Shown: in pieces, positions 1 through 64,000 of the stretch
Layout: the number at the start of each line of letters is the position of its first letter
Numbering within the stretch: the stretch's first letter is position 1
NCBI GenBank assembly: GCA_002840905.1
Contig: PHDD01000012.1
Coordinates: 1-64,000, forward strand
Direction of reading: 5' to 3'
Source: Bacteroidetes bacterium HGW-Bacteroidetes-4
GTDB lineage: Bacteria > Bacteroidota > Bacteroidia > Bacteroidales > SZUA-534
Length of the DNA stretch: 64,000 nucleotides
The notes under the pieces: model-generated
The model's database searches: none
The model's input: only the letters and a program-made list of their open reading frames with translations
What the model was told of the DNA's origin: nothing
Program-made: the position numbers and the translations under genes

Positions 1-78
1 CGCTATAAAAAAAACCTACAACTGCGATGTACAAAGAATTTCAAAGAACGTATTTTAATTTATAATGCCCACTAGTGT

Positions 79-150
79 TTTTCACTATTAATTATTCGTT
101 TTTCACTTTTAGTTCTTCACTATTATTTTTTCACTATTATTTTTTCATTG
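79..150. repeat. AT-rich tandem-like repeat with TTCACTATTA units
   Basis: The 10-mer TTCACTATTA occurs three times (81-90, 116-125, 130-139) in T-rich DNA just upstream of the flippase. An open frame runs through it, but the residues are low-complexity Phe/Ser/Tyr, so I treat it as non-coding. The reverse-complement core ATAGTGAA recurs in the prophage at 61843-61863. Confidence 0.5.
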
Positions 151-155
151 ATTTC

Positions 156-1430
156 GTGGTAAAAAAAGTATTCTCCCATGCAATAGTTAAGAACCTAAGT
201 ATTCTGGTTTCAGGTACAGTGATAGCTCAGCTCATTGTTATTGGCTTTCAGTTGGTGCTACGCCGGCTTTATTCGCCTGAGGAGTTTGGTGCTTTTGCTG
301 TTTACATGAGTTTGCTGGGAATAGTGGCTACCCTTTCATCATGGCGTTACGAGCAGGCTATTTTACTTCCCAAAGACGAAAAGAAAGCTGGTGCTGTATT
401 TCTCCTTTCCGTTTTTCTCATGCTGTTGAGTTTTTTGGTGATTACCCTTCTCATTGTTTTGTTTCATAAACCCATTGCCGGTTTTATTCAACTAAACGAA
501 GCTTACAGTTGGTGGCTCTGGTTGCTGCCGCTTTCTATCTTATTTTTTGGACTTACCCAGGCACTAAATTATTTGCTGATACGACACAAAATGTTTGCTT
601 TTTCGGCCCGGAATAAAGTGTGGCGCAGGCTAACTGAAGGGGCTGGCCAAAGTTTACTGGGTGGCTTGGGAAATACAGTGGGATTAGTGATTGGCGATTT
701 AATGGGACAACTCTTAATTGCCTTGAGAACCTGGTACAAATTGCCTCGTTTTAAAAACCAATGGGAAGGATTCAAGCCTTTAAAAGAAGTGGCCATACAG
801 TACAGGGATTTTCCTTTAAAAAACGGAATTCCTTCGGTATTGAATGCTTTAAGCCTGATGCTTCCGGTAATAATCATTAATCGGAAATTTACGCCCGAAG
901 AAACCGGGTATTTTGATTTAGCACGCATGGTGCTTATCATTCCGCTTTCGCTGGTTACAGCATCGCTGAGTCAGGTGCTGCTTCAGCGGTTTACCGAAAA
1001 ACGAAACGCAAATCGTTCGATGCAGAAAGAAGCTGTAGGAACCTTGCTGTCGTTGCTTTTAATAGGTGTTTTATTTGGGTTGGTTATTCATTTTTTTGGT
1101 GCAGATTTATTTCACTTTGTTTTTGGTGATACCTGGCGTGTTTCAGGACAGTTTGCATCAATACTGGTGTGGGCTTTTGCGCTCAAATTTGTGGTTTCGC
1201 CTTTCAACATACTATTTACAGTTTTTGAAAAAATTGGCTGGTTATCGCTTTGGCAGGTTTTTTATTTTATTTTGATACTATGTCTGGCCTGGCTGCCGTT
1301 TAAATCTACAGAAGCATTTTTAATGTTTTATTTATGGATAGAGCTAATAAGTTATCTGGTTGTAGCCCTTATGGATGGAGCTGTGCTGCGCTCGTATGAA
1401 AAAATAATAGCCGCTAATTCGCAAATTTGA
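156..1430 (+). CDS. Polysaccharide flippase (Wzx/MATE-like, MOP superfamily)
   Basis: Integral membrane protein of about 424 residues with 10-12 hydrophobic segments, the layout of O-antigen/exopolysaccharide flippases that move lipid-linked repeat units across the inner membrane. The N-terminal pattern (LVSGTVIAQ, then LRRLYSPEEFGAF) is typical of this family. I chose the GTG at 156 because the upstream in-frame extension is low-complexity repeat. Three glycosyl-transfer-type genes follow on the same strand, fitting a surface-polysaccharide cluster that continues to the left of the window. Its last codons lie in a 13-bp repeat that recurs after the next gene, so the C-terminus may have been altered by an insertion. 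Substrate unknown. Confidence 0.85.
   Translation: MVKKVFSHAIVKNLSILVSGTVIAQLIVIGFQLVLRRLYSPEEFGAFAVYMSLLGIVATLSSWRYEQAILLPKDEKKAGAVFLLSVFLMLLSFLVITLLIVLFHKPIAGFIQLNEAYSWWLWLLPLSILFFGLTQALNYLLIRHKMFAFSARNKVWRRLTEGAGQSLLGGLGNTVGLVIGDLMGQLLIALRTWYKLPRFKNQWEGFKPLKEVAIQYRDFPLKNGIPSVLNALSLMLPVIIINRKFTPEETGYFDLARMVLIIPLSLVTASLSQVLLQRFTEKRNANRSMQKEAVGTLLSLLLIGVLFGLVIHFFGADLFHFVFGDTWRVSGQFASILVWAFALKFVVSPFNILFTVFEKIGWLSLWQVFYFILILCLAWLPFKSTEAFLMFYLWIELISYLVVALMDGAVLRSYEKIIAANSQI
1416..1428 (+). repeat. Direct repeat left of the GxxExxY gene
   Basis: AATTCGCAAATTT, identical to 1870-1882. The two copies bracket the GxxExxY gene, 454 bp apart start to start. Confidence 0.55.
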
Positions 1431-1458
1431 AAACGAATAAAGCATTATAAAATGTTTG

Positions 1459-1466
1459 TATTTTTG
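1459..1466 (+). promoter_or_regulatory. Bacteroidota -7 box for the GxxExxY gene
   Basis: TATTTTTG matches TAnnTTTG and lies 16 nt before the ATG at 1483, giving a leader of about 10 nt. No TTTG was seen at the usual -33 distance. Confidence 0.4.
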
Positions 1467-1482
1467 TGAAAAATGTGCTACC

Positions 1483-1869
1483 ATGAATACAATTATTTAT
1501 AAGGAAGAATCGTATAAAATAATTGGGATTTGTTTCGATGTTCATAATAATTTGGGTTCAGGATTTCTGGAGGTGGTTTATAAGGATGCATTAGAATTGG
1601 AATTCCGTAAGGCAGGGATACCATACGAACGGGAAAAGAAATATGAGGTTCGTTATAAAAATGTTATTCTTCCTCATTCTTTTTATGCTGATTTTGTGGT
1701 TTATGATTCGATTATTTTGGAAGTAAAAGCTGTAAGTGCTTTTGTGGATGAATTTACCGCCAAATGTATTAATTATTTGAAGGTATCAGGAAATAAATTA
1801 GCTTTATTGGTGAATTTTGGGCGGTTGAGTTTGGAGAGCAAAAGAATAGTTTTGGACAAAAATGCCTAG
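1483..1869 (+). CDS. GxxExxY protein (PD-(D/E)XK nuclease superfamily 3)
   Basis: Protein of 128 residues starting at the ATG at 1483. It has the family hallmark GSGFLEVVY near residues 21-29 and a later strand with an ILEVKA core resembling the D-x(n)-E-x-K nuclease fold. Family members are about 120-140 residues, so it is full length. The cellular role is not established for the family; a nuclease fold is known, an activity is not. It sits alone between polysaccharide genes, bounded by 13-bp direct repeats and with its own -7 box, which looks like an inserted cassette rather than part of the pathway. Confidence 0.85.
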   Translation: MNTIIYKEESYKIIGICFDVHNNLGSGFLEVVYKDALELEFRKAGIPYEREKKYEVRYKNVILPHSFYADFVVYDSIILEVKAVSAFVDEFTAKCINYLKVSGNKLALLVNFGRLSLESKRIVLDKNA

Positions 1870-1882
1870 AATTCGCAAATTT
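1870..1882 (+). repeat. Direct repeat right of the GxxExxY gene
   Basis: AATTCGCAAATTT, overlapping the stop codon of the GxxExxY gene by no more than a base or two and identical to 1416-1428. Confidence 0.55.
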
Positions 1883-1996
1883 AATACGGTAAAATATACA
1901 ATTGGAAATCGTGAACCTGTCTTTCTCTGACAAATTTGCCAATTATGAAAGGAAAAAAACATTAATTCGTGAATTCGCGGCTTAAATAGTACTATT

Positions 1997-3121
1997 TTGA
2001 ATACCCGTAAATTAGCAGTCTGTCATTTAACCTCGGTGCATCCGCCCTTCGATATACGTATTTTCTACAAAGAATGCGTTTCATTGGCTCGGGCCGGTTA
2101 CCAAACAAGCTTGATAGCACCCTTTGGGGAAGAAACCATCAAAAATGGTGTTCGTGTAGTGCCCATTAAATTACCCAAAAATCGCTTGCTGCGAATACTT
2201 ACAGCCCCATTTCGAATGTTTCGTCTGGCTTTAAAACAAAAAGCAGCCATTTACCATTTTCACGATCCGGAATTAATGCTTACCGGTATATTACTCAGGT
2301 TGGCAGGAAAAAAAGTAATCTTTGATGTGCATGAAAACGTCCGTATCTCATTAATATCAAAAGATTGGCTGCCTAAAACCGGAGCAAAGATTATTGCTGT
2401 TTTATACTTTTTATTAGAGCGTGTGGCTTTGCTTTTCTTTAAGCATTTGGTTCTGGCCGAAGAATCGTATCAAAACTATTATCCTCAAAAAAAGTCAGTT
2501 ACCGTTTTAAATTATCCTATAAATGGCCGGCAAGCCTTAAATTCAAAAACGTACAATGAACCCTGGCGGTTTATTTATGCCGGGGTAGTACATCCTTTAC
2601 GTGGAATATGGGAAATGCTTGAAATAATAAACAGGTTAAACCAGAAAGGCATCGCGGTTTCATTGGATTTGGTAGGCGAATTACGCCCCAGGAACCTAAG
2701 GGAACAAGTTATTAGCTATCTTGAACAAAACAAGTTGAATCACTTAGTGACCATTCATGGAAAGGTTGACTTTACCCGGGTGGCTTCGTTTTTAACTGAG
2801 TGCCATATTGGCTTTTCTATATTACATGATATTCCTAATTATCGGGAGTCGCTGCCCACAAAGATTTTTGAATACATGCAGCAAGGATTACCGGTTATTA
2901 CCAACGATTTTCCTTTGTATAAAAAATATGTCGAAGAAACACATTCGGGTTTGTGTTTGAACATAAATAATGTAGAGGCAATGGTGGCGGCAATTATTGA
3001 ATTGTTAAATGCGCCCCAACACATTGAAGCAATGGCTCAAAAGAGTATCGAGCTTACGCAAAACCAATTTAACTGGAAAACGCAGGAAGCAAAACTCCTG
3101 GAATTATATGCTTCCTTATAA
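1997..3121 (+). CDS. Glycosyltransferase family 4 (GT-B fold)
   Basis: Protein of 374 residues. The N-terminal motif HLTSVHPPFDIRIF, the FHDPELM and VHEN motifs near residues 90-115, and the C-terminal donor-binding stretch with EYMQQGLPVITND (about residues 290-303) mark a GT-B, retaining GT4 enzyme. It would transfer a sugar from a nucleotide sugar to a growing polysaccharide at the inner face of the membrane. No ATG is available; TTG at 1997 is the first plausible start after the in-frame stop at 1970. It sits downstream of the flippase and upstream of a GT2 enzyme. Sugar specificity cannot be read from sequence. Confidence 0.85.
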   Translation: MNTRKLAVCHLTSVHPPFDIRIFYKECVSLARAGYQTSLIAPFGEETIKNGVRVVPIKLPKNRLLRILTAPFRMFRLALKQKAAIYHFHDPELMLTGILLRLAGKKVIFDVHENVRISLISKDWLPKTGAKIIAVLYFLLERVALLFFKHLVLAEESYQNYYPQKKSVTVLNYPINGRQALNSKTYNEPWRFIYAGVVHPLRGIWEMLEIINRLNQKGIAVSLDLVGELRPRNLREQVISYLEQNKLNHLVTIHGKVDFTRVASFLTECHIGFSILHDIPNYRESLPTKIFEYMQQGLPVITNDFPLYKKYVEETHSGLCLNINNVEAMVAAIIELLNAPQHIEAMAQKSIELTQNQFNWKTQEAKLLELYASL

Positions 3122-3189
3122 TCCGATTCCTGGTTGCCGGGTTTTGCTTTTGTTTAAAATCGTGTAAATTCGTGGATAAATTTATTTTT

Positions 3190-4203
3190 GTGAAAGTTAG
3201 CGTAATTATTCCCTGTTATAACGAAGAGCTTTATATTTCAGCATGTCTGGAATCCTTGTTAAAAGGTTCTTTTCCAACGGAGCAACTTGAGATTCTGGTG
3301 GTCGATGGTGGCAGTACCGATAAAACCCGTGAATTTGTATTTCAATTACAGAAAAAACATCCACAACAATTACATTGGATAGAAAACCCCCGCAAAAAAA
3401 CCCCCTTTGCCCTGAATCTGGGTATTCAAAAGGCTTTGCACCCATTTATACTGATAGCCGGAGCCCATGCTGTTTATCCAGCCGATTACCTAATCCGCTT
3501 GACTGAATTAATTCAAGGCCCCGAAATTGATGTGGTTGGCGGTGCAATAGAAACCCGGGTAAAGAACATAACGCCTAAAACCCGGGCCATTCAGTTTGTG
3601 CTTTCGCATCGATTTGGGGTGGGAAATTCACTGTTTCGTATTGGAGCCGACCGGTTAATTGATGTGGATACGGTTCCTTTTGGGTTGTATAAAAAGGAAG
3701 TCTTTGAAATAGCCGGGCACTATAACGAAAAGCTAATCCGGAATCACGATATGGAATTATCGAAGCGAATAAAAGCAGCGGGTTTTCATATCTGGATGGA
3801 ACCAAAATTGAAGGTAGCCTATTTTGCCCGTGAAACTTTTTCGGGTATAGCCAGGAATAACTTCGGAAACGGGTTTTGGAACATTCGCACCTTATTTATT
3901 ACCCGGAAATTCAGTTCGCTCGGAATAAGACACTATATACCACTGGTGTTTTTGCTCTCGTTAATTATTCCCTTGGTTTTTTCGCTGGTTTTTGATGGCC
4001 GGTTTATGTTTATTTCGCTGGCCTCGTTTGTTCTTTATTTATTTTTTAGTATCGGCATTGGAATAAAAAACCTTAAATCAATTAATCTGTATTACCTGTT
4101 GCAGGCTTTTTTTGTATTGCATTTTTCATACGGCTGGGGTTCCCTGATGGGTTTTTTTCCGGAGTTTGGGGATAAGCGGAAACCTGAAAATTCAAAACTG
4201 TGA
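3190..4203 (+). CDS. Glycosyltransferase family 2 with C-terminal membrane segments
   Basis: Protein of about 337 residues. The start KVSVIIPCYNEE is the GT-A nucleotide-binding strand, followed by VVDGGSTDKT, the usual first Asp region. A later DVDTVPFGLYKK and a NHDMELSKRIKAAG segment match the acceptor/ED-type region. Two or three hydrophobic segments at the C-terminus (about residues 255-325) resemble membrane-associated GT2 enzymes such as succinoglycan-type transferases. GTG at 3190 places the family motif at the N-terminus; GTG at 3172 is an alternative adding six residues. The stop overlaps the next start (GTGA), indicating translational coupling. Confidence 0.85.
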   Translation: MKVSVIIPCYNEELYISACLESLLKGSFPTEQLEILVVDGGSTDKTREFVFQLQKKHPQQLHWIENPRKKTPFALNLGIQKALHPFILIAGAHAVYPADYLIRLTELIQGPEIDVVGGAIETRVKNITPKTRAIQFVLSHRFGVGNSLFRIGADRLIDVDTVPFGLYKKEVFEIAGHYNEKLIRNHDMELSKRIKAAGFHIWMEPKLKVAYFARETFSGIARNNFGNGFWNIRTLFITRKFSSLGIRHYIPLVFLLSLIIPLVFSLVFDGRFMFISLASFVLYLFFSIGIGIKNLKSINLYYLLQAFFVLHFSYGWGSLMGFFPEFGDKRKPENSKL

Positions 4204-5069
4204 ATTACCTGAACCGATACGAAGCATTTTTAAAACAACAAGGCATCAACTACTGGTGTCAGGGCAATTTGTTGTTGCGAGAATACGGTTCCATTATCAT
4301 TCCTTTGGGTCCGGCACTTATTCCGGAACCACCTGCTGAAATTGATGCCGCTACTGTTTTTAGACATTTAAAAGGTAAACTGCTTTGGTGGTCGTATCAA
4401 AAATCCGGATTTGAGTCCAATGCCTGGTATGCAGTAATAAAAGACCGGCACTTAAATCTCGATGAGTACCGGACAGCGAATATCCGTAATCAGGTAAAAA
4501 AAGGCCTGAAAAATTTTCAAATCAAAGGAATTCCCGCTCAAATACTGGTTCAGCAAGGATATGTCATATATCAGAGTGCTATCGCTGCCTATCATTCCAG
4601 AGCTCCGCTGAATGAATCTGAATACCGAAAATTTATGGAAATCCTGCAAGAGTTTGATGATATTATTGAACCCATTGGGATTTTCTATAAGCAGCAACTT
4701 ATAGGTTATTCACTTATTTACCGCTACGGAAACCACGAAGCAAACATTTCTGAAATACGCATACAACCCAAATATAAAGACAAATATCCGTCGTACGCCT
4801 TGTTTCATTGGCTTTCGGAAGAATACCTGCTGACCAAAAAAGTTGCCTATATAAGCGATGGGTACCGAAACTTGATGCATACAACAAACATTCAGGAATT
4901 ATTAATCCGAAAATTCGGATTCAGGAAGCAGGGATTGTATCTCGAATGTGAGTTGAATAAGCCTTACCATTATTTTTTTAATAGCTTTTTGTCAGCTTTT
5001 TTAAGAAAACTTCCTTTAAGCGGAGTAGAAGCCATTTTTACCTTGTTGGATATTAAAAAACAACAATAA
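4200..5069 (+). CDS. Unrecognised protein of polysaccharide cluster, possibly GNAT/FemAB-fold
   Basis: Protein of 289 residues, GTG start overlapping the stop of the GT2 gene. I do not recognise the family. The middle (about residues 120-240) has a pattern seen in acyltransferase folds: an amphipathic stretch, then IGIFYKQQLIGYSLIYRYGN, then SEIRIQPKYKDKYPSYALFHWL, reminiscent of the beta4-alpha3 region of GNAT proteins or a FemAB half. The C-terminus is hydrophobic and basic. Coupling to glycosyltransferases suggests it modifies a sugar or lipid-linked intermediate, which is inference. It contains no signal peptide or clear transmembrane helix. Confidence 0.6.
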   Translation: MNYLNRYEAFLKQQGINYWCQGNLLLREYGSIIIPLGPALIPEPPAEIDAATVFRHLKGKLLWWSYQKSGFESNAWYAVIKDRHLNLDEYRTANIRNQVKKGLKNFQIKGIPAQILVQQGYVIYQSAIAAYHSRAPLNESEYRKFMEILQEFDDIIEPIGIFYKQQLIGYSLIYRYGNHEANISEIRIQPKYKDKYPSYALFHWLSEEYLLTKKVAYISDGYRNLMHTTNIQELLIRKFGFRKQGLYLECELNKPYHYFFNSFLSAFLRKLPLSGVEAIFTLLDIKKQQ

Positions 5070-5073
5070 AAAA

Positions 5074-5089
5074 GGCTACCGAAGTAGCC
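5074..5089 (-). terminator. Intrinsic terminator of the Wzz-like gene operon
   Basis: On the minus strand GGCTAC-TTCG-GTAGCC forms a stable hairpin with a C(UUCG)G-type tetraloop followed by TTTTTTATTG. It lies 15 bp after the stop of the gene at 5104-6144. Confidence 0.85.
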
Positions 5090-5103
5090 CTATTGTGGTT
5101 GTT

Positions 5104-6144
5104 TTATTCTTTTATAAACTGTAATATTTCTTTTCTGTTACGCCATAGCAGGGCAAATAGCAATCCCAGCAATAAACTGGCCCCTAAATATTTTATACTT
5201 ACTTTTTCTTCTTTTTCAATATTTACCGGATTGTTAACCGGAACAAACTTATTGATAAAGCGAAAGGGTTCCGTATTAAGTTCCAGGCTGCTTATGTTTG
5301 CCTGATTTTTTGTTTCGAGTTCAAGGGTTACGTTATGAAGCAAACGGGCCGGTTCTTCTTTTTCAGGTGTTGTGGAAAGTAATATCTTATCAAAGGGAAT
5401 CACGCCCATATTTTTTTCCAGCCGTTCTTTATCCTTAATAAAATATTCGTAATATTTTAAACTATCGAGAACGGTGAGTTCTGAATTAATGCGTTTGATT
5501 TCCGATTCCAGATTGCGTCTTTTAACTGCGGTTATAAGTTCCAGCCGGGGATAGGTGTGAAGATAAGCTTCAAATTTGTTCTGAATGGTATCAATGTATT
5601 CCGGGTGGTAAATCAGTAATTGTACCAAAAAACGGTTGTTAATCTTTTCAGCTGTGTTAACCGTATCGGGTTCAAAATTGTTTTCATAATCCACCTCATC
5701 GGCAACGCCGTCTTTGTTTTTATCTATCAGCCAATAAGCGTCAATGCTTTTGATGCAGGCCGCTTCGCTTACCGAAATGTTTAGCATTTGGCTTAAAGCA
5801 AGGGAGTCCTGGGTTTGGCATACAGCACTTAACGAATTGGTGTATTCAATCAAGTTCGAACTGCTTACCGTAAAAGTTTGTATGGTGGCACTGGTACGGT
5901 AATAGGGAACGCTCCGCTTAACCTGGAACTTGCCTGCCACTATTCCCAGCAGGGCAAAAGCCAATAAAATGTGAAAGTTTTTCAGGCTGAATTTCAAACT
6001 TTCTTTTCCGGCAATAAAAATCCAGAACAGTATTTTACCTATCAGGTTAAAAAACTTGGTAAATAGATTGCTGATACCGTTTCCCATGCGCGAAAACAAT
6101 TCAATCAAATCAATTTCTTGCGGGGTATTCTTATTTTCGGTCAT
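5104..6144 (-). CDS. Chain-length determinant-like (Wzz/PCP) membrane protein
   Basis: Protein of 346 residues with a membrane segment at about 65-85 (FHILLAFALLGIVAGKF) and a second near the C-terminus (YLGASLLLGLLFALLW), enclosing a roughly 230-residue periplasmic part with coiled-coil character around SEIKRINSELTVLDSLK. This two-helix layout is that of polysaccharide co-polymerases that set chain length. No tyrosine-kinase domain is fused or adjacent. It is the last gene of a minus-strand run after the phosphorylase and SirB1-like genes (24-bp gap), ending at a strong terminator, and faces the polysaccharide cluster it probably serves. Confidence 0.7.
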   Translation of the reverse strand: MTENKNTPQEIDLIELFSRMGNGISNLFTKFFNLIGKILFWIFIAGKESLKFSLKNFHILLAFALLGIVAGKFQVKRSVPYYRTSATIQTFTVSSSNLIEYTNSLSAVCQTQDSLALSQMLNISVSEAACIKSIDAYWLIDKNKDGVADEVDYENNFEPDTVNTAEKINNRFLVQLLIYHPEYIDTIQNKFEAYLHTYPRLELITAVKRRNLESEIKRINSELTVLDSLKYYEYFIKDKERLEKNMGVIPFDKILLSTTPEKEEPARLLHNVTLELETKNQANISSLELNTEPFRFINKFVPVNNPVNIEKEEKVSIKYLGASLLLGLLFALLWRNRKEILQFIKE

Positions 6145-6168
6145 AATGTGTTATTTTAATTTTAGTGC

Positions 6169-7038
6169 CTAAAAATATAAAATTTTAAGTAGTGCCTGAT
6201 AATTTTCTGCTTTTGTTTTTTCTGCATTCATTTTGTAATAAACAATAATGCTCTTTATTAATAAAATTATGGTATCGAGATTAGAACTTGCCTGAAAATA
6301 AGCTGCTTTATTTTCAAGTTTTTGTTGTTTTATAAACTGGTCGATTTCTTTTTTGCCAAAAACCACTCCTTTGTTAAAAGGATTGATGTAAAATAATACT
6401 CCTTCGTTGGGTTCGTTTTCAAAAACCTGTTTGTGTGGGTCTTTATAGCAAAGAATAAAATTTTTGGGCAAGGCCACACCATATACAGGCAGGTTTAACT
6501 GTTGGCACAGTCCGGCATATAAAATAGCCAGCATGATGGGTGAACCCTTGCGGTTTTCGAGCAGGTGATTGATGAAGTTGCTTTGCGCACTGTTTTGAAA
6601 CGTGTTACTACGCGAAAATTTATGAATATCGAAAACAATGTGGTTGATTATTTTAATTTTTTCCAGCGCGGTTAAATTATCGTTAAGTTCCAGCCATACG
6701 TCTTTTTTTATAGTTTCCACCTGAGTCCTAAGCTCCGGAATGTTTAATTCGTGATACTGAAACTTGGCAATAATTAGGGCAGCTTCAATCAGGTCGTGTG
6801 CCTCAGTTTTTATCCATTGATTGAGTTGGTTCTTAACATCGTTTTGATAAATATCGTCGATAATATTTTCGATGCGAGTTTGAAACAGTGAATCGAGGTT
6901 GTTTTCCCAGGCTTTTTCAAGATTGGGGATAACCGTAAGCCCAAGCTGGTTCAATTTAATCCGGATGGCTTCGAAAACCGAAGCATCCGGATCATCGAGT
7001 AATTTTATCAAAGAATCAATCTCTTTTATATTCATCAT
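6169..7038 (-). CDS. SirB1/transglutaminase-like family protein
   Basis: Protein of 289 residues. The segment NTFQNSAQSNFINHLLENRKGSPIMLAILYAGLCQQL followed by LPVYGVALPKNFIL (about residues 140-195) is the conserved core of the SirB1 N-terminal/transglutaminase-like domain; quoted here in two parts only as landmarks. The family is widespread, but its biochemical role is unclear, and the classical Cys-His-Asp triad cannot be confirmed by eye. Preceding residues form a helical, HEAT-like stretch (LLDDPDASVFEAIRIKL). It starts 5 bp after the phosphorylase stop, so both are cotranscribed. Confidence 0.75.
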   Translation of the reverse strand: MMNIKEIDSLIKLLDDPDASVFEAIRIKLNQLGLTVIPNLEKAWENNLDSLFQTRIENIIDDIYQNDVKNQLNQWIKTEAHDLIEAALIIAKFQYHELNIPELRTQVETIKKDVWLELNDNLTALEKIKIINHIVFDIHKFSRSNTFQNSAQSNFINHLLENRKGSPIMLAILYAGLCQQLNLPVYGVALPKNFILCYKDPHKQVFENEPNEGVLFYINPFNKGVVFGKKEIDQFIKQQKLENKAAYFQASSNLDTIILLIKSIIVYYKMNAEKTKAENYQALLKILYF

Positions 7039-7043
7039 TGTTT

Positions 7044-7916
7044 TTAGGCCGTAAGACGCTTCAGTACTTTTTCGATCAATGCTTTAACCGATGTTTTGTA
7101 ATCTTTGCTGTATTCGCCTCGTTTACGATTCGCAATAATGTTGCAAACGGTAACTGCATTATGCCCTAATAAAGCCGAAAGCCCGTAAATAGCCGAGCAT
7201 TCCATCTCGTAGTTGGTTATTTTTTTTCCGTGGGTATCAAAGTTCGAGATTTTGTCATTGATATCGGCATCCTGAATGGGTAAACGCAAAACACGACCCT
7301 GAGGTCCATAAAACCCGGGAGCTGAAATGGTAATACCCTGTCGCATATCAAAACCCACTTTTTGCAGCAATTCGTTGGAACTGGGTACAAAATATGGATC
7401 GGTAAGCTGGGGATTCCAGTTCACAAAATCTTTAAACGCTTGCTCCATTTCAAGATTCGAAACCTGATTCCGGTTGGCATAATAGTTTAATAAACCATCG
7501 AAACCAATGGCCCATTCCGAAATAACCGGGGTATCCACAGGAATATCAGCTTGCAAAGCTCCTGAGGTACCTATGCGGATTAAGTTTAAACGGGTAAGTT
7601 CTTTTTTGGGCAGGCGGGTATGTAAATCAATGTTAACCAAAGCATCGAGTTCGTTAACCACAATATCAATATTATCGGTTCCAATGCCGGTCGATATTAC
7701 GCTGATACGTTTTTCGTTGTAGATTCCCGTATGGGTAATAAATTCCCGGTTTTGTTTTTTTACTTCAATACTTTCAAAATAACTTGAAACCACTTCCACA
7801 CGATCCTGATCTCCCACTAAAATAATGGTATCGGCAATATCCTCAGGTTTTAAATGAAGATGGAAAATACTTCCATCATTATTGATTATTAATTCCGATT
7901 CTGCAATTCTGTTCAT
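7044..7916 (-). CDS. Nucleoside phosphorylase (uridine phosphorylase-like)
   Basis: Protein of about 290 residues of the NP-I superfamily, cleaving nucleosides with phosphate. Visible motifs are ILVGDQDRVE (phosphate site start), STGIGTDNIDIVVNEL, LIRIGTSGALQADIPV, and the late NYEMECSAIYGLSALLGH, where the Met-Glu pair contacts ribose. The ATG at 7916 is preferred over the one at 7946 because the extra ten residues are unlike the family. It heads a three-gene minus-strand operon. Uridine is the likeliest substrate, but purine specificity cannot be excluded. Confidence 0.85.
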   Translation of the reverse strand: MNRIAESELIINNDGSIFHLHLKPEDIADTIILVGDQDRVEVVSSYFESIEVKKQNREFITHTGIYNEKRISVISTGIGTDNIDIVVNELDALVNIDLHTRLPKKELTRLNLIRIGTSGALQADIPVDTPVISEWAIGFDGLLNYYANRNQVSNLEMEQAFKDFVNWNPQLTDPYFVPSSNELLQKVGFDMRQGITISAPGFYGPQGRVLRLPIQDADINDKISNFDTHGKKITNYEMECSAIYGLSALLGHNAVTVCNIIANRKRGEYSKDYKTSVKALIEKVLKRLTA

Positions 7917-7990
7917 AATGTAGTTTAAATTTGGTAAGGTGTTCAATAAAATATTATGTGCCTTTATTTAGCACGGTGTTAATTAAATCT

Positions 7991-7998
7991 TATTTTTG
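7991..7998 (+). promoter_or_regulatory. -7 box for the universal stress protein gene
   Basis: TATTTTTG fits TAnnTTTG; a TTTA at 7967-7970 lies 20 nt upstream as a weak -33. Leader to the ATG at 8030 is about 25 nt. Confidence 0.5.
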
Positions 7999-8029
7999 TA
8001 AAAAATGAATCCAAAAGTAGAAAAAAATT

Positions 8030-8905
8030 ATGGATACGGCAACCAATCACCTACTCGTTCCGGTCGACTTTTCCGATAAAGCAGTTTTTGGCCTGCAGAT
8101 GGCTTCAAAAATGCTGAACCTTTTGGGTGGAAAAGTTACAGTTATTAATGTTTTAAAGGGAGTTGACCCCATTTATTCCGACTTTTTTGAAGATGAAGAA
8201 AGGGAACTGCTGTTAAAAAAATTGCGGCTGCATTTGCGGCGGTTTTGTGAGAAATATATAGATACCTCCCGCTTTGAATTAAACTGTGTGATTGAAAAAG
8301 GAAAACGCTGTGAAACCATTTTAAGCAAAGCCGACGAGATAAATGCCAGTTTTATTGTAATGGGAACCAGCACCATCGATAATATAAAAAAATGGATTAT
8401 CGGAACAAATGCCTTGCGTGTGGTTACCGAAGCCAACTGTCCGGTTATCACGCTTAAAGAAGCACCAACCGAAGATAAAATTGAACGCATAATTTTACCG
8501 ATGGATATTACCAAAGAGGGGCGCGAAAAAGTGGTGAGTGCGGTACATTGGGCCAAAGCCTTAAATGCGGAGATTCATGTGGTATCGGCTTATACCCTGG
8601 ACGACGACAGTATTTTTGCCCGTTTGCAAACCCAGCAAAAGCAAGTGGTGAATTTTATTGAGGAACGGGGGGTTAAATGCGTGTCGAAGCTTTTTAAAGT
8701 CGACGATCGGGTAGATGCAATTCTCGATTATATTGAAAACAATAAGGGGGATTTAGTGGTTATAACTACGCATGAACAATTGGAGATTGTTAAATTTTTT
8801 ATGGGTTCATTTGCCAAAAGCATCATGCGCGGGAGTAAAGTGCCGGTAATCAGCATGGTTCCCAAAATTAAACATCATCTGGTCTTTAAAATGCCAGCTA
8901 CTTAA
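8030..8905 (+). CDS. Universal stress protein, two UspA domains
   Basis: Protein of 291 residues made of two tandem UspA folds (about 5-145 and 150-285). The first begins HLLVPVDFSDKAVFGLQMA and carries VMGTSTIDNIKKWIIGTNA with VTEANCPVITLK, the usual G-2x-G-9x-G-S/T-type nucleotide loop in altered form. The second ends MGSFAKSIMRGSKVPVISM. Such proteins bind ATP or AMP and act in stress and energy-limited states; the specific role here is unknown. The SPFH gene follows after 31 bp, probably in the same transcript. Confidence 0.9.
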   Translation: MDTATNHLLVPVDFSDKAVFGLQMASKMLNLLGGKVTVINVLKGVDPIYSDFFEDEERELLLKKLRLHLRRFCEKYIDTSRFELNCVIEKGKRCETILSKADEINASFIVMGTSTIDNIKKWIIGTNALRVVTEANCPVITLKEAPTEDKIERIILPMDITKEGREKVVSAVHWAKALNAEIHVVSAYTLDDDSIFARLQTQQKQVVNFIEERGVKCVSKLFKVDDRVDAILDYIENNKGDLVVITTHEQLEIVKFFMGSFAKSIMRGSKVPVISMVPKIKHHLVFKMPAT

Positions 8906-8936
8906 TTATAATGTATACATTTTAAAATAATATATA

Positions 8937-9749
8937 ATGAAAAAACCACAAAGTCTTGTAATTGCCGGTTTGGCAATTTTTTTAGTAATCATTTTGTTAG
9001 GAAACCGTTTGTTTGTAACGCTGGATCAAACCGAACGGGGCGTATTGTTTAAGCCTTTTGGGGGTGGCTTGGATAAAAGCAATATTTTTGGTCCTGGATT
9101 TCACATGATAGCTCCCTGGAATAAAATATATTTATACAATGTAGAAGAGCAAAAAAGTGAAGAACCAATGGACGTACTCGATAAAAGCGGTCTTTCGTTA
9201 AATATTGATGTTACCGTACGTTATTATCCCATTGAAACACGTATTGGTTTTTTGTACGAAGGATTTAAGCTCGATTATGCCAATCGTTTGGTGATTCCTG
9301 AAATACGCTCTACAGTACGTCAGGTTGCCGGTCGTTATACTGCAGAGGAAATCTATTCAACCAAGCGTTCCGAAGTTGAAAAAGCCATTATCGACGAGGC
9401 CGGAGCAAAACTTAAAGAGAATAACATTCAAATGACAGCGCTGCTTATTCGTTCCATTAATTTACCGAACGATATCAAACGTGCTATTGAATCGAAATTA
9501 ACCCAGGAGCAGGAAGCGTTGGCTTATCAGTTTAAACTGGAAAAAGAAAAAGCCGAAGCCGAACGTAAACGTATTGCTGCTGAAGGGGAAGCCCGTGCCA
9601 ATAAAATTATCAATTCAAGTTTAACACCTGAATTATTGCGTATGCGTGGTATTGAAGCTACTCTGGATTTAGCTAAATCGCCCAATGCAAAAGTTGTGGT
9701 AGTGGGTAGTGGAAAAGACGGTTTGCCCCTTATTTTAGGTAACAACTAA
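8937..9749 (+). CDS. Prohibitin-type SPFH-domain membrane protein
   Basis: Protein of 270 residues with one N-terminal membrane helix (about 7-24), an SPFH domain beginning LDQTERGVLFKPFGG, and a long charged helix (KLEKEKAEAERKRIAAEGEA, about 200-220) as in prohibitins, followed by the short tail KVVVVGSGKDGLPLIL. Prohibitins form ring assemblies on the membrane face and protect membrane proteases or lipid domains. It is downstream of the stress-protein gene and ends in a terminator shared with uvrA. Confidence 0.9.
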   Translation: MKKPQSLVIAGLAIFLVIILLGNRLFVTLDQTERGVLFKPFGGGLDKSNIFGPGFHMIAPWNKIYLYNVEEQKSEEPMDVLDKSGLSLNIDVTVRYYPIETRIGFLYEGFKLDYANRLVIPEIRSTVRQVAGRYTAEEIYSTKRSEVEKAIIDEAGAKLKENNIQMTALLIRSINLPNDIKRAIESKLTQEQEALAYQFKLEKEKAEAERKRIAAEGEARANKIINSSLTPELLRMRGIEATLDLAKSPNAKVVVVGSGKDGLPLILGNN

Positions 9750-9766
9750 TCGTATCCATATAAATT

Positions 9767-9803
9767 AAAAACCGGAGGTCTCTCTAAAAGGCATCCGGTT
9801 TTT
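9767..9803. terminator. Bidirectional terminator between the SPFH gene and uvrA
   Basis: AAAAACCGGA at 9767-9776 pairs with TCCGGTTTTT at 9794-9803. There is a T-run on either strand, so it can serve both convergent genes. Confidence 0.75.
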
Positions 9804-9876
9804 TGTTTTTAGTATTTTCTGTATTATAGAGGCTGATGTTGTTAAACGTTGTCCATTCTTCTATAAATCGCTATGT

Positions 9877-12672
9877 TCATTTAAGCTTTTCAGCTAAAAA
9901 TTTTCCGGTGAACGATTCCTTGCATTGAACCAGAGCTTCAGGTGTACCTTCAAAAACCAGATGTCCGCCATTTTTACCACCAACTGGCCCCAAATCAATT
10001 ACCCAGTCAGCATTTTTTATAATCTCAGGATTGTGCTCCACTACCACAATGGAATTTCCTTTTTCGATAAGTGCATTAAATGAATTTAACAGGTTGTTAA
10101 TGTCGTGGAAATGCAATCCGGTGGTGGGTTCATCAAAAATGAAAAGCATGGGCTGCTCATCGCGTTCCTTACTCAAAAACGATGCAAGCTTTATACGCTG
10201 ACTTTCACCACCACTTAATGTACTCGACGATTGCCCCAGTTTTACATAGCCCAAACCCACATCGATAAGGGTTTGTAGTTTTTTGGTGATTTTTTTTGTG
10301 GTACTTGTAGCTTTGTCGCTGAAAAAATCCATGGCTTCATCTACAGTCATTTCAAGCACATCGAAAATGTTTTTGCGATGGTAAGTTACTTCGAGCACAT
10401 CGGGTTTAAAACGTTTTCCCTTACAACTTTCGCAAACCAATTCAATATCGGCCATAAACTGCATCTCAACCTTAATGGTTCCTTCACCCTGGCATTCTTC
10501 GCAACGACCGCCATCGATATTAAACGAAAAATGAGAGGGTTTGTATCCCATCAGTTTGGCCGATTTTTGTTCGGAATACAGCTTGCGTATTTCGTCATAG
10601 GCTTTTATGTAAGTAACCGGATTCGACCGTGACGATTTCCCGATGGGATTCTGGTCAACAAACTCCACATCACTTAGTAAATGCATGTCGCCCGATAATT
10701 TATCGAAATGTCCTGTTTCTTCACCGTAACCGCCGTAATATTTCTTTAACGAGGTGTAGAATACTTTTTTTATCAGTGATGATTTTCCCGAACCCGAAAC
10801 TCCTGTAACTACGGTGAGCGTATTAAGTGGAAATTTTACTTCGATGTTTTTCAGGTTATTTTCGCGGGCTCCTTCCACTTTCAGGTAATTGTTCCACTTG
10901 CGGCGCATTTTTGGTACCGGAATTTGTAGGTCACCGCTTAAGTAGCGGGTAGTTAAACTATTGGTGGCAAGCATTAATTGCTGATGATTTCCCTGAAAAA
11001 CCACTTCGCCACCCAAACGACCGGCCAGCGGACCAATATCAATAATTTCGTCGGCTGCACGGATAATATCTTCATCGTGTTCTACTACAACCACGGTATT
11101 GCCCATACTTTGCAGTTTGCGCAGTACCTGAATTAATAGTTCCGTGTCTTTTGAATGAAGCCCGATACTGGGTTCATCGAGAATATACAGGGAACCAACT
11201 AAACTGCTTCCCAGCGAAGTAGCCAGGTTAATGCGCTGCGATTCGCCTCCCGAAAGTGACGATGATAAGCGATTTAATGTAAGGTACCCAAGTCCTACAT
11301 CCATTAAAAACTGAATGCGATTTTTGATTTCGATAAAAAGTCGTTCGGCAATTTTTTTATCGTGGGCATCCAGTTCAATACCTGCAATAAACTGAGCCAA
11401 TTCGTCGATGGGTAAACTCACCAGTTCTGAAATGGCTTTGTTGGCAACTTTGATGTAATTGCTCTCTTTTTTTAATCTTTTTCCTTTACATTCGGGGCAG
11501 GTGGTTCTTCCGCGATAGCGCGACAGCATAACACGGTACTGAATTTTATAGCTGTTTTCTTCCAAAAATGTAAAAAAGCGGTGTAATCCTTCAAAATAGC
11601 GGTTTCCAGTCCATAAAACGTCCATTTCAGATGCTGATAATTGATTTACCGGCTTATGAATGGGAAAATCAAACTTTGAAGCATTCATTATAAGCGCATC
11701 CTTCCATTCACTCATTTTTTCCCCCCGCCAACAGGCTATAGCATCGTCGTAAATCGATAAACTCTTGTTGGGAATGACCAAATCTTCATCAATACCAATG
11801 GTCATTCCAAAACCTTCGCAGCGTGGGCATGCTCCCAGCGGATTATTGAAACTAAAAGTGTGGACACTGGGTTCTTCAAATACAATTCCATCGGCTTCAA
11901 ACTGATTTGAAAAAACCTGTTCTGTAGTGCTGTTTTCCAGTAAAACCCGTACAATACACGTTCCGTGACCTTCAAAAAATGCCGTTTGTGCTGAATCGGC
12001 AATCCGGCTGATGGTGTCGTTTTCCGGATTAACAACCACCCGGTCGATTACAATATTAATAGCCTTTTCTTTTTTTGAAAAATTGAAATCTTCAAGCGGT
12101 ATAATTTCATTATTTATTTCGATACGTGAAAATCCTTGTTGTTTGAGTATTTCGAGGGTTTGTTCCAGCGGTCTGTCGCTTTGTTGTTTCAGTGGTGCTA
12201 AAATCAACACCTTGGTTCCTTCAGGAAACGATTGAAGGTAATCGACTACGTCTTCGGCATGTTGTTTTTTTACCAGTTGCCCTGAAACAGGTGAAAAGGT
12301 TTTACCAATTCGGGCATACAATAATTTCAGGTAGTCATAAATTTCAGTCGATGTGCCAACGGTAGAACGGGGATTTCGGGTATTTACTTTTTGTTCAATG
12401 GCAATGGCCGGTGGAATTCCTTTAATAAAATCGACCTCAGGTTTGTTAACACGGCCTAAAAACTGTCGGGCATACGACGACAAACTTTCTACGTAACGGC
12501 GCTGTCCTTCGGCATAAAGTGTGTCGAAAGCCAGCGACGATTTTCCACTGCCCGATAAACCGGTAACTACTATCAGCTTGTTAAGTGGAATTTTTAATGT
12601 AATATTTTTTAGGTTGTGAACCCGGGCACCTTTAATCTCAATGTATTTTTGTTTGGAAACTTCCTGACTCAT
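9877..12672 (-). CDS. uvrA: Excinuclease ABC subunit A
   Basis: Protein of about 931 residues, the normal UvrA length. UvrA recognises bulky DNA lesions and loads UvrB in nucleotide excision repair. Visible are the first Walker A ([20 protein letters not shown]), zinc modules CPRCEGFG and CPECKGKRL, the ABC signature LSGGESQRI in both halves, the second Walker A ([11 protein letters not shown]), and the [17 protein letters not shown] zinc site. I chose the ATG at 12672 ([15 protein letters not shown]) because homologues start near there; the frame is open to 12741. It is transcribed alone. Confidence 0.95.
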
Positions 12673-12791
12673 GCTTTTATTTTGATTTTTTAGCAGCTTT
12701 TCCATATCCATTGTATGGACTATTTTAACTTCGAATTGCAAAGATTGTTTATTTTTTTTCGAAGTGGATTAGGATCGGCCTATTTTTTTAA

Positions 12792-12799
12792 TATATTTG
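12792..12799 (+). promoter_or_regulatory. -7 box for the ECF sigma gene
   Basis: TATATTTG fits TAnnTTTG. It would give a leader of about 80 nt containing two Shine-Dalgarno-like motifs. No -33 TTTG at the usual spacing. Confidence 0.4.
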
Positions 12800-12831
12800 T
12801 TGCTACTGAAATTAATAATTACTTAAAAACC

Positions 12832-12838
12832 AAGGAGG
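12832..12838 (+). promoter_or_regulatory. Upstream Shine-Dalgarno-like AAGGAGG
   Basis: AAGGAGG lies in the leader, 44 nt before the one used by the sigma gene. Only one base separates it from a TTG that opens a five-codon frame ending at 12857, so translation from it is doubtful. Confidence 0.35.
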
Positions 12839-12875
12839 ATTGCTTATAGAAACATAATTACACTTGAATAAAAAC

Positions 12876-12884
12876 AAAGGAGGT
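12876..12884 (+). promoter_or_regulatory. Strong Shine-Dalgarno of the ECF sigma gene
   Basis: AAAGGAGGT ends 4 nt before the ATG at 12889, a near-perfect anti-16S match. Most genes in this window have none, as expected for Bacteroidota, so this one stands out. Confidence 0.7.
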
Positions 12885-12888
12885 AATT

Positions 12889-13491
12889 ATGAATATTCAT
12901 AATCATAATGATTATGATTTGATTAAGCAATATCTTGGTGGACAAGAATCCAGCCTTGAAGTCTTAATAAATCGACACAAAAGCAAAGTTTATTCCTACA
13001 TTTTGATGGTTGTAAAAAACCGTGAATTGGCCGAAGACATCTTTCAGGACACCTTTATTAAAGTAATCAAATCGCTAAATAGCGGGACATACAAGGAAGA
13101 AGGCCGTTTTGTTTCGTGGGTGATGCGTATTGCCCATAACTTAATTATCGATTTTTACCGTAAAGATAAACACCTGAAAACCGTTTCAGACGATCAAACA
13201 GACGTTCCTTTGTTTAATTCAGCAAAATTTTCAGATGCAACCATTGAGGAAGAACTGGTGATGGACCAGATTCATCACGATGTGAAAAAGCTGGTTGAAT
13301 TGCTTCCCGATGAACAAAAAGAAGTAGTGTTATTGCGCTACTACTACAATTTAAGTTTTAAGGAAATTGCTGAACATACACAGGTAAGTATTAATACTGC
13401 TCTGGGGAGGATGCGCTACGCCATTCTAAATTTGCGAAAACTAATGGAGCAATCAAAGGTTGATTTGGTTTCTCAAAGTTTTATGTCGTAG
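12889..13491 (+). CDS. ECF-type RNA polymerase sigma factor
   Basis: Protein of 200 residues with sigma region 2 (about 25-95: SYILMVVKNRELAEDIFQDT, then FVSWVMRIAHNLIIDFYR) and region 4 (about 130-185: LLPDEQKEVVLLRYYYNLSF, then KEIAEHTQVSINTALGRMR). Region 3 is missing, as in extracytoplasmic-function factors. No anti-sigma gene with a membrane helix is adjacent, which differs from the FecI/FecR type. The start is fixed by an excellent Shine-Dalgarno. A 68-residue protein gene follows at 13639 and may be cotranscribed. Its regulon cannot be inferred. Confidence 0.9.
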   Translation: MNIHNHNDYDLIKQYLGGQESSLEVLINRHKSKVYSYILMVVKNRELAEDIFQDTFIKVIKSLNSGTYKEEGRFVSWVMRIAHNLIIDFYRKDKHLKTVSDDQTDVPLFNSAKFSDATIEEELVMDQIHHDVKKLVELLPDEQKEVVLLRYYYNLSFKEIAEHTQVSINTALGRMRYAILNLRKLMEQSKVDLVSQSFMS

Positions 13492-13638
13492 CAAACGGAA
13501 TAACTGAAATTAATTTCCTTAACCGGCAAATAGACATTTAGCCCATGTTTATAGCTATCGTTTAAAAAAAAATTCTTGCTGTATAATATTCCCTGTTATG
13601 GGTGCGTTAATTTATTGAATGTATAAATTATCGAGCCT

Positions 13639-13845
13639 ATGATAAGAATTTTTACGTTTTATTATTATTTAAAAGAAAAGTGGGGAAGGAAAACGAATGG
13701 TGAAGCTAGTATGTTTATTCATAAAGGATTGAACCATAAGTTTGAACCCAACGAACAAACCATTAAAAATATTCTGGCTTTTTCCGATGCTTATCAACAA
13801 AAGCAAACCAAAAGCATTGGAACGGTTGAATATTTAATGAATTAA
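13639..13845 (+). CDS. Small hypothetical protein downstream of the sigma gene
   Basis: Protein of 68 residues, no family recognised. The second half (FEPNEQTIKNILAFSDAYQQ, then KSIGTVEYLMN) looks like a conserved short helical module ending in LMN. It lies 147 bp after the sigma gene on the same strand and is directly followed by a strong terminator, which supports it being a real gene. It has no membrane helix or cysteine pairs, so it does not look like a classical anti-sigma factor. Confidence 0.6.
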   Translation: MIRIFTFYYYLKEKWGRKTNGEASMFIHKGLNHKFEPNEQTIKNILAFSDAYQQKQTKSIGTVEYLMN

Positions 13846-13850
13846 AAAAA

Positions 13851-13870
13851 GAGGCGGGAAGCCTCTTTTT
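13851..13870. terminator. Bidirectional terminator, GAGGC/GCCTC hairpin
   Basis: GAGGC-GGGAA-GCCTC at 13851-13865 is flanked by seven As on the left and eight Ts on the right. It can end both the 68-residue gene and the leftward iorAB operon. Confidence 0.85.
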
Positions 13871-13938
13871 TTTGTTTCGGTTCAATTAGTACCAGTGTGC
13901 TTTATTGTAATAATTTGTTTCAATCGAAGGAATAAGTT

Positions 13939-14526
13939 TTATTTAATGGCATTAGCTGCGAATTCTTTTCCTGCTCTTAATGCTGCCAGGTTTACATTAA
14001 CCACATCTTCACCTTTGCGTGAGAAGAGTTCAATGATACCTTGTTCCAAATCTTCGGCAGCTATGTGGTTTAAAAAGGGCGAAGCCGCACCCAGCATAAC
14101 CATATTCGACGATAGTTTTGAACCCAGTTCAGTTGCTGTATTATCGGCATCAATAGCTACTAAGCGGGGGTTTTTATTCAGTTCACCCATAATAGTTTTC
14201 ATTGCTGGATATTCAGGAATGTTTATAAAAGGAGCAGTATTGGTAACAATGTAACCGGTTTCCGATAAATACGGAAGGTAGCGCATGGCTTCCATAGGTT
14301 CGACCGATAAAATCAGGTCAGCATTTCCTTCGGCTATCAAATCAGAAAATATAGGTTTGTCTGAAATTCTGAGATGCGAAATTACGGCACCTCCTCGTTG
14401 GCTCATGCCGTGAGTTTCAGATTGTTTTACATGAAGCCCTTTTTTTAAAGCAGCCACACCAATTGCCGAAGCTATTGATAAAATGCCCTGACCACCTACA
14501 CCGGCTAATATAATATCTGTTTTCAT
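13939..14526 (-). CDS. iorB: Indolepyruvate oxidoreductase subunit beta
   Basis: Protein of 195 residues of the pyruvate-ferredoxin oxidoreductase gamma-type domain. The start DIILAGVGGQGILSIASAIG is the hallmark, followed by SETHGMSQRGGAVISHLRI. With IorA it oxidatively decarboxylates aryl pyruvates from aromatic amino acids to aryl-acetyl-CoA, passing electrons to ferredoxin. It lies 38 bp downstream of iorA in the same operon. Confidence 0.93.
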   Translation of the reverse strand: MKTDIILAGVGGQGILSIASAIGVAALKKGLHVKQSETHGMSQRGGAVISHLRISDKPIFSDLIAEGNADLILSVEPMEAMRYLPYLSETGYIVTNTAPFINIPEYPAMKTIMGELNKNPRLVAIDADNTATELGSKLSSNMVMLGAASPFLNHIAAEDLEQGIIELFSRKGEDVVNVNLAALRAGKEFAANAIK

Positions 14527-14564
14527 TATTTCTTGGTTTAAATTAATGTTTGCTAAGCAATGAA

Positions 14565-16163
14565 TTATTCTACCTGAGCTTTGCGAATTTTAATATCGCG
14601 ACGGTTCTTTTGCACACAAATTCGTCGGGGAACAATTACAGAAACGCCCTGATAAGCAAGTTCAGTTTTAATCAGGGTAACCATTTCGTCGTGGTTTTTC
14701 TTAACGGGATTAATCACATGCAAATGTTCGGCTTCGACACCTACTGCCAGGCAAACTTTTTCAATAATTCCTTTAGCCGCCGATTCCTGGCCTCCGGTCA
14801 TTGAGGTTGATTCGTTATCGGAAATAATAATTGTAATGGGCGATTTTTCGGCCACAGCATCAATTAACCCGGTAATTCCACTATGAGTAAAGGTAGAATC
14901 GCCGATTACGGCGAGTGCAGGAACTAAACCGGCATCGGCAGCACCTTTTGCCATGGTAATGGATGCTCCCATATCAACGCAGGTATTAATGGCCCGATAG
15001 GGTTCAAGTGCTCCCAAAGTGTAACAACCAATATCTGAAAATACACGTCCTTCGCCAAAAGTAGCTACTGCTTCGTTCAAGGCGCGGTAAACATCGTGGT
15101 GACCACAACCCACACACAATGCCGGTGGACGATTACTTACTTCTTTAGGAATATCCAAACCATATTTAACGGGTAATTTTAAAGCTTTAGCTACCAAATC
15201 GGGATTCAATTCGCCATCGCGAGGCAGTGTTCCGTCCAATCGGCCTTTTACTTTTTCTTTTTCGAGATAGCCTTTTAATAACTCTTCAAAAATTGGGTAG
15301 CCTTCTTCTAAAACCAGTATGCTTTCAGTTTCTTCAGAAAGACGGGTGATTTTTTTTCGGGGCAGTGGGTATTGTGATACTTTTACCACCGGAAAAGGAC
15401 AGCCTTCGGGAAAATGTTCCATCAGGTAATTGTAAGCAATTCCGCAGGCAATAACACCTATCGATTTATCTTTTCCGTCAAAATATTGATTAAAGGAACT
15501 CTCGTCCGATGCTTTTTCAAAATTCACCTGACTGGCCAGTAATTTTTTGTATTGTTTTCGAGCGTTCACTGGCAACAGTACAAACTGACTGGGGTTAGTG
15601 GGGAGTTTTATTTCGTTTTCGGGTAGTGTTTCTTTTAAATTCACTATTGCCCTGGAGTGTGCCATTCGTGTGGTTACCCGGAGCATAACCGGAACACCAA
15701 ATTGTTCCGAAAGTTGAAAACCATAGTAAGCCATATCGTAAGCTTCTTGCTGGTTCGATGGTTCCAAAATGGGTATTTGTGCAAAACGGCCGTAATAACG
15801 CGAATCCTGTTCGTTTTGGCTGGAGTGCATCGACGGATCGTCGGCTACAGTAACCAACATTCCACCGTTTACTCCGGTTACTGCTGCATTCATAAAGTTG
15901 TCGGCAGCCACATTTAAGCCTACGTGTTTCATACAGGTCATGGCGCGTTTTCCGGCGTAAGCCATTCCTAAAGCAGCTTCCATAGCGGTTTTTTCATTGG
16001 CCGACCACTGACTGTGGATTTTTTTCTCTTTAGCATACTTGCTATGCTGAATGTATTCGGTTATTTCAGTCGATGGGGTTCCGGGGTAGGCATAAACACC
16101 CGACATACCGCCATCAATGGCTCCTTGCGCTATGGCTTCAACACCTAATAATACTTTTTGCAT
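14565..16163 (-). CDS. iorA: Indolepyruvate oxidoreductase subunit alpha, without ferredoxin domain
   Basis: Protein of about 532 residues. The N-terminal pyrimidine-binding domain has GVYAYPGTPSTEITEYI, the central part carries the CVGCGHHDVY segment, and the TPP/Mg motif is GDSTFTHSG with NESTSMTGG. The ATG at 16163 is the homologous start; the frame is open to 16250. Many IorA proteins carry a C-terminal pair of 4Fe-4S clusters with CxxCxxC spacing; here the chain ends about 20 residues after VIVPRRICVQ with no such motif, so the electron relay must be separate or absent. A long leader of about 170 nt precedes it. Confidence 0.93.
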   Translation of the reverse strand: MQKVLLGVEAIAQGAIDGGMSGVYAYPGTPSTEITEYIQHSKYAKEKKIHSQWSANEKTAMEAALGMAYAGKRAMTCMKHVGLNVAADNFMNAAVTGVNGGMLVTVADDPSMHSSQNEQDSRYYGRFAQIPILEPSNQQEAYDMAYYGFQLSEQFGVPVMLRVTTRMAHSRAIVNLKETLPENEIKLPTNPSQFVLLPVNARKQYKKLLASQVNFEKASDESSFNQYFDGKDKSIGVIACGIAYNYLMEHFPEGCPFPVVKVSQYPLPRKKITRLSEETESILVLEEGYPIFEELLKGYLEKEKVKGRLDGTLPRDGELNPDLVAKALKLPVKYGLDIPKEVSNRPPALCVGCGHHDVYRALNEAVATFGEGRVFSDIGCYTLGALEPYRAINTCVDMGASITMAKGAADAGLVPALAVIGDSTFTHSGITGLIDAVAEKSPITIIISDNESTSMTGGQESAAKGIIEKVCLAVGVEAEHLHVINPVKKNHDEMVTLIKTELAYQGVSVIVPRRICVQKNRRDIKIRKAQVE

Positions 16164-16342
16164 CGTAAATGGTTTAAGATGTGTTATTAATGAAAAATGA
16201 GTCTGGGATAAGGGTTTGTGTGGGGAGGAAGGTATTTTACAATCCGCCAAACCGTTTTAAAAAGCCAACCTGAATGGCTACTACAAAATAAAAAATTGAT
16301 GGATGATGTGTTTTTCTCACAATATGTTCATTTTTCGATGAG

Positions 16343-16350
16343 CAAATTTA
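16343..16350 (-). promoter_or_regulatory. -7 box for iorAB
   Basis: CAAATTTA on the plus strand reads TAAATTTG on the minus strand and fits TAnnTTTG. It is the only such box upstream of iorA and implies a leader of about 170 nt. Confidence 0.35.
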
Positions 16351-16434
16351 TAAATAATACTACACGAACCATTTTTATAAGCTATGTTATCAAAAAGGTT
16401 TTAAGTAAACTAATACAAGAAGCAAAGGTTTTAA

Positions 16435-16845
16435 TTAAGAAATAATTGTAGCAACAATGTGCCGGTGTCCTCCGTGATTTCTAAATTCACACAGGTAAAT
16501 TCCCTGCCAGTTTCCCAGATTTAACTTATGATTCGTGATGGAGATGGAAAGTTCAGCACCAAATAACGATGATTTTATGTGGGCAGGCATGTCGTCTGCT
16601 CCTTCAAATAGGTGAGTATAAAGCGGATGATTTTCGGGAATTAATTTATTGATAAAAACTTCAAAATCGTCGCGAACCGATGGATCAGCATTTTCATTCA
16701 GGCTTAGTCCTGCCGAAGTGTGTTTTATCAGCAGGTGCAACAATCCATTTTCAGGAAGTTTTGGAAGTTGGGTGAGCACCTCGGACGTAATGAGGTGAAA
16801 ACCTCTTTGATATTTTTTTAGGGTGAATTCAACTTGTTGTATCAT
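16435..16845 (-). CDS. YjbQ/UPF0047 family protein (secondary thiamine-phosphate synthase type)
   Basis: Protein of 136 residues, full length for the family. Visible are HTSAGLSLNENADPSVRDDF (about 48-67), and the C-terminal NWQGIYLCEFRNHGGHRH with its conserved His/Glu metal-site residues. Some family members show weak thiamine-phosphate synthase activity, but the physiological role is not settled. It is a single gene with a good promoter, divergent from the TonB receptor. Confidence 0.9.
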   Translation of the reverse strand: MIQQVEFTLKKYQRGFHLITSEVLTQLPKLPENGLLHLLIKHTSAGLSLNENADPSVRDDFEVFINKLIPENHPLYTHLFEGADDMPAHIKSSLFGAELSISITNHKLNLGNWQGIYLCEFRNHGGHRHIVATIIS

Positions 16846-16867
16846 AAAAATATTAAACTTTGGATAT

Positions 16868-16899
16868 CAAAAATAGTTTTTTTACCGTTATGTTGCAAA
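16868..16899 (-). promoter_or_regulatory. Consensus promoter of the yjbQ-like gene
   Basis: Minus-strand TTTG (16896-16899), 20-nt spacer, TATTTTTG (16868-16875). This is one of the two best Bacteroidota-type promoters in the window, and the leader is about 16 nt. Confidence 0.65.
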
Positions 16900-16991
16900 G
16901 TATGCGGTTGCGTTGAGTACTTTAATTTAATGAAGACGCAAGGTTGAACTCCGAAAATTTTGTTTTTTCGGTCTCCATAAAAATAAAAAAG

Positions 16992-16999
16992 TATTTTTG
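16992..16999 (+). promoter_or_regulatory. -7 box for the TonB-dependent receptor
   Basis: TATTTTTG fits TAnnTTTG and lies 31 nt before the GTG start at 17031. The -33 region is weak (TTTC/TTCG near 16966-16970). Confidence 0.5.
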
Positions 17000-17030
17000 T
17001 CCACAAAGGTCACTAACTGTTATAAAAAAC

Positions 17031-19478
17031 GTGAGTAAATATATTGTTCTGTTGCTGTTTGTACTGATTTTTGGCAACAATCTGGCAGCACAAACCAGTT
17101 TGGTTTATGGAAAAGTAATTGATGAAAACGGTGCTCCCTTAGAATTAATAAATGTTACAATTAAAGGTGAGCCCCGGGGAACAGCTACCTTAACTGACGG
17201 AAGCTATCGGCTCGAGTTAAAGCCAAATATTCCCGTTACCTTGGTTTTTTCGAGCATCACTCACAAAAAAATGGAACATGAACTCATTTTAAAACTGGGC
17301 CAGAAACTGGAATTAAATGTAATGTTATTAGCTGAGACCGAAGAGTTGGTTCAGATTAATATTGAAGACAAACAGGTTAGGAAAAGCACCTTAACCCGGC
17401 TCGATCCGAAAATTATGAACGTAATTCCCGAAGCATCCGGAAATTTTGAAGCCATGATTAAAACCTTACCAGGCGTTTCTTCAAATAATGAGTTAAGTGC
17501 TCAGTATTCGGTGCGTGGTGGTAATTTTGATGAAAATCTGGTGTACGTTAATGGTGTGGAAATTTACCGGCCCTTTTTAATTCGATCCGGACAGCAGGAA
17601 GGACTGAGTTTTATCAATTCCGATATGGTTTCGTCGGTATTGTTTTCGTCGGGTGGTTTCGAAGCCAAATATGGCGATAAACTTTCGTCGGCACTCGATA
17701 TTCGTTACAAAAAACCTACGGAGTGGGGTGGAGCCGTTTCGGCAAGTTTACTGGGAGCTTCATTAATGCTTCAGGGAGATAATAAAAGTCATCGATTTAA
17801 GCACATTTCAGGATTGCGCTACAAAACCACAAAATATGTACTTAACTCGCTGGAAACAGAGGGAGATTACGAACCGCGTTTTATCGATTTTCAGACTTAT
17901 TTAAGTTTTGAATTAACTGAAAAAATGGAATTGGGTTTTTTGGCAAATTATGCGCAAAACAGCTACACTTTTAAACCTGAAGACCGAATTACCAGTTTTG
18001 GTACCATTAATCAGGCCATGCAATTAAAAATGTATTTCGACGGACAGGAAGTTGATAAATTCGATACGTATACCGGAGCCTTTACTTTTGATTACAACCA
18101 CAGCGAGCATCTGAAACTTAGCTTTGTTGCTTCGGCTTTTAATACGGTCGAAAGCGAAACCTTCGATATTCAATCGCAATACTGGATTAACCAGGTTGAT
18201 ACGGATTTAAGTTCGGAAACTTTGGGCGATAGCCTCGATAATCTGGGTTTTGGAACTTATCTGGAACATGCCCGCAATTTTTTAACAGCCCGTGTGCTAA
18301 GTGCCGAACATAAAGGACTTTATTCTACCCATCGGCATTTTTTGCAATGGGGAGTAAAGGTGCAGGAAGAGCACATAATTGATAACCTTAGGGAATGGAC
18401 ATTAAACGACTCGGCCGGTTATTCACTGCCTTATACCGATACCTCGGTCAATGTTTCGTTTTTTTTTCATGCTAAAAACAACATCCGCAGTAAGCGGGCA
18501 AATGCTTACCTGCAAAACACCTTCACTTTTGATTTAACCAAAGGTGAATTGAGTTTCACTGCCGGAATTAGAGGTTCGTATTGGGATTTTAACAAAGAAT
18601 TTTTATTAAGCCCCAGGGGGAGTTTGGCTTTTAAGCCCGATTGGGAAAGCGATATTGTATTTAAATTCTCAACCGGATATTATTACCAGCCCTCGTTTTA
18701 TAAGGAGATGCGTTCGCGAACCGGCGATTTAAATACTGATATTAAAGCACAAAAATCAATACATTTGGTTTTGGGAACCGATTATAATTTCATGGCCTGG
18801 AACCGTCCGTTTAAATTAATAACCGAAGTTTATTATAAAAAACTATCCGATTTAATTTCGTATTCCATCGACAATGTGCGCATTATTTATTCGGGCACAA
18901 ACGATGCTACCGGCTATGCTACCGGATTCGATGTTAAAGTGAATGGTGAGTTTGTAAAAGGTACCGACTCCTGGTTTAGTTTTTCACTGATGAAAACAGA
19001 AGAAGATATTATTGGCGATGTGCATACGTATACCGATGCCGAAGGAACTGTTATCACTGAATATCCCGGTTATATTCCCCGCCCTTCGGATCAGCGGGTG
19101 AACATTGGGGTGTTTTTTCAGGATTATTTTCCCGGAAATCCGGATTACAAAATGCACATGCAGATTAATTATGGAACGGGTTTGTCGTTTGGGCCACCCA
19201 ATGCACCAAGATATATGGCTACCGGACGAATGAAATCGTATCAGCGGGTCGATTTGGGTTTTTCAAAAATATTAAAAAATCCCGATAAACATTATCCTTC
19301 AGGACATTGGCTGCATCATGTTAAAGAAGCCTGGATAAGTGCCGAAGTTTTTAACCTGATGGACCGTAAGAATACCATTGGTCACGAATGGGTAGCCGAT
19401 TACAGTAATCGACAGTATGCGGTGGAGAACAGTTTAACCGGACGACGGCTTAACCTGAAGTTAAACATTCAGTTTTAG
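17031..19478 (+). CDS. TonB-dependent outer-membrane receptor with carboxypeptidase-like domain
   Basis: Protein of about 815 residues. The signal peptide (VLLLFVLIFGNNLAAQ) is followed by a carboxypeptidase-like regulatory domain (VYGKVIDENGAPLELINVTI, about 22-105), a plug (TLPGVSSNNELSAQYSVRGG, then ENLVYVNGVEIYRPF), and a 22-strand-type barrel ending in Phe (LKLNIQF). GTG at 17031 is chosen because it starts the signal peptide directly and follows the -7 box. There is no SusD partner or TonB box visible, so substrate could be a metal complex, cofactor or peptide. The BatA-domain gene follows after 53 bp with its own -7 box. Confidence 0.9.
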   Translation: MSKYIVLLLFVLIFGNNLAAQTSLVYGKVIDENGAPLELINVTIKGEPRGTATLTDGSYRLELKPNIPVTLVFSSITHKKMEHELILKLGQKLELNVMLLAETEELVQINIEDKQVRKSTLTRLDPKIMNVIPEASGNFEAMIKTLPGVSSNNELSAQYSVRGGNFDENLVYVNGVEIYRPFLIRSGQQEGLSFINSDMVSSVLFSSGGFEAKYGDKLSSALDIRYKKPTEWGGAVSASLLGASLMLQGDNKSHRFKHISGLRYKTTKYVLNSLETEGDYEPRFIDFQTYLSFELTEKMELGFLANYAQNSYTFKPEDRITSFGTINQAMQLKMYFDGQEVDKFDTYTGAFTFDYNHSEHLKLSFVASAFNTVESETFDIQSQYWINQVDTDLSSETLGDSLDNLGFGTYLEHARNFLTARVLSAEHKGLYSTHRHFLQWGVKVQEEHIIDNLREWTLNDSAGYSLPYTDTSVNVSFFFHAKNNIRSKRANAYLQNTFTFDLTKGELSFTAGIRGSYWDFNKEFLLSPRGSLAFKPDWESDIVFKFSTGYYYQPSFYKEMRSRTGDLNTDIKAQKSIHLVLGTDYNFMAWNRPFKLITEVYYKKLSDLISYSIDNVRIIYSGTNDATGYATGFDVKVNGEFVKGTDSWFSFSLMKTEEDIIGDVHTYTDAEGTVITEYPGYIPRPSDQRVNIGVFFQDYFPGNPDYKMHMQINYGTGLSFGPPNAPRYMATGRMKSYQRVDLGFSKILKNPDKHYPSGHWLHHVKEAWISAEVFNLMDRKNTIGHEWVADYSNRQYAVENSLTGRRLNLKLNIQF

Positions 19479-19501
19479 TCTTCTGCTACATTTTCTTTTT
19501 T

Positions 19502-19509
19502 TAACTTTG
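19502..19509 (+). promoter_or_regulatory. -7 box for the BatA-domain gene
   Basis: TAACTTTG fits TAnnTTTG, 22 nt before the ATG at 19532. No clear -33. Confidence 0.45.
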
Positions 19510-19531
19510 CAAGCCTTAAAGTTATTGAATT

Positions 19532-21571
19532 ATGCAGTTTTTGTATCCAAAGTTTTTGTGGGCTCTGTTAACCTTATTGGTACCCATTGCCATTCACTTA
19601 TTCAATTTTAAACGATACAAAACCGTATATTTTAGTAATGTAGCTTTTTTACAAACCCTGCATCACGAAACAAAAACGCAATCGGTAGTAAAAAAATTAG
19701 TGTTGCTGTTGCTTCGTCTTTTTATGTTGGCCGCCTTGGTGTTGTTATTTGCCCGGCCTTATATTCCAGCGCCTAATCAGGTAAATACCGAACAAAATCT
19801 TTGGGTAGCTTTGTATATCGATAATTCGTTCAGTATGGAGGCCGAAGGCCCTCAGGGCATTTTGCTTGAAGAGGCAAAAGTAAAAAGTCTTGAGATTATT
19901 GAATTATTTCCGCAGCAAACCCGGTTTTTATTAGTAACCAATAATTTTAATCCCTTGCATTTGCAATGGCTAAATAGCGGGCAGGTTGTCGATTTTATCT
20001 CCCAAATTGAAGCAACGCATTTGTTCCGAACCATAAATCAGGTTTATGAGCGGGTTCAGATGCTGATTCCCGGTAACGATTCTTTAACCCGGATAAACCT
20101 GTTTTTATTGAGCGATTTTCAGCAATCCCTTTTTGAAACACCTTTAACTGCACGGGAGAACATTCAAATTTTTGCCTTACCCTTTAAAAGCAATACCAGC
20201 AATAATTTATGTATCGATTCAGTTTGGTTTGCTACACCGGGACATTACAAGGGGAAGCAGGAGGAGTTGGTGGTGCTGATAAAAAACTTCAGTAAAGAAT
20301 CGTTCAGCGATATTCCCCTTCAACTTTACATTAACGACACATTAAAAAATACCCGGGCATTTACGGTTGAAGCCAATAGTGAGGTTCAGGTTAAGATAGC
20401 TTTTACCCAATGGCATGCCGGAGATAAAAAACTACGACTCGAAATTAGCGATTACCCCATAATTTTTGATAACTCTTTATTTTTTAATTATCGTATTTCC
20501 GATAAAAGTAAAATCTTAATCATCGATGGAAAACAGGCTCCCAATTATTTTAACGCCCTGTTTGCCGATGACGATAATTTTACAGCACAAACAGTAACAG
20601 AAGATCAGATTCCTTACAGTGATTTTTCAGCTTACCAATTAATTATATTAAACCAATTGGTTCAAATTCAGTCAGGTTTAAGCACTGAACTTAACCGTTT
20701 TGTAGCTGAAGGCGGACAAGTGGTTTTTGTACCAGATCGGGAGGGAAATATCGAAACGTATAATAATTTTCTTCAGCGCATTTCGGGAATCTCTTTAAAT
20801 GAGTGGCTTACACAGCAGGGAACTGTAAAAGTGGTCGATTTAAAGAATCCACTTTTTGATGCGGCATTTAAAACTTCGTTGAACGATGCCCGGTTGCCTG
20901 ATTATTCGGGTTATTTTCCCATGCAACTTTCTACCAAATCAATAGCTCAAAGCATTTGTACCAGTGAATCGGGTTACGATTTGCTTACCCGTGTATTGTT
21001 TGGACAAGGAATACTTTATGTGGCTTCTTTGCCTTTGAACAGCGAATTTACCGATTTTGGAAAACACCCACTTTTTGTTCCATTGTTTTATCAGCTTGCG
21101 TTGCAGAGCACGCATCAGTTAATAAACCTGAACTGGTTAAAACCTGAAGTAAGTTTAACACTTAAAAAAGCAAATTATGGAGGCGAACAATTAAGTTTAG
21201 AGCATCCGGAGCTAAATTTAAAATTAATTCCCCGGAGCATTGTTACCCGTAGCGCTATCCGGCTTTTTCCCGATGTTGAAAAATTGTTTGCCACAACATA
21301 TCAGCTATTCCGTGATGGGGAATTTGAAACCTATGCCTCATTTAATTTCGATCGAAAAGAATCGGAAATGAATTTTTTAGCATTAAATGAAATAGAAGAT
21401 TTTCTTCCTTCAGTTGGAAACTCAGAGAATATAGTATTACAGTCGCAAACAAAAAGCCTGAATCAGAAAATTGAAGCACAATGGAAAGGAACCGATTTAA
21501 GTAAGTATTTTCTGCTGTTTGTTTTCTTTTTATTGATTGGAGAAGTTATTCTGATTAGGTATTTGTATTAA
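19532..21571 (+). CDS. BatA-domain membrane protein
   Basis: Protein of 679 residues. The first 80 residues (FLYPKFLWALLTLLVPIAIH, then FNFKRYKTVYFSNVAFL and a second helix LLLRLFMLAALVLLFARPYI) are the BatA N-terminal domain. A von Willebrand-like segment follows with YIDNSFSME, a D-x-S-x-S metal-site motif near residues 93-100. A further membrane helix sits at the C-terminus (FLLFVFFLLIGEVILI). Family members are common in Bacteroidota; Bat proteins were linked to aerotolerance, but this standalone form has no proven role. Transcribed after the TonB receptor. Confidence 0.85.
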   Translation: MQFLYPKFLWALLTLLVPIAIHLFNFKRYKTVYFSNVAFLQTLHHETKTQSVVKKLVLLLLRLFMLAALVLLFARPYIPAPNQVNTEQNLWVALYIDNSFSMEAEGPQGILLEEAKVKSLEIIELFPQQTRFLLVTNNFNPLHLQWLNSGQVVDFISQIEATHLFRTINQVYERVQMLIPGNDSLTRINLFLLSDFQQSLFETPLTARENIQIFALPFKSNTSNNLCIDSVWFATPGHYKGKQEELVVLIKNFSKESFSDIPLQLYINDTLKNTRAFTVEANSEVQVKIAFTQWHAGDKKLRLEISDYPIIFDNSLFFNYRISDKSKILIIDGKQAPNYFNALFADDDNFTAQTVTEDQIPYSDFSAYQLIILNQLVQIQSGLSTELNRFVAEGGQVVFVPDREGNIETYNNFLQRISGISLNEWLTQQGTVKVVDLKNPLFDAAFKTSLNDARLPDYSGYFPMQLSTKSIAQSICTSESGYDLLTRVLFGQGILYVASLPLNSEFTDFGKHPLFVPLFYQLALQSTHQLINLNWLKPEVSLTLKKANYGGEQLSLEHPELNLKLIPRSIVTRSAIRLFPDVEKLFATTYQLFRDGEFETYASFNFDRKESEMNFLALNEIEDFLPSVGNSENIVLQSQTKSLNQKIEAQWKGTDLSKYFLLFVFFLLIGEVILIRYLY

Positions 21572-21596
21572 TACGTAAGCAAAATGAACAAATAAA

Positions 21597-21634
21597 AAAG
21601 CAGCCAGATAGCTAAAAATATCAGGCTGCTTTTG
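21597..21634. terminator. Bidirectional terminator, AGCAGCC/GGCTGCT hairpin
   Basis: AGCAGCC at 21599-21605 pairs with GGCTGCT at 21624-21630, with As before and Ts after. It separates the convergent BatA-domain and RDD genes. Confidence 0.75.
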
Positions 21635-21647
21635 GTTTATTTGCGGT

Positions 21648-22199
21648 TTATTCTTCGGCCGATATGCCTTCCAAATCTTTTCTCCAGTAAACAGCTGTTT
21701 TTGCTATCATATCGTGAAAAGCCAGCTTGCTTTCGCCCAATACAAAAAAGCAACCAATAAAAATTACAAAACCCAATACAGAGCCAACAGTGTTAAGGGT
21801 TGAGGCCATTAAAGCAATGGCAATTAATCCAATAATGGAACTGATGTTTTTAATGGCAAAGCGCAGCATTAGTTTTCCCTGGCTTGCCTGGGTTCCATCC
21901 TGGTTACCGATTTGTATGCCCAGTAAATATTTGGCAAGGGTATATCCGGTAAATCCTTCAACTAAGTTGTAAATAAAGCTAATTAAAACAGCTGTAATGG
22001 GTACAATTACTGAGAACAACCACAAATTGGGTTTTCCATCAAATACTTCCAGCTGCGCATCGGTAATTTTTGAAAAATCAACAAATTTTTCGAAAAAATC
22101 TCCTGAAATTGAGGCTACAATATAAGCCAGTCCAATAATAATTAATAAGTCAATTAAATAAGCGCCTAATCTGCGACCAAATCCAATTCTGTTTTCCAT
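21648..22199 (-). CDS. RDD family membrane protein
   Basis: Protein of 183 residues. The start GFGRRLGAYLIDLLIIIGLA is the RDD signature (Arg plus Asp in the first helix), followed by a second helix pair and GFTGYTLAKYLLGIQI, the conserved mid-loop. Four hydrophobic segments are visible. RDD proteins are proposed transporters, with Na+/H+ exchange shown for a few. It is a single gene, divergent from another membrane-protein gene at 22416. Confidence 0.85.
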   Translation of the reverse strand: MENRIGFGRRLGAYLIDLLIIIGLAYIVASISGDFFEKFVDFSKITDAQLEVFDGKPNLWLFSVIVPITAVLISFIYNLVEGFTGYTLAKYLLGIQIGNQDGTQASQGKLMLRFAIKNISSIIGLIAIALMASTLNTVGSVLGFVIFIGCFFVLGESKLAFHDMIAKTAVYWRKDLEGISAEE

Positions 22200-22281
22200 A
22201 ATGTTGTTTTTAAGTAGTTATAAATAGGGTTTTAATGATGATTTGACTTGCATTACAGTCAAAAGTTACATTTTTACCCAT

Positions 22282-22289
22282 CAAAGTTA
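22282..22289 (-). promoter_or_regulatory. -7 box for the RDD gene
   Basis: CAAAGTTA on plus, TAACTTTG on minus, fits TAnnTTTG. Leader of about 75 nt. Confidence 0.4.
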
Positions 22290-22415
22290 TATTAAAATAG
22301 TGGAATAAGGGATTACTTTTTAAATATTAATGTTCAATAATTTTTAGCGTTTTTGTTTTAATTCTGTTAAAAAAGCCCTAATTTGACCATTATTTTAAAT
22401 CAAAACTTTATTGCT

Positions 22416-23024
22416 ATGGAAAAAAAATTAGATGTAATGGAATTAGTAACCCAGGGGGTAACCATTGGGTTAAAGAATTTTTTATCGCTTTTAGGTGCTT
22501 TAATTCTTTACTTAATAACCATCTGGATTCCCTATCTTAACGTTGGAACTACCATTGCTATGGCATCGTTACCTATTGAACTAAGCAAAGGTAATATCAT
22601 GAATCCCACTTCAATTTTTGATGCCAAGTACCGGAAATTTATGGGTGACTTTTTTATCCTGCAAGGCTTGAAAACCATGGCCATGATTCCCGCAATCCTT
22701 TTCCTGGTAATTCCAGCCTATGTTCTGGGTATTTCGTGGAGTTTGTCGGTTTATCTTTTGCTCGATAAAGGCTTGAGCCCGATGCAGGCACTAACCGCAA
22801 GTAACCGCCACACTTATGGTAATAAATGGCGTATATTTTTTGGTTTATTGATTTTAGTTGTTTGTTTTATGATAGTATCAGCTTTACTAGGGCTGGTTAC
22901 TGAATTTTTATCGGTACTGGCTGCCCTGCTGTTTGTTCCGATAATTTTAGGTGCCTATGCTTATATCTACAGAACATTGGTACTTGAAGTGGGTGCAATT
23001 TCAGAAGCACCTGCCCAGGAATAA
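22416..23024 (+). CDS. Multi-pass membrane protein, function unknown
   Basis: Protein of 202 residues starting at the ATG at 22416. About five hydrophobic segments are visible: FLSLLGALILYLITIWI, then MIPAILFLVIPAYVLGI and IFFGLLILVVCFMIVSALL. The segment WSLSVYLLLDKGLSPMQALT, with ASNRHTYGNKWRIF after it, resembles the conserved loop of bacterial YciC/DUF975-like integral membrane proteins, but I cannot name the family with certainty. Divergent from the RDD gene and ended by its own terminator. Confidence 0.7.
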   Translation: MEKKLDVMELVTQGVTIGLKNFLSLLGALILYLITIWIPYLNVGTTIAMASLPIELSKGNIMNPTSIFDAKYRKFMGDFFILQGLKTMAMIPAILFLVIPAYVLGISWSLSVYLLLDKGLSPMQALTASNRHTYGNKWRIFFGLLILVVCFMIVSALLGLVTEFLSVLAALLFVPIILGAYAYIYRTLVLEVGAISEAPAQE

Positions 23025-23053
23025 TTTAATCAGAAAAACTTTTTAAGACCTAT

Positions 23054-23083
23054 AAAAAACCTGCTTTAACCGGCAGGTTTTTT
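23054..23083 (+). terminator. Intrinsic terminator after the membrane-protein gene
   Basis: CCTGC (23060-23064) pairs with GCAGG (23073-23077), extended by AAA/TTT pairs, followed by TTTTTTAT. Confidence 0.8.
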
Positions 23084-23285
23084 ATATATGAATTACCAAT
23101 ATGTTAAAAAACTTGTTTAGCAGATTAACTCATACTAATTGCATGTAAGTACATAAGCATAAATACATTAAATAATTAACCCGGTTTATACCGATTTTGA
23201 AGTAAAAAATTGAATAAATCAACCTGAATTAGTAATCTTGCAAAAGCAATAAATAATTTGTTAAACGGTTAAAAAAACAGATGAT

Positions 23286-24506
23286 ATGACAAAAATGACC
23301 GCACAAGAGTACATGGATCGGGAATCGAAATACGGAGCTCACAATTATCACCCACTTCCTGTGGTTCTCGATAAAGGCGAAGGAGTTTATGTATGGGATA
23401 CCGATGGAAAAAAATATTTCGACTTTTTATCGGCCTATTCGGCAGTAAATCAAGGGCACTGTCATCCAAAAATTATTGGAGCCATGATTGATCAGGCAAA
23501 AAAATTAACACTTACATCACGCGCGTTCTACAACAGTTCGTTGGGTGAGTTTGAGGAGTATGTAACCAAATATTTTGGATACGACAAAGTGTTGCCTATG
23601 AACACCGGAGCTGAAGCAGATGAGACAGCACTCAAACTTTGTCGCAAATGGGGATACATGAAAAAAGGTATTCCGGCCAATCAGGCAAAAATAATTTGTT
23701 GCAATGAAAATTTTCACGGACGTACTATAACCATTATTTCAATGAGTACCGATCCCGATGCTTATGAAGGATACGGACCATATACTCCCGGTTTTGTTAA
23801 AGTTCCTTACAACAATCTGGAGGCCCTGGAAAAAGAATTACAAGACCCTAACGTTGCCGGATTTTTGGTTGAACCTATTCAGGGCGAGGCCGGAGTTTTT
23901 GTACCTGACGAAGGTTACCTGAAAAAAGCTGCTGCACTATGCAAAAAATACAATGTATTGTTTATTGCCGATGAAGTGCAAACAGGAATTGCCCGTACCG
24001 GAAAATTACTGGCCGTTGATCACGAAGGTGTGCGTCCTGACATTGTGATTCTTGGAAAAGCCATTTCAGGTGGTGTGCTTCCGGTTTCATGTGTTTTGGC
24101 CGACGACGATATTATGCTTTGTATTAAGCCTGGCGAACATGGTTCAACTTATGGTGGAAACCCTATTGCTGCTAAAGTTGCTATTGCTGCCCTCGAAGTG
24201 GTTAAAGAGGAGAAACTGGCCGAAAACTCGGAACGTTTGGGAAAAATATTCCGCGATGAATTTAAATCCATTAATTCAGATATGATTGAATTGGTGCGTG
24301 GCAAAGGCCTGTTAAATGCGGTAGTTATTAAACCTAAAAATGGAAAAACGGCCTGGGATGTTTGCGTAGCAATGAAAGAAAATGGTGTGTTGGCAAAACC
24401 AACTCACGGTCACATCATCCGTTTTGCACCTCCGTTAACTATTACCGAAGCACAACTTCGCGAAGCGATAGGTTTGATTAAAGAGACGTTCAAACAATTT
24501 GAATAA
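23286..24506 (+). CDS. rocD: Ornithine aminotransferase
   Basis: Protein of 406 residues, a class-III PLP aminotransferase converting ornithine and 2-oxoglutarate to glutamate semialdehyde and glutamate. Visible are the N-terminal [20 protein letters not shown], the [14 protein letters not shown] segment, the PLP-phosphate region [30 protein letters not shown], the Asp motif [14 protein letters not shown], and the lysine in [15 protein letters not shown]. Single gene. It could connect arginine or ornithine degradation with glutamate and proline pools. Confidence 0.93.
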
Positions 24507-24536
24507 GCTGTAATTACAATTCAGTTATAATGAAAG

Positions 24537-24571
24537 ATGGGGTGCTTAGGGAGTAGGCATCCCATTCTTTT
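24537..24571 (+). terminator. Intrinsic terminator of rocD
   Basis: ATGGGGTGC (24537-24545) pairs with GCATCCCAT (24557-24565), with one G-T wobble, and is followed by TCTTTTT. Confidence 0.75.
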
Positions 24572-24805
24572 TATTGCTTTGCGTCAGTTTTATTACTAAA
24601 ATCATTTTATTTAATTATTCGGCTGAATGAGCGTGTTTTTTATCGGTTTACAGCGTATTGAACTGAAGTTAACCTTAAAATGTTTCAACTTATATTAAAT
24701 GGTTCAATAAATATTAAATATATTTACACAAAAGATATATTTTTACATTGCTATTGGCTGGTTCGTATTACAACGGTTAAAGGCAATTAAAATAACCTAT
24801 ACAAA

Positions 24806-25342
24806 GTGAAAAACATGATTTACCAACGACTATTGAAGCAATTCTTATTGATTCTTTTTTTAAGTTTTCCAATACTTCTTGTTGCACAAACCAACGATTA
24901 TAAAGGCCGAAAATGCTTTGGTTATGAAAAAGACAGCTGTCCTAACAGCACCAATATATTTTATAAGGTTCATCAAAGTTCGAGAAGTGCTTTATTTGTG
25001 AAAGGACAAACTTCACAAACCCCTTTAACTATATACAATGGTCGCGATTATCGGATTTCTCTTTGTTGGGATCCCATTTTGGGTAGTCAGGTTTATTTTA
25101 AATTAATTGATGCGCAAACCGGAAATGTTTTGTACGATAATGCCACAAACGAATACGCCAGCGATTTTGAATTTACGGTAGCACAAACCCGCGACATAAT
25201 TCTTGAGATTAAGGTTCCGGGTAGTAGCGCCCTGATGGAAGCCAAAAGCAACGACGAAATTATTTTGGTGCAAAAAGACACCGATATGGGTTGTCTTGGT
25301 ATCCTTATTGAGCATATGATTACTCCGTCAAAAGGATTCTAG
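24806..25342 (+). CDS. Secreted hypothetical protein, paralogue 1
   Basis: Protein of 178 residues; the signal peptide FLLILFLSFPILLVAQ ends near residue 28, so it is exported. No family recognised. The mature part has a paired-Cys start (KCFGYEKDSCP), a region NGRDYRISLCWDPI, and an ending GCLGILIEHM. The next gene encodes the same pattern (CFEFYQTEC, KDYRILICAAPV, GCVGILIEEM), so the two are tandem duplicates. The four conserved cysteines suggest disulfides in a beta-sandwich, which is inference. GTG at 24806 or ATG at 24815 may start it. Confidence 0.7.
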   Translation: MKNMIYQRLLKQFLLILFLSFPILLVAQTNDYKGRKCFGYEKDSCPNSTNIFYKVHQSSRSALFVKGQTSQTPLTIYNGRDYRISLCWDPILGSQVYFKLIDAQTGNVLYDNATNEYASDFEFTVAQTRDIILEIKVPGSSALMEAKSNDEIILVQKDTDMGCLGILIEHMITPSKGF

Positions 25343-25349
25343 CTTGTCA

Positions 25350-25802
25350 ATGAAATACGTATTTTTTTCTGTTCTTTTAATTTTATTCATAAGTAATGGA
25401 GTTACTGCTCAGGATTGTTTTGAATTTTACCAGACGGAATGTGTTTCACCGCCCTCCAAATTTACCTATACCATAAATCCTGCGTCATGTAGTTTTAAGC
25501 TTAAGCCTGGCAATCAGGAGCTTATTTCATTTGTATTCGACGATGAAAAAGATTATCGTATTCTTATTTGTGCAGCACCGGTTTTTAATAATGTAATTCA
25601 ATTCGATATTTTTAATGAACACAACAATATGCTATACTCCAATAAGGATAATGACTTCTCATTGCAAGTGGAGTTTTCTTCAATGAAATCACAAGCTGTT
25701 AGTTTTGTGGTGACAGTACCGGATATGGAATATTTTTCAGATTCCTCGGGTTGTGTGGGCATCTTAATTGAAGAAATGAACTCAATTAAAATTGGTTTCT
25801 AA
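25350..25802 (+). CDS. Secreted hypothetical protein, paralogue 2
   Basis: Protein of 150 residues, signal peptide FFSVLLILFISNGVTAQ. It starts 7 bp after the stop of paralogue 1, so the two are cotranscribed. It shares with paralogue 1 the N-terminal cysteine pair, the DYRI core, and the C-terminal GILIEEM motif. Overall similarity is low apart from these, pointing to an old duplication. Function unknown. Confidence 0.7.
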   Translation: MKYVFFSVLLILFISNGVTAQDCFEFYQTECVSPPSKFTYTINPASCSFKLKPGNQELISFVFDDEKDYRILICAAPVFNNVIQFDIFNEHNNMLYSNKDNDFSLQVEFSSMKSQAVSFVVTVPDMEYFSDSSGCVGILIEEMNSIKIGF

Positions 25803-25810
25803 AACCGTTC

Positions 25811-26515
25811 TTACTCTACACGCTCGTTATAATATAAATCTACTTTTTTACCGAAACGTTTAAAATATTGCGTTCCATGTCCGTTTTTAATGCAATCAAT
25901 CAATTCCTGATTATCGGGTTCAAACAGCATCCCTGAAATAATTCCGTTGGGAATGAATTTAAAAAAATCGCGATGCAGAATAGATGAAGGGCCCGTAAAA
26001 GCTACTGTTGCGTCAGTATTTATGTTTGAAATAATCTGATTAAATGTATTGTTAGCCAAAGTAGTTGCACTCATGATTACCAGATCCGCTTTTTTAAGCC
26101 AGCAGGCTTGTTCTGCCATTGGGGTTAAAGCCTTATCATTTTTATTGTGATCGAAAACAATGGGTTTGATGCCCCATTCCTGATAACGTTTTAATAAAGG
26201 TTTAAAGTAACCAATCATTACAATTTGCTTAAAACTATACGCATTCAATTGTTCTACAAACGACGAAGTGGGTAAATGGCTGTAACGACGGTTTAACAAG
26301 GCATTTAAATAGCAGACATAGAGCAGGCGGTGCGTATTCTCATTGAGATTAAGGGCTGATGGAATGTTTACCGGCAAAACATCGATGGTATGCCCACATA
26401 CACCACAATAACCATCACTTAGTTCTGCTATTGCATATTTTTCACCAATAAAAAACTGATTTACTCTTTTTGATTCATAGCCGATAGTTTCTAAATAATA
26501 TGCAAGAGGATCCAT
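25811..26515 (-). CDS. DUF364/Rossmann-like putative heavy-metal chelation protein
   Basis: Protein of 234 residues. The C-terminal half (MSATTLANNTFNQII, then TVAFTGPSSILHRDFFKFIP, ending NGHGTQYFKRFGKKVDLYYN) matches the DUF364 Rossmann-like fold, where the loop after TGPS binds an unknown ligand. The N-terminal half (ELSDGYCGVCGHTIDVLP) resembles the DUF4213 partner domain. Proteins of this type occur near metal or cofactor genes in other phyla, but here it ends a four-gene operon behind a glycosyltransferase (7-bp gap). Role unknown. Confidence 0.75.
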   Translation of the reverse strand: MDPLAYYLETIGYESKRVNQFFIGEKYAIAELSDGYCGVCGHTIDVLPVNIPSALNLNENTHRLLYVCYLNALLNRRYSHLPTSSFVEQLNAYSFKQIVMIGYFKPLLKRYQEWGIKPIVFDHNKNDKALTPMAEQACWLKKADLVIMSATTLANNTFNQIISNINTDATVAFTGPSSILHRDFFKFIPNGIISGMLFEPDNQELIDCIKNGHGTQYFKRFGKKVDLYYNERVE

Positions 26516-26522
26516 GGGTTAA

Positions 26523-27647
26523 TTATTTATTTAATAGCGATTGATAAAGACCAAGCACCTTTTTGGCAACCACATCGTTTTCAAAATTCTTTATGTGCTC
26601 ACTTCCTTTTTCAATTAATTCCTGTGCATAGTTTTTATTACCAATTATTTTAACAATTCCTTCGGCAATTGAAGCGGGTTCTTTGGGATTGCATAAAAAA
26701 GCTCCGGCGCCGGCTGCTTCGGGCATCGATGAACAATTTGACGTAATTACCGGGGTTTTGCTCCAAAGCGCTTCAATTACCGGAATGCCAAATCCTTCAT
26801 AAACCGAGGGATAAATAAAAACCGAAGCTTTTTGGTACAAGGCGGGTAAATCTTTATATAAAACCTGAGGAGCAAATACGATGCGTTCTTCCAGTTTTTT
26901 TTCTTTTAAATATGCTTTTATTTTTTTCAAATAAGAATTTCCCTTTCCAACAACTACCAGAGGCAGTTTAATGGTTTCAGGAAGCAATTCAATAGCTTTA
27001 ATCAGATTTAACAGGTTTTTACGCTCAATAATTGAACCTACAAAAAGCATAAACTGGCTGGGTAGCTGATAGGGAAGCAATACATTCATAATTTCGTTGT
27101 CACTTAAAGCCTGTTTAAATTGCTCGTGACACGATTGGTAAATAACCTCAATTTTTGATTCCGGAGTACCGTAGTATTTAATGATGTCGTTTTTTGTACT
27201 TTGACTAACTGCTATAATTTTATCGGCATTTTTGCAGGCGTAGGAAAACTTAAAATCATAAATCATGCGATCGAAAAACGAAAAATCGTTTGGATAAGTT
27301 TTATAAATTAAATCGTGTATGGTTACCACCGATTTAACGCCTGATTTTTTTATTCCCAGTGGCAATTCGTGCGATAATCCATGAAAAATATCAAGTTTTA
27401 ACTGCTTTATCATTCGCACTGAGCTAACCGATCGCCAATAAGCTTTATACCTTGTTTTTGGTGTAACAGTGTAATAGGGTTCTTTGAAAAAATCACGGGA
27501 ATCGTTGTGGTATTTTTTTTTTGGGGTAAACAGGTACAATTCGTGTACAGGTGCTACTTGATTTATGCCACTAACCAGGGTACGGCTGTAATTTCCTAAA
27601 CCCGTAAAATTATTGAATAGCCTTTTGGCATCGAATCCTATTTTCAT
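26523..27647 (-). CDS. Glycosyltransferase family 4 (mannosyltransferase-like)
   Basis: Protein of 374 residues with a GT-B layout. The N-terminus KIGFDAKRLFNNFTGLGNYS holds the GG-loop equivalent, followed by KSVVTIHDLIYKTYPNDFSF. The C-terminal donor site is visible as FVGSIIERKNLLNLIKAIEL, YPSVYEGFGIPVIEALWSKT and PVITSNCSSMPEAAGAGAFL. Such GT4 enzymes often transfer mannose or rhamnose, but specificity is not readable. Third gene of the rsmE operon, with 9 bp upstream and 7 bp downstream spacing. Confidence 0.85.
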   Translation of the reverse strand: MKIGFDAKRLFNNFTGLGNYSRTLVSGINQVAPVHELYLFTPKKKYHNDSRDFFKEPYYTVTPKTRYKAYWRSVSSVRMIKQLKLDIFHGLSHELPLGIKKSGVKSVVTIHDLIYKTYPNDFSFFDRMIYDFKFSYACKNADKIIAVSQSTKNDIIKYYGTPESKIEVIYQSCHEQFKQALSDNEIMNVLLPYQLPSQFMLFVGSIIERKNLLNLIKAIELLPETIKLPLVVVGKGNSYLKKIKAYLKEKKLEERIVFAPQVLYKDLPALYQKASVFIYPSVYEGFGIPVIEALWSKTPVITSNCSSMPEAAGAGAFLCNPKEPASIAEGIVKIIGNKNYAQELIEKGSEHIKNFENDVVAKKVLGLYQSLLNK

Positions 27648-27656
27648 TGTTGTGTG

Positions 27657-28316
27657 TTATGGATTATCGGTAAAAACAAAACTAATTATGTTAGCGCCCA
27701 TTTTTAGAGCTTCCAAATGTTTTTCGGGTGAGTCGTTATGAACAGAGGGATCTTCCCAGCCATCGCCCAAATCACATTCGTAGGTGTAAAAACAAACCAG
27801 ACGGTTTTTGTAAATAAGTCCAAAGCCTTGTGGAGGTTTATTATCGTGCTCATGAACTTTGGGAAGACCATTGGCAAAAGGAAAAACTTTGTGGTAAATG
27901 GGATGGTTAAAAGGGAGTTCTACAAAATCGAGTTCAGGAAAAACTTTTTTCATTTCGCGCCGCACAAATTTATCCATTCCATAATTGTCGTCGATATGTA
28001 AAAAACCTCCCGATTCCAGGTAAAGTCTTAAATTTTTGACAGCCGATTCACTAAAAACCACATTTCCATGGCCTGTCATGTGAATAAAAGGCAGTCCAAA
28101 AATATCGCGACTGGTAACGGCAACGGTTACCGGTTCAGGATTTATGTTGGTATTTAATTGCTGATTGCAAAAATTAATCAGGTTGGGCAGGGAGGTGGGA
28201 TTCGAATACCAATCGCCTCCACCATCATATTTTAAAAGCCCCAGCTTTACCGTTTGTGCCTCGAGCAAGCATACCAAACTTAGAAACAATAAAAGCAACC
28301 CAGCCCGTTTATTCAT
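27657..28316 (-). CDS. DUF4159 domain-containing exported protein
   Basis: Protein of 219 residues with an N-terminal signal (LLLLFLSLVCLLEAQ). The rest is DUF4159: LKYDGGGDWYSNPTSLPNLI, then LPFIHMTGHGNVVFSE and GGFLHIDDNYGMDKFVRREM, and the late CDLGDGWEDP. The fold resembles glutamine-amidotransferase-like domains without the catalytic Cys, as is known of the family. Its start overlaps the end of rsmE by 8 bp, so the two are translationally coupled. Function unknown. Confidence 0.85.
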   Translation of the reverse strand: MNKRAGLLLLFLSLVCLLEAQTVKLGLLKYDGGGDWYSNPTSLPNLINFCNQQLNTNINPEPVTVAVTSRDIFGLPFIHMTGHGNVVFSESAVKNLRLYLESGGFLHIDDNYGMDKFVRREMKKVFPELDFVELPFNHPIYHKVFPFANGLPKVHEHDNKPPQGFGLIYKNRLVCFYTYECDLGDGWEDPSVHNDSPEKHLEALKMGANIISFVFTDNP

Positions 28317-29013
28317 CTTTAATTAAATTTACGGTATGGCAGGCAACAATGGCTGCAGTTTCTGTTCGTAGGCGACTCTTGCCCAGATGCACTTCTTCGA
28401 AACCTGAATTTTTTGCCAGCGCAATTTCTTCGGGAGAAAAATCGCCCTCAGGTCCAATTAAAATGGTAAACTGGTTCTGATTTGCCAGTTTCGATTTAAG
28501 CGATGGTTTGGGCGCATCAATGCAATGGGCAATCAGTTTTTTACCATCTCCAGAGTTTTTTATAAAATCGCTGAATTTGGTCATTGGATTAATAACCGGA
28601 AGGTAAGCCTTTATAGATTGTTTCATGGCTGAAAGTACAATTTTTTCAAGCCGTTCAATCTTTATGGTTTTTCGCTCTGAGCGCTGACAAAGCAGGGGGG
28701 TAACCTGATCAACTCCAATTTCAACCGCTTTTTCCAAAAACCATTCAAAGCGGTCTAAACTTTTGGTGGGAGCAATGGCCAAATGCAATGAGTAGTTTTT
28801 TCTGCCGAATTGTTCAATCTTTTCTATAACCCGAATCATACAGCGCTTAGGGTCGGGCTCGTCAATAATTCCGTAATATAAACCGCCCTGACCATCTATC
28901 ATACAAACCTCATCGCCGGTTTCCATCCGTAGAACTTTAACGGCGTGTTTCGATTCTTCTTCGCTAAGTTGATAGGTTATTTTTTGGATACCCGGGGTAT
29001 AAAATACTTGCAT
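28309..29013 (-). CDS. rsmE: 16S rRNA (uracil-1498 N3)-methyltransferase
   Basis: Protein of about 234 residues, first gene of a minus-strand operon. RsmE methylates U1498 of 16S rRNA using SAM. The N-terminal PUA-like part contains HAVKVLRMETGDEVCMIDGQ, and the C-terminal SPOUT knot carries LIGPEGDFSPEEIALAKNSG and LGKSRLRTETAAI. The ATG at 29013 (MQVFYTPGI) fits homologues better than the one at 29022. Confidence 0.93.
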   Translation of the reverse strand: MQVFYTPGIQKITYQLSEEESKHAVKVLRMETGDEVCMIDGQGGLYYGIIDEPDPKRCMIRVIEKIEQFGRKNYSLHLAIAPTKSLDRFEWFLEKAVEIGVDQVTPLLCQRSERKTIKIERLEKIVLSAMKQSIKAYLPVINPMTKFSDFIKNSGDGKKLIAHCIDAPKPSLKSKLANQNQFTILIGPEGDFSPEEIALAKNSGFEEVHLGKSRLRTETAAIVACHTVNLIKDE

Positions 29014-29100
29014 AAATACCATTTTAAAAAGGGTAAAGATAAAAAGTTTATAGAAATAGCGAAAGTTAGTTTTCTGTCGTAAAAAATGGGCTAAAGATTC

Positions 29101-29108
29101 TACTTTTG
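29101..29108 (+). promoter_or_regulatory. -7 box for the metallophosphoesterase gene
   Basis: TACTTTTG fits TAnnTTTG, 18 nt before the ATG at 29127. Confidence 0.45.
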
Positions 29109-29126
29109 TTTAAAAAAATAAATCAA

Positions 29127-29621
29127 ATGGTTAAAATTGGTTTACTCTCTGACACCCATGCATATATAGATGATTCAATTATAAAATTTATGGAACCGGT
29201 CGATCAAATTTGGCATGCTGGCGATGTTGGCAATGTTAAAGTTTTGGAGCAATTGCAATTATTTAAACCGGTAACTGCTGTTTACGGTAACATCGACGAC
29301 CATTTATTGCGTAGCGAATTGCCCGAATTTGTTTCATTTAAGGTTGAAGGAGTTCAGGTTTTAATGACTCATATTGGAGGTTATCCCGGAAAATATACTC
29401 CAGGAATTAAAAAATTATTGCTTGAGCACAAACCACAACTTTTTGTTTCGGGGCATTCGCATATTTTAAAAGTGCAGTTCGATAAACAATTGCAATGCCT
29501 GCATATGAATCCCGGTGCTGCGGGTATTTCGGGTTTTCATCAATTCCGTACCATGCTTAGGTTTACTATCGACAATACTCAGATTAAAGATTTGGAAGTC
29601 TGGGAACTACCCCGAAAATAA
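29127..29621 (+). CDS. YfcE/MJ0936-family metallophosphoesterase
   Basis: Protein of about 164 residues. The calcineurin-like metal ligands are all present in order: SDTHAY, WHAGDVG, VYGNIDDH, THIGGYPG and VSGHSHI, then LHMNPGAAG. It hydrolyses phosphodiesters; the natural substrate is unknown for this group. The ATG at 29127 is the conserved start (MVKIGLLSDTH). It is a single gene between two leftward operons. Confidence 0.9.
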   Translation: MVKIGLLSDTHAYIDDSIIKFMEPVDQIWHAGDVGNVKVLEQLQLFKPVTAVYGNIDDHLLRSELPEFVSFKVEGVQVLMTHIGGYPGKYTPGIKKLLLEHKPQLFVSGHSHILKVQFDKQLQCLHMNPGAAGISGFHQFRTMLRFTIDNTQIKDLEVWELPRK

Positions 29622-29640
29622 ATTTTTGTTTATACAATAC

Positions 29641-32600
29641 TTAATTATATTCTTCATACTTTTCGTAATCCAAATTCTCGTCTAACTCTGATTCTTCAAC
29701 CTGCTCACCGCTCAGGTGTTTCAGGAAATCATCGCGTCGTTTTTTGTTCGATAAAAAGAACACATAGGAGGCTTCACCCCGGTTTACTTTTAGTTTTCGG
29801 TCGCTTCCTTTAATATCAGCAATAACATTATTAAATCCGGCCTCAGAACTGTATGCCTGCATCAAGCCACGTTTATAATAGAAAAAGTACCAATGGTTTT
29901 CGCTGAATTCAAGGTAGAGCGTAAAGCTGTCGCCGCTCCTTCGTCGCTCAACTTCGAGATTCCCTTTTACCTTTCGGTTTAACTGGGTTCCCAGTATGTT
30001 TGCAATTCCCAAATCGCCTTTCGATTGCCAGGCCGAAGCTGTTTTGTTCCAAACCAGATCCAAATCGGTAAAAACAAAGGTGCTGGCTAATGTTTTGGGT
30101 ACCTGTTTAACTGTTCCAAAAATTGCCTGCTCTTTTAACATGTTGTCGGCCTCTTTATAATTGAGCAATTCCTTTACGGCCCTTGTGTAGGTTCTGCTTT
30201 TTAAATTTACCGGTTTCAAACCATTCATGCTTGCCAGGGTGTCGCTGATAAACTTTATGGATGCTTCCGGAAAAAAGAAATCGAGCGTCATCAGTACTTC
30301 CAGGTTTAGCTTATCATCGGGTATTATGTAGTTCGCATTTCCTTTGGTTTGAATTTTAACTTGTCCCAGATTTGCTGTTAAATCAATGTGCCCCTCTCCG
30401 TAGATGTTACAAAAGTTTTTATGCATACTAAGCAAATTGCCGGTTGTGTCGTTATTCATCAATTTTTCCATTTGGGCAATTTTGTATTTTTTCTCTTTGT
30501 TATCGAAGGTTAAAAAACCTTCAGCAGTGGCTACTGCCAGGTTGCTATATCTTTTACGGGGCGAAACAAAGGCCGGAAACACATGAACCGAATCGGTGGC
30601 AAACATAGCTCCTGAGACCAAGAAACTTTCGTTTATATCTTTTAAAGGTTGTTCCAGGGGAATGTAAATATTTTTGGGATCGATTTCGGTTTCAAATTTC
30701 AACCAGTTTTCTTCTATTTGGTTGCATTCGTGATTTATGCGTGCTGCGCCATCGAAATAAAGCAATGGATTTTGGGCTTTGAGCAACACATCGCCCTGAT
30801 AAGCAAATGCCGGCGAAAGACTAAAATCTTCAATTCCTTTAATTTTTCCCTTGGCAAAAGTTTGTCCCAGTGAATCAACTGCAATCAGATCAAAATTTAT
30901 GGGGAATTGCCTTCCCACTTCATCCAGGTAAAGGTATTTTCCATTTCCCTGGTACCTTTTTCGCGAACTGATATTTAGGGTTGCCGATTCGAACCTGTGG
31001 TACCGGGTTTCGGTATTTGCAAGTATCTCAGCTTTTTTTAAAGTGCGCATTTTTGCCAAAGGTTCAATGGTTACCTCGCCTTCGAATGGAAAAATATGGG
31101 CATCGGCCACATCAATGTATTTTACCTCGTGGGCATGGAGTATGTTTGCCGATAAATCGAAATCGGTTAAGGGTGATATCCAATTTAGCGAATCCTGACC
31201 GGAATGTTGCGAAACAAAGAGTGAGCCTTTTGTATCTAAACCTGCATCTTGTCGTGTTACAATTCGGTTTTTTCCCTGTTCAAAAACCTGGACGGTGTTG
31301 GGAGTAGCCAACTGCATGGTTTTATCGTCCATTTTCCAGATGAATTTTTCAACATAAGCCTGATACAGGTTTTCAGGTAAATCTACTTTTGATGAGCCGG
31401 TATTCGATTTAAATTCGGATTCCATCTTTAAAAAATCGACTTTTGCATTGATGTTTTGTGTAGCCAATGCCAGCATGTCAGGATTCACCGATTTTAATTC
31501 AAATTCGGCTGTGTCGGAATAAAAACGGTCGGCTTTAAAAGTAAATTTATCGGAAGTGAGCGTACCGTTGCTGTAACTGTTTTTACCCGATCCAACAAGC
31601 TCTTTGGGTGTGTAGATTAAGGTACCTTTGTGACTCGATTTTCGGGTGAACATGGTAAAATCCTGCTCCAGGGTGTTTGCCGTTAACTCATCGTGGTATG
31701 GCATCCAATGAACATAAACTTGTTGCGCAACAACATTGGGATATTGAACCGCCTGGTTTTGGCGGGCGATGGTAAATTCGGTGGTTTTTGCATTGGCCGA
31801 ATCGGGATAGAAAATAAAATTGTTTGAAGCTATCTGCGATGTCAGGTAAGTCATTTTTCCATTGCCACGCAATCCACTGTTGCTGAGATTAACGTCGGCA
31901 TAATATTGTCCTTTTCCTTTAAACAGGGGCAATCCATTGTCGGGAGTATTGTAGTGAAAACCCAAAGAGTTGTCTTGTTGCAATACCAGGGGTTGTTTAA
32001 TTACAGGGAAAATGTCGGCTGAATGTAATTCTCCTTCGTAGCCCATTCCTTCGGTAGAGAAGTTATTTAAACTGTCGATGACATAAGGATACACTTTGTA
32101 GAAAAATTTATCGCGGGTGTATTTTCCATTTTGAATGTATTTGTCGTCGTAATAAACGTACGAGTCATTTTTACTGGCAAAAATCGGGTATTGCGGAAAA
32201 TGCTTAACCCCCGATTTATTGTTGGGATCGTCAATAATTAAATCGCCGGTTACTTCTTCAATAACGTTTTCTACATTAGCCAGAACCTGTTGTCCCCAAT
32301 TGTCGACACCCGATTTTACTTTTATTGAAAGGGAATCTACTTTATTGAGTACAATTTTAAAACTATCGTATTTAAATTGAAAATTATCGCCATGGTACGT
32401 GAAGTAACCGGCCTGAATAATTCCACCAAAATCGAAATCGCGGTTCTTTTTTAACAGAATTTCCTGATTTTTTGGATAAAATATAACATTCTGGCTATCG
32501 CTCAAGTTGATTTTAGGAACGCCCTTAATGGCCAAATCCATATTTTTTAGATTAAGAACGGCATTGTTATCGGGTGCTGTTGTTCTCGATTCAAATTGAA

Positions 32601-34224
32601 TCAGGTCGTAATCGCTTTTACCGACAATGGCATCAAGGTATTTGTATAGTTTGGGTTTTAACGTGCAATATTCTGTTTCAAAATCATAATCCACGATTCC
32701 GGTGTAGGTAAGTTCAATTAGCAGCCGTTTAACGGGAGTTAACGGCAGGCGCATAAATTTTGCCAGGTCTTCGGCATAAAACGATTCGGTTTGGTTACGT
32801 TTGGAAAAGCTTCGCAAATTTACATAGGGATGAACCTGTTCGAGTCCCATAATTTCGTAGAAACGTGCTGCACTAAAAAAATCGGCCGATTCGAACATGG
32901 CCACATTCAACGATGAACCACGTAACATGGTAAATTCAATGTAAGTATCATCCATTAGCCATTTCAGAAGCTCAAAATCCATTTCAATTTTGTGGTACCC
33001 ATCGTAATACGGACTGCGCGACATGTTTTCAGGATTTTTGTCACGAATCAGGTTAACTTCACGATTGTTGTGGTAATAGCGGAAAAGTAATCCCGGATGG
33101 TAAATGGAATCTTCAGCAATGTACATGCTGATTTTTGCATTACGCGAAACAATGTCACTTTCCGACAAGGTGTAATAGAGCGCATAAGTTCTCATGAATA
33201 CCTGTTTTTCGATAATGGTATCACCATCAACCACCAATTCTACGTCGCGGTATAGCGAAAGGGTGGCATAGTTTTCTTTATTTCCGGTTCCAATAAGTTT
33301 AGCCCCTTGCATCGAGAAACCACCTTTGTAATCGATGTCGGTAAAAATTCCTTTAATCTCAAAAAGTGATTCTTTCGATTCAAACCTTGGATAACTCAGC
33401 CGTTCGGGCGAAGTAACTTCAACAACTTTGTCAGTCAGGGTTCCCAATAAAGGGTAATCGAAATAGTTTTTATTGTAAAAGCGAACCTGCTCAATGCTAT
33501 AGTACGATTTATTCATGGGAAAACGGTAACTGTCCATCTCGGCCCAGGCTGTGTCGCGTCCCAACCCCGATTTTTCCCAGTAAACTTTTGCTTTTTCACC
33601 TTTCCATTCGTTGGTAATTGGATAAAAACTACCCGAGGTTTCATGAATCTGTATGCTATCGTTCCTTAGTTTTCCGGTTAAATTAACTTGTTCGAACCGG
33701 TAGGAAATGGTGTCGTTTTCGAATAAAATTTTGTAATTGTCGTTGTTTGCATACCATTTTATACTGGGAGAATAATAAACAGCATTTTCTTTTATCAGGT
33801 ATATTGAACTGTTTATAAATGACGAAATATCGCTGAGCTTTCCATTTTTTACTGTTGCCAGATGTATTAATGCCTGTTCCCAATGGTCATAGTTTACCGA
33901 ATCAATTTTGTATTCATAAAAGGTTAAAAGCGCCTGAATGTAATCATAAAAATGAGGAAAATTTCGGGCATTTCGCTTTAACATCAGGTTGGCCACTTCA
34001 TATATTTTTTCCTGTTGGGCTTTTGAAAAACCTCCCTCAAGCCAAGGTTCTTCGAATTGACTTAATAAGTCTTTACCCATATTGTAGTTGGTATTACTGC
34101 GGGCAAAGAGTTCATTCATTTCATCGAGGAAGGCTTCGGGTTCGGCAGAAAATTCGGTAAACCTTTGAGCACTCAGGCTAAACGAAAACACAAAAAGAAA
34201 AATTAATACCGCGAAATTTCTCAT
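29641..34224 (-). CDS. Very large exported protein of unknown function (about 1,527 residues)
   Basis: The start at 34224 (MRNFAVLIFLFVFSFSLSAQ) gives a clear signal peptide. I recognise no named domain. It opens with a helical part of about 120 residues (LFARSNTNYNMGKDLLSQF), followed by over 1,200 residues of alternating short strands with many Asn, Ser and Lys, which looks like a long repetitive beta structure. There is no LPXTG-like motif or type-9 sorting domain at the C-terminus; it ends in an acidic tail. The gene starts 13 bp after prmA, in the same transcript. Outer-membrane or periplasmic location is inferred. Confidence 0.75.
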   Translation of the reverse strand: MRNFAVLIFLFVFSFSLSAQRFTEFSAEPEAFLDEMNELFARSNTNYNMGKDLLSQFEEPWLEGGFSKAQQEKIYEVANLMLKRNARNFPHFYDYIQALLTFYEYKIDSVNYDHWEQALIHLATVKNGKLSDISSFINSSIYLIKENAVYYSPSIKWYANNDNYKILFENDTISYRFEQVNLTGKLRNDSIQIHETSGSFYPITNEWKGEKAKVYWEKSGLGRDTAWAEMDSYRFPMNKSYYSIEQVRFYNKNYFDYPLLGTLTDKVVEVTSPERLSYPRFESKESLFEIKGIFTDIDYKGGFSMQGAKLIGTGNKENYATLSLYRDVELVVDGDTIIEKQVFMRTYALYYTLSESDIVSRNAKISMYIAEDSIYHPGLLFRYYHNNREVNLIRDKNPENMSRSPYYDGYHKIEMDFELLKWLMDDTYIEFTMLRGSSLNVAMFESADFFSAARFYEIMGLEQVHPYVNLRSFSKRNQTESFYAEDLAKFMRLPLTPVKRLLIELTYTGIVDYDFETEYCTLKPKLYKYLDAIVGKSDYDLIQFESRTTAPDNNAVLNLKNMDLAIKGVPKINLSDSQNVIFYPKNQEILLKKNRDFDFGGIIQAGYFTYHGDNFQFKYDSFKIVLNKVDSLSIKVKSGVDNWGQQVLANVENVIEEVTGDLIIDDPNNKSGVKHFPQYPIFASKNDSYVYYDDKYIQNGKYTRDKFFYKVYPYVIDSLNNFSTEGMGYEGELHSADIFPVIKQPLVLQQDNSLGFHYNTPDNGLPLFKGKGQYYADVNLSNSGLRGNGKMTYLTSQIASNNFIFYPDSANAKTTEFTIARQNQAVQYPNVVAQQVYVHWMPYHDELTANTLEQDFTMFTRKSSHKGTLIYTPKELVGSGKNSYSNGTLTSDKFTFKADRFYSDTAEFELKSVNPDMLALATQNINAKVDFLKMESEFKSNTGSSKVDLPENLYQAYVEKFIWKMDDKTMQLATPNTVQVFEQGKNRIVTRQDAGLDTKGSLFVSQHSGQDSLNWISPLTDFDLSANILHAHEVKYIDVADAHIFPFEGEVTIEPLAKMRTLKKAEILANTETRYHRFESATLNISSRKRYQGNGKYLYLDEVGRQFPINFDLIAVDSLGQTFAKGKIKGIEDFSLSPAFAYQGDVLLKAQNPLLYFDGAARINHECNQIEENWLKFETEIDPKNIYIPLEQPLKDINESFLVSGAMFATDSVHVFPAFVSPRKRYSNLAVATAEGFLTFDNKEKKYKIAQMEKLMNNDTTGNLLSMHKNFCNIYGEGHIDLTANLGQVKIQTKGNANYIIPDDKLNLEVLMTLDFFFPEASIKFISDTLASMNGLKPVNLKSRTYTRAVKELLNYKEADNMLKEQAIFGTVKQVPKTLASTFVFTDLDLVWNKTASAWQSKGDLGIANILGTQLNRKVKGNLEVERRRSGDSFTLYLEFSENHWYFFYYKRGLMQAYSSEAGFNNVIADIKGSDRKLKVNRGEASYVFFLSNKKRRDDFLKHLSGEQVEESELDENLDYEKYEEYN

Positions 34225-34237
34225 GGAATACGTCGTT

Positions 34238-35080
34238 TTATTCTGATTTGGTAAACAGTACGGCAACCCAGTTATCCTGTTCCAGATGCTTTTGGTAGTT
34301 CATTCTGTGTGTTGTGGCTTTTTCTGTTATTAAAGGCAAATCGTAGGTGTAAAACCCGCTAAGTAACAAATAATCTCCTTTATTTAAACAATTTATATAA
34401 GCTTCCATATCGTTCAGCAATATGTTTCGGTTTATGTTAGCCAGCACCACATCGAACGTTTTTCCGGAAAGCATTAAGGCATCTCCTTTTACAGCCTGTA
34501 AATTGTTTACTTTGTTTAATTGAGCGTTTTCCATCGTATTTTCAAACGACCATTGATCGACATCAATACCCAATACCGCTGACGCATTTTTTCGGGATGC
34601 TAAAATTCCCAGAATTCCGGTACCACATCCCATATCGAGCACATTTTTCCCCTTAAAATCCAATTCGAGCATCAATTTTACCATAAGTGCGGTAGTAGCA
34701 TGATGCCCGGTTCCGAACGACATTTTGGGTTCAATAATTATGTCGTAGGTGTAATTTTCCGAGGGTTCATGAAAAGGTGCACGAATCCGGCAGGTATTAT
34801 CGATAATTATGGGCTCAAAGTTTTTTTCCCAGGTGGCATTCCAGTTTTGAGCAGGTATTGTGTTTGTGGTATATTGTAACGATTCAAAGGTGCTTTTTAA
34901 TGGTTCAAGCAGCTCATTCATTTCGTCCAAATCAAATTGTTCGCTGGGTATGTAAGCATTAATTCCTTCTTTGGTATCCGAAAAACTGTCGAATCCCATT
35001 TGGCTTAACACTGCAGCTATCATTTCCCGTCCCTGATTATCAAGAGGTTTAAAAACAAATACGAATTCAAGGTATTCCAT
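34238..35080 (-). CDS. prmA: Ribosomal protein L11 methyltransferase
   Basis: Protein of 280 residues. The N-terminal substrate-binding part is followed by PKMSFGTGHHATTALMVKLM and the SAM site VLDMGCGTGILGILASRKNA (about residues 146-165), then DVVLANINRNILL, the NPPF-like motif in PrmA form. PrmA trimethylates L11. It is upstream of the 1,527-residue gene. No promoter box was seen in the 135 bp before it. Confidence 0.92.
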   Translation of the reverse strand: MEYLEFVFVFKPLDNQGREMIAAVLSQMGFDSFSDTKEGINAYIPSEQFDLDEMNELLEPLKSTFESLQYTTNTIPAQNWNATWEKNFEPIIIDNTCRIRAPFHEPSENYTYDIIIEPKMSFGTGHHATTALMVKLMLELDFKGKNVLDMGCGTGILGILASRKNASAVLGIDVDQWSFENTMENAQLNKVNNLQAVKGDALMLSGKTFDVVLANINRNILLNDMEAYINCLNKGDYLLLSGFYTYDLPLITEKATTHRMNYQKHLEQDNWVAVLFTKSE

Positions 35081-35160
35081 GCGTTTCTGTTTATTATTTG
35101 CTTATCGTGGGTAACTGGTTTTTATTTTACCATTTTCAGGATAAGCTGATTTAATAAAAA

Positions 35161-35193
35161 TAAAAAAAGGTATCTGATTTTCACAGATACCTT
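35161..35193 (-). terminator. Intrinsic terminator of the tmk-DoxX-tpiA operon
   Basis: AAGGTATCTG (35167-35176) pairs with CAGATACCTT (35184-35193). On the minus strand it is followed by TTTTTTTATTTTTATT. Confidence 0.88.
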
Positions 35194-35215
35194 ATGAATA
35201 GTTATTCACAATTTT

Positions 35216-35971
35216 TTAGAAACCGTTAATTATTCCTAAAAAGTCGTCAGCAGTTAGCGATGCGCCTCCAATAAGTCCGCCATCCACATCGGGATTGGCA
35301 AACAATTCTTTGGCATTCGATGGTTTGCAACTACCGCCGTATAGAATGGATGTATTTTTGGCTGTTTCACCAAATTTAGCTACCAGCAAATCGCGAATGA
35401 ATTTATGAACTTCCTGAGCTTGTGCAGGTGAAGCTGTTTTTCCGGTTCCAATGGCCCAAACCGGTTCGTAGGCAATTACTATTTGCTTATATTCTTCGTC
35501 GCTTAAATCGAAAAGAACGGTTTCCAATTGTTTTTTAATTACATCAAAATGTTTGTTGGCTTCGCGCTCTTCCAACACTTCGCCCACACAATAGATGGGA
35601 GTGAGGTTAAATTCCAATGCTTTTTTAACTTTAATTTTAAGCATGTCGTTGGTTTCGCCGTAGTAGGAGCGACGCTCAGAGTGTCCTAAAATTACAAAAT
35701 CGGCACCAGCGCTCCAGAGCATTTCGGCTGATACTTCGCCGGTATAAGCTCCTGAAGTTTCGGTAGCGCAGTTTTGTCCGGCCACCGAAATACGTTCGTT
35801 GTTTACCACTTTATTTATTTCAGCAATGTGGGTAAATGGAGGAGCTACCACAACTTGAACGTTTTTGTCGCCTTTTTCGGCAACAGCTTTATCAATAGCT
35901 ATGGCTAAATCGATACCTTCCTGATAGGTGGTATTCATTTTCCAGTTCCCAGCTACAATTTTTTGTCTCAT
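35216..35971 (-). CDS. tpiA: Triosephosphate isomerase
   Basis: Protein of 251 residues interconverting dihydroxyacetone phosphate and glyceraldehyde 3-phosphate. Visible catalytic parts are GNWKMNTT (Lys near 11), [12 protein letters not shown] (His near 97), and [20 protein letters not shown] (Glu near 169, then the mobile loop 6). The end GGLIGGASL is the phosphate site. Third gene of a minus-strand operon, 51 bp after the DoxX-like gene, and followed by a strong terminator. Confidence 0.96.
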
Positions 35972-36021
35972 AATAATTTGTATTTATAAGTGCATAATGT
36001 TTTTAAGTTTTTTCGGCCCGT

Positions 36022-37263
36022 TTATTCAGCCCATTTTTTGCGTAGCTGAAGGTAGATACTTATTACCAAACCGCCTGCCAGAATCAGGGTGTAAATATAA
36101 TACTTATCGGCTGTTTTTTTATAGGCACTGATTGCACTATGGGTTATATTCTCGTGCAATTGTTCGGGATCAGGAATATTCCGGTGCGACCATTTGTTAA
36201 TTATGGTTCCATTATTAATTACCATTAAGCCTGGGTTTGAACGGATCATTGTTTTTAAAGTAATTTCATCGGTAAGCAGAATATCGTAGGAGGGAACTTC
36301 AGTTTTTCGAAAGAAATTTTGCATACTTTCGTCGCCCGATGCAGTTAATAAATAAAAACCATATCCTTTGGCCTTGCAGGCTGATGCCAGTTGATTTATT
36401 TTTGAAATGTTTTTGATGCTTGCTTTTTCTAAGTTATTTGAAATTAACAGGAAATTATAATTGGGACTGGCAAGAATTAATTCCGACATGTCGCTGCCAT
36501 CGGCAGCAATCATGGTTAGGTCGTGAATGGGGGGTTCGTAACCTTTCGAAATTAAATTATGTTTGGCATCTACAAAGGTCCAGGTTGAGTCAGGCAAATT
36601 CTCGAGTGAAAACTCTTTTTCTTCTCCATTTTTGGAATATACAAACACACTTTCCCACACATCGGTTGGAGCTCCTTCGGGAATAACCATGCCATCGGGG
36701 ATATAAGTTCCTGTTTTATAGGGTCTGAAATCGAGAACCGGCAAGTTATTCAGCGAATACCAGCTGATTGATAGTATAATTAGTGTAAAAAATCCGACAC
36801 CTGCCCATTGTTCAGCACAGCTAAGCTGATTTTTAATTTTTTCTTTGTTTAAAAACAAGAATAGCAGGGGAATTAACAACACCACGTTTTTCCAGAACGT
36901 TTGCCAATTGGTTAAAACCAGTGCATCGCCAAAGCAACCACAGTCGGAAACCGGATTGGTTAAAGCCAAAACCAGGGTAAGTGGGGTAAAAACAGCCATA
37001 AGAATCATAGCTCCCCAGGTGCTGTGTTTTGTTTTGAGGTTTAATAAAATACCAAGTCCAATAATAAATTCGACAGTAGAAAGTATCAGAGACAAAATAA
37101 GGCTAATTGCACTGGCCCAGCCCATTCCAAATGCATTAAAATAGTCGTTGAACTTATACATGGAACCCAACGGATCGACTCCCTTTACAAACCCGGAATA
37201 AACAAAAACGATTCCAACAATAATTCTGCTTGTCCAGATGAATAAATTCTTATAGTTAGCCAT
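36022..37263 (-). CDS. BT_3928-type DoxX/MauE membrane protein with thioredoxin-like domain
   Basis: Protein of 413 residues. The first 140 residues form four membrane helices of the DoxX/MauE type (IIVGIVFVYSGFVKGVDPLG at the start; DCGCFGDALVLTNWQTFWKN holds the CxC pair). The rest is a periplasmic thioredoxin-like part (PNYNFLLISNNLEKASIKNI), with one more helix near the C-terminus (YYIYTLILAGGLVISIYL). A role in thiol redox traffic is inferred from MauE relatives. No classical CxxC is visible in the soluble part. Second gene of the operon, 10 bp after tmk. Confidence 0.85.
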   Translation of the reverse strand: MANYKNLFIWTSRIIVGIVFVYSGFVKGVDPLGSMYKFNDYFNAFGMGWASAISLILSLILSTVEFIIGLGILLNLKTKHSTWGAMILMAVFTPLTLVLALTNPVSDCGCFGDALVLTNWQTFWKNVVLLIPLLFLFLNKEKIKNQLSCAEQWAGVGFFTLIILSISWYSLNNLPVLDFRPYKTGTYIPDGMVIPEGAPTDVWESVFVYSKNGEEKEFSLENLPDSTWTFVDAKHNLISKGYEPPIHDLTMIAADGSDMSELILASPNYNFLLISNNLEKASIKNISKINQLASACKAKGYGFYLLTASGDESMQNFFRKTEVPSYDILLTDEITLKTMIRSNPGLMVINNGTIINKWSHRNIPDPEQLHENITHSAISAYKKTADKYYIYTLILAGGLVISIYLQLRKKWAE

Positions 37264-37272
37264 AATAAATGT

Positions 37273-37959
37273 TTATAATAAATGGTTTGTAATTAATTCT
37301 TTTTTAATTGATTCAAAAATTTGCTGGGGTTGGAGCATCTCCATCTGGGAGTTGTAACAATTAACAATTTTAAAAGTTGCATCTTGTTCCACAAGTTCCA
37401 GGTATTCCTGTCGTACTTTTTCCTGAAAACTCAAATCGGCTTCGTGAATGTCCGATTTTCCTTTCAGATAATCCCGGTCGTTGCCTTGCCGTTGATTTTT
37501 TAAACTTTTTTCGGTAAAACTAAAAGGTACATCCAGAAATAAACTCAAATCGGGTTTGGGAATTTTATAATACGCGTATTCCAAATGCAGAAGCCAGGAG
37601 CGAAGCGCTTCCTTTTCTTTAGGTTCGTTTAGTTTTGCACCCTGAAAAGCCATGTTTGAATACACATAACGATCAACAATTACCAAATCAACTTCATGTA
37701 GCCATTGGTTTATCTGGTTTTTGGTATCGTGCCGGTCGCCGGCATAAATTAAACCCACCAGGTAAGGATTTACTTCATCAATTTTACCCAAATCGCCCCG
37801 TAAAAAACGGGCTACCAAATCGCCAAAAATTCCGGTGTCGGTGCGCGGAAAGTGCAAATACCGGTAGGTGATGTTCGCATCGGTCAAGTATTGTTTTAAC
37901 ATTTTTAACTGGGTCGATTTTCCCGAGCCATCTAATCCTTCAATTACTATAAAACTCAT
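37273..37959 (-). CDS. tmk: Thymidylate kinase
   Basis: Protein of 228 residues. The P-loop IEGLDGSGKSTQLKML starts at residue 5. YLHFPRTDTGIFGDLVARFL holds the substrate Phe-Pro-Arg, and DRYVYSNMAFQGAKL is the DRY-type motif. A lid region follows. The enzyme converts dTMP to dTDP. It heads the operon tmk-DoxX-tpiA, with a -7 box at 37986-37993. Confidence 0.9.
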   Translation of the reverse strand: MSFIVIEGLDGSGKSTQLKMLKQYLTDANITYRYLHFPRTDTGIFGDLVARFLRGDLGKIDEVNPYLVGLIYAGDRHDTKNQINQWLHEVDLVIVDRYVYSNMAFQGAKLNEPKEKEALRSWLLHLEYAYYKIPKPDLSLFLDVPFSFTEKSLKNQRQGNDRDYLKGKSDIHEADLSFQEKVRQEYLELVEQDATFKIVNCYNSQMEMLQPQQIFESIKKELITNHLL

Positions 37960-37985
37960 ATACCTGATAATTTTTTTGGAAAGTA

Positions 37986-37993
37986 CAAAAGTA
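37986..37993 (-). promoter_or_regulatory. -7 box for the tmk operon
   Basis: CAAAAGTA on plus, TACTTTTG on minus, fits TAnnTTTG, 26 nt before the tmk start. Confidence 0.45.
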
Positions 37994-38536
37994 AAATTTC
38001 TTTAGGCTCTTAAAAACGATAAATAGCCTTAAACCACAAATTTATTTAACAAAAGCCTGTTTTTATTAACTTTTGTGCAAGAGTTTGTTATTTGCTGTTT
38101 GGGGAATCATGGCTAAAATAGCAATCTATTTCTGGATTAATGTCTTTTATTTGTTCAACTAAATTTTAACAAGTGATAGCAAAACGAAAAATAAGTTGAA
38201 TGGAATTTTTTCATGAGCGCAGCGAATAATACCGATAGTGCACCTGTCGCGCAAGTTGGGAGCATATCGGGATAAAGAGTTCGAACCTGCCTGACATCCG
38301 CTGCTTGCATCGAAAGAATTGAAATTTCAATATTGATTCCCTGTTTGCTTACAGTGAGGTAGTGCATTTTCCTCCGGAGGAGCTATTCCCATTGTAAAAG
38401 AATGGTACGTATTTTCTTGAGGGACTTACCCGCCTTAGCGGGCGAAGGGTAAAAATCAGGCCTAAACGATATTAATTTAAGAATGATGAAATCTTTAATT
38501 AATTGAATTTAGATGGCGTTATCTCTTAGAATCGAT
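37994..38536. other. Intergenic region with a dispersed repeat and hairpins
   Basis: About 540 bp between the divergent tmk and folP promoters. It holds the dispersed repeat A (38170-38370), the perfect palindrome TCCTCCGGAGGA (38370-38381), and a GC hairpin CCCGC-CTTA-GCGGG (38429-38442). A 70-codon minus-strand frame over the repeat is not supported as a gene. The remainder shows nothing I can name. Confidence 0.6.
38170..38370 (+). repeat. Dispersed intergenic repeat, copy A
   Basis: Shares with 46621-46812 the same blocks in the same order: CAAGTGATAG then TAAGTTGAA, TATCGGGATAAA with CCTGCCTG soon after, and CAGTGA then TCATTTT-like ending. Both copies are about 200 bp and preceded by AAATTTT. 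Between blocks they have diverged. Confidence 0.65.
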
Positions 38537-38544
38537 TATTTTTG
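38537..38544 (+). promoter_or_regulatory. -7 box for folP-cdaA
   Basis: TATTTTTG fits TAnnTTTG, 17 nt before the ATG at 38562. Confidence 0.5.
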
Positions 38545-38561
38545 CTAAAAACAGCTTGGTT

Positions 38562-39422
38562 ATGGTACAATCATCTTTAATTAAACCCCATTTTATAAAC
38601 TGTAAAGGCAGGCTTATTGATTTATCGGTTCCTAAAGTGATGGGGATTTTAAATGTAACTCCCGATAGCTTTTATAGTATTAGCAGGGTTTCTGATAAGG
38701 AACAGGTAAAGCAAAAAGTAGCAGCCATGCTAACCAACGGTGCCGATTTTATCGATGTAGGTGCTTATTCGACACGTCCGGGAGCTGATTTTGTTTCGGA
38801 AGATGAGGAATGGAACCGGGTTGAACCGGTGCTCAATCTAATTCAAAAAGAATTTCCGGAAGCACTGATTTCGATCGATACCTATCGGTCATCAGTGGCT
38901 CAACGTGCGGTAAGTAATTTTGGGGTTGCTTTAATTAACGATATTTCAGCCGGAAATTTGGATGCAAAAATGTTTGAAACGGTAGCGCATTTAAATGTTC
39001 CTTACATTATAATGCACATGATAGGTACTCCCCAGAATATGCAACAAAATGTAAAATATAGGCATTTGATGCAGGAAGTTTTTACTTATTTTGCCGAAAA
39101 AATTGAACGCTTAAAAAAAATGCAGGTTCCTGACGTGATTATTGATCCGGGATTTGGTTTTTCAAAAACACTGGAACAGAATTACGAAATTTTAAGTAAG
39201 CTCGATGAATTTGTGATTTTTGAACGTCCGGTTTTGGTGGGGGTATCGCGTAAAACTATGATATATAAACAATTAAATACTGATCCTGAAAGGGCTTTGA
39301 ATGGAACTACAGTTTTAAATACCCTGGCTTTAACCAAAGGTGCAAACATATTACGTGTGCACGATGTTAAAGAAGCCAAAGAAGCCGTTGAACTGTATCT
39401 GAAAACCAAACAATTTTCTTAG
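38562..39422 (+). CDS. folP: Dihydropteroate synthase
   Basis: Protein of about 286 residues that condenses p-aminobenzoate with the pterin pyrophosphate in folate synthesis. Visible are VMGILNVTPDSFY, DVGAYSTRPGA (the Ser-Thr-Arg-Pro loop), SIDTYRS, LINDIS, IMHMIGTPQNMQ, IIDPGFGFSKT, and LVGVSRKTM, with the late RVHDVKEAKEAV. The ATG at 38562 is preferred to the TTG at 38556. The cdaA gene follows at 54 bp, the common Bacteroidota pairing. Confidence 0.95.
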   Translation: MVQSSLIKPHFINCKGRLIDLSVPKVMGILNVTPDSFYSISRVSDKEQVKQKVAAMLTNGADFIDVGAYSTRPGADFVSEDEEWNRVEPVLNLIQKEFPEALISIDTYRSSVAQRAVSNFGVALINDISAGNLDAKMFETVAHLNVPYIIMHMIGTPQNMQQNVKYRHLMQEVFTYFAEKIERLKKMQVPDVIIDPGFGFSKTLEQNYEILSKLDEFVIFERPVLVGVSRKTMIYKQLNTDPERALNGTTVLNTLALTKGANILRVHDVKEAKEAVELYLKTKQFS

Positions 39423-39475
39423 TTTTAAGACAAAATTCAATACCCTTTTATTCTGATTCTTAACAAGCATATTCC

Positions 39476-40267
39476 ATGATGCCATTATTTATTTCGGTTC
39501 GGTTTTTCGATTTACTCGACATTCTTTTAGTAGCTTTCTTACTTTATCAGATATATTCGCTGATAAGGGGAACTGTAGCCATAAATATTTTTGTTGGAAT
39601 TTTAATGGTTCTGTTTTTATGGTGGCTGGTTCGATTCCTTAACATGAGCTTATTGAGTACCATTTTGGGCTCTGTAATTGGGGTAGGGGCCATTGCTGTA
39701 ATAATTGTGTTCCAGCAGGAAATCCGGCGTTTTCTTTTGCTTTTGGGAACTCAGGATATTTTTAACCGGCGCTATGCGTTTCAAAAATTCTTTAACCGGC
39801 AGTTTTCAAATATCTCCAGCCAATCGTTAAAGCAAATTTCAAGAGCCTGCCGCAATATGAGCCGTACCAAAACCGGCGCCCTTATTGTTATATCAAATCG
39901 CTCTGAATTAGTAACCTACGTTCAAACAGGCGATGAAATTAACAGTGATATTTCGCACCGCTTGTTGGAAACTATTTTCTTTAAAAACAGTCCAATGCAC
40001 GATGGCGCTACCATAGTAGTTGGAAATAAAATAAAAGCTACCCGCTGCGTGTTACCTATAAACGATGACCTGACGATTCCTGCTCATCTTGGATTAAGGC
40101 ACAGGGCTGCTTTAAGCATGTCGATGGAAACAGATTCAATTGTAGTTATTGTATCTGAGGAAACTGGAACCATAAGTTATTCAAAAGGTAGTCAGCTTTT
40201 TACTGATCTTACCCACGAATCACTTTTTGCAAGTTTGGTTAAAGAGTTTATGGTAAACCAAAACTAA
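39476..40267 (+). CDS. cdaA: Diadenylate cyclase, membrane-bound
   Basis: Protein of 263 residues with three N-terminal membrane helices (within residues 1-75) and a C-terminal DisA_N domain. The catalytic DGA sits at residue 176 (PMHDGATIV) and RHR at residue 208 (GLRHRAALS). It makes cyclic di-AMP, which in other bacteria controls potassium and turgor. Two adjacent ATGs at 39476 and 39479 are equally possible starts. Downstream of folP. Confidence 0.94.
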   Translation: MMPLFISVRFFDLLDILLVAFLLYQIYSLIRGTVAINIFVGILMVLFLWWLVRFLNMSLLSTILGSVIGVGAIAVIIVFQQEIRRFLLLLGTQDIFNRRYAFQKFFNRQFSNISSQSLKQISRACRNMSRTKTGALIVISNRSELVTYVQTGDEINSDISHRLLETIFFKNSPMHDGATIVVGNKIKATRCVLPINDDLTIPAHLGLRHRAALSMSMETDSIVVIVSEETGTISYSKGSQLFTDLTHESLFASLVKEFMVNQN

Positions 40268-40298
40268 AAACGGCAACCATTTTTGGTTACCGTTTTTT
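40266..40298. terminator. Bidirectional terminator between cdaA and plsY
   Basis: ACGGCAACCA (40270-40279) pairs with TGGTTACCGT (40283-40292) with one mismatch. As precede and Ts follow, so both convergent genes can use it. Confidence 0.8.
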
Positions 40299-40320
40299 AT
40301 TTCAAATTAAAAAATTCTTA

Positions 40321-40983
40321 TTAACGTTTTCTACGTGGGAACTGATTGCTGCTTGCCCGGCGGAACCTTACTTTATTTTCTTCCCGGTCGGCTAATCGAA
40401 CAATATTTTTTTGATGGGTTACCACCAGTAAAATACTTATCAGTATCGAAAAAATAACCAGTGAAATAATAGTAGTTTTAAAGATGTAGATTATTAAAAA
40501 CGGAAACGACAAACCAGCCAACATGGAGCTTAATGATACATATTTTGAAATAAGTAAAATAACTGTAAATATGCTCAGCGTAATTAAAGCTGCTAAGGGG
40601 TGTATGGCTAAAACAATACCCAATAAGGTGGCAACACCTTTACCTCCTTTAAAACCTACGTAAACTGGAAAAATATGGCCAAGTACAGCCAGGCCACCTA
40701 ACAACAACTGAAAATTTACAAACGGAGCAGTACCCGGCTCCAGGGTGTGAATAATCCGAATTAGATTGACTGCCAACCAGCCTTTAAAAATATCGACAAT
40801 AAAAACAACAATTCCGGGCGTGGTTCCAAGCACCCTGAAGGTGTTTGTGGTTCCTGCATTCCCACTTCCGTGTTCCCGAATATCAATTCCGTAAAACCAA
40901 CGGCCAATCCAAACCGACGAGGGTATGGAGCCCAGCAAATATGCTGCAAAGCAGAGAATAATGCTTAAAATTACTACATTCAT
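40321..40983 (-). CDS. plsY: Acyl-phosphate:glycerol-3-phosphate acyltransferase
   Basis: Protein of 220 residues with about five membrane helices. The three PlsY motifs are present: LLGSIPSSVWIGR, the G-rich HGSGNAGTTNTFRVLG, and KGGKGVATLLGI. It makes lysophosphatidic acid from acyl phosphate, the first step in phospholipid synthesis. The C-terminal tail is very basic (RFRRASSNQFPRRKR). Single gene. Confidence 0.94.
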   Translation of the reverse strand: MNVVILSIILCFAAYLLGSIPSSVWIGRWFYGIDIREHGSGNAGTTNTFRVLGTTPGIVVFIVDIFKGWLAVNLIRIIHTLEPGTAPFVNFQLLLGGLAVLGHIFPVYVGFKGGKGVATLLGIVLAIHPLAALITLSIFTVILLISKYVSLSSMLAGLSFPFLIIYIFKTTIISLVIFSILISILLVVTHQKNIVRLADREENKVRFRRASSNQFPRRKR

Positions 40984-41003
40984 AATTGGATAGTTTAACT
41001 ATA

Positions 41004-41011
41004 CAAATGTA
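41004..41011 (-). promoter_or_regulatory. -7 box for plsY
   Basis: CAAATGTA on plus, TACATTTG on minus, fits TAnnTTTG, 20 nt before the start. Confidence 0.45.
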
Positions 41012-41054
41012 ATAAAAATGTGTTAACTGACACTTTTTTGTAAGGATTTGATAA

Positions 41055-41088
41055 AAAACAAAAGCCCTGAGTTTAAAATTCAGGGCTT
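41055..41088 (-). terminator. Intrinsic terminator of pckA
   Basis: AAGCCCTGA (41062-41070) pairs with TCAGGGCTT (41080-41088); on the minus strand a TTTTGTTTTTT tract follows. Confidence 0.8.
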
Positions 41089-41116
41089 AATTGTTTGATA
41101 TGTAATAGTTTGAAAA

Positions 41117-42721
41117 TTAAAGTTGAGGACCTGCAGCAATTAAAAATTTTCCTTCGTCGTTATCGGTATATTTTTCAAAGTTTTTTATAAACAGGGCCCC
41201 CAGTTCCCGGGCACGTTTTTCCCATTCCTTTGAATCAGCATAAGTATTGCGTGGATCAAGAATTTGGGTATCTACTCCTTGTAAGGCGACAGGAATGGTT
41301 AAATTGAAAATAGGAATTTTTTTAGTTTCTGCTTTTTCAATGGAACCATCCAAAATGCGATCAATTATGGCTCGGGTATCTTTAATTGAGATACGTTTTC
41401 CGGTTCCATTCCAACCAGTATTTACCAGATAAGCTTCAGCTCCGTTTGCCTGCATGCGTTCAACCAGTTCTTTGCCATATTTTGTTGGATGAAGACTTAA
41501 AAATGCAGCACCAAAACAAGCAGAGAAAGTAGGCTGTGGTTCGGTAATTCCACGTTCGGTTCCGGCCAGTTTTGCTGTGAATCCTGATAAGAAATGATAT
41601 TTGGTTTGTTCCAGACTTAGTTTCGAAACCGGGGGCATTACTCCAAAGGCATCGGCTGTTAAAAAGATGACCTTTTGGGCATGACCCGCTTTTGAAATGG
41701 GTTTTACAATATTATGGATGTGATAAATAGGGTAGGAAACCCGCGTATTTTCAGTTACTGAACTGTCGTCAAAATCAATTTTTCCATCCCTGTCAACGGT
41801 AACATTTTCCAAAAGAGCGTCGCGTTTTATTGCTTTGTAAATATCTGGTTCACTGTCTTTATCCAGCCTGATGGTTTTTGCATAGCATCCGCCTTCAAAG
41901 TTGAAAACGCCGTCATCGTCCCATCCGTGTTCATCGTCACCAATTAGCTGGCGTTTGGGATCGGTCGACAAAGTTGTTTTTCCGGTTCCCGATAAACCAA
42001 AGAAAATGGCTACATCACCGTCTTTTCCAACGTTTGCTGAACAATGCATCGAAGGAATTCCCTGAAGTGGCAGGTAATAATTCATCATGGCAAACATGCC
42101 TTTCTTCATCTCGCCACCGTACCAGGTTCCCCCAATAACCTGCATTTTTTCTGTAAGGTTAAAAACGGTAAACACTTCAGAATTCATTCCATGTTCTTTA
42201 AATTTTTGATTGCTGGTTTTTGATCCGTTTAATACAACGAAGTCAGGTTCACCATATGTTACCATTTCTTCGTCGCTTGGACGGATAAACATGTTTTTTA
42301 CAAAATGGGCCTGCCATGCTACTTCCATAATGAAACGAACTTTTAAGCGGGTATTGGGATTAGCGCCTAAAAATGTATCCATTACAAAAAGTCGTTTCTC
42401 AGAAAGTTGGCTGGCTACAAGGGCTTTCAAATCGTTCCACACTTCTTTTGAAAGAGGTTTGTTGTCGTTTTTGGCTTGTTCTGAATTCCACCAAATGGTG
42501 TCTTTCGAAATATCGTCGTAAACAATGTATTTATCTTTTGGTGAACGTCCGGTAAAAATACCGGTCATTACGTTTACTGCTCCCAGTTCCGACATTTGGC
42601 CTTTTTCATAACCCTCCAGGCTTGGATTCATTTCTTCTTTGTATAGTTGATCGTACGAGGGATTGTGAATAATTTCTTTAACGTTGTTAATTCCATACTT
42701 GCTTAAGTCAATCATCTTCAT
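41117..42721 (-). CDS. pckA: Phosphoenolpyruvate carboxykinase (ATP)
   Basis: Protein of 534 residues. P-loop [20 protein letters not shown], metal motif GDDEHGW, N-terminal [13 protein letters not shown] and the substrate-binding RVSYPIYHI are visible. It interconverts oxaloacetate and PEP; in anaerobic Bacteroidota it often works toward oxaloacetate, conserving ATP (known for relatives, inferred here). The start may be ATG 42721 or 42715. A 14-bp palindrome at 42822-42835 may control it. Confidence 0.95.
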
Positions 42722-43033
42722 AAATCGTTAGCTTTTATGTGAATATTTGTGGTATATTTTAAAAAGAGTCAAATGTCGAATATTTACTGTTATTTATTAT
42801 TAACTATTATCGTTATTGTTTATGATAATTATCATTTGATTGTTGTTTAAACTTACCAAACGAAACAAAAATAAGCATTTTAATTAGAATGTGTTAAAAT
42901 TTACTGATTATTAGCTGTTTAATACACAAAACTCAAAACATATTATTTTTCTTAATGTTTAGTTTACAAGGGTAATGCAGAACATAAGATGGATACTTGT
43001 AAAAAAAAAAAAAAAGTTAAAGCAATAAAAAAA
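42722..43033. other. Upstream region of pckA
   Basis: About 310 bp, very AT-rich. It contains an imperfect minus-strand -7 box (GACATTTG at 42770-42777), the palindrome ATGATAATTATCAT at 42822-42835, and a run of 15 A at 43001-43015. No coding frame is supported. Confidence 0.5.
42822..42835. promoter_or_regulatory. Palindrome upstream of pckA, candidate operator
   Basis: ATGATAATTATCAT is a perfect 14-bp palindrome about 100 bp upstream of the start and 45 bp above the weak -7 box. It resembles half of a Fur-type box, but the link to a regulator is a guess. Confidence 0.35.
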
Positions 43034-43057
43034 CCCCGCAGCGGCGGGGTTAATTTT
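43027..43057. terminator. Bidirectional terminator after xerD, CCCCGC/GCGGGG hairpin
   Basis: CCCCGC (43034-43039) pairs with GCGGGG (43044-43049), flanked by seven As on the left and T-rich DNA on the right. It lies 15 bp after the xerD stop. Confidence 0.88.
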
Positions 43058-43064
43058 TTTCTTC

Positions 43065-43964
43065 CTACGAGCGGGGATGGAATCTTAAGATGGTGTCTTT
43101 TAAGAATTCTTTATCCATGTGTGTATAAACCTCAGTAGTTGTAATCGATTCGTGACCCAGCATATCCTGAATGGCTCTTAAATCGGCTCCTCCTTCAATA
43201 AGGTGTGTGGCAAATGAGTGGCGGAAAGTATGCGGACTGACATTTTTCTGAAGGTTTATTTTTACGGTAAGATCCTTAATGATGGTAAAAATCATAACCC
43301 GCGTCATTTTTTTTCCGCGACGATTTAAAAACAAGGTGTTTTCATCTTTACGGTCAACTTTTAATTTAACCCTGTAATTGTCGAGATAGGCATTGATGGC
43401 TTTTTTTGCAATCTTGCCCAGGGGAATTAAGCGTTCTTTATTGCCTTTTCCCTGCACTTTAATAAAATTATCATCAAAATGAACATCGGTAATGCGCAAG
43501 TTTACCAGTTCTGAAACTCTTAATCCGCAACCATAAAGCACTTCGAGAATAGCAACGTTCCGGTAACCGGTTTCCGATGAAAGATTAATGGCTTTTATTA
43601 AACGCTCTACTTCATCAGGCGACAGAACAACCGGTAATTTTCGACCAATTTTAGGTGTTTCAATAAGTGCCGATGGATCCTTTTCCAATACATCGTGAAT
43701 TAACAGGTATTTGAAAAATGATTTTATTCCTGATAAAGCCCGGGCTTGTGAACTGGCACTCATACCAAGTTCATTAATGTAATCAATAAATTCCCTGATT
43801 CTGGCCTGGGTAATTTCTGCCGGATTGCTTGAATAATTATTTTGCTCCAAATAATCGGTAAACTTGCTAATATCTTTTAAGTAAGCTTCAACAGTATTTG
43901 CCGACAACGATTTTTCGAGTTGCAGGTAACTTTTATAACCTTCAAGGTAGTCTGACCAATTCAT
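43065..43964 (-). CDS. xerD: Site-specific tyrosine recombinase XerD-like
   Basis: Protein of 299 residues, standard XerC/D length. The N-terminal SAM-like domain (EGYKSYLQLEKSLSANTVEA) precedes a catalytic domain with Arg in GCGLRVSELVNL, SPHTFRHSFATHLIEGGADL (His-x-x-Arg), GHESITTTEVYTH (His and the nucleophile Tyr). The host chromosome-dimer resolution role is the usual one; a transposon role is unlikely as no mobile genes are nearby. Single gene. Confidence 0.9.
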   Translation of the reverse strand: MNWSDYLEGYKSYLQLEKSLSANTVEAYLKDISKFTDYLEQNNYSSNPAEITQARIREFIDYINELGMSASSQARALSGIKSFFKYLLIHDVLEKDPSALIETPKIGRKLPVVLSPDEVERLIKAINLSSETGYRNVAILEVLYGCGLRVSELVNLRITDVHFDDNFIKVQGKGNKERLIPLGKIAKKAINAYLDNYRVKLKVDRKDENTLFLNRRGKKMTRVMIFTIIKDLTVKINLQKNVSPHTFRHSFATHLIEGGADLRAIQDMLGHESITTTEVYTHMDKEFLKDTILRFHPRS

Positions 43965-44243
43965 TGTTCTTAATTTTTATTTAATTCGTAAACAGGCAAT
44001 CAATTATATTGTTTAATAAATAACTAAAAAATTTTACAATAAATTATCTGGTTTATAAAGAATTTGCATCTGCCAAGTTAAATTTATTCTCCCTTAAATG
44101 TTTTTTTGGTAATGATTTCAAATAGTCTTATCGCATCTTGTTGATATTCATTATTTAAAACTAATTTATTTTGCTTCTTATAAGCATGATGAATATCAAT
44201 AAAAAAAGTGCTTTCACCTTAGGTAAGAATCCATTTTAAAAAG
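43965..44243. other. Intergenic region between xerD and pta
   Basis: About 280 bp, AT-rich. It includes a minus-strand open stretch (44084-44212) that reads like the C-terminal end of a protein but has no start codon (see finding). Otherwise nothing recognised apart from the pta -7 box just beyond. Confidence 0.4.
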
Positions 44244-44251
44244 TACTTTTG
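44244..44251 (+). promoter_or_regulatory. -7 box for pta-ackA
   Basis: TACTTTTG fits TAnnTTTG, 38 nt before the ATG at 44290. Confidence 0.45.
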
Positions 44252-44289
44252 CACAAGAAAATGTTTATTTTATAAATATCTGATTAGCA

Positions 44290-45291
44290 ATGGATTTAAT
44301 AACGCAAATTAAAGAAAAGGCAAAAAAACACAACAAAACGATTGTGTTGCCCGAAGGAACCGAAGAACGCACCTTAAAAGCTGCTGATATTATTTTAAAC
44401 GAAGGTATAGCACAGTTGGTAATTATTGCCGATCCAAAAGAGGTTGAGCGTTTGGCAAAAGAATTCAACCTAACAAACCTGTCGAAAGCAAAAATTGTCA
44501 ATCCCTTTGATCACGAGAAAAAAGCAGCTTATATTGCTCAACTTGTTGAACTACGCAAAAGCAAAGGATTAACCCCTGAGCAAGCTCAGAAACAATTGGA
44601 AGATCCCTTGTACCTGGCAGCCATGATGGTAAAAATGGGCGATGCCGACGGTGAAGTAGCCGGAGCAGCCAATGCAACCGGCGATGTATTGCGTCCTGCT
44701 TTTCAGATTGTAAAAACAAAGCCGGGCGTAAGTGTTGTTTCCGGAGCTTTTTTAATGATTTTAAAAGATACTACGTTTGGTCACGATGGAATGCTTGTTT
44801 TTGCCGATTGTGCCGTACATCCGAATCCTACAGCTGAAGAACTGGCTGAGATAGCCGTTGAAACCGGTAAAACTACCCGGGCCATAGGCGGGTTTGAACC
44901 TAAAATTGCCATGTTGAGCTTTTCAACCAAAGGCAGCGCCAAACACGAAATGGTCGACAAAGTTGTTAAAGCCACTGAACTTGCTCAAAAAATGGCTCCC
45001 GACATGCAAATTGACGGAGAATTACAGGCCGATGCTGCAATTATTCCGGAAATTGGTGCCAGTAAAGCCAAAGGAAGTAATATAGCCGGACATGCCAATG
45101 TATTGGTATTCCCTACACTCGAAACCGGAAACATTGCCTATAAACTGGTTCAACGATTGGCCGGAGCTGAAGCTGTTGGTCCGGTGCTGCAAGGAATGGC
45201 TGCACCCATTAACGATTTGTCGCGCGGTTGCTCGGTCGACGATATCGTGAGCCTGGTTGCCATAACCTGTAATCAGGCTGCGGCACAATAA
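44290..45291 (+). CDS. pta: Phosphate acetyltransferase
   Basis: Protein of 333 residues, the short one-domain Pta. It converts acetyl-CoA and phosphate to acetyl phosphate. Visible are KTIVLPEGTEERTLKAADII at the start, the mid part MMVKMGDADGEVAGAANATG (about 117-136), GVSVVSGAFLMIL, and the end NIAGHANVLVFPTLETGNIA with KLVQRLAGAEAVGPVLQGM. ackA follows 43 bp later and no terminator intervenes. Confidence 0.95.
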   Translation: MDLITQIKEKAKKHNKTIVLPEGTEERTLKAADIILNEGIAQLVIIADPKEVERLAKEFNLTNLSKAKIVNPFDHEKKAAYIAQLVELRKSKGLTPEQAQKQLEDPLYLAAMMVKMGDADGEVAGAANATGDVLRPAFQIVKTKPGVSVVSGAFLMILKDTTFGHDGMLVFADCAVHPNPTAEELAEIAVETGKTTRAIGGFEPKIAMLSFSTKGSAKHEMVDKVVKATELAQKMAPDMQIDGELQADAAIIPEIGASKAKGSNIAGHANVLVFPTLETGNIAYKLVQRLAGAEAVGPVLQGMAAPINDLSRGCSVDDIVSLVAITCNQAAAQ

Positions 45292-45334
45292 ACCAAAGTA
45301 ACTTATACATCAAAATAAATTAAACTTATAGTAA

Positions 45335-46552
45335 ATGATTGTTTTAGTTCTTAATTGCGGAAGTTCGTCAATTAAATATCAGTTGCTCGATATGGCATCG
45401 GTTGACGAACCTATTGTAAAAGCAATTGGTGTGGTTGAGCGCATTGGCCTACCCGAAGGCATATTAACCCATAAACCTGAAGGTGGCGGTAAATACAAAT
45501 TTACTGAGCCTATTCCTAATCACGAAGTGGGAATCAACTTAATACTCGATGCTTTGGTAAGTCGTGCTCACGGTGTAATCGAAGATGTGTCGGATATTCA
45601 GGCAGTGGGTCATCGGGTAGCCCATGGAGGAGAATATTTTACCAAAAGTGTTATAATCGATGAAAAAGTAAAGGACCGTATTGGTAAATTGAGTGATTTG
45701 GCACCTTTGCACAATCCGGCTCACCTGGCGGGAATTAATTCGATGGAGAAATTGTTGCCCGAAGTTCCTCAGGTTGCGGTTTTCGACACGTCGTTCCATC
45801 AAACCATGCCACCTGAATCGTTCTTATATGCTATTCCTTATGAGTATTATACCAAACATAAGGTTCGTCGTTACGGTTTTCACGGAACCAGTCACAAATA
45901 TGTAGCAGAAAAAGCCTGTGAATTTTTGGGTCTCGATATGAATAATTCAAAAATAGTAACCTGCCATTTAGGAAACGGAGCTTCTATTGCCGCTATTTTA
46001 AACGGAAAATCGTTCGATACATCTATGGGCTTTACCCCGGTTGAAGGATTGATTATGGGAACCCGTGTTGGTAACCTCGATGCAGGAGCCTTGCTTTATT
46101 TAATGGAAAAAGAAAATCTTGATGTGAATGGCATCAACGATTTAATAAACAAGCGCAGTGGAATGCTCGGAATCTCAGGTATTTCGTCCGATATGCGCGA
46201 CATTGAAGACGAAGCCTGGAATAAAAAGAATGAGCGTGCAACCCTGGCGCTTAATATGTATCATTTGCGGGTTAAACGTTACATTGGCGCTTTTGCTGCT
46301 GAAATTGGCGGTATTGATGCACTGGTATTCACCGGTGGTGTTGGAGAAAATGGTCCTGAATCGCGCGAAGAAATTTGCAATGGACTGGAGTTTATGGGTG
46401 TAGCTTTTGATAAAGATGCTAACGACGGCGTACGTGGTAAAGCAACGCTGTTAAGCAAACCCGAATCGCGGGTAAAAGTGGCCATTATTCCAACCAACGA
46501 AGAAAAAGTGATTGCTGCCGATACCGTAAAAGTTATTAATAGTCGAAAATAA
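45335..46552 (+). CDS. ackA: Acetate kinase
   Basis: Protein of 405 residues. The ASKHA fold motifs are present: LVLNCGSSSIKYQLLD at the start, AHGGEYF, FHGTSHKYVAEKA, CHLGNGASIAAI (phosphate motif), DTSMGFTPVEGLIMGTR and FTGGVGENGPESRE (adenosine motif). It makes ATP from acetyl phosphate and completes the acetate pathway with pta. A terminator follows. Confidence 0.96.
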   Translation: MIVLVLNCGSSSIKYQLLDMASVDEPIVKAIGVVERIGLPEGILTHKPEGGGKYKFTEPIPNHEVGINLILDALVSRAHGVIEDVSDIQAVGHRVAHGGEYFTKSVIIDEKVKDRIGKLSDLAPLHNPAHLAGINSMEKLLPEVPQVAVFDTSFHQTMPPESFLYAIPYEYYTKHKVRRYGFHGTSHKYVAEKACEFLGLDMNNSKIVTCHLGNGASIAAILNGKSFDTSMGFTPVEGLIMGTRVGNLDAGALLYLMEKENLDVNGINDLINKRSGMLGISGISSDMRDIEDEAWNKKNERATLALNMYHLRVKRYIGAFAAEIGGIDALVFTGGVGENGPESREEICNGLEFMGVAFDKDANDGVRGKATLLSKPESRVKVAIIPTNEEKVIAADTVKVINSRK

Positions 46553-46576
46553 ATAGTTTATTGACTAACAATATAG

Positions 46577-46602
46577 AACCCCCGCTTTAACGGGGGTTTT
46601 TT
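46577..46602 (+). terminator. Intrinsic terminator of pta-ackA
   Basis: AACCCCCG (46577-46584) pairs with CGGGGGTT (46591-46598), then TTTT. Confidence 0.9.
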
Positions 46603-46872
46603 AGTGAAACAAAATTTTCTCAAGTGATAGTGAAGTGAAAATTATAAGTTGAACTATTCCTGATAGCATACTTGTCCCTGACCGAAGGTCGGGGCCTATC
46701 GGGATAAATGAATTGAATCCGCCTGCCTGCCAATGATTTAGGTATTTTGATAGCTGAATCGAAGAAAAACTTTATTAACACCTCTCCTGATTGCTGCAGT
46801 GAAGTTCATTTTGGCTGCTTTAAAACAGATCGATAAATAATTTTACGCATATTTTAAATGAATTTCATACAT
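46603..46872. other. Intergenic region between ackA and ptb
   Basis: About 270 bp, mostly the dispersed repeat copy B (46621-46812). The part from 46813 to the ptb -7 box shows nothing else recognisable. Confidence 0.5.
46621..46812 (+). repeat. Dispersed intergenic repeat, copy B
   Basis: Same block order as 38170-38370. It begins CAAGTGATAG and TAAGTTGAA, has TATCGGGATAAA at 46697-46708 with CGCCTGCCTG after it, and ends CAGTGAAGTTCATTTT. It also contains a GC hairpin at 46676-46694 (CCCTGACC-GAA-GGTCGGGG). Confidence 0.65.
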
Positions 46873-46880
46873 TAGTTTTG
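46873..46880 (+). promoter_or_regulatory. -7 box for ptb
   Basis: TAGTTTTG fits TAnnTTTG, 34 nt before the ATG at 46915. Confidence 0.45.
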
Positions 46881-46914
46881 CATCGCTTAAAAAAATAACT
46901 AAACACATTATACA

Positions 46915-47826
46915 ATGAATATTACAAAGCTTGAACAAATGTACGATGTGCTCCGCGGAGCCGAGAAAAAAAAGCTGGTTGCCGTTTGGGCCAACGATTC
47001 GCATACCATTGAAGCGGTGAGCGAAGCCATTGATTTAGGCATTGTTGAAGGAACTTTGGTTGGCGATATTGTTGAGATTGAAAAAGTTTGCAAGAACTTG
47101 TCGATCGACAGCAGTAAGTTTAAAATTGTTGATTGTAAATCGGATAATCAGGCAGGCGACCTGGCTGTAAAACTGGTTATCGATGGTGAGGGCGATATCC
47201 TGATGAAAGGTTTATTATCGACCGATAAATACATGCGGGCTATTTTGAATAAAGAAGCCGGTTTATTGCCTCCAAAAGCAGTTTTAAGTCATGTTACAGT
47301 AATTGAAAACGTCCATTACCATAAACTGTTGGTTGTTGGTGACGTGGCAATTATTCCCGAACCCGATTTGAAACAAAAAATAGCCATTGCCAATTATTTA
47401 ATTCAAACAGCTAAGGCATTGGGAATGGAAAAACCCAAACTGTCGCTGATATCAGCTTCGGAACAAGTTCTTCCAACAGTGCAATCGTCGGTTGATGCCT
47501 GCATTATTTCAAAAATGGGCGACCGCGGACAGATAAAAGGTGCAATAATTGACGGCCCTTTATCGCTCGATGCCAGCATTGATGCCGAAACAGCAAAAAC
47601 TAAAGGAATAACCAGTCCGGTGGCAGGCGATGCCGATTGCCTGTTATTTCCCAACCTCGATGCAGGAAATGTTTTTTATAAAATGAATTCAAAAATGAGT
47701 GAAGCTGAAATGGGCGCTTTTGTGGCCGGAGCTAAAGTACCCTGTGTTCTTTCGTCGCGGGGCGATACCACAAAAACCAAATTAAATTCCATTGCTTTGT
47801 GCGCTATGCTGGCTTTATCGAAATAA
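46915..47826 (+). CDS. ptb: Phosphate butyryltransferase-type acyltransferase
   Basis: Protein of 303 residues of the PTA_PTB family. It exchanges CoA of butyryl-CoA or branched acyl-CoA for phosphate. Visible are KKLVAVWANDSHTIEAVSEA, GDILMKGLLSTDKYMRAILN, and the end DADCLLFPNLDAGNVFYKMN with GAKVPCVLSSRGDTTKTKLN. The neighbour buk, an acyl kinase, supports the Ptb reading over Pta. Chain-length preference is not readable. Confidence 0.9.
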   Translation: MNITKLEQMYDVLRGAEKKKLVAVWANDSHTIEAVSEAIDLGIVEGTLVGDIVEIEKVCKNLSIDSSKFKIVDCKSDNQAGDLAVKLVIDGEGDILMKGLLSTDKYMRAILNKEAGLLPPKAVLSHVTVIENVHYHKLLVVGDVAIIPEPDLKQKIAIANYLIQTAKALGMEKPKLSLISASEQVLPTVQSSVDACIISKMGDRGQIKGAIIDGPLSLDASIDAETAKTKGITSPVAGDADCLLFPNLDAGNVFYKMNSKMSEAEMGAFVAGAKVPCVLSSRGDTTKTKLNSIALCAMLALSK

Positions 47827-47835
47827 TTATAAGGG

Positions 47836-47866
47836 TAAGAGGAAAACACAGGTTTTCCTCTTTTTT
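47836..47866 (+). terminator. Hairpin after ptb
   Basis: AAGAGGAAAAC (47837-47847) pairs with GTTTTCCTCTT (47852-47862), followed by TTTT. It separates ptb from buk, so buk probably also has its own promoter or depends on read-through. Confidence 0.8.
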
Positions 47867-47968
47867 ATGCGATTTATGTTGTTAAACAAAGTCAATTCTG
47901 CTACACAAACTAGAAATATATTTTAATTATCTGATAGATTTTCAGACCTTTGCAATAAAAATACCAAG

Positions 47969-49045
47969 ATGGATAAAATAAGAATATTAGCCATTAATCC
48001 TGGCTCAACTTCTACTAAAATTGCTGTTTACCATAACGACAAGTCGGTTTTTCTAAAAACCATTCGCCACAATGCGGAAGAATTGGAGCAGTTTAAAAAA
48101 ATTACTGATCAGTTTGAGTTTCGGAAAGAGGTAATAATGAAAGAATTGCTCGACGCCGATATTTGTGTAAACGAACTCAACGTGATTATGGGTCGTGGTG
48201 GGCTTATTAAGCCTGTCGAGGGTGGTGTATACGAGGTAAATGAGCGCATGAAAGCCGATTTGGAAATTGGTTTAATGGGCGAACATGCCAGTAACCTGGG
48301 CGGTTTAATAGCATTGAATATTGCTCAGTCGCTACCCGATGCCCGTGCTTACATTGCCAATCCGGTAGTGGTTGACGAATTGCAGGATGTTGCCCGCATA
48401 TCAGGGCATCCTGAGTTTGAGCGCATCTCAATTTTTCATGCCCTGAATCAAAAAGCCATTGCCCGTCAGTTTGCCAAAAACCGCGATTCAAAATACGAAG
48501 ATTTGAATCTGATTGTTGCCCATTTGGGTGGTGGCATTTCGGTTGGTGCGCATTACCGGGGTAAAGTTATCGATGTAAACAATGCGCTCGATGGCGATGG
48601 ACCTTTCTCGCCTGAGCGTTCGGGAAGTTTACCTGCCGGACAATTGGTGCGTTTTTGCCACAGCAACAAATATTCGTTCGACGAAGTGAAGCGCATGATA
48701 ACAGGCAAAGGAGGACTGATGGCTTACTTTGGAACCAACTCGTCATACGATATTGAAATGCTTGCAAAAAATGGCGATGCCAAAGCAAAGCTTATTCAGG
48801 ATGCCATGGCTTACCAGATTGGTAAATCGATTGGTGAAATGGCTGCCGTACTTTATGGCGAGGTACATGGCATTTTAATTACCGGCGGAGTGGCTAACAA
48901 CAAAGAACTTATTACTTACATTCGCAATATGGTGGGTTTTATTGCACCCATCTTTGTTTATCCGGGCGAAGACGAAATGTCAGCCCTGGCCATGAACGGA
49001 TTGATGGTAATGCGCGGCGAAGTGGAAGTAAAAGAATACGTTTAA
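47969..49045 (+). CDS. buk: Butyrate kinase
   Basis: Protein of 358 residues of the ASKHA fold. The start ILAINPGSTSTKIAVYHNDK is the phosphate-1 motif; NLIVAHLGGGISVGAHYRGK, DGDGPFSPERSGSLPAGQLV and ILITGGVANNKELI are the other family motifs. It generates ATP from butyryl or branched acyl phosphate made by Ptb. A near-miss -7 box (GACCTTTG) lies at about 47945-47952. Confidence 0.94.
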   Translation: MDKIRILAINPGSTSTKIAVYHNDKSVFLKTIRHNAEELEQFKKITDQFEFRKEVIMKELLDADICVNELNVIMGRGGLIKPVEGGVYEVNERMKADLEIGLMGEHASNLGGLIALNIAQSLPDARAYIANPVVVDELQDVARISGHPEFERISIFHALNQKAIARQFAKNRDSKYEDLNLIVAHLGGGISVGAHYRGKVIDVNNALDGDGPFSPERSGSLPAGQLVRFCHSNKYSFDEVKRMITGKGGLMAYFGTNSSYDIEMLAKNGDAKAKLIQDAMAYQIGKSIGEMAAVLYGEVHGILITGGVANNKELITYIRNMVGFIAPIFVYPGEDEMSALAMNGLMVMRGEVEVKEYV

Positions 49046-49065
49046 GCGTTATTATAGGATATTTT

Positions 49066-49191
49066 GAGGTTGTCCCAAAAGTAATGCGCATTTACCAAAA
49101 ACTTACAAAATGTAAGTAATCTTCAAAAAAGGAACGCTGATGATTAATTTGAAAGTAGATGATTTTAATCTTTTACTTTTTAGACAGCCTC
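49066..49191. mobile_element. MITE-like element with 19-bp terminal inverted repeats
   Basis: The left end GAGGTTGTCCCAAAAGTAA (49066-49084) and the reverse complement of the right end, GAGGCTGTCTAAAAAGTAA (49173-49191), match at 16 of 19 positions. The 126-bp body has no coding frame and an internal palindrome ACTTACA-AAA-TGTAAGT (49101-49117). TTTT borders both sides, a possible but ambiguous target duplication. Ends beginning GAGGCTGTC resemble termini of some Bacteroidota insertion sequences (recollection, unverified). As a long hairpin followed by Ts it may also stop transcription of buk. Confidence 0.65.
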
Positions 49192-49203
49192 TTTTTTATG
49201 TAA

Positions 49204-49914
49204 TTAAGGAGTAGATTGCGATACCGGTAATATTTTGCCATTAAAAAAATGATGTCCGCTTAAAGCAAAATCGGCAATAAATTTACCCATTTCCTGGGCC
49301 GTGGTTGGGGCCTCATAACCCGGAAAAGCCTCAGCAAGCATTTCAGTGGCTACAGCTCCTAAGGCCAGGCAATTAAACTTAATCCGGCTTTCTTTATATT
49401 CTTCGGCCAGGCATTCGGTTAAGCTGGCCAGGGCTGCCTTGCTCGATGCGTAGGTAGCTAAACCAGGAAATTTTACACTTCCCTGAAAACCACCCATACT
49501 GCTTATATTTACCACATGGGCTTTTTCCGATTTTTCAAGCAACGGAAGGCAGGTCTTTATCAGTTCAATGGGACCTAAGATGTTTACCCGGTATATTTGC
49601 GCTACTTCGCTGGACGAAAGTTCAGAAAAAGGTTTGTTAATTAAATACCCGGCATTATTAATCAGCACATCAATCGAATCGGTTTCATCAGTAATTAAAG
49701 CATTGAGTTCCTGAAAAGATTGCGTTTTGCTTAAATCAAAAACCAGGGGAATTATTTGTGCGTAAGGCTGCTCTGTTTTGCAATAGTTTGCCAGTTCATT
49801 TAACTTTTCGCTGTTCCGCGATACCATAATTATTTTATGTCCCGGTTCTTTAGTAAGGTATTTAACCATTTCAAATCCAATTCCACGGCTGGTTCCTGTA
49901 ATTAAAATATTCAT
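49204..49914 (-). CDS. Short-chain dehydrogenase/reductase
   Basis: Protein of 236 residues with the classical SDR motifs: cofactor loop ITGTSRGIGFEM (residues 4-15), NNAGYLINKP, the catalytic Ser in VNISSMGG, and YASSKAALASL with Tyr and Lys. The residues after the second strand (VSRNSEKL) suggest NADP rather than NAD. The substrate is unknown. Single gene with a -7 box at 49953-49960. Confidence 0.9.
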   Translation of the reverse strand: MNILITGTSRGIGFEMVKYLTKEPGHKIIMVSRNSEKLNELANYCKTEQPYAQIIPLVFDLSKTQSFQELNALITDETDSIDVLINNAGYLINKPFSELSSSEVAQIYRVNILGPIELIKTCLPLLEKSEKAHVVNISSMGGFQGSVKFPGLATYASSKAALASLTECLAEEYKESRIKFNCLALGAVATEMLAEAFPGYEAPTTAQEMGKFIADFALSGHHFFNGKILPVSQSTP

Positions 49915-49952
49915 AGGGTATTGTTTTGTTTTCTGTTTGTATTAATCGCTCG

Positions 49953-49960
49953 CAAAATTA
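49953..49960 (-). promoter_or_regulatory. -7 box for the SDR gene
   Basis: CAAAATTA on plus, TAATTTTG on minus, fits TAnnTTTG. Leader of about 30 nt. Confidence 0.45.
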
Positions 49961-50060
49961 AACTATTTTTATGGAACAACTTTAGTTAAAATTTTTTGTT
50001 AACTTTTTGGAGGATCCGTTTTTTAAACCGTCCATACTGAATAACCAAAGATTAAAATAA

Positions 50061-50591
50061 ATGAAGCGTTTGTTATTTTTTGGAATGATGTTATTGTTGG
50101 TGTTGCAGGCATTTCCGCAGGGAGCCATTAAAAAGCAACGAAAATTAAGCGACAAGTTCTTTTTTGGAGGCGGGCTGGGCTTTCAATTTGGTGCTATTGC
50201 TGCCATTGAGATTAATCCCCTGGTGGGTTACGTTCCGTTGAACAACACTTATGTTGGATTAAAAGGCGTGTATCAGTTTTATAAAGACAACCGCTTTAAT
50301 GAGTCGACCGATATTTACGGAGGGAGTTTGTTTGGCATGTATAATTTTATAGAAAAGGTGGCCTTGTATGCCGAATACGAAGTTGTTGGTTTGCAGACCA
50401 GTTATTTTACATCGCTTCAGAGCTTTACCGATAAGAATCGTTACTGGATTCATAGTCCCCTGGCCGGTATTGGTTTTGTGCAACCCATTAATGAGCGTTC
50501 CAAAATGGTATTGATGCTGTTATGGAGTTTTAACGACAAAGCTTATTCGCCTTATCAGAATCCCCTGGTGCGTTTTATGATTATGATTTAA
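50061..50591 (+). CDS. Small outer-membrane beta-barrel-like protein, unknown function
   Basis: Protein of 176 residues. A signal peptide (LLFFGMMLLLVLQAFPQG) is followed by alternating strands with aromatic girdles (FFFGGGLGFQFGAIAAIEIN, then YVGLKGVYQFYKD and VALYAEYEVVGLQTSYF), an eight-strand-barrel pattern. The conserved opening KFFFGGGLGFQFG resembles small Bacteroidota outer-membrane proteins, but I cannot name it. It lies upstream of the antiporter pair on the same strand (53 bp). Confidence 0.7.
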   Translation: MKRLLFFGMMLLLVLQAFPQGAIKKQRKLSDKFFFGGGLGFQFGAIAAIEINPLVGYVPLNNTYVGLKGVYQFYKDNRFNESTDIYGGSLFGMYNFIEKVALYAEYEVVGLQTSYFTSLQSFTDKNRYWIHSPLAGIGFVQPINERSKMVLMLLWSFNDKAYSPYQNPLVRFMIMI

Positions 50592-50644
50592 TTAATAAAA
50601 ATCAAACATTGTAAATTGATTAATTTTACTGAAAATTATACCTC

Positions 50645-52735
50645 ATGAATGATTTTTTTAAAGACTTTTTCCACCATTTTGAATTACCTTTTACCAATCC
50701 TGTACTTGTTTTTTCGCTGATTCTTTTCATCATTCTTTTTGTTCCTATACTTTTCCGGCGGATAAATGTTCCGGGAATTATTGGTCTTATCATCTCGGGA
50801 ATAATTATTGGACCACTTGGCTTTAACGTCCTGGAAAAAAACAGTGCTGTTGATTTATTTTCAACCATTGGTTTGCTCTACATCATGTTTATGGCCGGTT
50901 TGGAACTCGAACTCAACGAATTTAAGCGGGTTCGTAATCAAAGTGTGGTCTTCGGATTCTTCACCTTTTTTATTCCTTTAATCATTGGCTTTCCTATTTG
51001 TTATTATTTATTGGGTTACGAACTCAACGCAAGTTTGTTAATTACCAGTATGTTTGCCACCCATACCTTGGTAGCTTATCCAATTATTAGTAAACTGGGC
51101 ATAGCCAAAAATAGGGTAGTGGCAGTTACTGTTGGAGGAACCATCATAACCGATACCATTGTACTAATACTATTGGCGGTAATTATGGGAAACAGCCAGG
51201 GAAAACTTAATCCCGAGTTTTGGATTATTCTTGGTTCAACCCTGGTAGCTTTTACATTTATCATGTTTGCGGTAATTCCAAAAATTACCCGCTGGTTTTT
51301 TAAAAAACTCGAGAGCGAAAAACATGCACACTATGTTTTTGTATTGTCGGTGGTTTTCTTTTCGGCATTTTTAGCTGAACTTTCTGGTTTGGAACCCATC
51401 ATTGGCGCTTTTATTGCCGGATTGGCATTGAATCAGTTAATTCCCCAGTCATCGCCTTTAATGAACCGCATTGAGTTTATCGGCAATTCCATTTTTATTC
51501 CTTTCTTTTTAATTTCGGTGGGTATGCTTATCGATGTGCGGGTAATTTTTAGTGGTCCAGCTACCTTGTTAATAGGACTGGTTTTAACCCTCAGTGCCCT
51601 GTTAAGCAAATGGCTGGCTGCTTTTATCACGCAAAAAATATATAAGTATTCCCGAATGCAACGGCAACTCATATTTGGATTAAGCAGCGCAAGGGTAGCA
51701 GCAACCCTGGCAATAATTCTGGTGGGTTACAATGCGGGTATCCTCGATAAAAACATTCTGAATATAGCCATTATAATTATATTGATAACTACCATTTTTT
51801 CGTCGGTGATAACCGAAAAAGCGGCCAAACAAATTCTTTTGGCCGATAATGCATCAGACGAATCCCAGGTTCAGCAGCCTTTGCAGGAACACATGTTGTT
51901 ACCGATAGCCAATTTGATGAATATTGAAAAGCTGATTGAATTTGCTCTTTTAATTAAACAACATAAGTCGGTAAACCCCGTGACGGTTTTATCGGTTGTG
52001 CCAAACAATACGCAAGCCGAAGCAAATCTTATTGAAGCCCGTAAACGACTCGAAGAATTTAAGGCTCACGGTGCAGCTACCGAAACCAGTATAAATACGG
52101 TGGCAACCATCGATTACAATCCCTCTAGTGCCATTGGCCGCATATCAAAAGAAATTATGGCTGACATAATTATTCTGGGTTGGCCTAAAAAGGCAAATAT
52201 TCTGGAACGTTTAATAGGAGAAAAGATTTACGCCATTGTAAACAGTGTCGATAAGAATTTCTTTGTTTGCAGTTTGGATGCTCCCCTTATCAATCAAAAA
52301 CGTATTGTGGTAATTACTACACCCAAAGCTGAATTGGAATATGGTTTTGAAACCTGGCTACATAAAGTAGTCAAATTATCGAAGGAGCTGAGTATTCCAT
52401 TGGTACATTTCGGAAGTAAGATTACCCATGAGGCCATTCGGGAAGTAACCCAGCGAAATAAGCTGCATGCAACTTTTTCATTTAATACTTTCGACGATTG
52501 GGAAAACTTTCATTTACTGGCCGATTATATTAAAGCCGACGACTTATTGATTTTGGTTTCTGCCCGCAAAAAATCATTGTCTTATGTGCATCATTTCGAT
52601 CATATTCCCAATCGAATTGATAAACGTTTGATGAATAACGATATTATTGTGGTATATCCCCAGCAGTTTAATCACAGAAATAATGAAACCGAAATTGCTT
52701 TATCCGAGACCTTACTCACAAATTATGAAAAATAA
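50645..52735 (+). CDS. CPA2 cation/proton antiporter with C-terminal UspA-like domains, copy 1
   Basis: Protein of 696 residues. The first 390 residues are a Na+/H+ exchanger membrane domain of 12-13 helices, with RINVPGIIGLIISGIIIGPL at the start and LIPQSSPLMNRIEFIGNSIF, then FFLISVGMLID in the middle. The rest is soluble and resembles two UspA-like folds (LLPIANLMNIEKLIEFALLI). Such proteins exchange Na+ or K+ for protons across the inner membrane. No KTN/RCK domain is seen. A paralogue follows directly. Confidence 0.88.
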   Translation: MNDFFKDFFHHFELPFTNPVLVFSLILFIILFVPILFRRINVPGIIGLIISGIIIGPLGFNVLEKNSAVDLFSTIGLLYIMFMAGLELELNEFKRVRNQSVVFGFFTFFIPLIIGFPICYYLLGYELNASLLITSMFATHTLVAYPIISKLGIAKNRVVAVTVGGTIITDTIVLILLAVIMGNSQGKLNPEFWIILGSTLVAFTFIMFAVIPKITRWFFKKLESEKHAHYVFVLSVVFFSAFLAELSGLEPIIGAFIAGLALNQLIPQSSPLMNRIEFIGNSIFIPFFLISVGMLIDVRVIFSGPATLLIGLVLTLSALLSKWLAAFITQKIYKYSRMQRQLIFGLSSARVAATLAIILVGYNAGILDKNILNIAIIIILITTIFSSVITEKAAKQILLADNASDESQVQQPLQEHMLLPIANLMNIEKLIEFALLIKQHKSVNPVTVLSVVPNNTQAEANLIEARKRLEEFKAHGAATETSINTVATIDYNPSSAIGRISKEIMADIIILGWPKKANILERLIGEKIYAIVNSVDKNFFVCSLDAPLINQKRIVVITTPKAELEYGFETWLHKVVKLSKELSIPLVHFGSKITHEAIREVTQRNKLHATFSFNTFDDWENFHLLADYIKADDLLILVSARKKSLSYVHHFDHIPNRIDKRLMNNDIIVVYPQQFNHRNNETEIALSETLLTNYEK

Positions 52736-52822
52736 TTGCTGTAAGGTTCAGGCCTCGCTTATGTTGAAAACATTTGGAGCCATTAAATTGTACCCATAGC
52801 ATTTACTAACTGTTGCATTTTT

Positions 52823-54961
52823 ATGGCGTTAATTGTTAACTTGTTTAATCAGTTGCCTATTACCGATCCGGTGGTTAAATTTTTAATCATTCTGCTGATA
52901 ATTTTAGTAATTCCCCTGGTTTCGGAACGACTTAAGATACCTCAGTTAATGGGAATGATAATAGCCGGGGTAGTAATTGGCCCTTATGGGCTTAACCTTT
53001 TAGCCCGCGATAGCAGCATAATTCTCTCGGGTACAGCCGGCCTACTCTATATCATGTTCTTAGCCGGTTTGGAAATCGACATCAACGATTTTAAAAAGAA
53101 TGCCGTTAAAAGTACAGTTTTAGGCTTGTTGGGCTTTCTTATTCCCATGATTTTTGGAACCTTAGCGGGAATTTATCTGCTTAATTTTGGTTTTTTAACT
53201 TCGGTTTTACTGGCCAGTATGTTTGCGTCGCATACGTTAATAACTTACCCAATGGTGAGCAAAATGGGCATTTCGAAGAATACGGCTGTTAATATTTCGG
53301 TGGGCAGTACCTTAATAACAAATATTCTGGCACTATTGGTTCTGGCCATTACAGTTGGAATGACCTCGGGCGATATGGATCATCGTTTTTGGCTTAAACT
53401 TGGCTTTTCTTTTGTGGCTTTTACCCTGATTATTTTGTTTTTGTTTCCTATTGTTTCCCGCTGGTTTTTTAAACGTTACAGCGACAATGTGTCGCAATAT
53501 ATATTTGTATTGGTGGTTGTTTTTCTGGGAGCCGTTTTATCGCAACTTGCCGGTATCGAAGCCATTATCGGGGCCTTTATGGCCGGACTTGCTTTAAACC
53601 GTTTAATTCCGCGTACCTCGCCTTTAATGAATCGAATCGATTTTGTGGGAAATGCTATTTTTATTCCCTTCTTTTTAATTGGTGTGGGAATGCTTATCGA
53701 TTATCGGGCCTTTAGCAGTATCGAAACTATTGTTGTTGCAATAACCATGTCGGTAATAGCTACCGGAACTAAGTTTTTGGCTGCCTGGCTAACCCAAAAA
53801 AGTTTTAAGTTTTCAAAGTCCGAACGTCAGGTAATCTTTGGCTTAACCAATGCACAAGCGGCTGCTACCTTAGCGGCAGTTTTGGTGGGATACAATATTA
53901 TAATAGGTGAAACGGCATCGGGTGAACCCATTCGGCTTTTGAGTGACAGTATTTTAAACGGAACCATTATTATGATTCTGGTTACCTGCACCATTGCTTC
54001 ATTTGCAACGCAACAGGGTGCCCAGTCGATTGCCATGATTGAACAGCCTGATAAACACGCTGAAAACAACATCGAGCGTATCTTAATTCCGGTAAGCAAT
54101 CCGAATACCATTGAAGAGTTGATTAATTTAAGTAATATCATCAAATCAAAGACCAATACCCGGGGCCTTTTTGCCTTAAATATAATTAACAGCGACAATG
54201 CCGATGCTGAACTCGAAAAGCAGGGGTTAAAAGTCCTCGAAAAAGCAAAAATGGCAGCGGCTGCCACAGATATAGAAATGAAAACCCTCTTACGCTACGA
54301 CATCAATTCAGTTAACGGAATTGTTAGTGTGATTAAGGAACAGCGAATCACTGATTTGGTTTTGGGACTTCATGTTAAAAAAGGAATCTCAGACTCCTTT
54401 TTGGGAAATTTAACCGATGGGATTCTTTCAAAAAGTAATGTTACTACCTTTGTTTATCACCCTTTTCAACCCATTTCTACAGTTAAGCGGCATTTGGTGG
54501 TTGTACCTGAAAATGCAGAATACGAATTCGGTTTTTCGTTTTGGCTGGCCCGCCTATGGAATATTGCTTTAAACACCGGTGCCAAAATTGTGTTTTATGC
54601 TTCTGAAAACACCTTAAATCTGATAAAACAGGTACATGGAAAACATCCTATTGAGGTTAGTTTTAAGGAATTTAACCATTGGGACGATTTTTTGATATTA
54701 TCGAAAGACCTGAGGAAAGACGATAATTTTGTTGTGGTAATGAGTCGGAGTAAATCGTTGTCGTATCAGTCGAATATGATTAAAATACCCAAATACCTGA
54801 ACCGCTACTTTCATGAGCAGAATTATTTATTGGTTTACCCGCAGCAATCAGAGAGTTTAACGCATGAAAAAATCGATCTTACCAATTCATCGCTGATTGA
54901 AGCCATCGAAGGAATTGATGTGATTGGTAAAACCATTGCTCATATTTTTCGTAAGCGATAA
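52823..54961 (+). CDS. CPA2 cation/proton antiporter with C-terminal UspA-like domains, copy 2
   Basis: Protein of 712 residues, same architecture as its neighbour: RLKIPQLMGMIIAGVVIGPY, LIPRTSPLMNRIDFVGNAIF and FFLIGVGMLIDYRAF, followed by UspA-like domains (RILIPVSNPNTIEELINLSN). The two copies align throughout and end alike (KSLSYQSNMIKIP here, KSLSYVHHFDHIP in copy 1), indicating tandem duplication with strong divergence. The 87-bp gap has no terminator. They may form a heteromer or have different ion preference, which is inference. Confidence 0.88.
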   Translation: MALIVNLFNQLPITDPVVKFLIILLIILVIPLVSERLKIPQLMGMIIAGVVIGPYGLNLLARDSSIILSGTAGLLYIMFLAGLEIDINDFKKNAVKSTVLGLLGFLIPMIFGTLAGIYLLNFGFLTSVLLASMFASHTLITYPMVSKMGISKNTAVNISVGSTLITNILALLVLAITVGMTSGDMDHRFWLKLGFSFVAFTLIILFLFPIVSRWFFKRYSDNVSQYIFVLVVVFLGAVLSQLAGIEAIIGAFMAGLALNRLIPRTSPLMNRIDFVGNAIFIPFFLIGVGMLIDYRAFSSIETIVVAITMSVIATGTKFLAAWLTQKSFKFSKSERQVIFGLTNAQAAATLAAVLVGYNIIIGETASGEPIRLLSDSILNGTIIMILVTCTIASFATQQGAQSIAMIEQPDKHAENNIERILIPVSNPNTIEELINLSNIIKSKTNTRGLFALNIINSDNADAELEKQGLKVLEKAKMAAAATDIEMKTLLRYDINSVNGIVSVIKEQRITDLVLGLHVKKGISDSFLGNLTDGILSKSNVTTFVYHPFQPISTVKRHLVVVPENAEYEFGFSFWLARLWNIALNTGAKIVFYASENTLNLIKQVHGKHPIEVSFKEFNHWDDFLILSKDLRKDDNFVVVMSRSKSLSYQSNMIKIPKYLNRYFHEQNYLLVYPQQSESLTHEKIDLTNSSLIEAIEGIDVIGKTIAHIFRKR

Positions 54962-55134
54962 AGTTTTTTGTAATTCCCGATCAGTACTCTAAACAATTGA
55001 GGATATTGATTTGTAAATACATTTTGAATAAAAAGTTATTTAGAAAAATTTTGAATAACGATATATTGCGTGTTTCTTTGCACAAAATTTTAATGTGAAT
55101 AGCCAAAATAGTTTAAATTAAATCAAGGATAGAG

Positions 55135-55668
55135 ATGAATATTGCAAAAGAAAAAATGGTTTCAGTGGTCTACGAGTTAAAGTACGATGATGCCGATGCC
55201 CAGTTAATTGAAAAAGTTGAGAAAGATAATCCGCTTACATTCTTGTACGGAACCGGTTCTATGTTAGAGCATTTTGAAAAAAATCTGGAAGGTTTGGCCA
55301 CCGGCGATGCCTTCGATTTTCGTTTAACAGCTGAGCAGGCTTATGGCGAAGTAACTGATCAGGCCATTGTTGATGTTCCTCTTCAGGCTTTTGAAGTGGA
55401 TGGAAAAGTTGACGAGACTTTAGTTAAAGTGGGAAACACCATTCCAATGATGGACAGCTACGGGAATAAACTCCATGGTATTGTTGTTGAAATTAGCAGC
55501 GATGCCGTAAAAATGGATTTTAACCACCCTTTAGCCGGCGAAGGCCTGCACTTTAAAGGTAAAGTAATTGAAGTTCGTGAACCTAAAGAAGAAGAACTGG
55601 CAGCCAGTTGTGGCACCGGATGTTCAACCGATGGTTGCGGAAGTGGGGGTTGCTGCGGCGGATGCTAA
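55135..55668 (+). CDS. SlyD-like FKBP peptidyl-prolyl isomerase with cysteine-rich tail
   Basis: Protein of 177 residues. The FKBP part is split by an insert-in-flap domain, as in SlyD: VSVVYELKYD, then LTFLYGTGSMLEHFEKNLEG, the insert DVPLQAFEVDGKVDETLVKV, and FNHPLAGEGLHFKGKVIEV. The last 20 residues hold seven cysteines with Gly and Ser (CGTGCSTDGCGSGGCCGGC), replacing the His-rich nickel tail of E. coli SlyD. It should speed proline isomerisation and may bind metal. AAGGA lies 5 nt before the start. Confidence 0.92.
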   Translation: MNIAKEKMVSVVYELKYDDADAQLIEKVEKDNPLTFLYGTGSMLEHFEKNLEGLATGDAFDFRLTAEQAYGEVTDQAIVDVPLQAFEVDGKVDETLVKVGNTIPMMDSYGNKLHGIVVEISSDAVKMDFNHPLAGEGLHFKGKVIEVREPKEEELAASCGTGCSTDGCGSGGCCGGC

Positions 55669-55690
55669 GCAATTTTTGAAGATGACATAA

Positions 55691-55722
55691 AAAAAACCGG
55701 TAATCATCTTACCGGTTTTTTT
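55691..55722. terminator. Bidirectional terminator between the FKBP and csp genes
   Basis: AACCGGTAA (55695-55703) pairs with TTACCGGTT (55709-55717), with A and T runs on the two sides. Confidence 0.88.
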
Positions 55723-55729
55723 ATTCTTA

Positions 55730-55924
55730 CTATTTAATTACAGTAACCTGGGTGGCCATTGGGCCTTTTTCCCCGGCCTTTATTTCAAATTCTACTGTTT
55801 CACCTGGTTGCAGGGCATGTTTGCTTACAATTCCTGAACGGTGCACAAAAATTTCTTTTTGATCTTCGCCGATAATGAAACCAAATCCCTTGGTTTCATT
55901 ATACCATTTTACTGCTCCTTGCAT
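55730..55924 (-). CDS. Cold-shock domain protein
   Basis: Protein of 64 residues. The RNP1-like KGFGFIIG and RNP2-like IFVHRSGI motifs mark a single CspA-type OB fold that binds single-stranded RNA or DNA. It is downstream of an RRM gene in the same operon (23-bp gap), a combination seen in Bacteroidota for RNA chaperones. Confidence 0.93.
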   Translation of the reverse strand: MQGAVKWYNETKGFGFIIGEDQKEIFVHRSGIVSKHALQPGETVEFEIKAGEKGPMATQVTVIK

Positions 55925-55947
55925 GATATTTAATAATTAACATTGAA

Positions 55948-56193
55948 TTATTCTTTTGGGCGGGCTTGATTTACAACCAGACTACGCCCTAAAAACTCAG
56001 AGCCATTCAGATTCTCGATGGCACTTTGTGCCTGGCTATCATCAGGCATTTCTACAAATCCAAAACCTTTACTTCGGCCTGATATCTTGTCCTGGATTAT
56101 TTTTACAGAATCTACGGTTCCGTAAGTTTCAAAAACTTCTTTTAAGTTACTTTCCTTAACCTTGTAATTCAGGTTTCCTACATAAATGTTCAT
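55948..56193 (-). CDS. RRM-domain RNA-binding protein
   Basis: Protein of 81 residues consisting of one RRM: RNP2 is IYVGNLNYKV (residues 2-11) and RNP1 is KGFGFVEMPD (about 43-52). Family members in Bacteroidota and cyanobacteria are small RNA-binding proteins, often cold-induced. The leader of about 65 nt and the csp gene behind it suggest post-transcriptional control under cold, which is inference. Confidence 0.92.
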   Translation of the reverse strand: MNIYVGNLNYKVKESNLKEVFETYGTVDSVKIIQDKISGRSKGFGFVEMPDDSQAQSAIENLNGSEFLGRSLVVNQARPKE

Positions 56194-56266
56194 AATACAA
56201 TAAAAAATGTTAGTAATGTAATAGGGTTTTTCATTTTATTCATTGGACAAATAAACTGTTAATATA

Positions 56267-56274
56267 CAAAATTA
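56267..56274 (-). promoter_or_regulatory. -7 box for the RRM-csp operon
   Basis: CAAAATTA on plus, TAATTTTG on minus, fits TAnnTTTG. Leader about 65-70 nt to the ATG at 56193. Confidence 0.45.
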
Positions 56275-56351
56275 AAATAATAATTGTATTTAACCCGCTA
56301 TTCACTATTTTTTTGTAAATACTTTGTTATCAATTATTACATGATTCTATA

Positions 56352-56389
56352 AAACATTAAGTCCCGGCTTAGGATATAAACCGGGACTT
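56352..56389 (-). terminator. Probable terminator of dcp
   Basis: AAGTCCCGG (56359-56367) pairs with CCGGGACTT (56381-56389). On the minus strand it is followed by AATGTTTTATAG, a weak T tract. It lies 25 bp beyond the dcp stop. Confidence 0.65.
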
Positions 56390-56413
56390 GAAATGTTTTA
56401 CTGAACTTACGGA

Positions 56414-58495
56414 TTAGTTAAGACCTCTGTTATTTAGTAAAGGTTGGATGCCGGGTTCTGAACCACGGAATTTTTTATACAATTCCATCGCATCTTCAGT
56501 TCCACCCAATTCCAATACATTGGTTCGGAAAGCACTGGCCGTATTTTTATCGAAAATACCATGTTCCTTAAAGGCTTCAAAGGCATCGGCGTCGAGTACT
56601 TCGGCCCAGATGTAGCTGTAGTAAGCTGAAGCATATCCGTCGCCTGAGAACACATGAAGGAAATAGGGGCTGCGGTAGCGGGGAACAATTTCGTCTATCA
56701 TTTTTATTTTTTTCATCGAGGCTGCTTCAAATGCATTAACATCCCAATCCTGAACCTGGGTTTGGGTATGCCAGTCCAAATCGAGGTACGAAGCCGCCAG
56801 GTATTCGGTGGTGGCAAAACCCTGGTTGAATTTACCGGCTTTCTCTATTTTTGTTATTAATTCGGCAGGCATCGATTCGCCGGTTTGGTAATGTTTGGCA
56901 TAATGGTTCAGTACTTCGGGTTCAAAAGCCCAGTGTTCCATAATTTGAGAAGGCAATTCCACAAAATCGCGCGGGGTGCGCAAACTTGAGTAATGCTTGT
57001 TGGCAAATAAGCCGTCGAGAGCGTGTCCAAATTCGTGGAACAGGGTTTCTGTTTCGTCAACCGTTAATAAGGCCGGAGCATCGGCTGTTGGTGCAGAGAA
57101 ATTGCAAACAATCGACATGACCGGAGCCACACGTTCCCCATTTTCGTATTTCTGTGAGCGGTAACTGGTGCACCAGGCTCCCGAACGCTTCGACTCGCGT
57201 GGGTGATAATCCATATATAAAATGCCCAAATGGTCACCGTTTTCTTCTTTTACTTCAAAAACTTCTACTTCGGGATGGTAAACCGGCATGTTTTCGAGCT
57301 GAGTAAAACTGATTCCGTATAGTTGGTTGGCTACCCAAAACATACCATCGCGAACATTATCCAGTTTCAGGTAAGGACGGATTTCGTTTTCGTTTAAAGC
57401 AAATTTTTGCTGTTTTACTTTTGTAGCATAGAAATCGTAATCCCAGGGGGCCAGTTTAAAGTTGTGTCCATCGGCAGTAATCATATGTTGCATGTCGGCT
57501 ACTTCTTTTTTTGCCACCCGTAGGGCGTTGGGCATGATTTGATCGAGCAGTTTGTAAACATTATCGGCATTTTTAGCCATGTTTTTGTCTAAAATATAGG
57601 CCGAAAAGTTTTCGTAACCCAGCAATTGGGCTTTCTCGATACGCAGGTTTACAATGTCATTAATAATAGCCTTGTTGTCGAGCGAATCGTCGTAATTGGC
57701 TTTGTTTATGTATGCTTCAAACATTTTCTGACGTAAATCGCGGTTTTCGGCGTTGGCCAGGAAGGGGAGCAGACTGGGTTTGTGAATGGTAAATACCCAT
57801 TTGCCTTCCAGGTTTTTTTCATTGGCTTTTTGGGTAGCAGCAGCTATCGAGGTTGAAGAAAGGCCGGCAAGGTCGGCTTCGTTGTCAACAACCAGCATAA
57901 AACGGTTGTTTTCTTTTAACACATTCTGGCCAAAATTCAGGAACAGTACCGATAATTCCTTATTGATTTCACGGAAGCGGGTTTTTGCTTCATCGTTGAG
58001 ATTGGCTCCGCCGCGTACAAAATTTTTGTAGGTGTTTTCAACCAAAGTTAGTTGTTCGGTAGTTAATTCCAGGGCTTCGCGCTGGTCGTAAACAGCTTTT
58101 ACCTTTGCAAACAGGGTTTCGTTTAAACGGATGTCGTCGTTGTGTCCCGACATAATGGGTGCCAGTTCCATCGATATTACTTCCAATTTGTCGCTGGTAG
58201 CTGCCGAAGTCAGGTTGTAAAATACGCTGCTTACCCGGCTCAACAGTTCATCGCTGTTTTCGAGAGCTTCAATGGTGTTTTCGAAGCTTGGCGCTTCGGT
58301 AGTTGTAATAATGGCTTCAACCGCTGCTTTTTCCTGCTTCATACCTTCTAAAAAAGCCGGCATGTAGTGTTCCGGTTTTATCTGTTCAAAAGGAGGAACC
58401 TGAAAAGGTGTTTCAAACGAGCTTAATAAGGGATTTTCCATAGATTTTTTCGATTCGTTTTTTAGCTGGCATCCATACCCCAGGAATAGTGCCAC
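56414..58495 (-). CDS. dcp: Peptidyl-dipeptidase (M3 family), 5' end disrupted by prophage
   Basis: Protein of at least 693 residues. The zinc motif HEFGH is at residues 487-491 (TLFHEFGHALDG), with the later Glu in RDFVELPSQIMEHW. It removes dipeptides from C-termini and is usually periplasmic in this group. The only normal start in frame is GTG at 58495, giving just eight residues before Cys-9 (LFLGYGCQ), too short for a lipoprotein signal. In frame upstream, the DNA reads on as IRPHIFIAVALFLGYGC, a good lipobox peptide, without ATG, GTG or TTG before a stop at 58535-58537. The missing start is where prophage repeats begin, so the insertion probably cut off the promoter and start. Confidence 0.88.
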   Translation of the reverse strand: MALFLGYGCQLKNESKKSMENPLLSSFETPFQVPPFEQIKPEHYMPAFLEGMKQEKAAVEAIITTTEAPSFENTIEALENSDELLSRVSSVFYNLTSAATSDKLEVISMELAPIMSGHNDDIRLNETLFAKVKAVYDQREALELTTEQLTLVENTYKNFVRGGANLNDEAKTRFREINKELSVLFLNFGQNVLKENNRFMLVVDNEADLAGLSSTSIAAATQKANEKNLEGKWVFTIHKPSLLPFLANAENRDLRQKMFEAYINKANYDDSLDNKAIINDIVNLRIEKAQLLGYENFSAYILDKNMAKNADNVYKLLDQIMPNALRVAKKEVADMQHMITADGHNFKLAPWDYDFYATKVKQQKFALNENEIRPYLKLDNVRDGMFWVANQLYGISFTQLENMPVYHPEVEVFEVKEENGDHLGILYMDYHPRESKRSGAWCTSYRSQKYENGERVAPVMSIVCNFSAPTADAPALLTVDETETLFHEFGHALDGLFANKHYSSLRTPRDFVELPSQIMEHWAFEPEVLNHYAKHYQTGESMPAELITKIEKAGKFNQGFATTEYLAASYLDLDWHTQTQVQDWDVNAFEAASMKKIKMIDEIVPRYRSPYFLHVFSGDGYASAYYSYIWAEVLDADAFEAFKEHGIFDKNTASAFRTNVLELGGTEDAMELYKKFRGSEPGIQPLLNNRGLN

Positions 58496-58516
58496 AGCTA
58501 TGAATATATGGGGCCT

Positions 58517-58536
58517 AATTCCAAATGTACACTTTT
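58517..58536 (+). repeat. Prophage end repeat L1 (putative transposase binding site)
   Basis: AATTCCAAATGTACACTTTT, identical over 20 bp to 58610-58629. Mu-like phages carry two or three such transposase sites at the left end; the 93-bp spacing is similar to Mu L1 to L2. Confidence 0.65.
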
Positions 58537-58609
58537 AAATAGTTAATGTTTATTTAGCAAAGATAGCAATAACAAAGAGTTACACGTTATTCAATGGTAA
58601 CTTATCACC

Positions 58610-58629
58610 AATTCCAAATGTACACTTTT
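58610..58629 (+). repeat. Prophage end repeat L2 (putative transposase binding site)
   Basis: Second identical 20-bp copy. Between the two lies an inverted repeat GTTAC...GTAAC (58579-58601) that could be a bending-protein site, which is speculative. Confidence 0.65.
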
Positions 58630-58687
58630 TTCCATTCAGTATAATTCAGGGTAAATTATTTAATACTTTCTGAAAGGTATTGAACAC

Positions 58688-58888
58688 CTATTTACCATTT
58701 GCTAGTATAATAAGCTCCTCCTTAAGCTTTATTATTTCATTCCTGAGGCTATTTATGTACTCCTGGTAGCGTGGACATACCGACCGACATCCGTGGCAAT
58801 CTCTTTTAATTTCGTGATTGTTAAGCGTTAAATTATCGGCAAGATTTAGCTGATTAATGTGGAGCTTATTAATGTTGATAGTTGGCAT
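58688..58888 (-). CDS. Small prophage protein with CxxCxxxC and coiled coil
   Basis: Protein of 66 residues, family not recognised. The middle carries RDCHGCRSVCPRY, a CxxCxxxC cluster that may bind zinc or iron, and the end is a heptad helix (YINSLRNEIIKLKEELIIL). It is transcribed in the repressor direction, 50 bp downstream of the repressor gene, so it would be expressed in the lysogen. A lysogenic accessory role such as superinfection exclusion is possible but only a guess. Confidence 0.6.
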   Translation of the reverse strand: MPTININKLHINQLNLADNLTLNNHEIKRDCHGCRSVCPRYQEYINSLRNEIIKLKEELIILANGK

Positions 58889-58938
58889 ATACGTTAATTT
58901 GTGGGTGTTTACAAAATAACGTAGGCTCGTATATAATA

Positions 58939-59409
58939 TTATTTGTTGAGAAGACTTTTTAAAAGCTCAACCTGGCCCTCGAGCTTAGCTATGGTGAGTT
59001 TTTGTGCGAGGTTTTGCTCTTTAAGAACCTCTAATTCAGTGTTGTATTTTTGGCTTTTTTCGTTTGCAAAGGTGCTGTTTACCGTGGCGTTGTTGCCATA
59101 ATTGTTGGCCTGGCCAATTGAACCGCTTTTTATGGTAACCTTTTTGTGTACGTTTGGATTTAGGTTACCATTTACATTACCATTTAGGTTACCATTATCG
59201 ACTGTTAAAATATAATTCAAGTCCCATCCTTTTTCCTGACAAACTTTAATCAACATATCGTAGTTTATTGAATTGCGATTTCGCCAGGCCGAAATTGTTC
59301 CTGCCCTAGTGCCAAAAAGGTCGGCTAGCTCCTGGTCGGTGTCTAATTCGGCCATTAACTTTACCTTTTGTAGTATTAAATCGACATATTGTGTGTTTTT
59401 TTCTTGCAT
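58939..59409 (-). CDS. Prophage repressor with HTH and coiled coil, no peptidase domain
   Basis: Protein of 156 residues. Residues 5-70 form a CI-type helix-turn-helix (TDQELADLFGTRAGTISAWR, then the INYDMLIKVCQEKGWDLNYI continuation typical of phage CI repressor N-domains). Residues 72-83 are three NGN(L/V) repeats forming a linker. Residues 118-156 are a leucine-rich coiled coil (LEVLKEQNLAQKLTIAKLEG). No LexA-type Ser-Lys protease part exists, so RecA-stimulated cleavage is not expected. It faces away from the early genes and should repress them at the palindrome 59412-59424. Confidence 0.8.
   Translation of the reverse strand: MQEKNTQYVDLILQKVKLMAELDTDQELADLFGTRAGTISAWRNRNSINYDMLIKVCQEKGWDLNYILTVDNGNLNGNVNGNLNPNVHKKVTIKSGSIGQANNYGNNATVNSTFANEKSQKYNTELEVLKEQNLAQKLTIAKLEGQVELLKSLLNK
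59161..59196 (-). repeat. Three in-frame 12-bp tandem repeats in the repressor linker
   Basis: Units at 59161-59172, 59173-59184 and 59185-59196 are TAGGTTACCATT, TACATTACCATT and TAGGTTACCATT. They encode NGNL, NGNV, NGNL on the minus strand, so copy-number changes would keep the frame. Confidence 0.75.
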
Positions 59410-59434
59410 TTCTACATAATGTAGTTTATATTTG
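59404..59434 (+). promoter_or_regulatory. Prophage early promoter (rightward)
   Basis: TTG (59404-59406), 20-nt spacer, TATATTTG (59427-59434) fits the Bacteroidota consensus. The operator palindrome lies inside the spacer, so repressor binding would block RNA polymerase. It would drive ner and the transposase genes. Confidence 0.6.
59412..59424. promoter_or_regulatory. Operator palindrome O1
   Basis: CTACATAATGTAG is a perfect 13-bp palindrome (6-1-6) between repressor and ner genes, between the -33 and -7 of the early promoter and in the leader of the repressor gene. Confidence 0.65.
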
Positions 59435-59448
59435 TCAAGTATTATTTA

Positions 59449-59479
59449 CAAAACTATTTAAAAAATGCATACCAACAAA
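59449..59479 (-). promoter_or_regulatory. Prophage repressor promoter (leftward)
   Basis: Minus-strand TTTG (59476-59479), 19-nt spacer, TAGTTTTG (59449-59456): a full match to the consensus. Its -33 lies within the first codons of ner. The start site near 59442 gives a leader of about 33 nt that contains O1. Confidence 0.65.
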
Positions 59480-59689
59480 AAATATTTTAACACAGAAGCT
59501 AAAGCCCTGGGCGACCAATTAAGCGCTGATGACCGCAAGCTATTGATAACTAAATTTGACGTATCAGAAAGCTACATCAGTCATTTATTGAATGGAAACA
59601 GAATAGCTATGCGGGGTAAAGGTGCCGAAATATTGGAGTTTGCTAAAAAACTGGCCTCTATAAATAATCAAAAACTTGAACTAGCTTAA
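59465..59689 (+). CDS. Small HTH regulator, Ner/Cro-like
   Basis: Protein of 74 residues. An HTH is visible at about 22-50 (DDRKLLITKFDVSESYISHL, followed by LNGNRIAMRGKGAEILEF). By position, opposite the repressor and ahead of the transposase, it corresponds to Mu Ner, which turns down repressor and early transcription. Its start codon region overlaps the repressor promoter, so its transcription and that of the repressor would interfere. Confidence 0.75.
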   Translation: MHTNKKYFNTEAKALGDQLSADDRKLLITKFDVSESYISHLLNGNRIAMRGKGAEILEFAKKLASINNQKLELA

Positions 59690-59708
59690 AAAAATTTGCA
59701 TGAGAACA

Positions 59709-59721
59709 CTACAAAATGTGG
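59709..59721. promoter_or_regulatory. Second operator-like site O2
   Basis: CTACAAAATGTGG matches O1 at 11 of 13 positions and lies between ner and the transposase gene. Confidence 0.4.
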
Positions 59722-59758
59722 TTTCAAAAACTACAAACAATAGAATTTTCTGCTAGTT

Positions 59759-61837
59759 ATGCCGGGGCTACAGCAAAATATAATATGTGTTACTGTTCCC
59801 GAGCTCGCCTCGATTGGCGTGAGTGAGAACTACCTTAAAAAGGCATTAAGCCAACACCGCCAGGGTGTTGTTTCTTGCTGGCCGCATCACAAAGAGGGAC
59901 GGACTATTTACATTCACTATGCCGGACTTAAGACTGAGTATCAGCAAAGCATAAAAGAGAAGCTTTGCCAAGGCATGGAACCTGCTGACTGGATTAAAAC
60001 GGCGCATGAAAACAACCGGGCCAATGAAAAGGAGGCAAAAGCCGAGGCGCTTGAGTTGGCTGTTTTAGAGGCTATAAATAATTATCATGGGTTTACCCGC
60101 TATTACGACGGCTTTAAACCGGAGCAGAAGGAGAAAACCGCTAAGAATGCCAGCGCGATTGTGGCCGCGGCAAACTACATGAAGGCGAATAACATTAAAC
60201 CCAACAGCCTTACTTTTTATAACGAACTGGGACTTATTTTTGACAAATACGGACAAAAGCCCAGCAACGCCCGCCGCCTGGCGGAAAAGGTAAAAGCCTA
60301 CTTTGAAGGAACCCCCATTAACGAGATTGTAACAGTGCCCCGCGCGGGGAATAATAACCGGGCTTTGTACCGGCAAAGCGACGCCCAAACCCTTGAAACG
60401 ATACGCGGCTGGATGCTTCAATTAATGGATGGGCACAATTACACCGACGCTATGATTGTACGCACACTCCTACGTAACTGCGAAATTCAGCAATTTGACA
60501 AGATACCGAGCCAAAGTACCCTGCAAAACTGGGTAAATGCCCGCGATATTAGCTTTTTAAGCGCAAACGCCCGCTATGGTGATAATAGCCGCTTTAGCTC
60601 GAAATTTAACGGCATTACGCCGATGGCCCGCCCGCTGCATGCGAATGACGTTTGGCAGATGGACGGTACCCGTATTAATATGATACCCCACCGGGCGGTT
60701 GCAAAAAACGGACAAAAAAAGGACATGTTCCTTTATATAGTGGCTGTTTATGATGCACACTCGGGTGATTACCTGGGCGAATACTACGGTTACACGGAAA
60801 GCCGATGGGCTTATGCCGCCGCCCTGCATGCTGCTTGCATGAATACCGGCGCTTTGCCTCATACGCTGGTACTCGACCGGTTCCCCGGGCACAATACCAA
60901 AGAGTGGCTGCACCTGGTTGAACAGTTGAAAAACCGCTATGGCGTTACGGTAATTGAAAGCTCGAAAAGTACGGGTAAGGCTCAGGTTGAGCGAAGCTTT
61001 GGTACCGTTCAAAGTGTGTTTATGGCCGCCAGTGAGCTGTACTATGGCGAGGGCGTAAAAAGTACCCGCCCAAGCGCTCACCGGACTGAGGAACACATAC
61101 AGCGCACACTGAAAGAAGCCAAAAAGGCCGGTTTTGAATTAGAGGGTGCAATTAGCGAGGCTGTGAAGGTAATGCAGGCATACCGGCACACGCCACTAAA
61201 TACTTACTCGCGTAAATTTGCCAAGCTGCAAGCCAGCCCGGCACAATTGCATGCGGCCAGCGATAAACCTAACCAGATAGCCCTTGAGCCTATTGATATG
61301 GTTCGCCTTTTTTATCTGCGCAACGAACTAACCTTTAAACAGCAAATGTTTAGCATGGAAGTGCTGCGGGAACCACTTTATTACCCGATTGACGACTTTA
61401 AGTTTGTAAAAAACTACACCGGCCAAAAGTTTGAAGTGCGATACGACCCGTTTAACCTGGAACAACTCTATATTTTTGACCTTGAAACCAGCGCCTTTGT
61501 GCGCACAGCCAAGCGATACACCCCGGCTATTGGCTACGGCCCCGACGCCGACCACAAACCCTATGCAAAATTGAAAGCAGCCCGCAAGGCTATTGAAACC
61601 ACGCGTAAGGTGGAACGCGCCCGCATGATAGAGGAGGCTCCCGGACTGCAAAGACCAGCCTTGCCCGAACCCGATTACAGCGACCATGCCGAAGTTACCG
61701 CATTGACTCCCCACGAGCCGAAAGGCATTAAGGAGCATGCTGAAAGCGACTTCCTGCTAAAGGAAATGGGCGTAACTCCTGAAAAGGATGCCTGGGAACG
61801 CGAGGCTGAGCGGATTAAAATACCGGGAATTGATTAG
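59759..61837 (+). CDS. Mu-type DDE transposase (MuA homologue)
   Basis: Protein of 692 residues, close to the MuA length of 663. The N-terminal part (about 1-100) would bind the phage ends. The RNase H-fold core shows D302 (WQMDGTRINMI), D373 (LVLDRFPGHNTKEW) and E411 (AQVERSFGTVQ), with spacing D-70-D-37-E. The C-terminal part holds a Mu-type beta-barrel (MVRLFYLRNELTFK, then FEVRYDPFNLEQLYIFD), and the extreme C-terminus would contact MuB. All three catalytic residues and the whole frame are intact, so activity is likely. Downstream genes follow in one transcript. Confidence 0.92.
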   Translation: MPGLQQNIICVTVPELASIGVSENYLKKALSQHRQGVVSCWPHHKEGRTIYIHYAGLKTEYQQSIKEKLCQGMEPADWIKTAHENNRANEKEAKAEALELAVLEAINNYHGFTRYYDGFKPEQKEKTAKNASAIVAAANYMKANNIKPNSLTFYNELGLIFDKYGQKPSNARRLAEKVKAYFEGTPINEIVTVPRAGNNNRALYRQSDAQTLETIRGWMLQLMDGHNYTDAMIVRTLLRNCEIQQFDKIPSQSTLQNWVNARDISFLSANARYGDNSRFSSKFNGITPMARPLHANDVWQMDGTRINMIPHRAVAKNGQKKDMFLYIVAVYDAHSGDYLGEYYGYTESRWAYAAALHAACMNTGALPHTLVLDRFPGHNTKEWLHLVEQLKNRYGVTVIESSKSTGKAQVERSFGTVQSVFMAASELYYGEGVKSTRPSAHRTEEHIQRTLKEAKKAGFELEGAISEAVKVMQAYRHTPLNTYSRKFAKLQASPAQLHAASDKPNQIALEPIDMVRLFYLRNELTFKQQMFSMEVLREPLYYPIDDFKFVKNYTGQKFEVRYDPFNLEQLYIFDLETSAFVRTAKRYTPAIGYGPDADHKPYAKLKAARKAIETTRKVERARMIEEAPGLQRPALPEPDYSDHAEVTALTPHEPKGIKEHAESDFLLKEMGVTPEKDAWEREAERIKIPGID

Positions 61838-61838
61838 T

Positions 61839-61885
61839 GAAAAGTGAATAGTGAATAGTGAATAATTAATAACTAATAACTAGAA
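61839..61885 (+). repeat. Short tandem repeat AGTGAAT between transposase and next gene
   Basis: Three perfect tandem AGTGAAT units at 61843-61863, followed by two AATAACT units. Low-complexity linker of 50 bp; the core ATAGTGAA also occurs in reverse at 81-139. Confidence 0.6.
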
Positions 61886-61887
61886 AA

Positions 61888-62157
61888 ATGTATGTACAAA
61901 CCTCAAACAAAGTAAAGCTTTTCAGGCTTGAGCAGATGCCTGAAAAGGAGCGCGAGCTTGAAATTGCCAGCGGGATGCCCCTGGCTGCTCCGATGTTCAA
62001 CAGTAAAACTGCCGGGTTCTATTATTACCCAAAGATTGGATCGTACGTGGTTCACGATGTGATGAGCGCTAAAGAGATTAAGCGCTACGACAAGGCTATT
62101 GACGCGCTGAATGAAGCTAAGCGCATAAAAGAAATGCTAATAAATAAATATAAGTAA
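61888..62157 (+). CDS. Small prophage early protein, unknown
   Basis: Protein of 89 residues, not recognised. The N-terminus is a polar part (KVKLFRLEQMPEKERELEIA), the middle is aromatic (KTAGFYYYPKIGSYVVHDVM), and the end is a basic helix (RYDKAIDALNEAKRIKEMLI). It sits between transposases A and B, where Mu has none, so it may be an accessory of transposition. Base composition matches its neighbours. Confidence 0.65.
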   Translation: MYVQTSNKVKLFRLEQMPEKERELEIASGMPLAAPMFNSKTAGFYYYPKIGSYVVHDVMSAKEIKRYDKAIDALNEAKRIKEMLINKYK

Positions 62158-62215
62158 ACCGGGAGCAGGCCCGCCCCCGGTTCAAAAACAGTATTAATAA
62201 TTAAAATTTTGAATT

Positions 62216-63064
62216 ATGGACAAAGTTAGTGTTAAAAACGCATTAGTACAAAAAATGGAAAGTTTACAACTTTCGGGTAACAAAGTAGCTCCGCTTATCG
62301 GCATTAGCTCGGCTAATGTGAGCAATATACTAAACGATAAGTGGGACATAGTAGGTGACCAGATTTGGCGCAAGGTGATGGTTTATTGCGGCATGGCCAG
62401 CAAATGGCAACCGGCTAAAACGGCTAACCTGGCTAAAATTTATGCGCTTTGCCAGGATGCGCAAAGCAATCACGTGGCCCTGGCTTTTAGTTTTGCCCCG
62501 GGTAGTGGTAAAAGCTTCGCGCTTAAGCATTATACTGCCACCACCAAGGAAGTGGCTTATGTTGAGTGCGACGAGTACTGGACTAAGAAAATTTTTCTGC
62601 AAAAAATTGGCTCAAGCCTGGGCGTTACCGTAGAGGGAACCGTCCACGAAATGGTTGAGACGGTGGTTGAAGTGCTGAACCGCAAGCGCAACCCCCTGCT
62701 TATTATTGACGAGGCTGACAAGCTTAAAGACCCGGCTTTGAATATGTTTAAAACCCTATTCAACCGAACCCAGGAGCGTTGCGGCTTTATTCTATGTGGC
62801 GCCCCATACTTTAAAATACGGATTGAGAAAGGTGTAAGCCGCAATAAGCAGGCTTACCAGGAGATTTACAGCCGTTTGGGTGGTGAGTTTATTCCACTTA
62901 CCCCGGTAAGCAGTAACGATGTTGGCGCGGTGTGTAAGGCCAACGATGTAAGCAACCCGGAGCATATTAGCGCGATTATCGGCGCAAGCAAAGGCGACTT
63001 AAGGCAGGTTGCCCGCATGATTCATAAGCTGAAAAAGGACGAAAACTATAACGCAAACGAGTAA
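62216..63064 (+). CDS. MuB-type AAA+ ATPase, transposition target selector
   Basis: Protein of 282 residues. The first 60 form an HTH like that of MuB (LSGNKVAPLIGISSANVSNI). The AAA core has Walker A at residues 94-100 (FAPGSGKSFALKHY, Lys-99) and Walker B at residues 160-166 (PLLIIDEADKLKD). MuB binds target DNA as ATP filaments and stimulates MuA. The last codons overlap the next start (TAATG). Confidence 0.9.
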   Translation: MDKVSVKNALVQKMESLQLSGNKVAPLIGISSANVSNILNDKWDIVGDQIWRKVMVYCGMASKWQPAKTANLAKIYALCQDAQSNHVALAFSFAPGSGKSFALKHYTATTKEVAYVECDEYWTKKIFLQKIGSSLGVTVEGTVHEMVETVVEVLNRKRNPLLIIDEADKLKDPALNMFKTLFNRTQERCGFILCGAPYFKIRIEKGVSRNKQAYQEIYSRLGGEFIPLTPVSSNDVGAVCKANDVSNPEHISAIIGASKGDLRQVARMIHKLKKDENYNANE

Positions 63065-63690
63065 TGGCAGCCCGGAATATCTATAATATAAAGAGCATCC
63101 AGGAGCGGAATTATAAGATTCTTGACCTGGGAAAATACAGCCCATTGATGGGGAGGCCTGAAAACCGGTTTACTGCCATGATGTATGGCGAGAGCGGGTC
63201 GGGAAAGTCGGTGTTTACGCTTCAGTTTGCCGACTACTACTCGCACTACTATGGTAAGGTGCTTTACAATAGCCACGAGGAAGGTGTAAACCAGACCATT
63301 AAAGACCGGATTACCGATTTTGACATAAAAAGCCCCAAGCTGTGGGTGGGTAATAAGTTGGATTATGAGCAAATGTGCCACAAAATTGAGCGTAATTACT
63401 ACCGACTGGTGGTTGTTGACAGCGTTCAATACATGAATTTCACCTTTGAGCAGCTTAAGGAAATGCGCGAGCGCTTTAAAAAGCGGCATCTGAGCATAGT
63501 GCTGGTAAGCTTTGGCCAAAGCCAGGGTAAACCTGCCGGAGCCGGAGCTATTGACCTGCTACATGCCAGCGATATAAAGCTGTTTTTTAAAAACGGCACT
63601 TGCCACAGCCACGGGCGCTATTTAAGCAAGCCGGTGAGCCAGCGCTTATTTGTGCCCGGCCAGTTAACAACCCAGGGCTCATTATTTTAA
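63064..63690 (+). CDS. RecA-like P-loop ATPase of the prophage
   Basis: Protein of 208 residues. Walker A is MMYGESGSGKSVFTLQFADY (Lys-48) and Walker B is YRLVVVDSVQYMNF (Asp-119). The layout resembles small phage RecA-like ATPases (Sak4-type or DnaB-like core) rather than AAA+. Its start overlaps the MuB stop by one base, so translation is coupled. Mu itself has no counterpart in this position. The role, perhaps recombination or replication, is inference. Confidence 0.8.
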   Translation: MAARNIYNIKSIQERNYKILDLGKYSPLMGRPENRFTAMMYGESGSGKSVFTLQFADYYSHYYGKVLYNSHEEGVNQTIKDRITDFDIKSPKLWVGNKLDYEQMCHKIERNYYRLVVVDSVQYMNFTFEQLKEMRERFKKRHLSIVLVSFGQSQGKPAGAGAIDLLHASDIKLFFKNGTCHSHGRYLSKPVSQRLFVPGQLTTQGSLF

Positions 63691-63697
63691 CAGGGAT

Positions 63698-64000
63698 ATG
63701 GAAACGCGCGCAAAGAACATCAGGAAAGAAGTAATGAGGCTCCTTGGCTTAAGCGAGGAGCAGTATTACCTGAATGTGTTGGAGTATAGCTACGACTTTA
63801 TGCAAGCCAAGGGCTATAATGTTGCGGTGGTTGATGTGTTGCACCAAACGCCTGCTTACTGGGTTTGGTGGCGCAACCAGTTTGGGATAGCCGATATGTT
63901 TTTTTTGAACTCGTGCCAGGTGTTTGCCTTAAACCGCTATTCGCCCGCGCAATTACTCGAGTTCTATAAGCAGTGCCACGTAGGCATTATGGCTTTCCCA
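63698..64000 (+). CDS. Prophage early protein, partial at window edge
   Basis: An open frame of 101 codons from the ATG at 63698 runs off the window with no stop. It begins METRAKNIRKEVMRLLGLSE, followed by EQYYLNVLEYSYDFMQAKGY and later an aromatic stretch PAYWVWWRNQFGIADMFFL. No family recognised. AGGGA lies just before the start, and it follows the RecA-like gene by 7 bp, with the same base composition. Confidence 0.7.
   Translation, partial: METRAKNIRKEVMRLLGLSEEQYYLNVLEYSYDFMQAKGYNVAVVDVLHQTPAYWVWWRNQFGIADMFFLNSCQVFALNRYSPAQLLEFYKQCHVGIMAFP

Follow-up and report, generated by a model that had tools for sequence, protein, structure and literature searches.

Phage Mu duplicates 5 bp of its target and has TG...CA ends. 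Among the transposable phages of the Bacteroidota, Hankyphage is described as carrying a DGR and as having 5-bp direct repeats for its duplication (PMC6199706), and by a further account one of its extremities bears a CI-like repressor (PMC12135933), a likeness to the prophage described here. Phages of P. gingivalis are described as bounded by 4-bp repeats (PMC10367356). The present prophage also has a 4-bp duplication, unlike Hankyphage.

We analysed a stretch of 64,000 bp (the window), which is bases 1-64000 of contig C15 (160,843 bp) in an assembly of 4.3 Mb and 42 contigs. The insertion in it is clear and the kind of event ordinary: judged by its genes and ends, a transposable prophage, kin of the jumping phages of gut Bacteroides, is seated in codons 6-7 of dcp (Table 1). 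We regard it as almost certain that a tailed phage of the Bacteroidota group, temperate and transposable (Mu-like), entered these codons by transposition, duplicating 4 bp. What can be read directly from the DNA is the exact ends, the duplication, a start and a promoter-like site separated from their gene, an intact peptidase body, and a far-side gene that adjoins dcp in relatives. C15 continues well beyond base 64000, which made the prophage's right end directly readable; it lies on C15 itself and not, as the original prediction had expected, on the next contig. The whole prophage spans C15:58507-91977 (33,471 bp), has both ends on C15 and looks complete. A search of its own genome found a single copy, with a single known insertion site, and among the titles listed by literature searches none concerned this dcp insertion.

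Table 1. Features of the interrupted dcp locus and of the left part of the prophage, in window coordinates.
Feature	Position	Strand	Remarks
dcp remnant	56414..58506	-	complete M3 peptidase body and last 12 signal-peptide residues, without native start or promoter
ATG of MENPLL...	58439..58441	-	remaining canonical start; would give unexported full-length Dcp
GTG named in the original prediction	58493..58495	-	codon 10 of reconstructed signal peptide, not native start
Left copy of target duplication AATA, 4 bp	58503..58506	.	right copy C15:91978-91981
Left part of transposable prophage	58507..64000	+	shares left terminus 5'-TATGGGGC with P. gingivalis phage008a
End repeat L1	58517..58536	+	bases 11-30 from left end
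End repeat L2	58610..58629	+	bases 104-123 from left end
Small phage ORF, 66 aa	58688..58888	-	downstream of repressor, reads toward dcp
CI-type phage repressor	58939..59409	-	PF07022 E=1.3e-8; reads toward dcp
Promoter-like TTTG-N19-TAGTTTTG	59449..59479	-	upstream of repressor; script scan, 10/10 consensus positions
MuA-like DDE transposase	59759..61837	+	phrog_310 E=1e-40; PF09299; Mu-transpos_C above cut-off
MuB-like AAA transposition activator	62216..63064	+	phrog_296 E=3.4e-54; adjoins transposase

Nothing in the gene content of the prophage gave a sign of defect. Genes for terminase, portal, major head and tape measure proteins, an M15 peptidase and a D12 methyltransferase are present as open frames, and the acidic triad D, D, E, which has a role in DDE transposases, is conserved in all five transposases aligned (this one included). 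The MuB-like protein is 34-35% identical to the B proteins of Hankyphage and of Porphyromonas phages, and the 66-aa ORF beside the repressor matched no family in Pfam or phrog searches. Portal, terminase and neighbouring genes lie on the minus strand (C15:70766-76836), between two plus-strand blocks. Outside the prophage, two long neighbouring ORFs at 50645-54961 (696 and 712 aa) look alike and by eye resemble sodium/proton antiporters.

The interrupted gene and its separated start

The ORF list gives dcp as 56414-58495 on the minus strand. Its product matches Pfam Peptidase_M3 (PF01432, E=1.8e-130), the M3 domain of Dcp and M3A peptidases, aligns with E. coli Dcp 1y79 over residues 21-693 (E=6.8e-168), and contains the zinc site HEFGH. 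The frame is open from 58534, with 706 codons from stop to stop, and holds no ATG, GTG or TTG upstream of GTG 58495; the claim that dcp runs without a start into the phage edge is thus borne out. The residues 'HI', formerly taken as part of the native signal, are not: phage DNA supplies the 'H' and some of the first 'I' (phage-encoded or hybrid).

The original prediction held that the prophage had probably cut dcp from its start and promoter, and that the missing first codons and promoter would be found at the right end. The codons and a promoter-like site do lie there. On the dcp strand, to the right of the phage, C15:91997-91978 reads GTG AAA AAC TTA TTC TTA TT, a GTG start, six codons in all and two bases; the leader CTAACTAAAAAAATAGTACA precedes this GTG, and a promoter-like ATTG-N20-TATTTTCG, agreeing with 8 of 10 positions of the consensus, begins at C15:92055. 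Removing the phage and one AATA copy in silico restores an unbroken frame beginning VKNLFLFIAVALFLGYGC, in which the duplicated bases AATA span codons 6-7. The reconstructed empty-site junction, ...CTTATTCTTATT joined to CATAGC, had 0 exact matches in genome_contigs, a collection from which this genome or near ones may be absent.

Relatives of the same genus begin dcp in a similar way. The reconstructed protein has 18 residues up to the Cys, as do those of G001, G002 and G003 with starts as read here, and in all three the start precedes the position of GTG 58495 by 9 codons. Among their dcp leaders, those of G001 (TTAACTAAAAACAAATATT, then GTGAAA) and G003 (TTAACTAAAAATAAATTTT, then GTGAAA) are similar to the pre-insertion leader, 'CTAACTAAAAA...GTGAAA'; in G002 the start is ATG and the leader is less alike. 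Neither of the outcomes that would have spoken against the original prediction was seen, since the dcp start does lie right of the phage and these relatives do not start at GTG 58495.

The gene to the right of the phage encodes a histidine kinase (Pfam). In G004 a homologue (42% identity) is the gene immediately upstream of dcp and shares its orientation, and in G006 another (45%) lies upstream of dcp with one opposite-strand gene between, which supports insertion of the phage into dcp. G008 has further genes of the kinase block upstream of dcp. The neighbourhood was read in seven relatives; next to dcp, the stretches covered in G001, G002, G005 and G008 did not show the kinase itself, and G003 could not be judged because its contig ends there.

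The reconstructed VKNLFLFIAVALFLGYGC has an n-region and an h-region. Lipoboxes follow [LVI][ASTVI][GAS]C, with L, V or I usual at -3; the box here, GYGC, deviates at -3 and -2. With Gly at -3 it is, as a motif, weak and not standard, and the earlier description of a good lipobox was too strong. Of 29 relative loci, a loose script found a hydrophobic leader ending in Cys at 27, of which L013 looks doubtful on inspection by eye; of the two loci without one, one is cut by a contig end. The strict lipobox fits 11 of the 22 relative loci that remained after a script filter had dropped 7 of the 29.

Possible consequences for Dcp

With the phage in place, the native start would read VKNLFLFIIRDFK..., a frame of 40 codons with its stop inside the right end of the phage. 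The native promoter would now read this hybrid ORF and exported Dcp would be lost, so that the consequence for the host would be loss of the export signal from its only detected Dcp: a single match to the protein was found in its genome. At least one match was present in 50 of 60 genomes (this one included) and none in 10, some of the genomes being incomplete; because of these 10, Dcp seems dispensable within the order.

Translation of any residual Dcp would begin at ATG 58441, leaving the enzyme in the cytoplasm, or else at GTG 58495, in which case its signal would be crippled. The NPLL of the product from ATG 58441 (MENPLL...) aligns with NPFL, residues 4-7, in E. coli Dcp 1y79, making the two starts equivalent; a cytoplasmic enzyme from this ATG is therefore possible, to judge from the alignment.

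Lysogeny itself might keep dcp on, through the repressor transcript or through promoter-like sites in the end repeats, giving cytoplasmic Dcp from ATG 58441. This reading is compatible with insertion by transposition, and we hold it to be doubtful. The repressor and the 66-aa ORF both read toward dcp, and no terminator-like site was found on the dcp strand in 58300-59800. A promoter-like match at 10 of 10 positions lies upstream of the repressor, and each left end repeat carries, on the dcp strand and facing out of the phage, TACATTTG, an exact match to the Bacteroidetes -7 promoter element. The intact dcp body would also fit expression driven by lysogeny, but may reflect merely a young insertion. 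Against this reading, the promoter matches are matches to a consensus only, and a sigma-70 scan of both strands gave 6 where 4.9 were expected. A scan of the dcp strand for Bacteroidetes-type promoters gave 13 matches, against 2.15 in simple letter shuffles, one -7 site being counted several times at different spacings. As evidence for read-through into dcp, the promoter and terminator scans are suggestive only. That either route amounts to a heritable switch of enzyme location, with an exported lipoprotein peptidase becoming cytoplasmic while the phage stays, we consider unlikely.

Prophage boundaries and target duplication

L1 and L2 are, as originally described, identical 20-bp repeats (AATTCCAAATGTACACTTTT) 93 bp apart. 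The exact sequence occurs a third time, in inverted orientation, at C15:91926-91945, and a copy matching at 15 of 20 bases, at C15:91948-91967, marks the right end. With the phage ending in 5'-TATGGGGC (TATGGGG) on the left and 5'-TATAATCC (TATAATC) on the right, the end repeats are symmetrical, occupying bases 11-30 from each prophage end. The border had been placed where the repeats begin; the first phage base is in fact 58507, and an end at the 20-bp repeat itself (58517) was rejected because the terminus of the family lies 10 bases further out. A second terminus-like TATAATCGCGA starts 71 bases inside the right end, at C15:91897-91907 (L003:13897-13907), a position near that of the third right-end repeat (about 69-79) of the P. 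gingivalis phages.

We compared 5405 possible boundary pairs. A 4-bp duplication was found in 32, a plausibly placed start, 16-26 codons ahead of the Cys, in 913, and both in 6, with 58507/91977 among the six; duplication and start alone could not settle the boundary, since six pairs share them. The family termini select 1 of the 5405 pairs, 58507/91977, and the same pair has the 4-bp duplication and the restored frame. A short target duplication had been foreseen for the right end and is present there, at 4 bp (AATA) and not the 5 bp proposed.

Had the same insertion duplicated 5 bp (GAATA / TATTC), the length found in Mu, the phage would occupy 58507-91982 and the signal peptide would become VKNLFIAVALFLGYGC. 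GAATA was the first choice from shared 5-mers, replaced once the termini of relatives were read; it was the only 5-bp candidate accepted as restoring the frame with a native-looking start. It is found at both junctions, also restores a frame started by GTG, and has the length published for Hankyphage (PMC6199706). It nevertheless leaves 5 extra bases outside TATAATC, breaks the symmetry of the end repeats, shortens the signal from 18 residues to 16, and conflicts with the right termini of six phage records, while the match itself arises from a TTATTC TTATTC tandem. A 5-bp duplication is thus very improbable. We give practically no credence to the absence of any insertion in dcp, with GTG 58495 or ATG 58441 as natural start and an unrelated right flank: both codons are in frame and M-E-N-P occurs in several relatives, but a matching start and leader stand in the right flank, together with a kinase gene that neighbours dcp in G004 and G006, and the leaders ending in Cys at 27 of 29 relative loci argue against either start.

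Two IMG/VR contigs show the same junctions: 3300038334_000131 carries the left junction and 3300038336_000151 the right junction, with letters identical to this genome over the 10,421 and 3,714 bases compared, respectively. Both contigs probably derive from the same population and are not independent evidence. Host DNA flanks the phage in 3300038334_000131 (2.1 kb of dcp on one side, and a calculated 3.6 kb or so on the other), so that the bounds of this viral contig overshoot the phage. Transposase and MuB scans of viral_contigs returned the same insertion only, in 3300038334_000131, and the transposase scan of genome_contigs returned no relative. A tail-protein scan found both IMG/VR contigs and a relative at 34% in 3300046509_000089 (L059); an end-repeat scan found both and one contig taken by eye as a chance match.

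Relation to known transposable phages

Six phage records, representing about three lineages, were used here to define a terminus pattern: TA[TAC](A)GGGG on the left, found in 5 of the 6, and TA[TA](A)ATC on the right, found in all 6. The ends of the present prophage fit both. The exception, in which the right terminus is present and the left absent, is record 015a of a P. gingivalis phage, which comes from a metagenome bin.

The P. gingivalis phages 008a (BK068090) and 010a have the termini TATGGGGC / TATAATCG, which match those found here. Their records are of 33-35 kb, their MuB-like protein is 34-35% identical to that of the present prophage, and their two left end repeats lie 95 bp apart, similar to the 93 bp seen here. 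The end-repeat sequence itself differs (AAACGAAACGGGAT against AATTCCAAATGTACAC), and their transposase is too distant to be listed by tblastn. Winogradskyella phage Peternella_1 (NC_062754), of the family Winoviridae, likewise has matching termini, TACAGGGG / TATAATCG, the left being one base longer. It shares right-end repeats containing TGTACA, a MuB at 33% and a methyltransferase near the right end, and differs in its length of 39.6 kb and its origin in seawater.

Hankyphage p00 (BK010646) and jmh43 end in TAAGGGG / TAAATCC, a looser match. Hankyphage p00 has MuA- and MuB-like genes and a DNA methyltransferase near the right end, as here; its transposase is 23% identical to ours over half its length, its genome is 42.8 kb against 33.5 kb, and its end repeats differ. 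In two records of Hankyphage type that include flanks, no 4-bp duplication was found. Both are described as antibiotic-induced phage, and hankyphage particles are described as having host DNA at their ends (PMC12135933), so that the flanks of these records need not represent one site. A search of 395 genomes of the class (this one included) with Hankyphage bases 1-900 returned short matches only, in 10 genomes.

Mu-transpos_C was detected in 2 of 60 genomes, this one and G006. A homologous prophage in G234, whose transposase is 23% identical to that of the present one, provides an independent check on the ends; it runs from a left end TATAGGGG at C15:85218 to a right end TATAATCG at 119220 (G234 contig numbering; 34,003 bp) and has the 4-bp duplication GCAT on both sides. 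In G439 a left end was found and a right end was not, and G006, G290 and G169, where right ends were not searched for, gave no convincing end pair.

The order of transposase and activator genes, the repressor at the left end and the paired left sites about 100 bp apart are likenesses to Mu, from which the prophage differs in its 4-bp AATA duplication and TAT...ATA termini. The relatives of the phage, from Bacteroides, Porphyromonas and Winogradskyella, suggest that its host too belongs to the Bacteroidota. As far as the compared ends go, the outermost bases are conserved even between phages with only about 23% transposase identity and wholly different internal end repeats, and the exact ends of such prophages can thus be called from sequence. 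Conserved termini are mentioned for the P. gingivalis phages in a source whose main text does not print TATGGGG (PMC10367356); nor does the motif occur in the main text of either of two papers on Hankyphage (PMC6199706, PMC12135933). By the comparison of ends and transposition genes, the prophage is a new member of the transposable phages of the Bacteroidota, the group of the Porphyromonas phages, Hankyphage and Peternella, and its insertion site, known to the exact base, is that of a new lineage among them.
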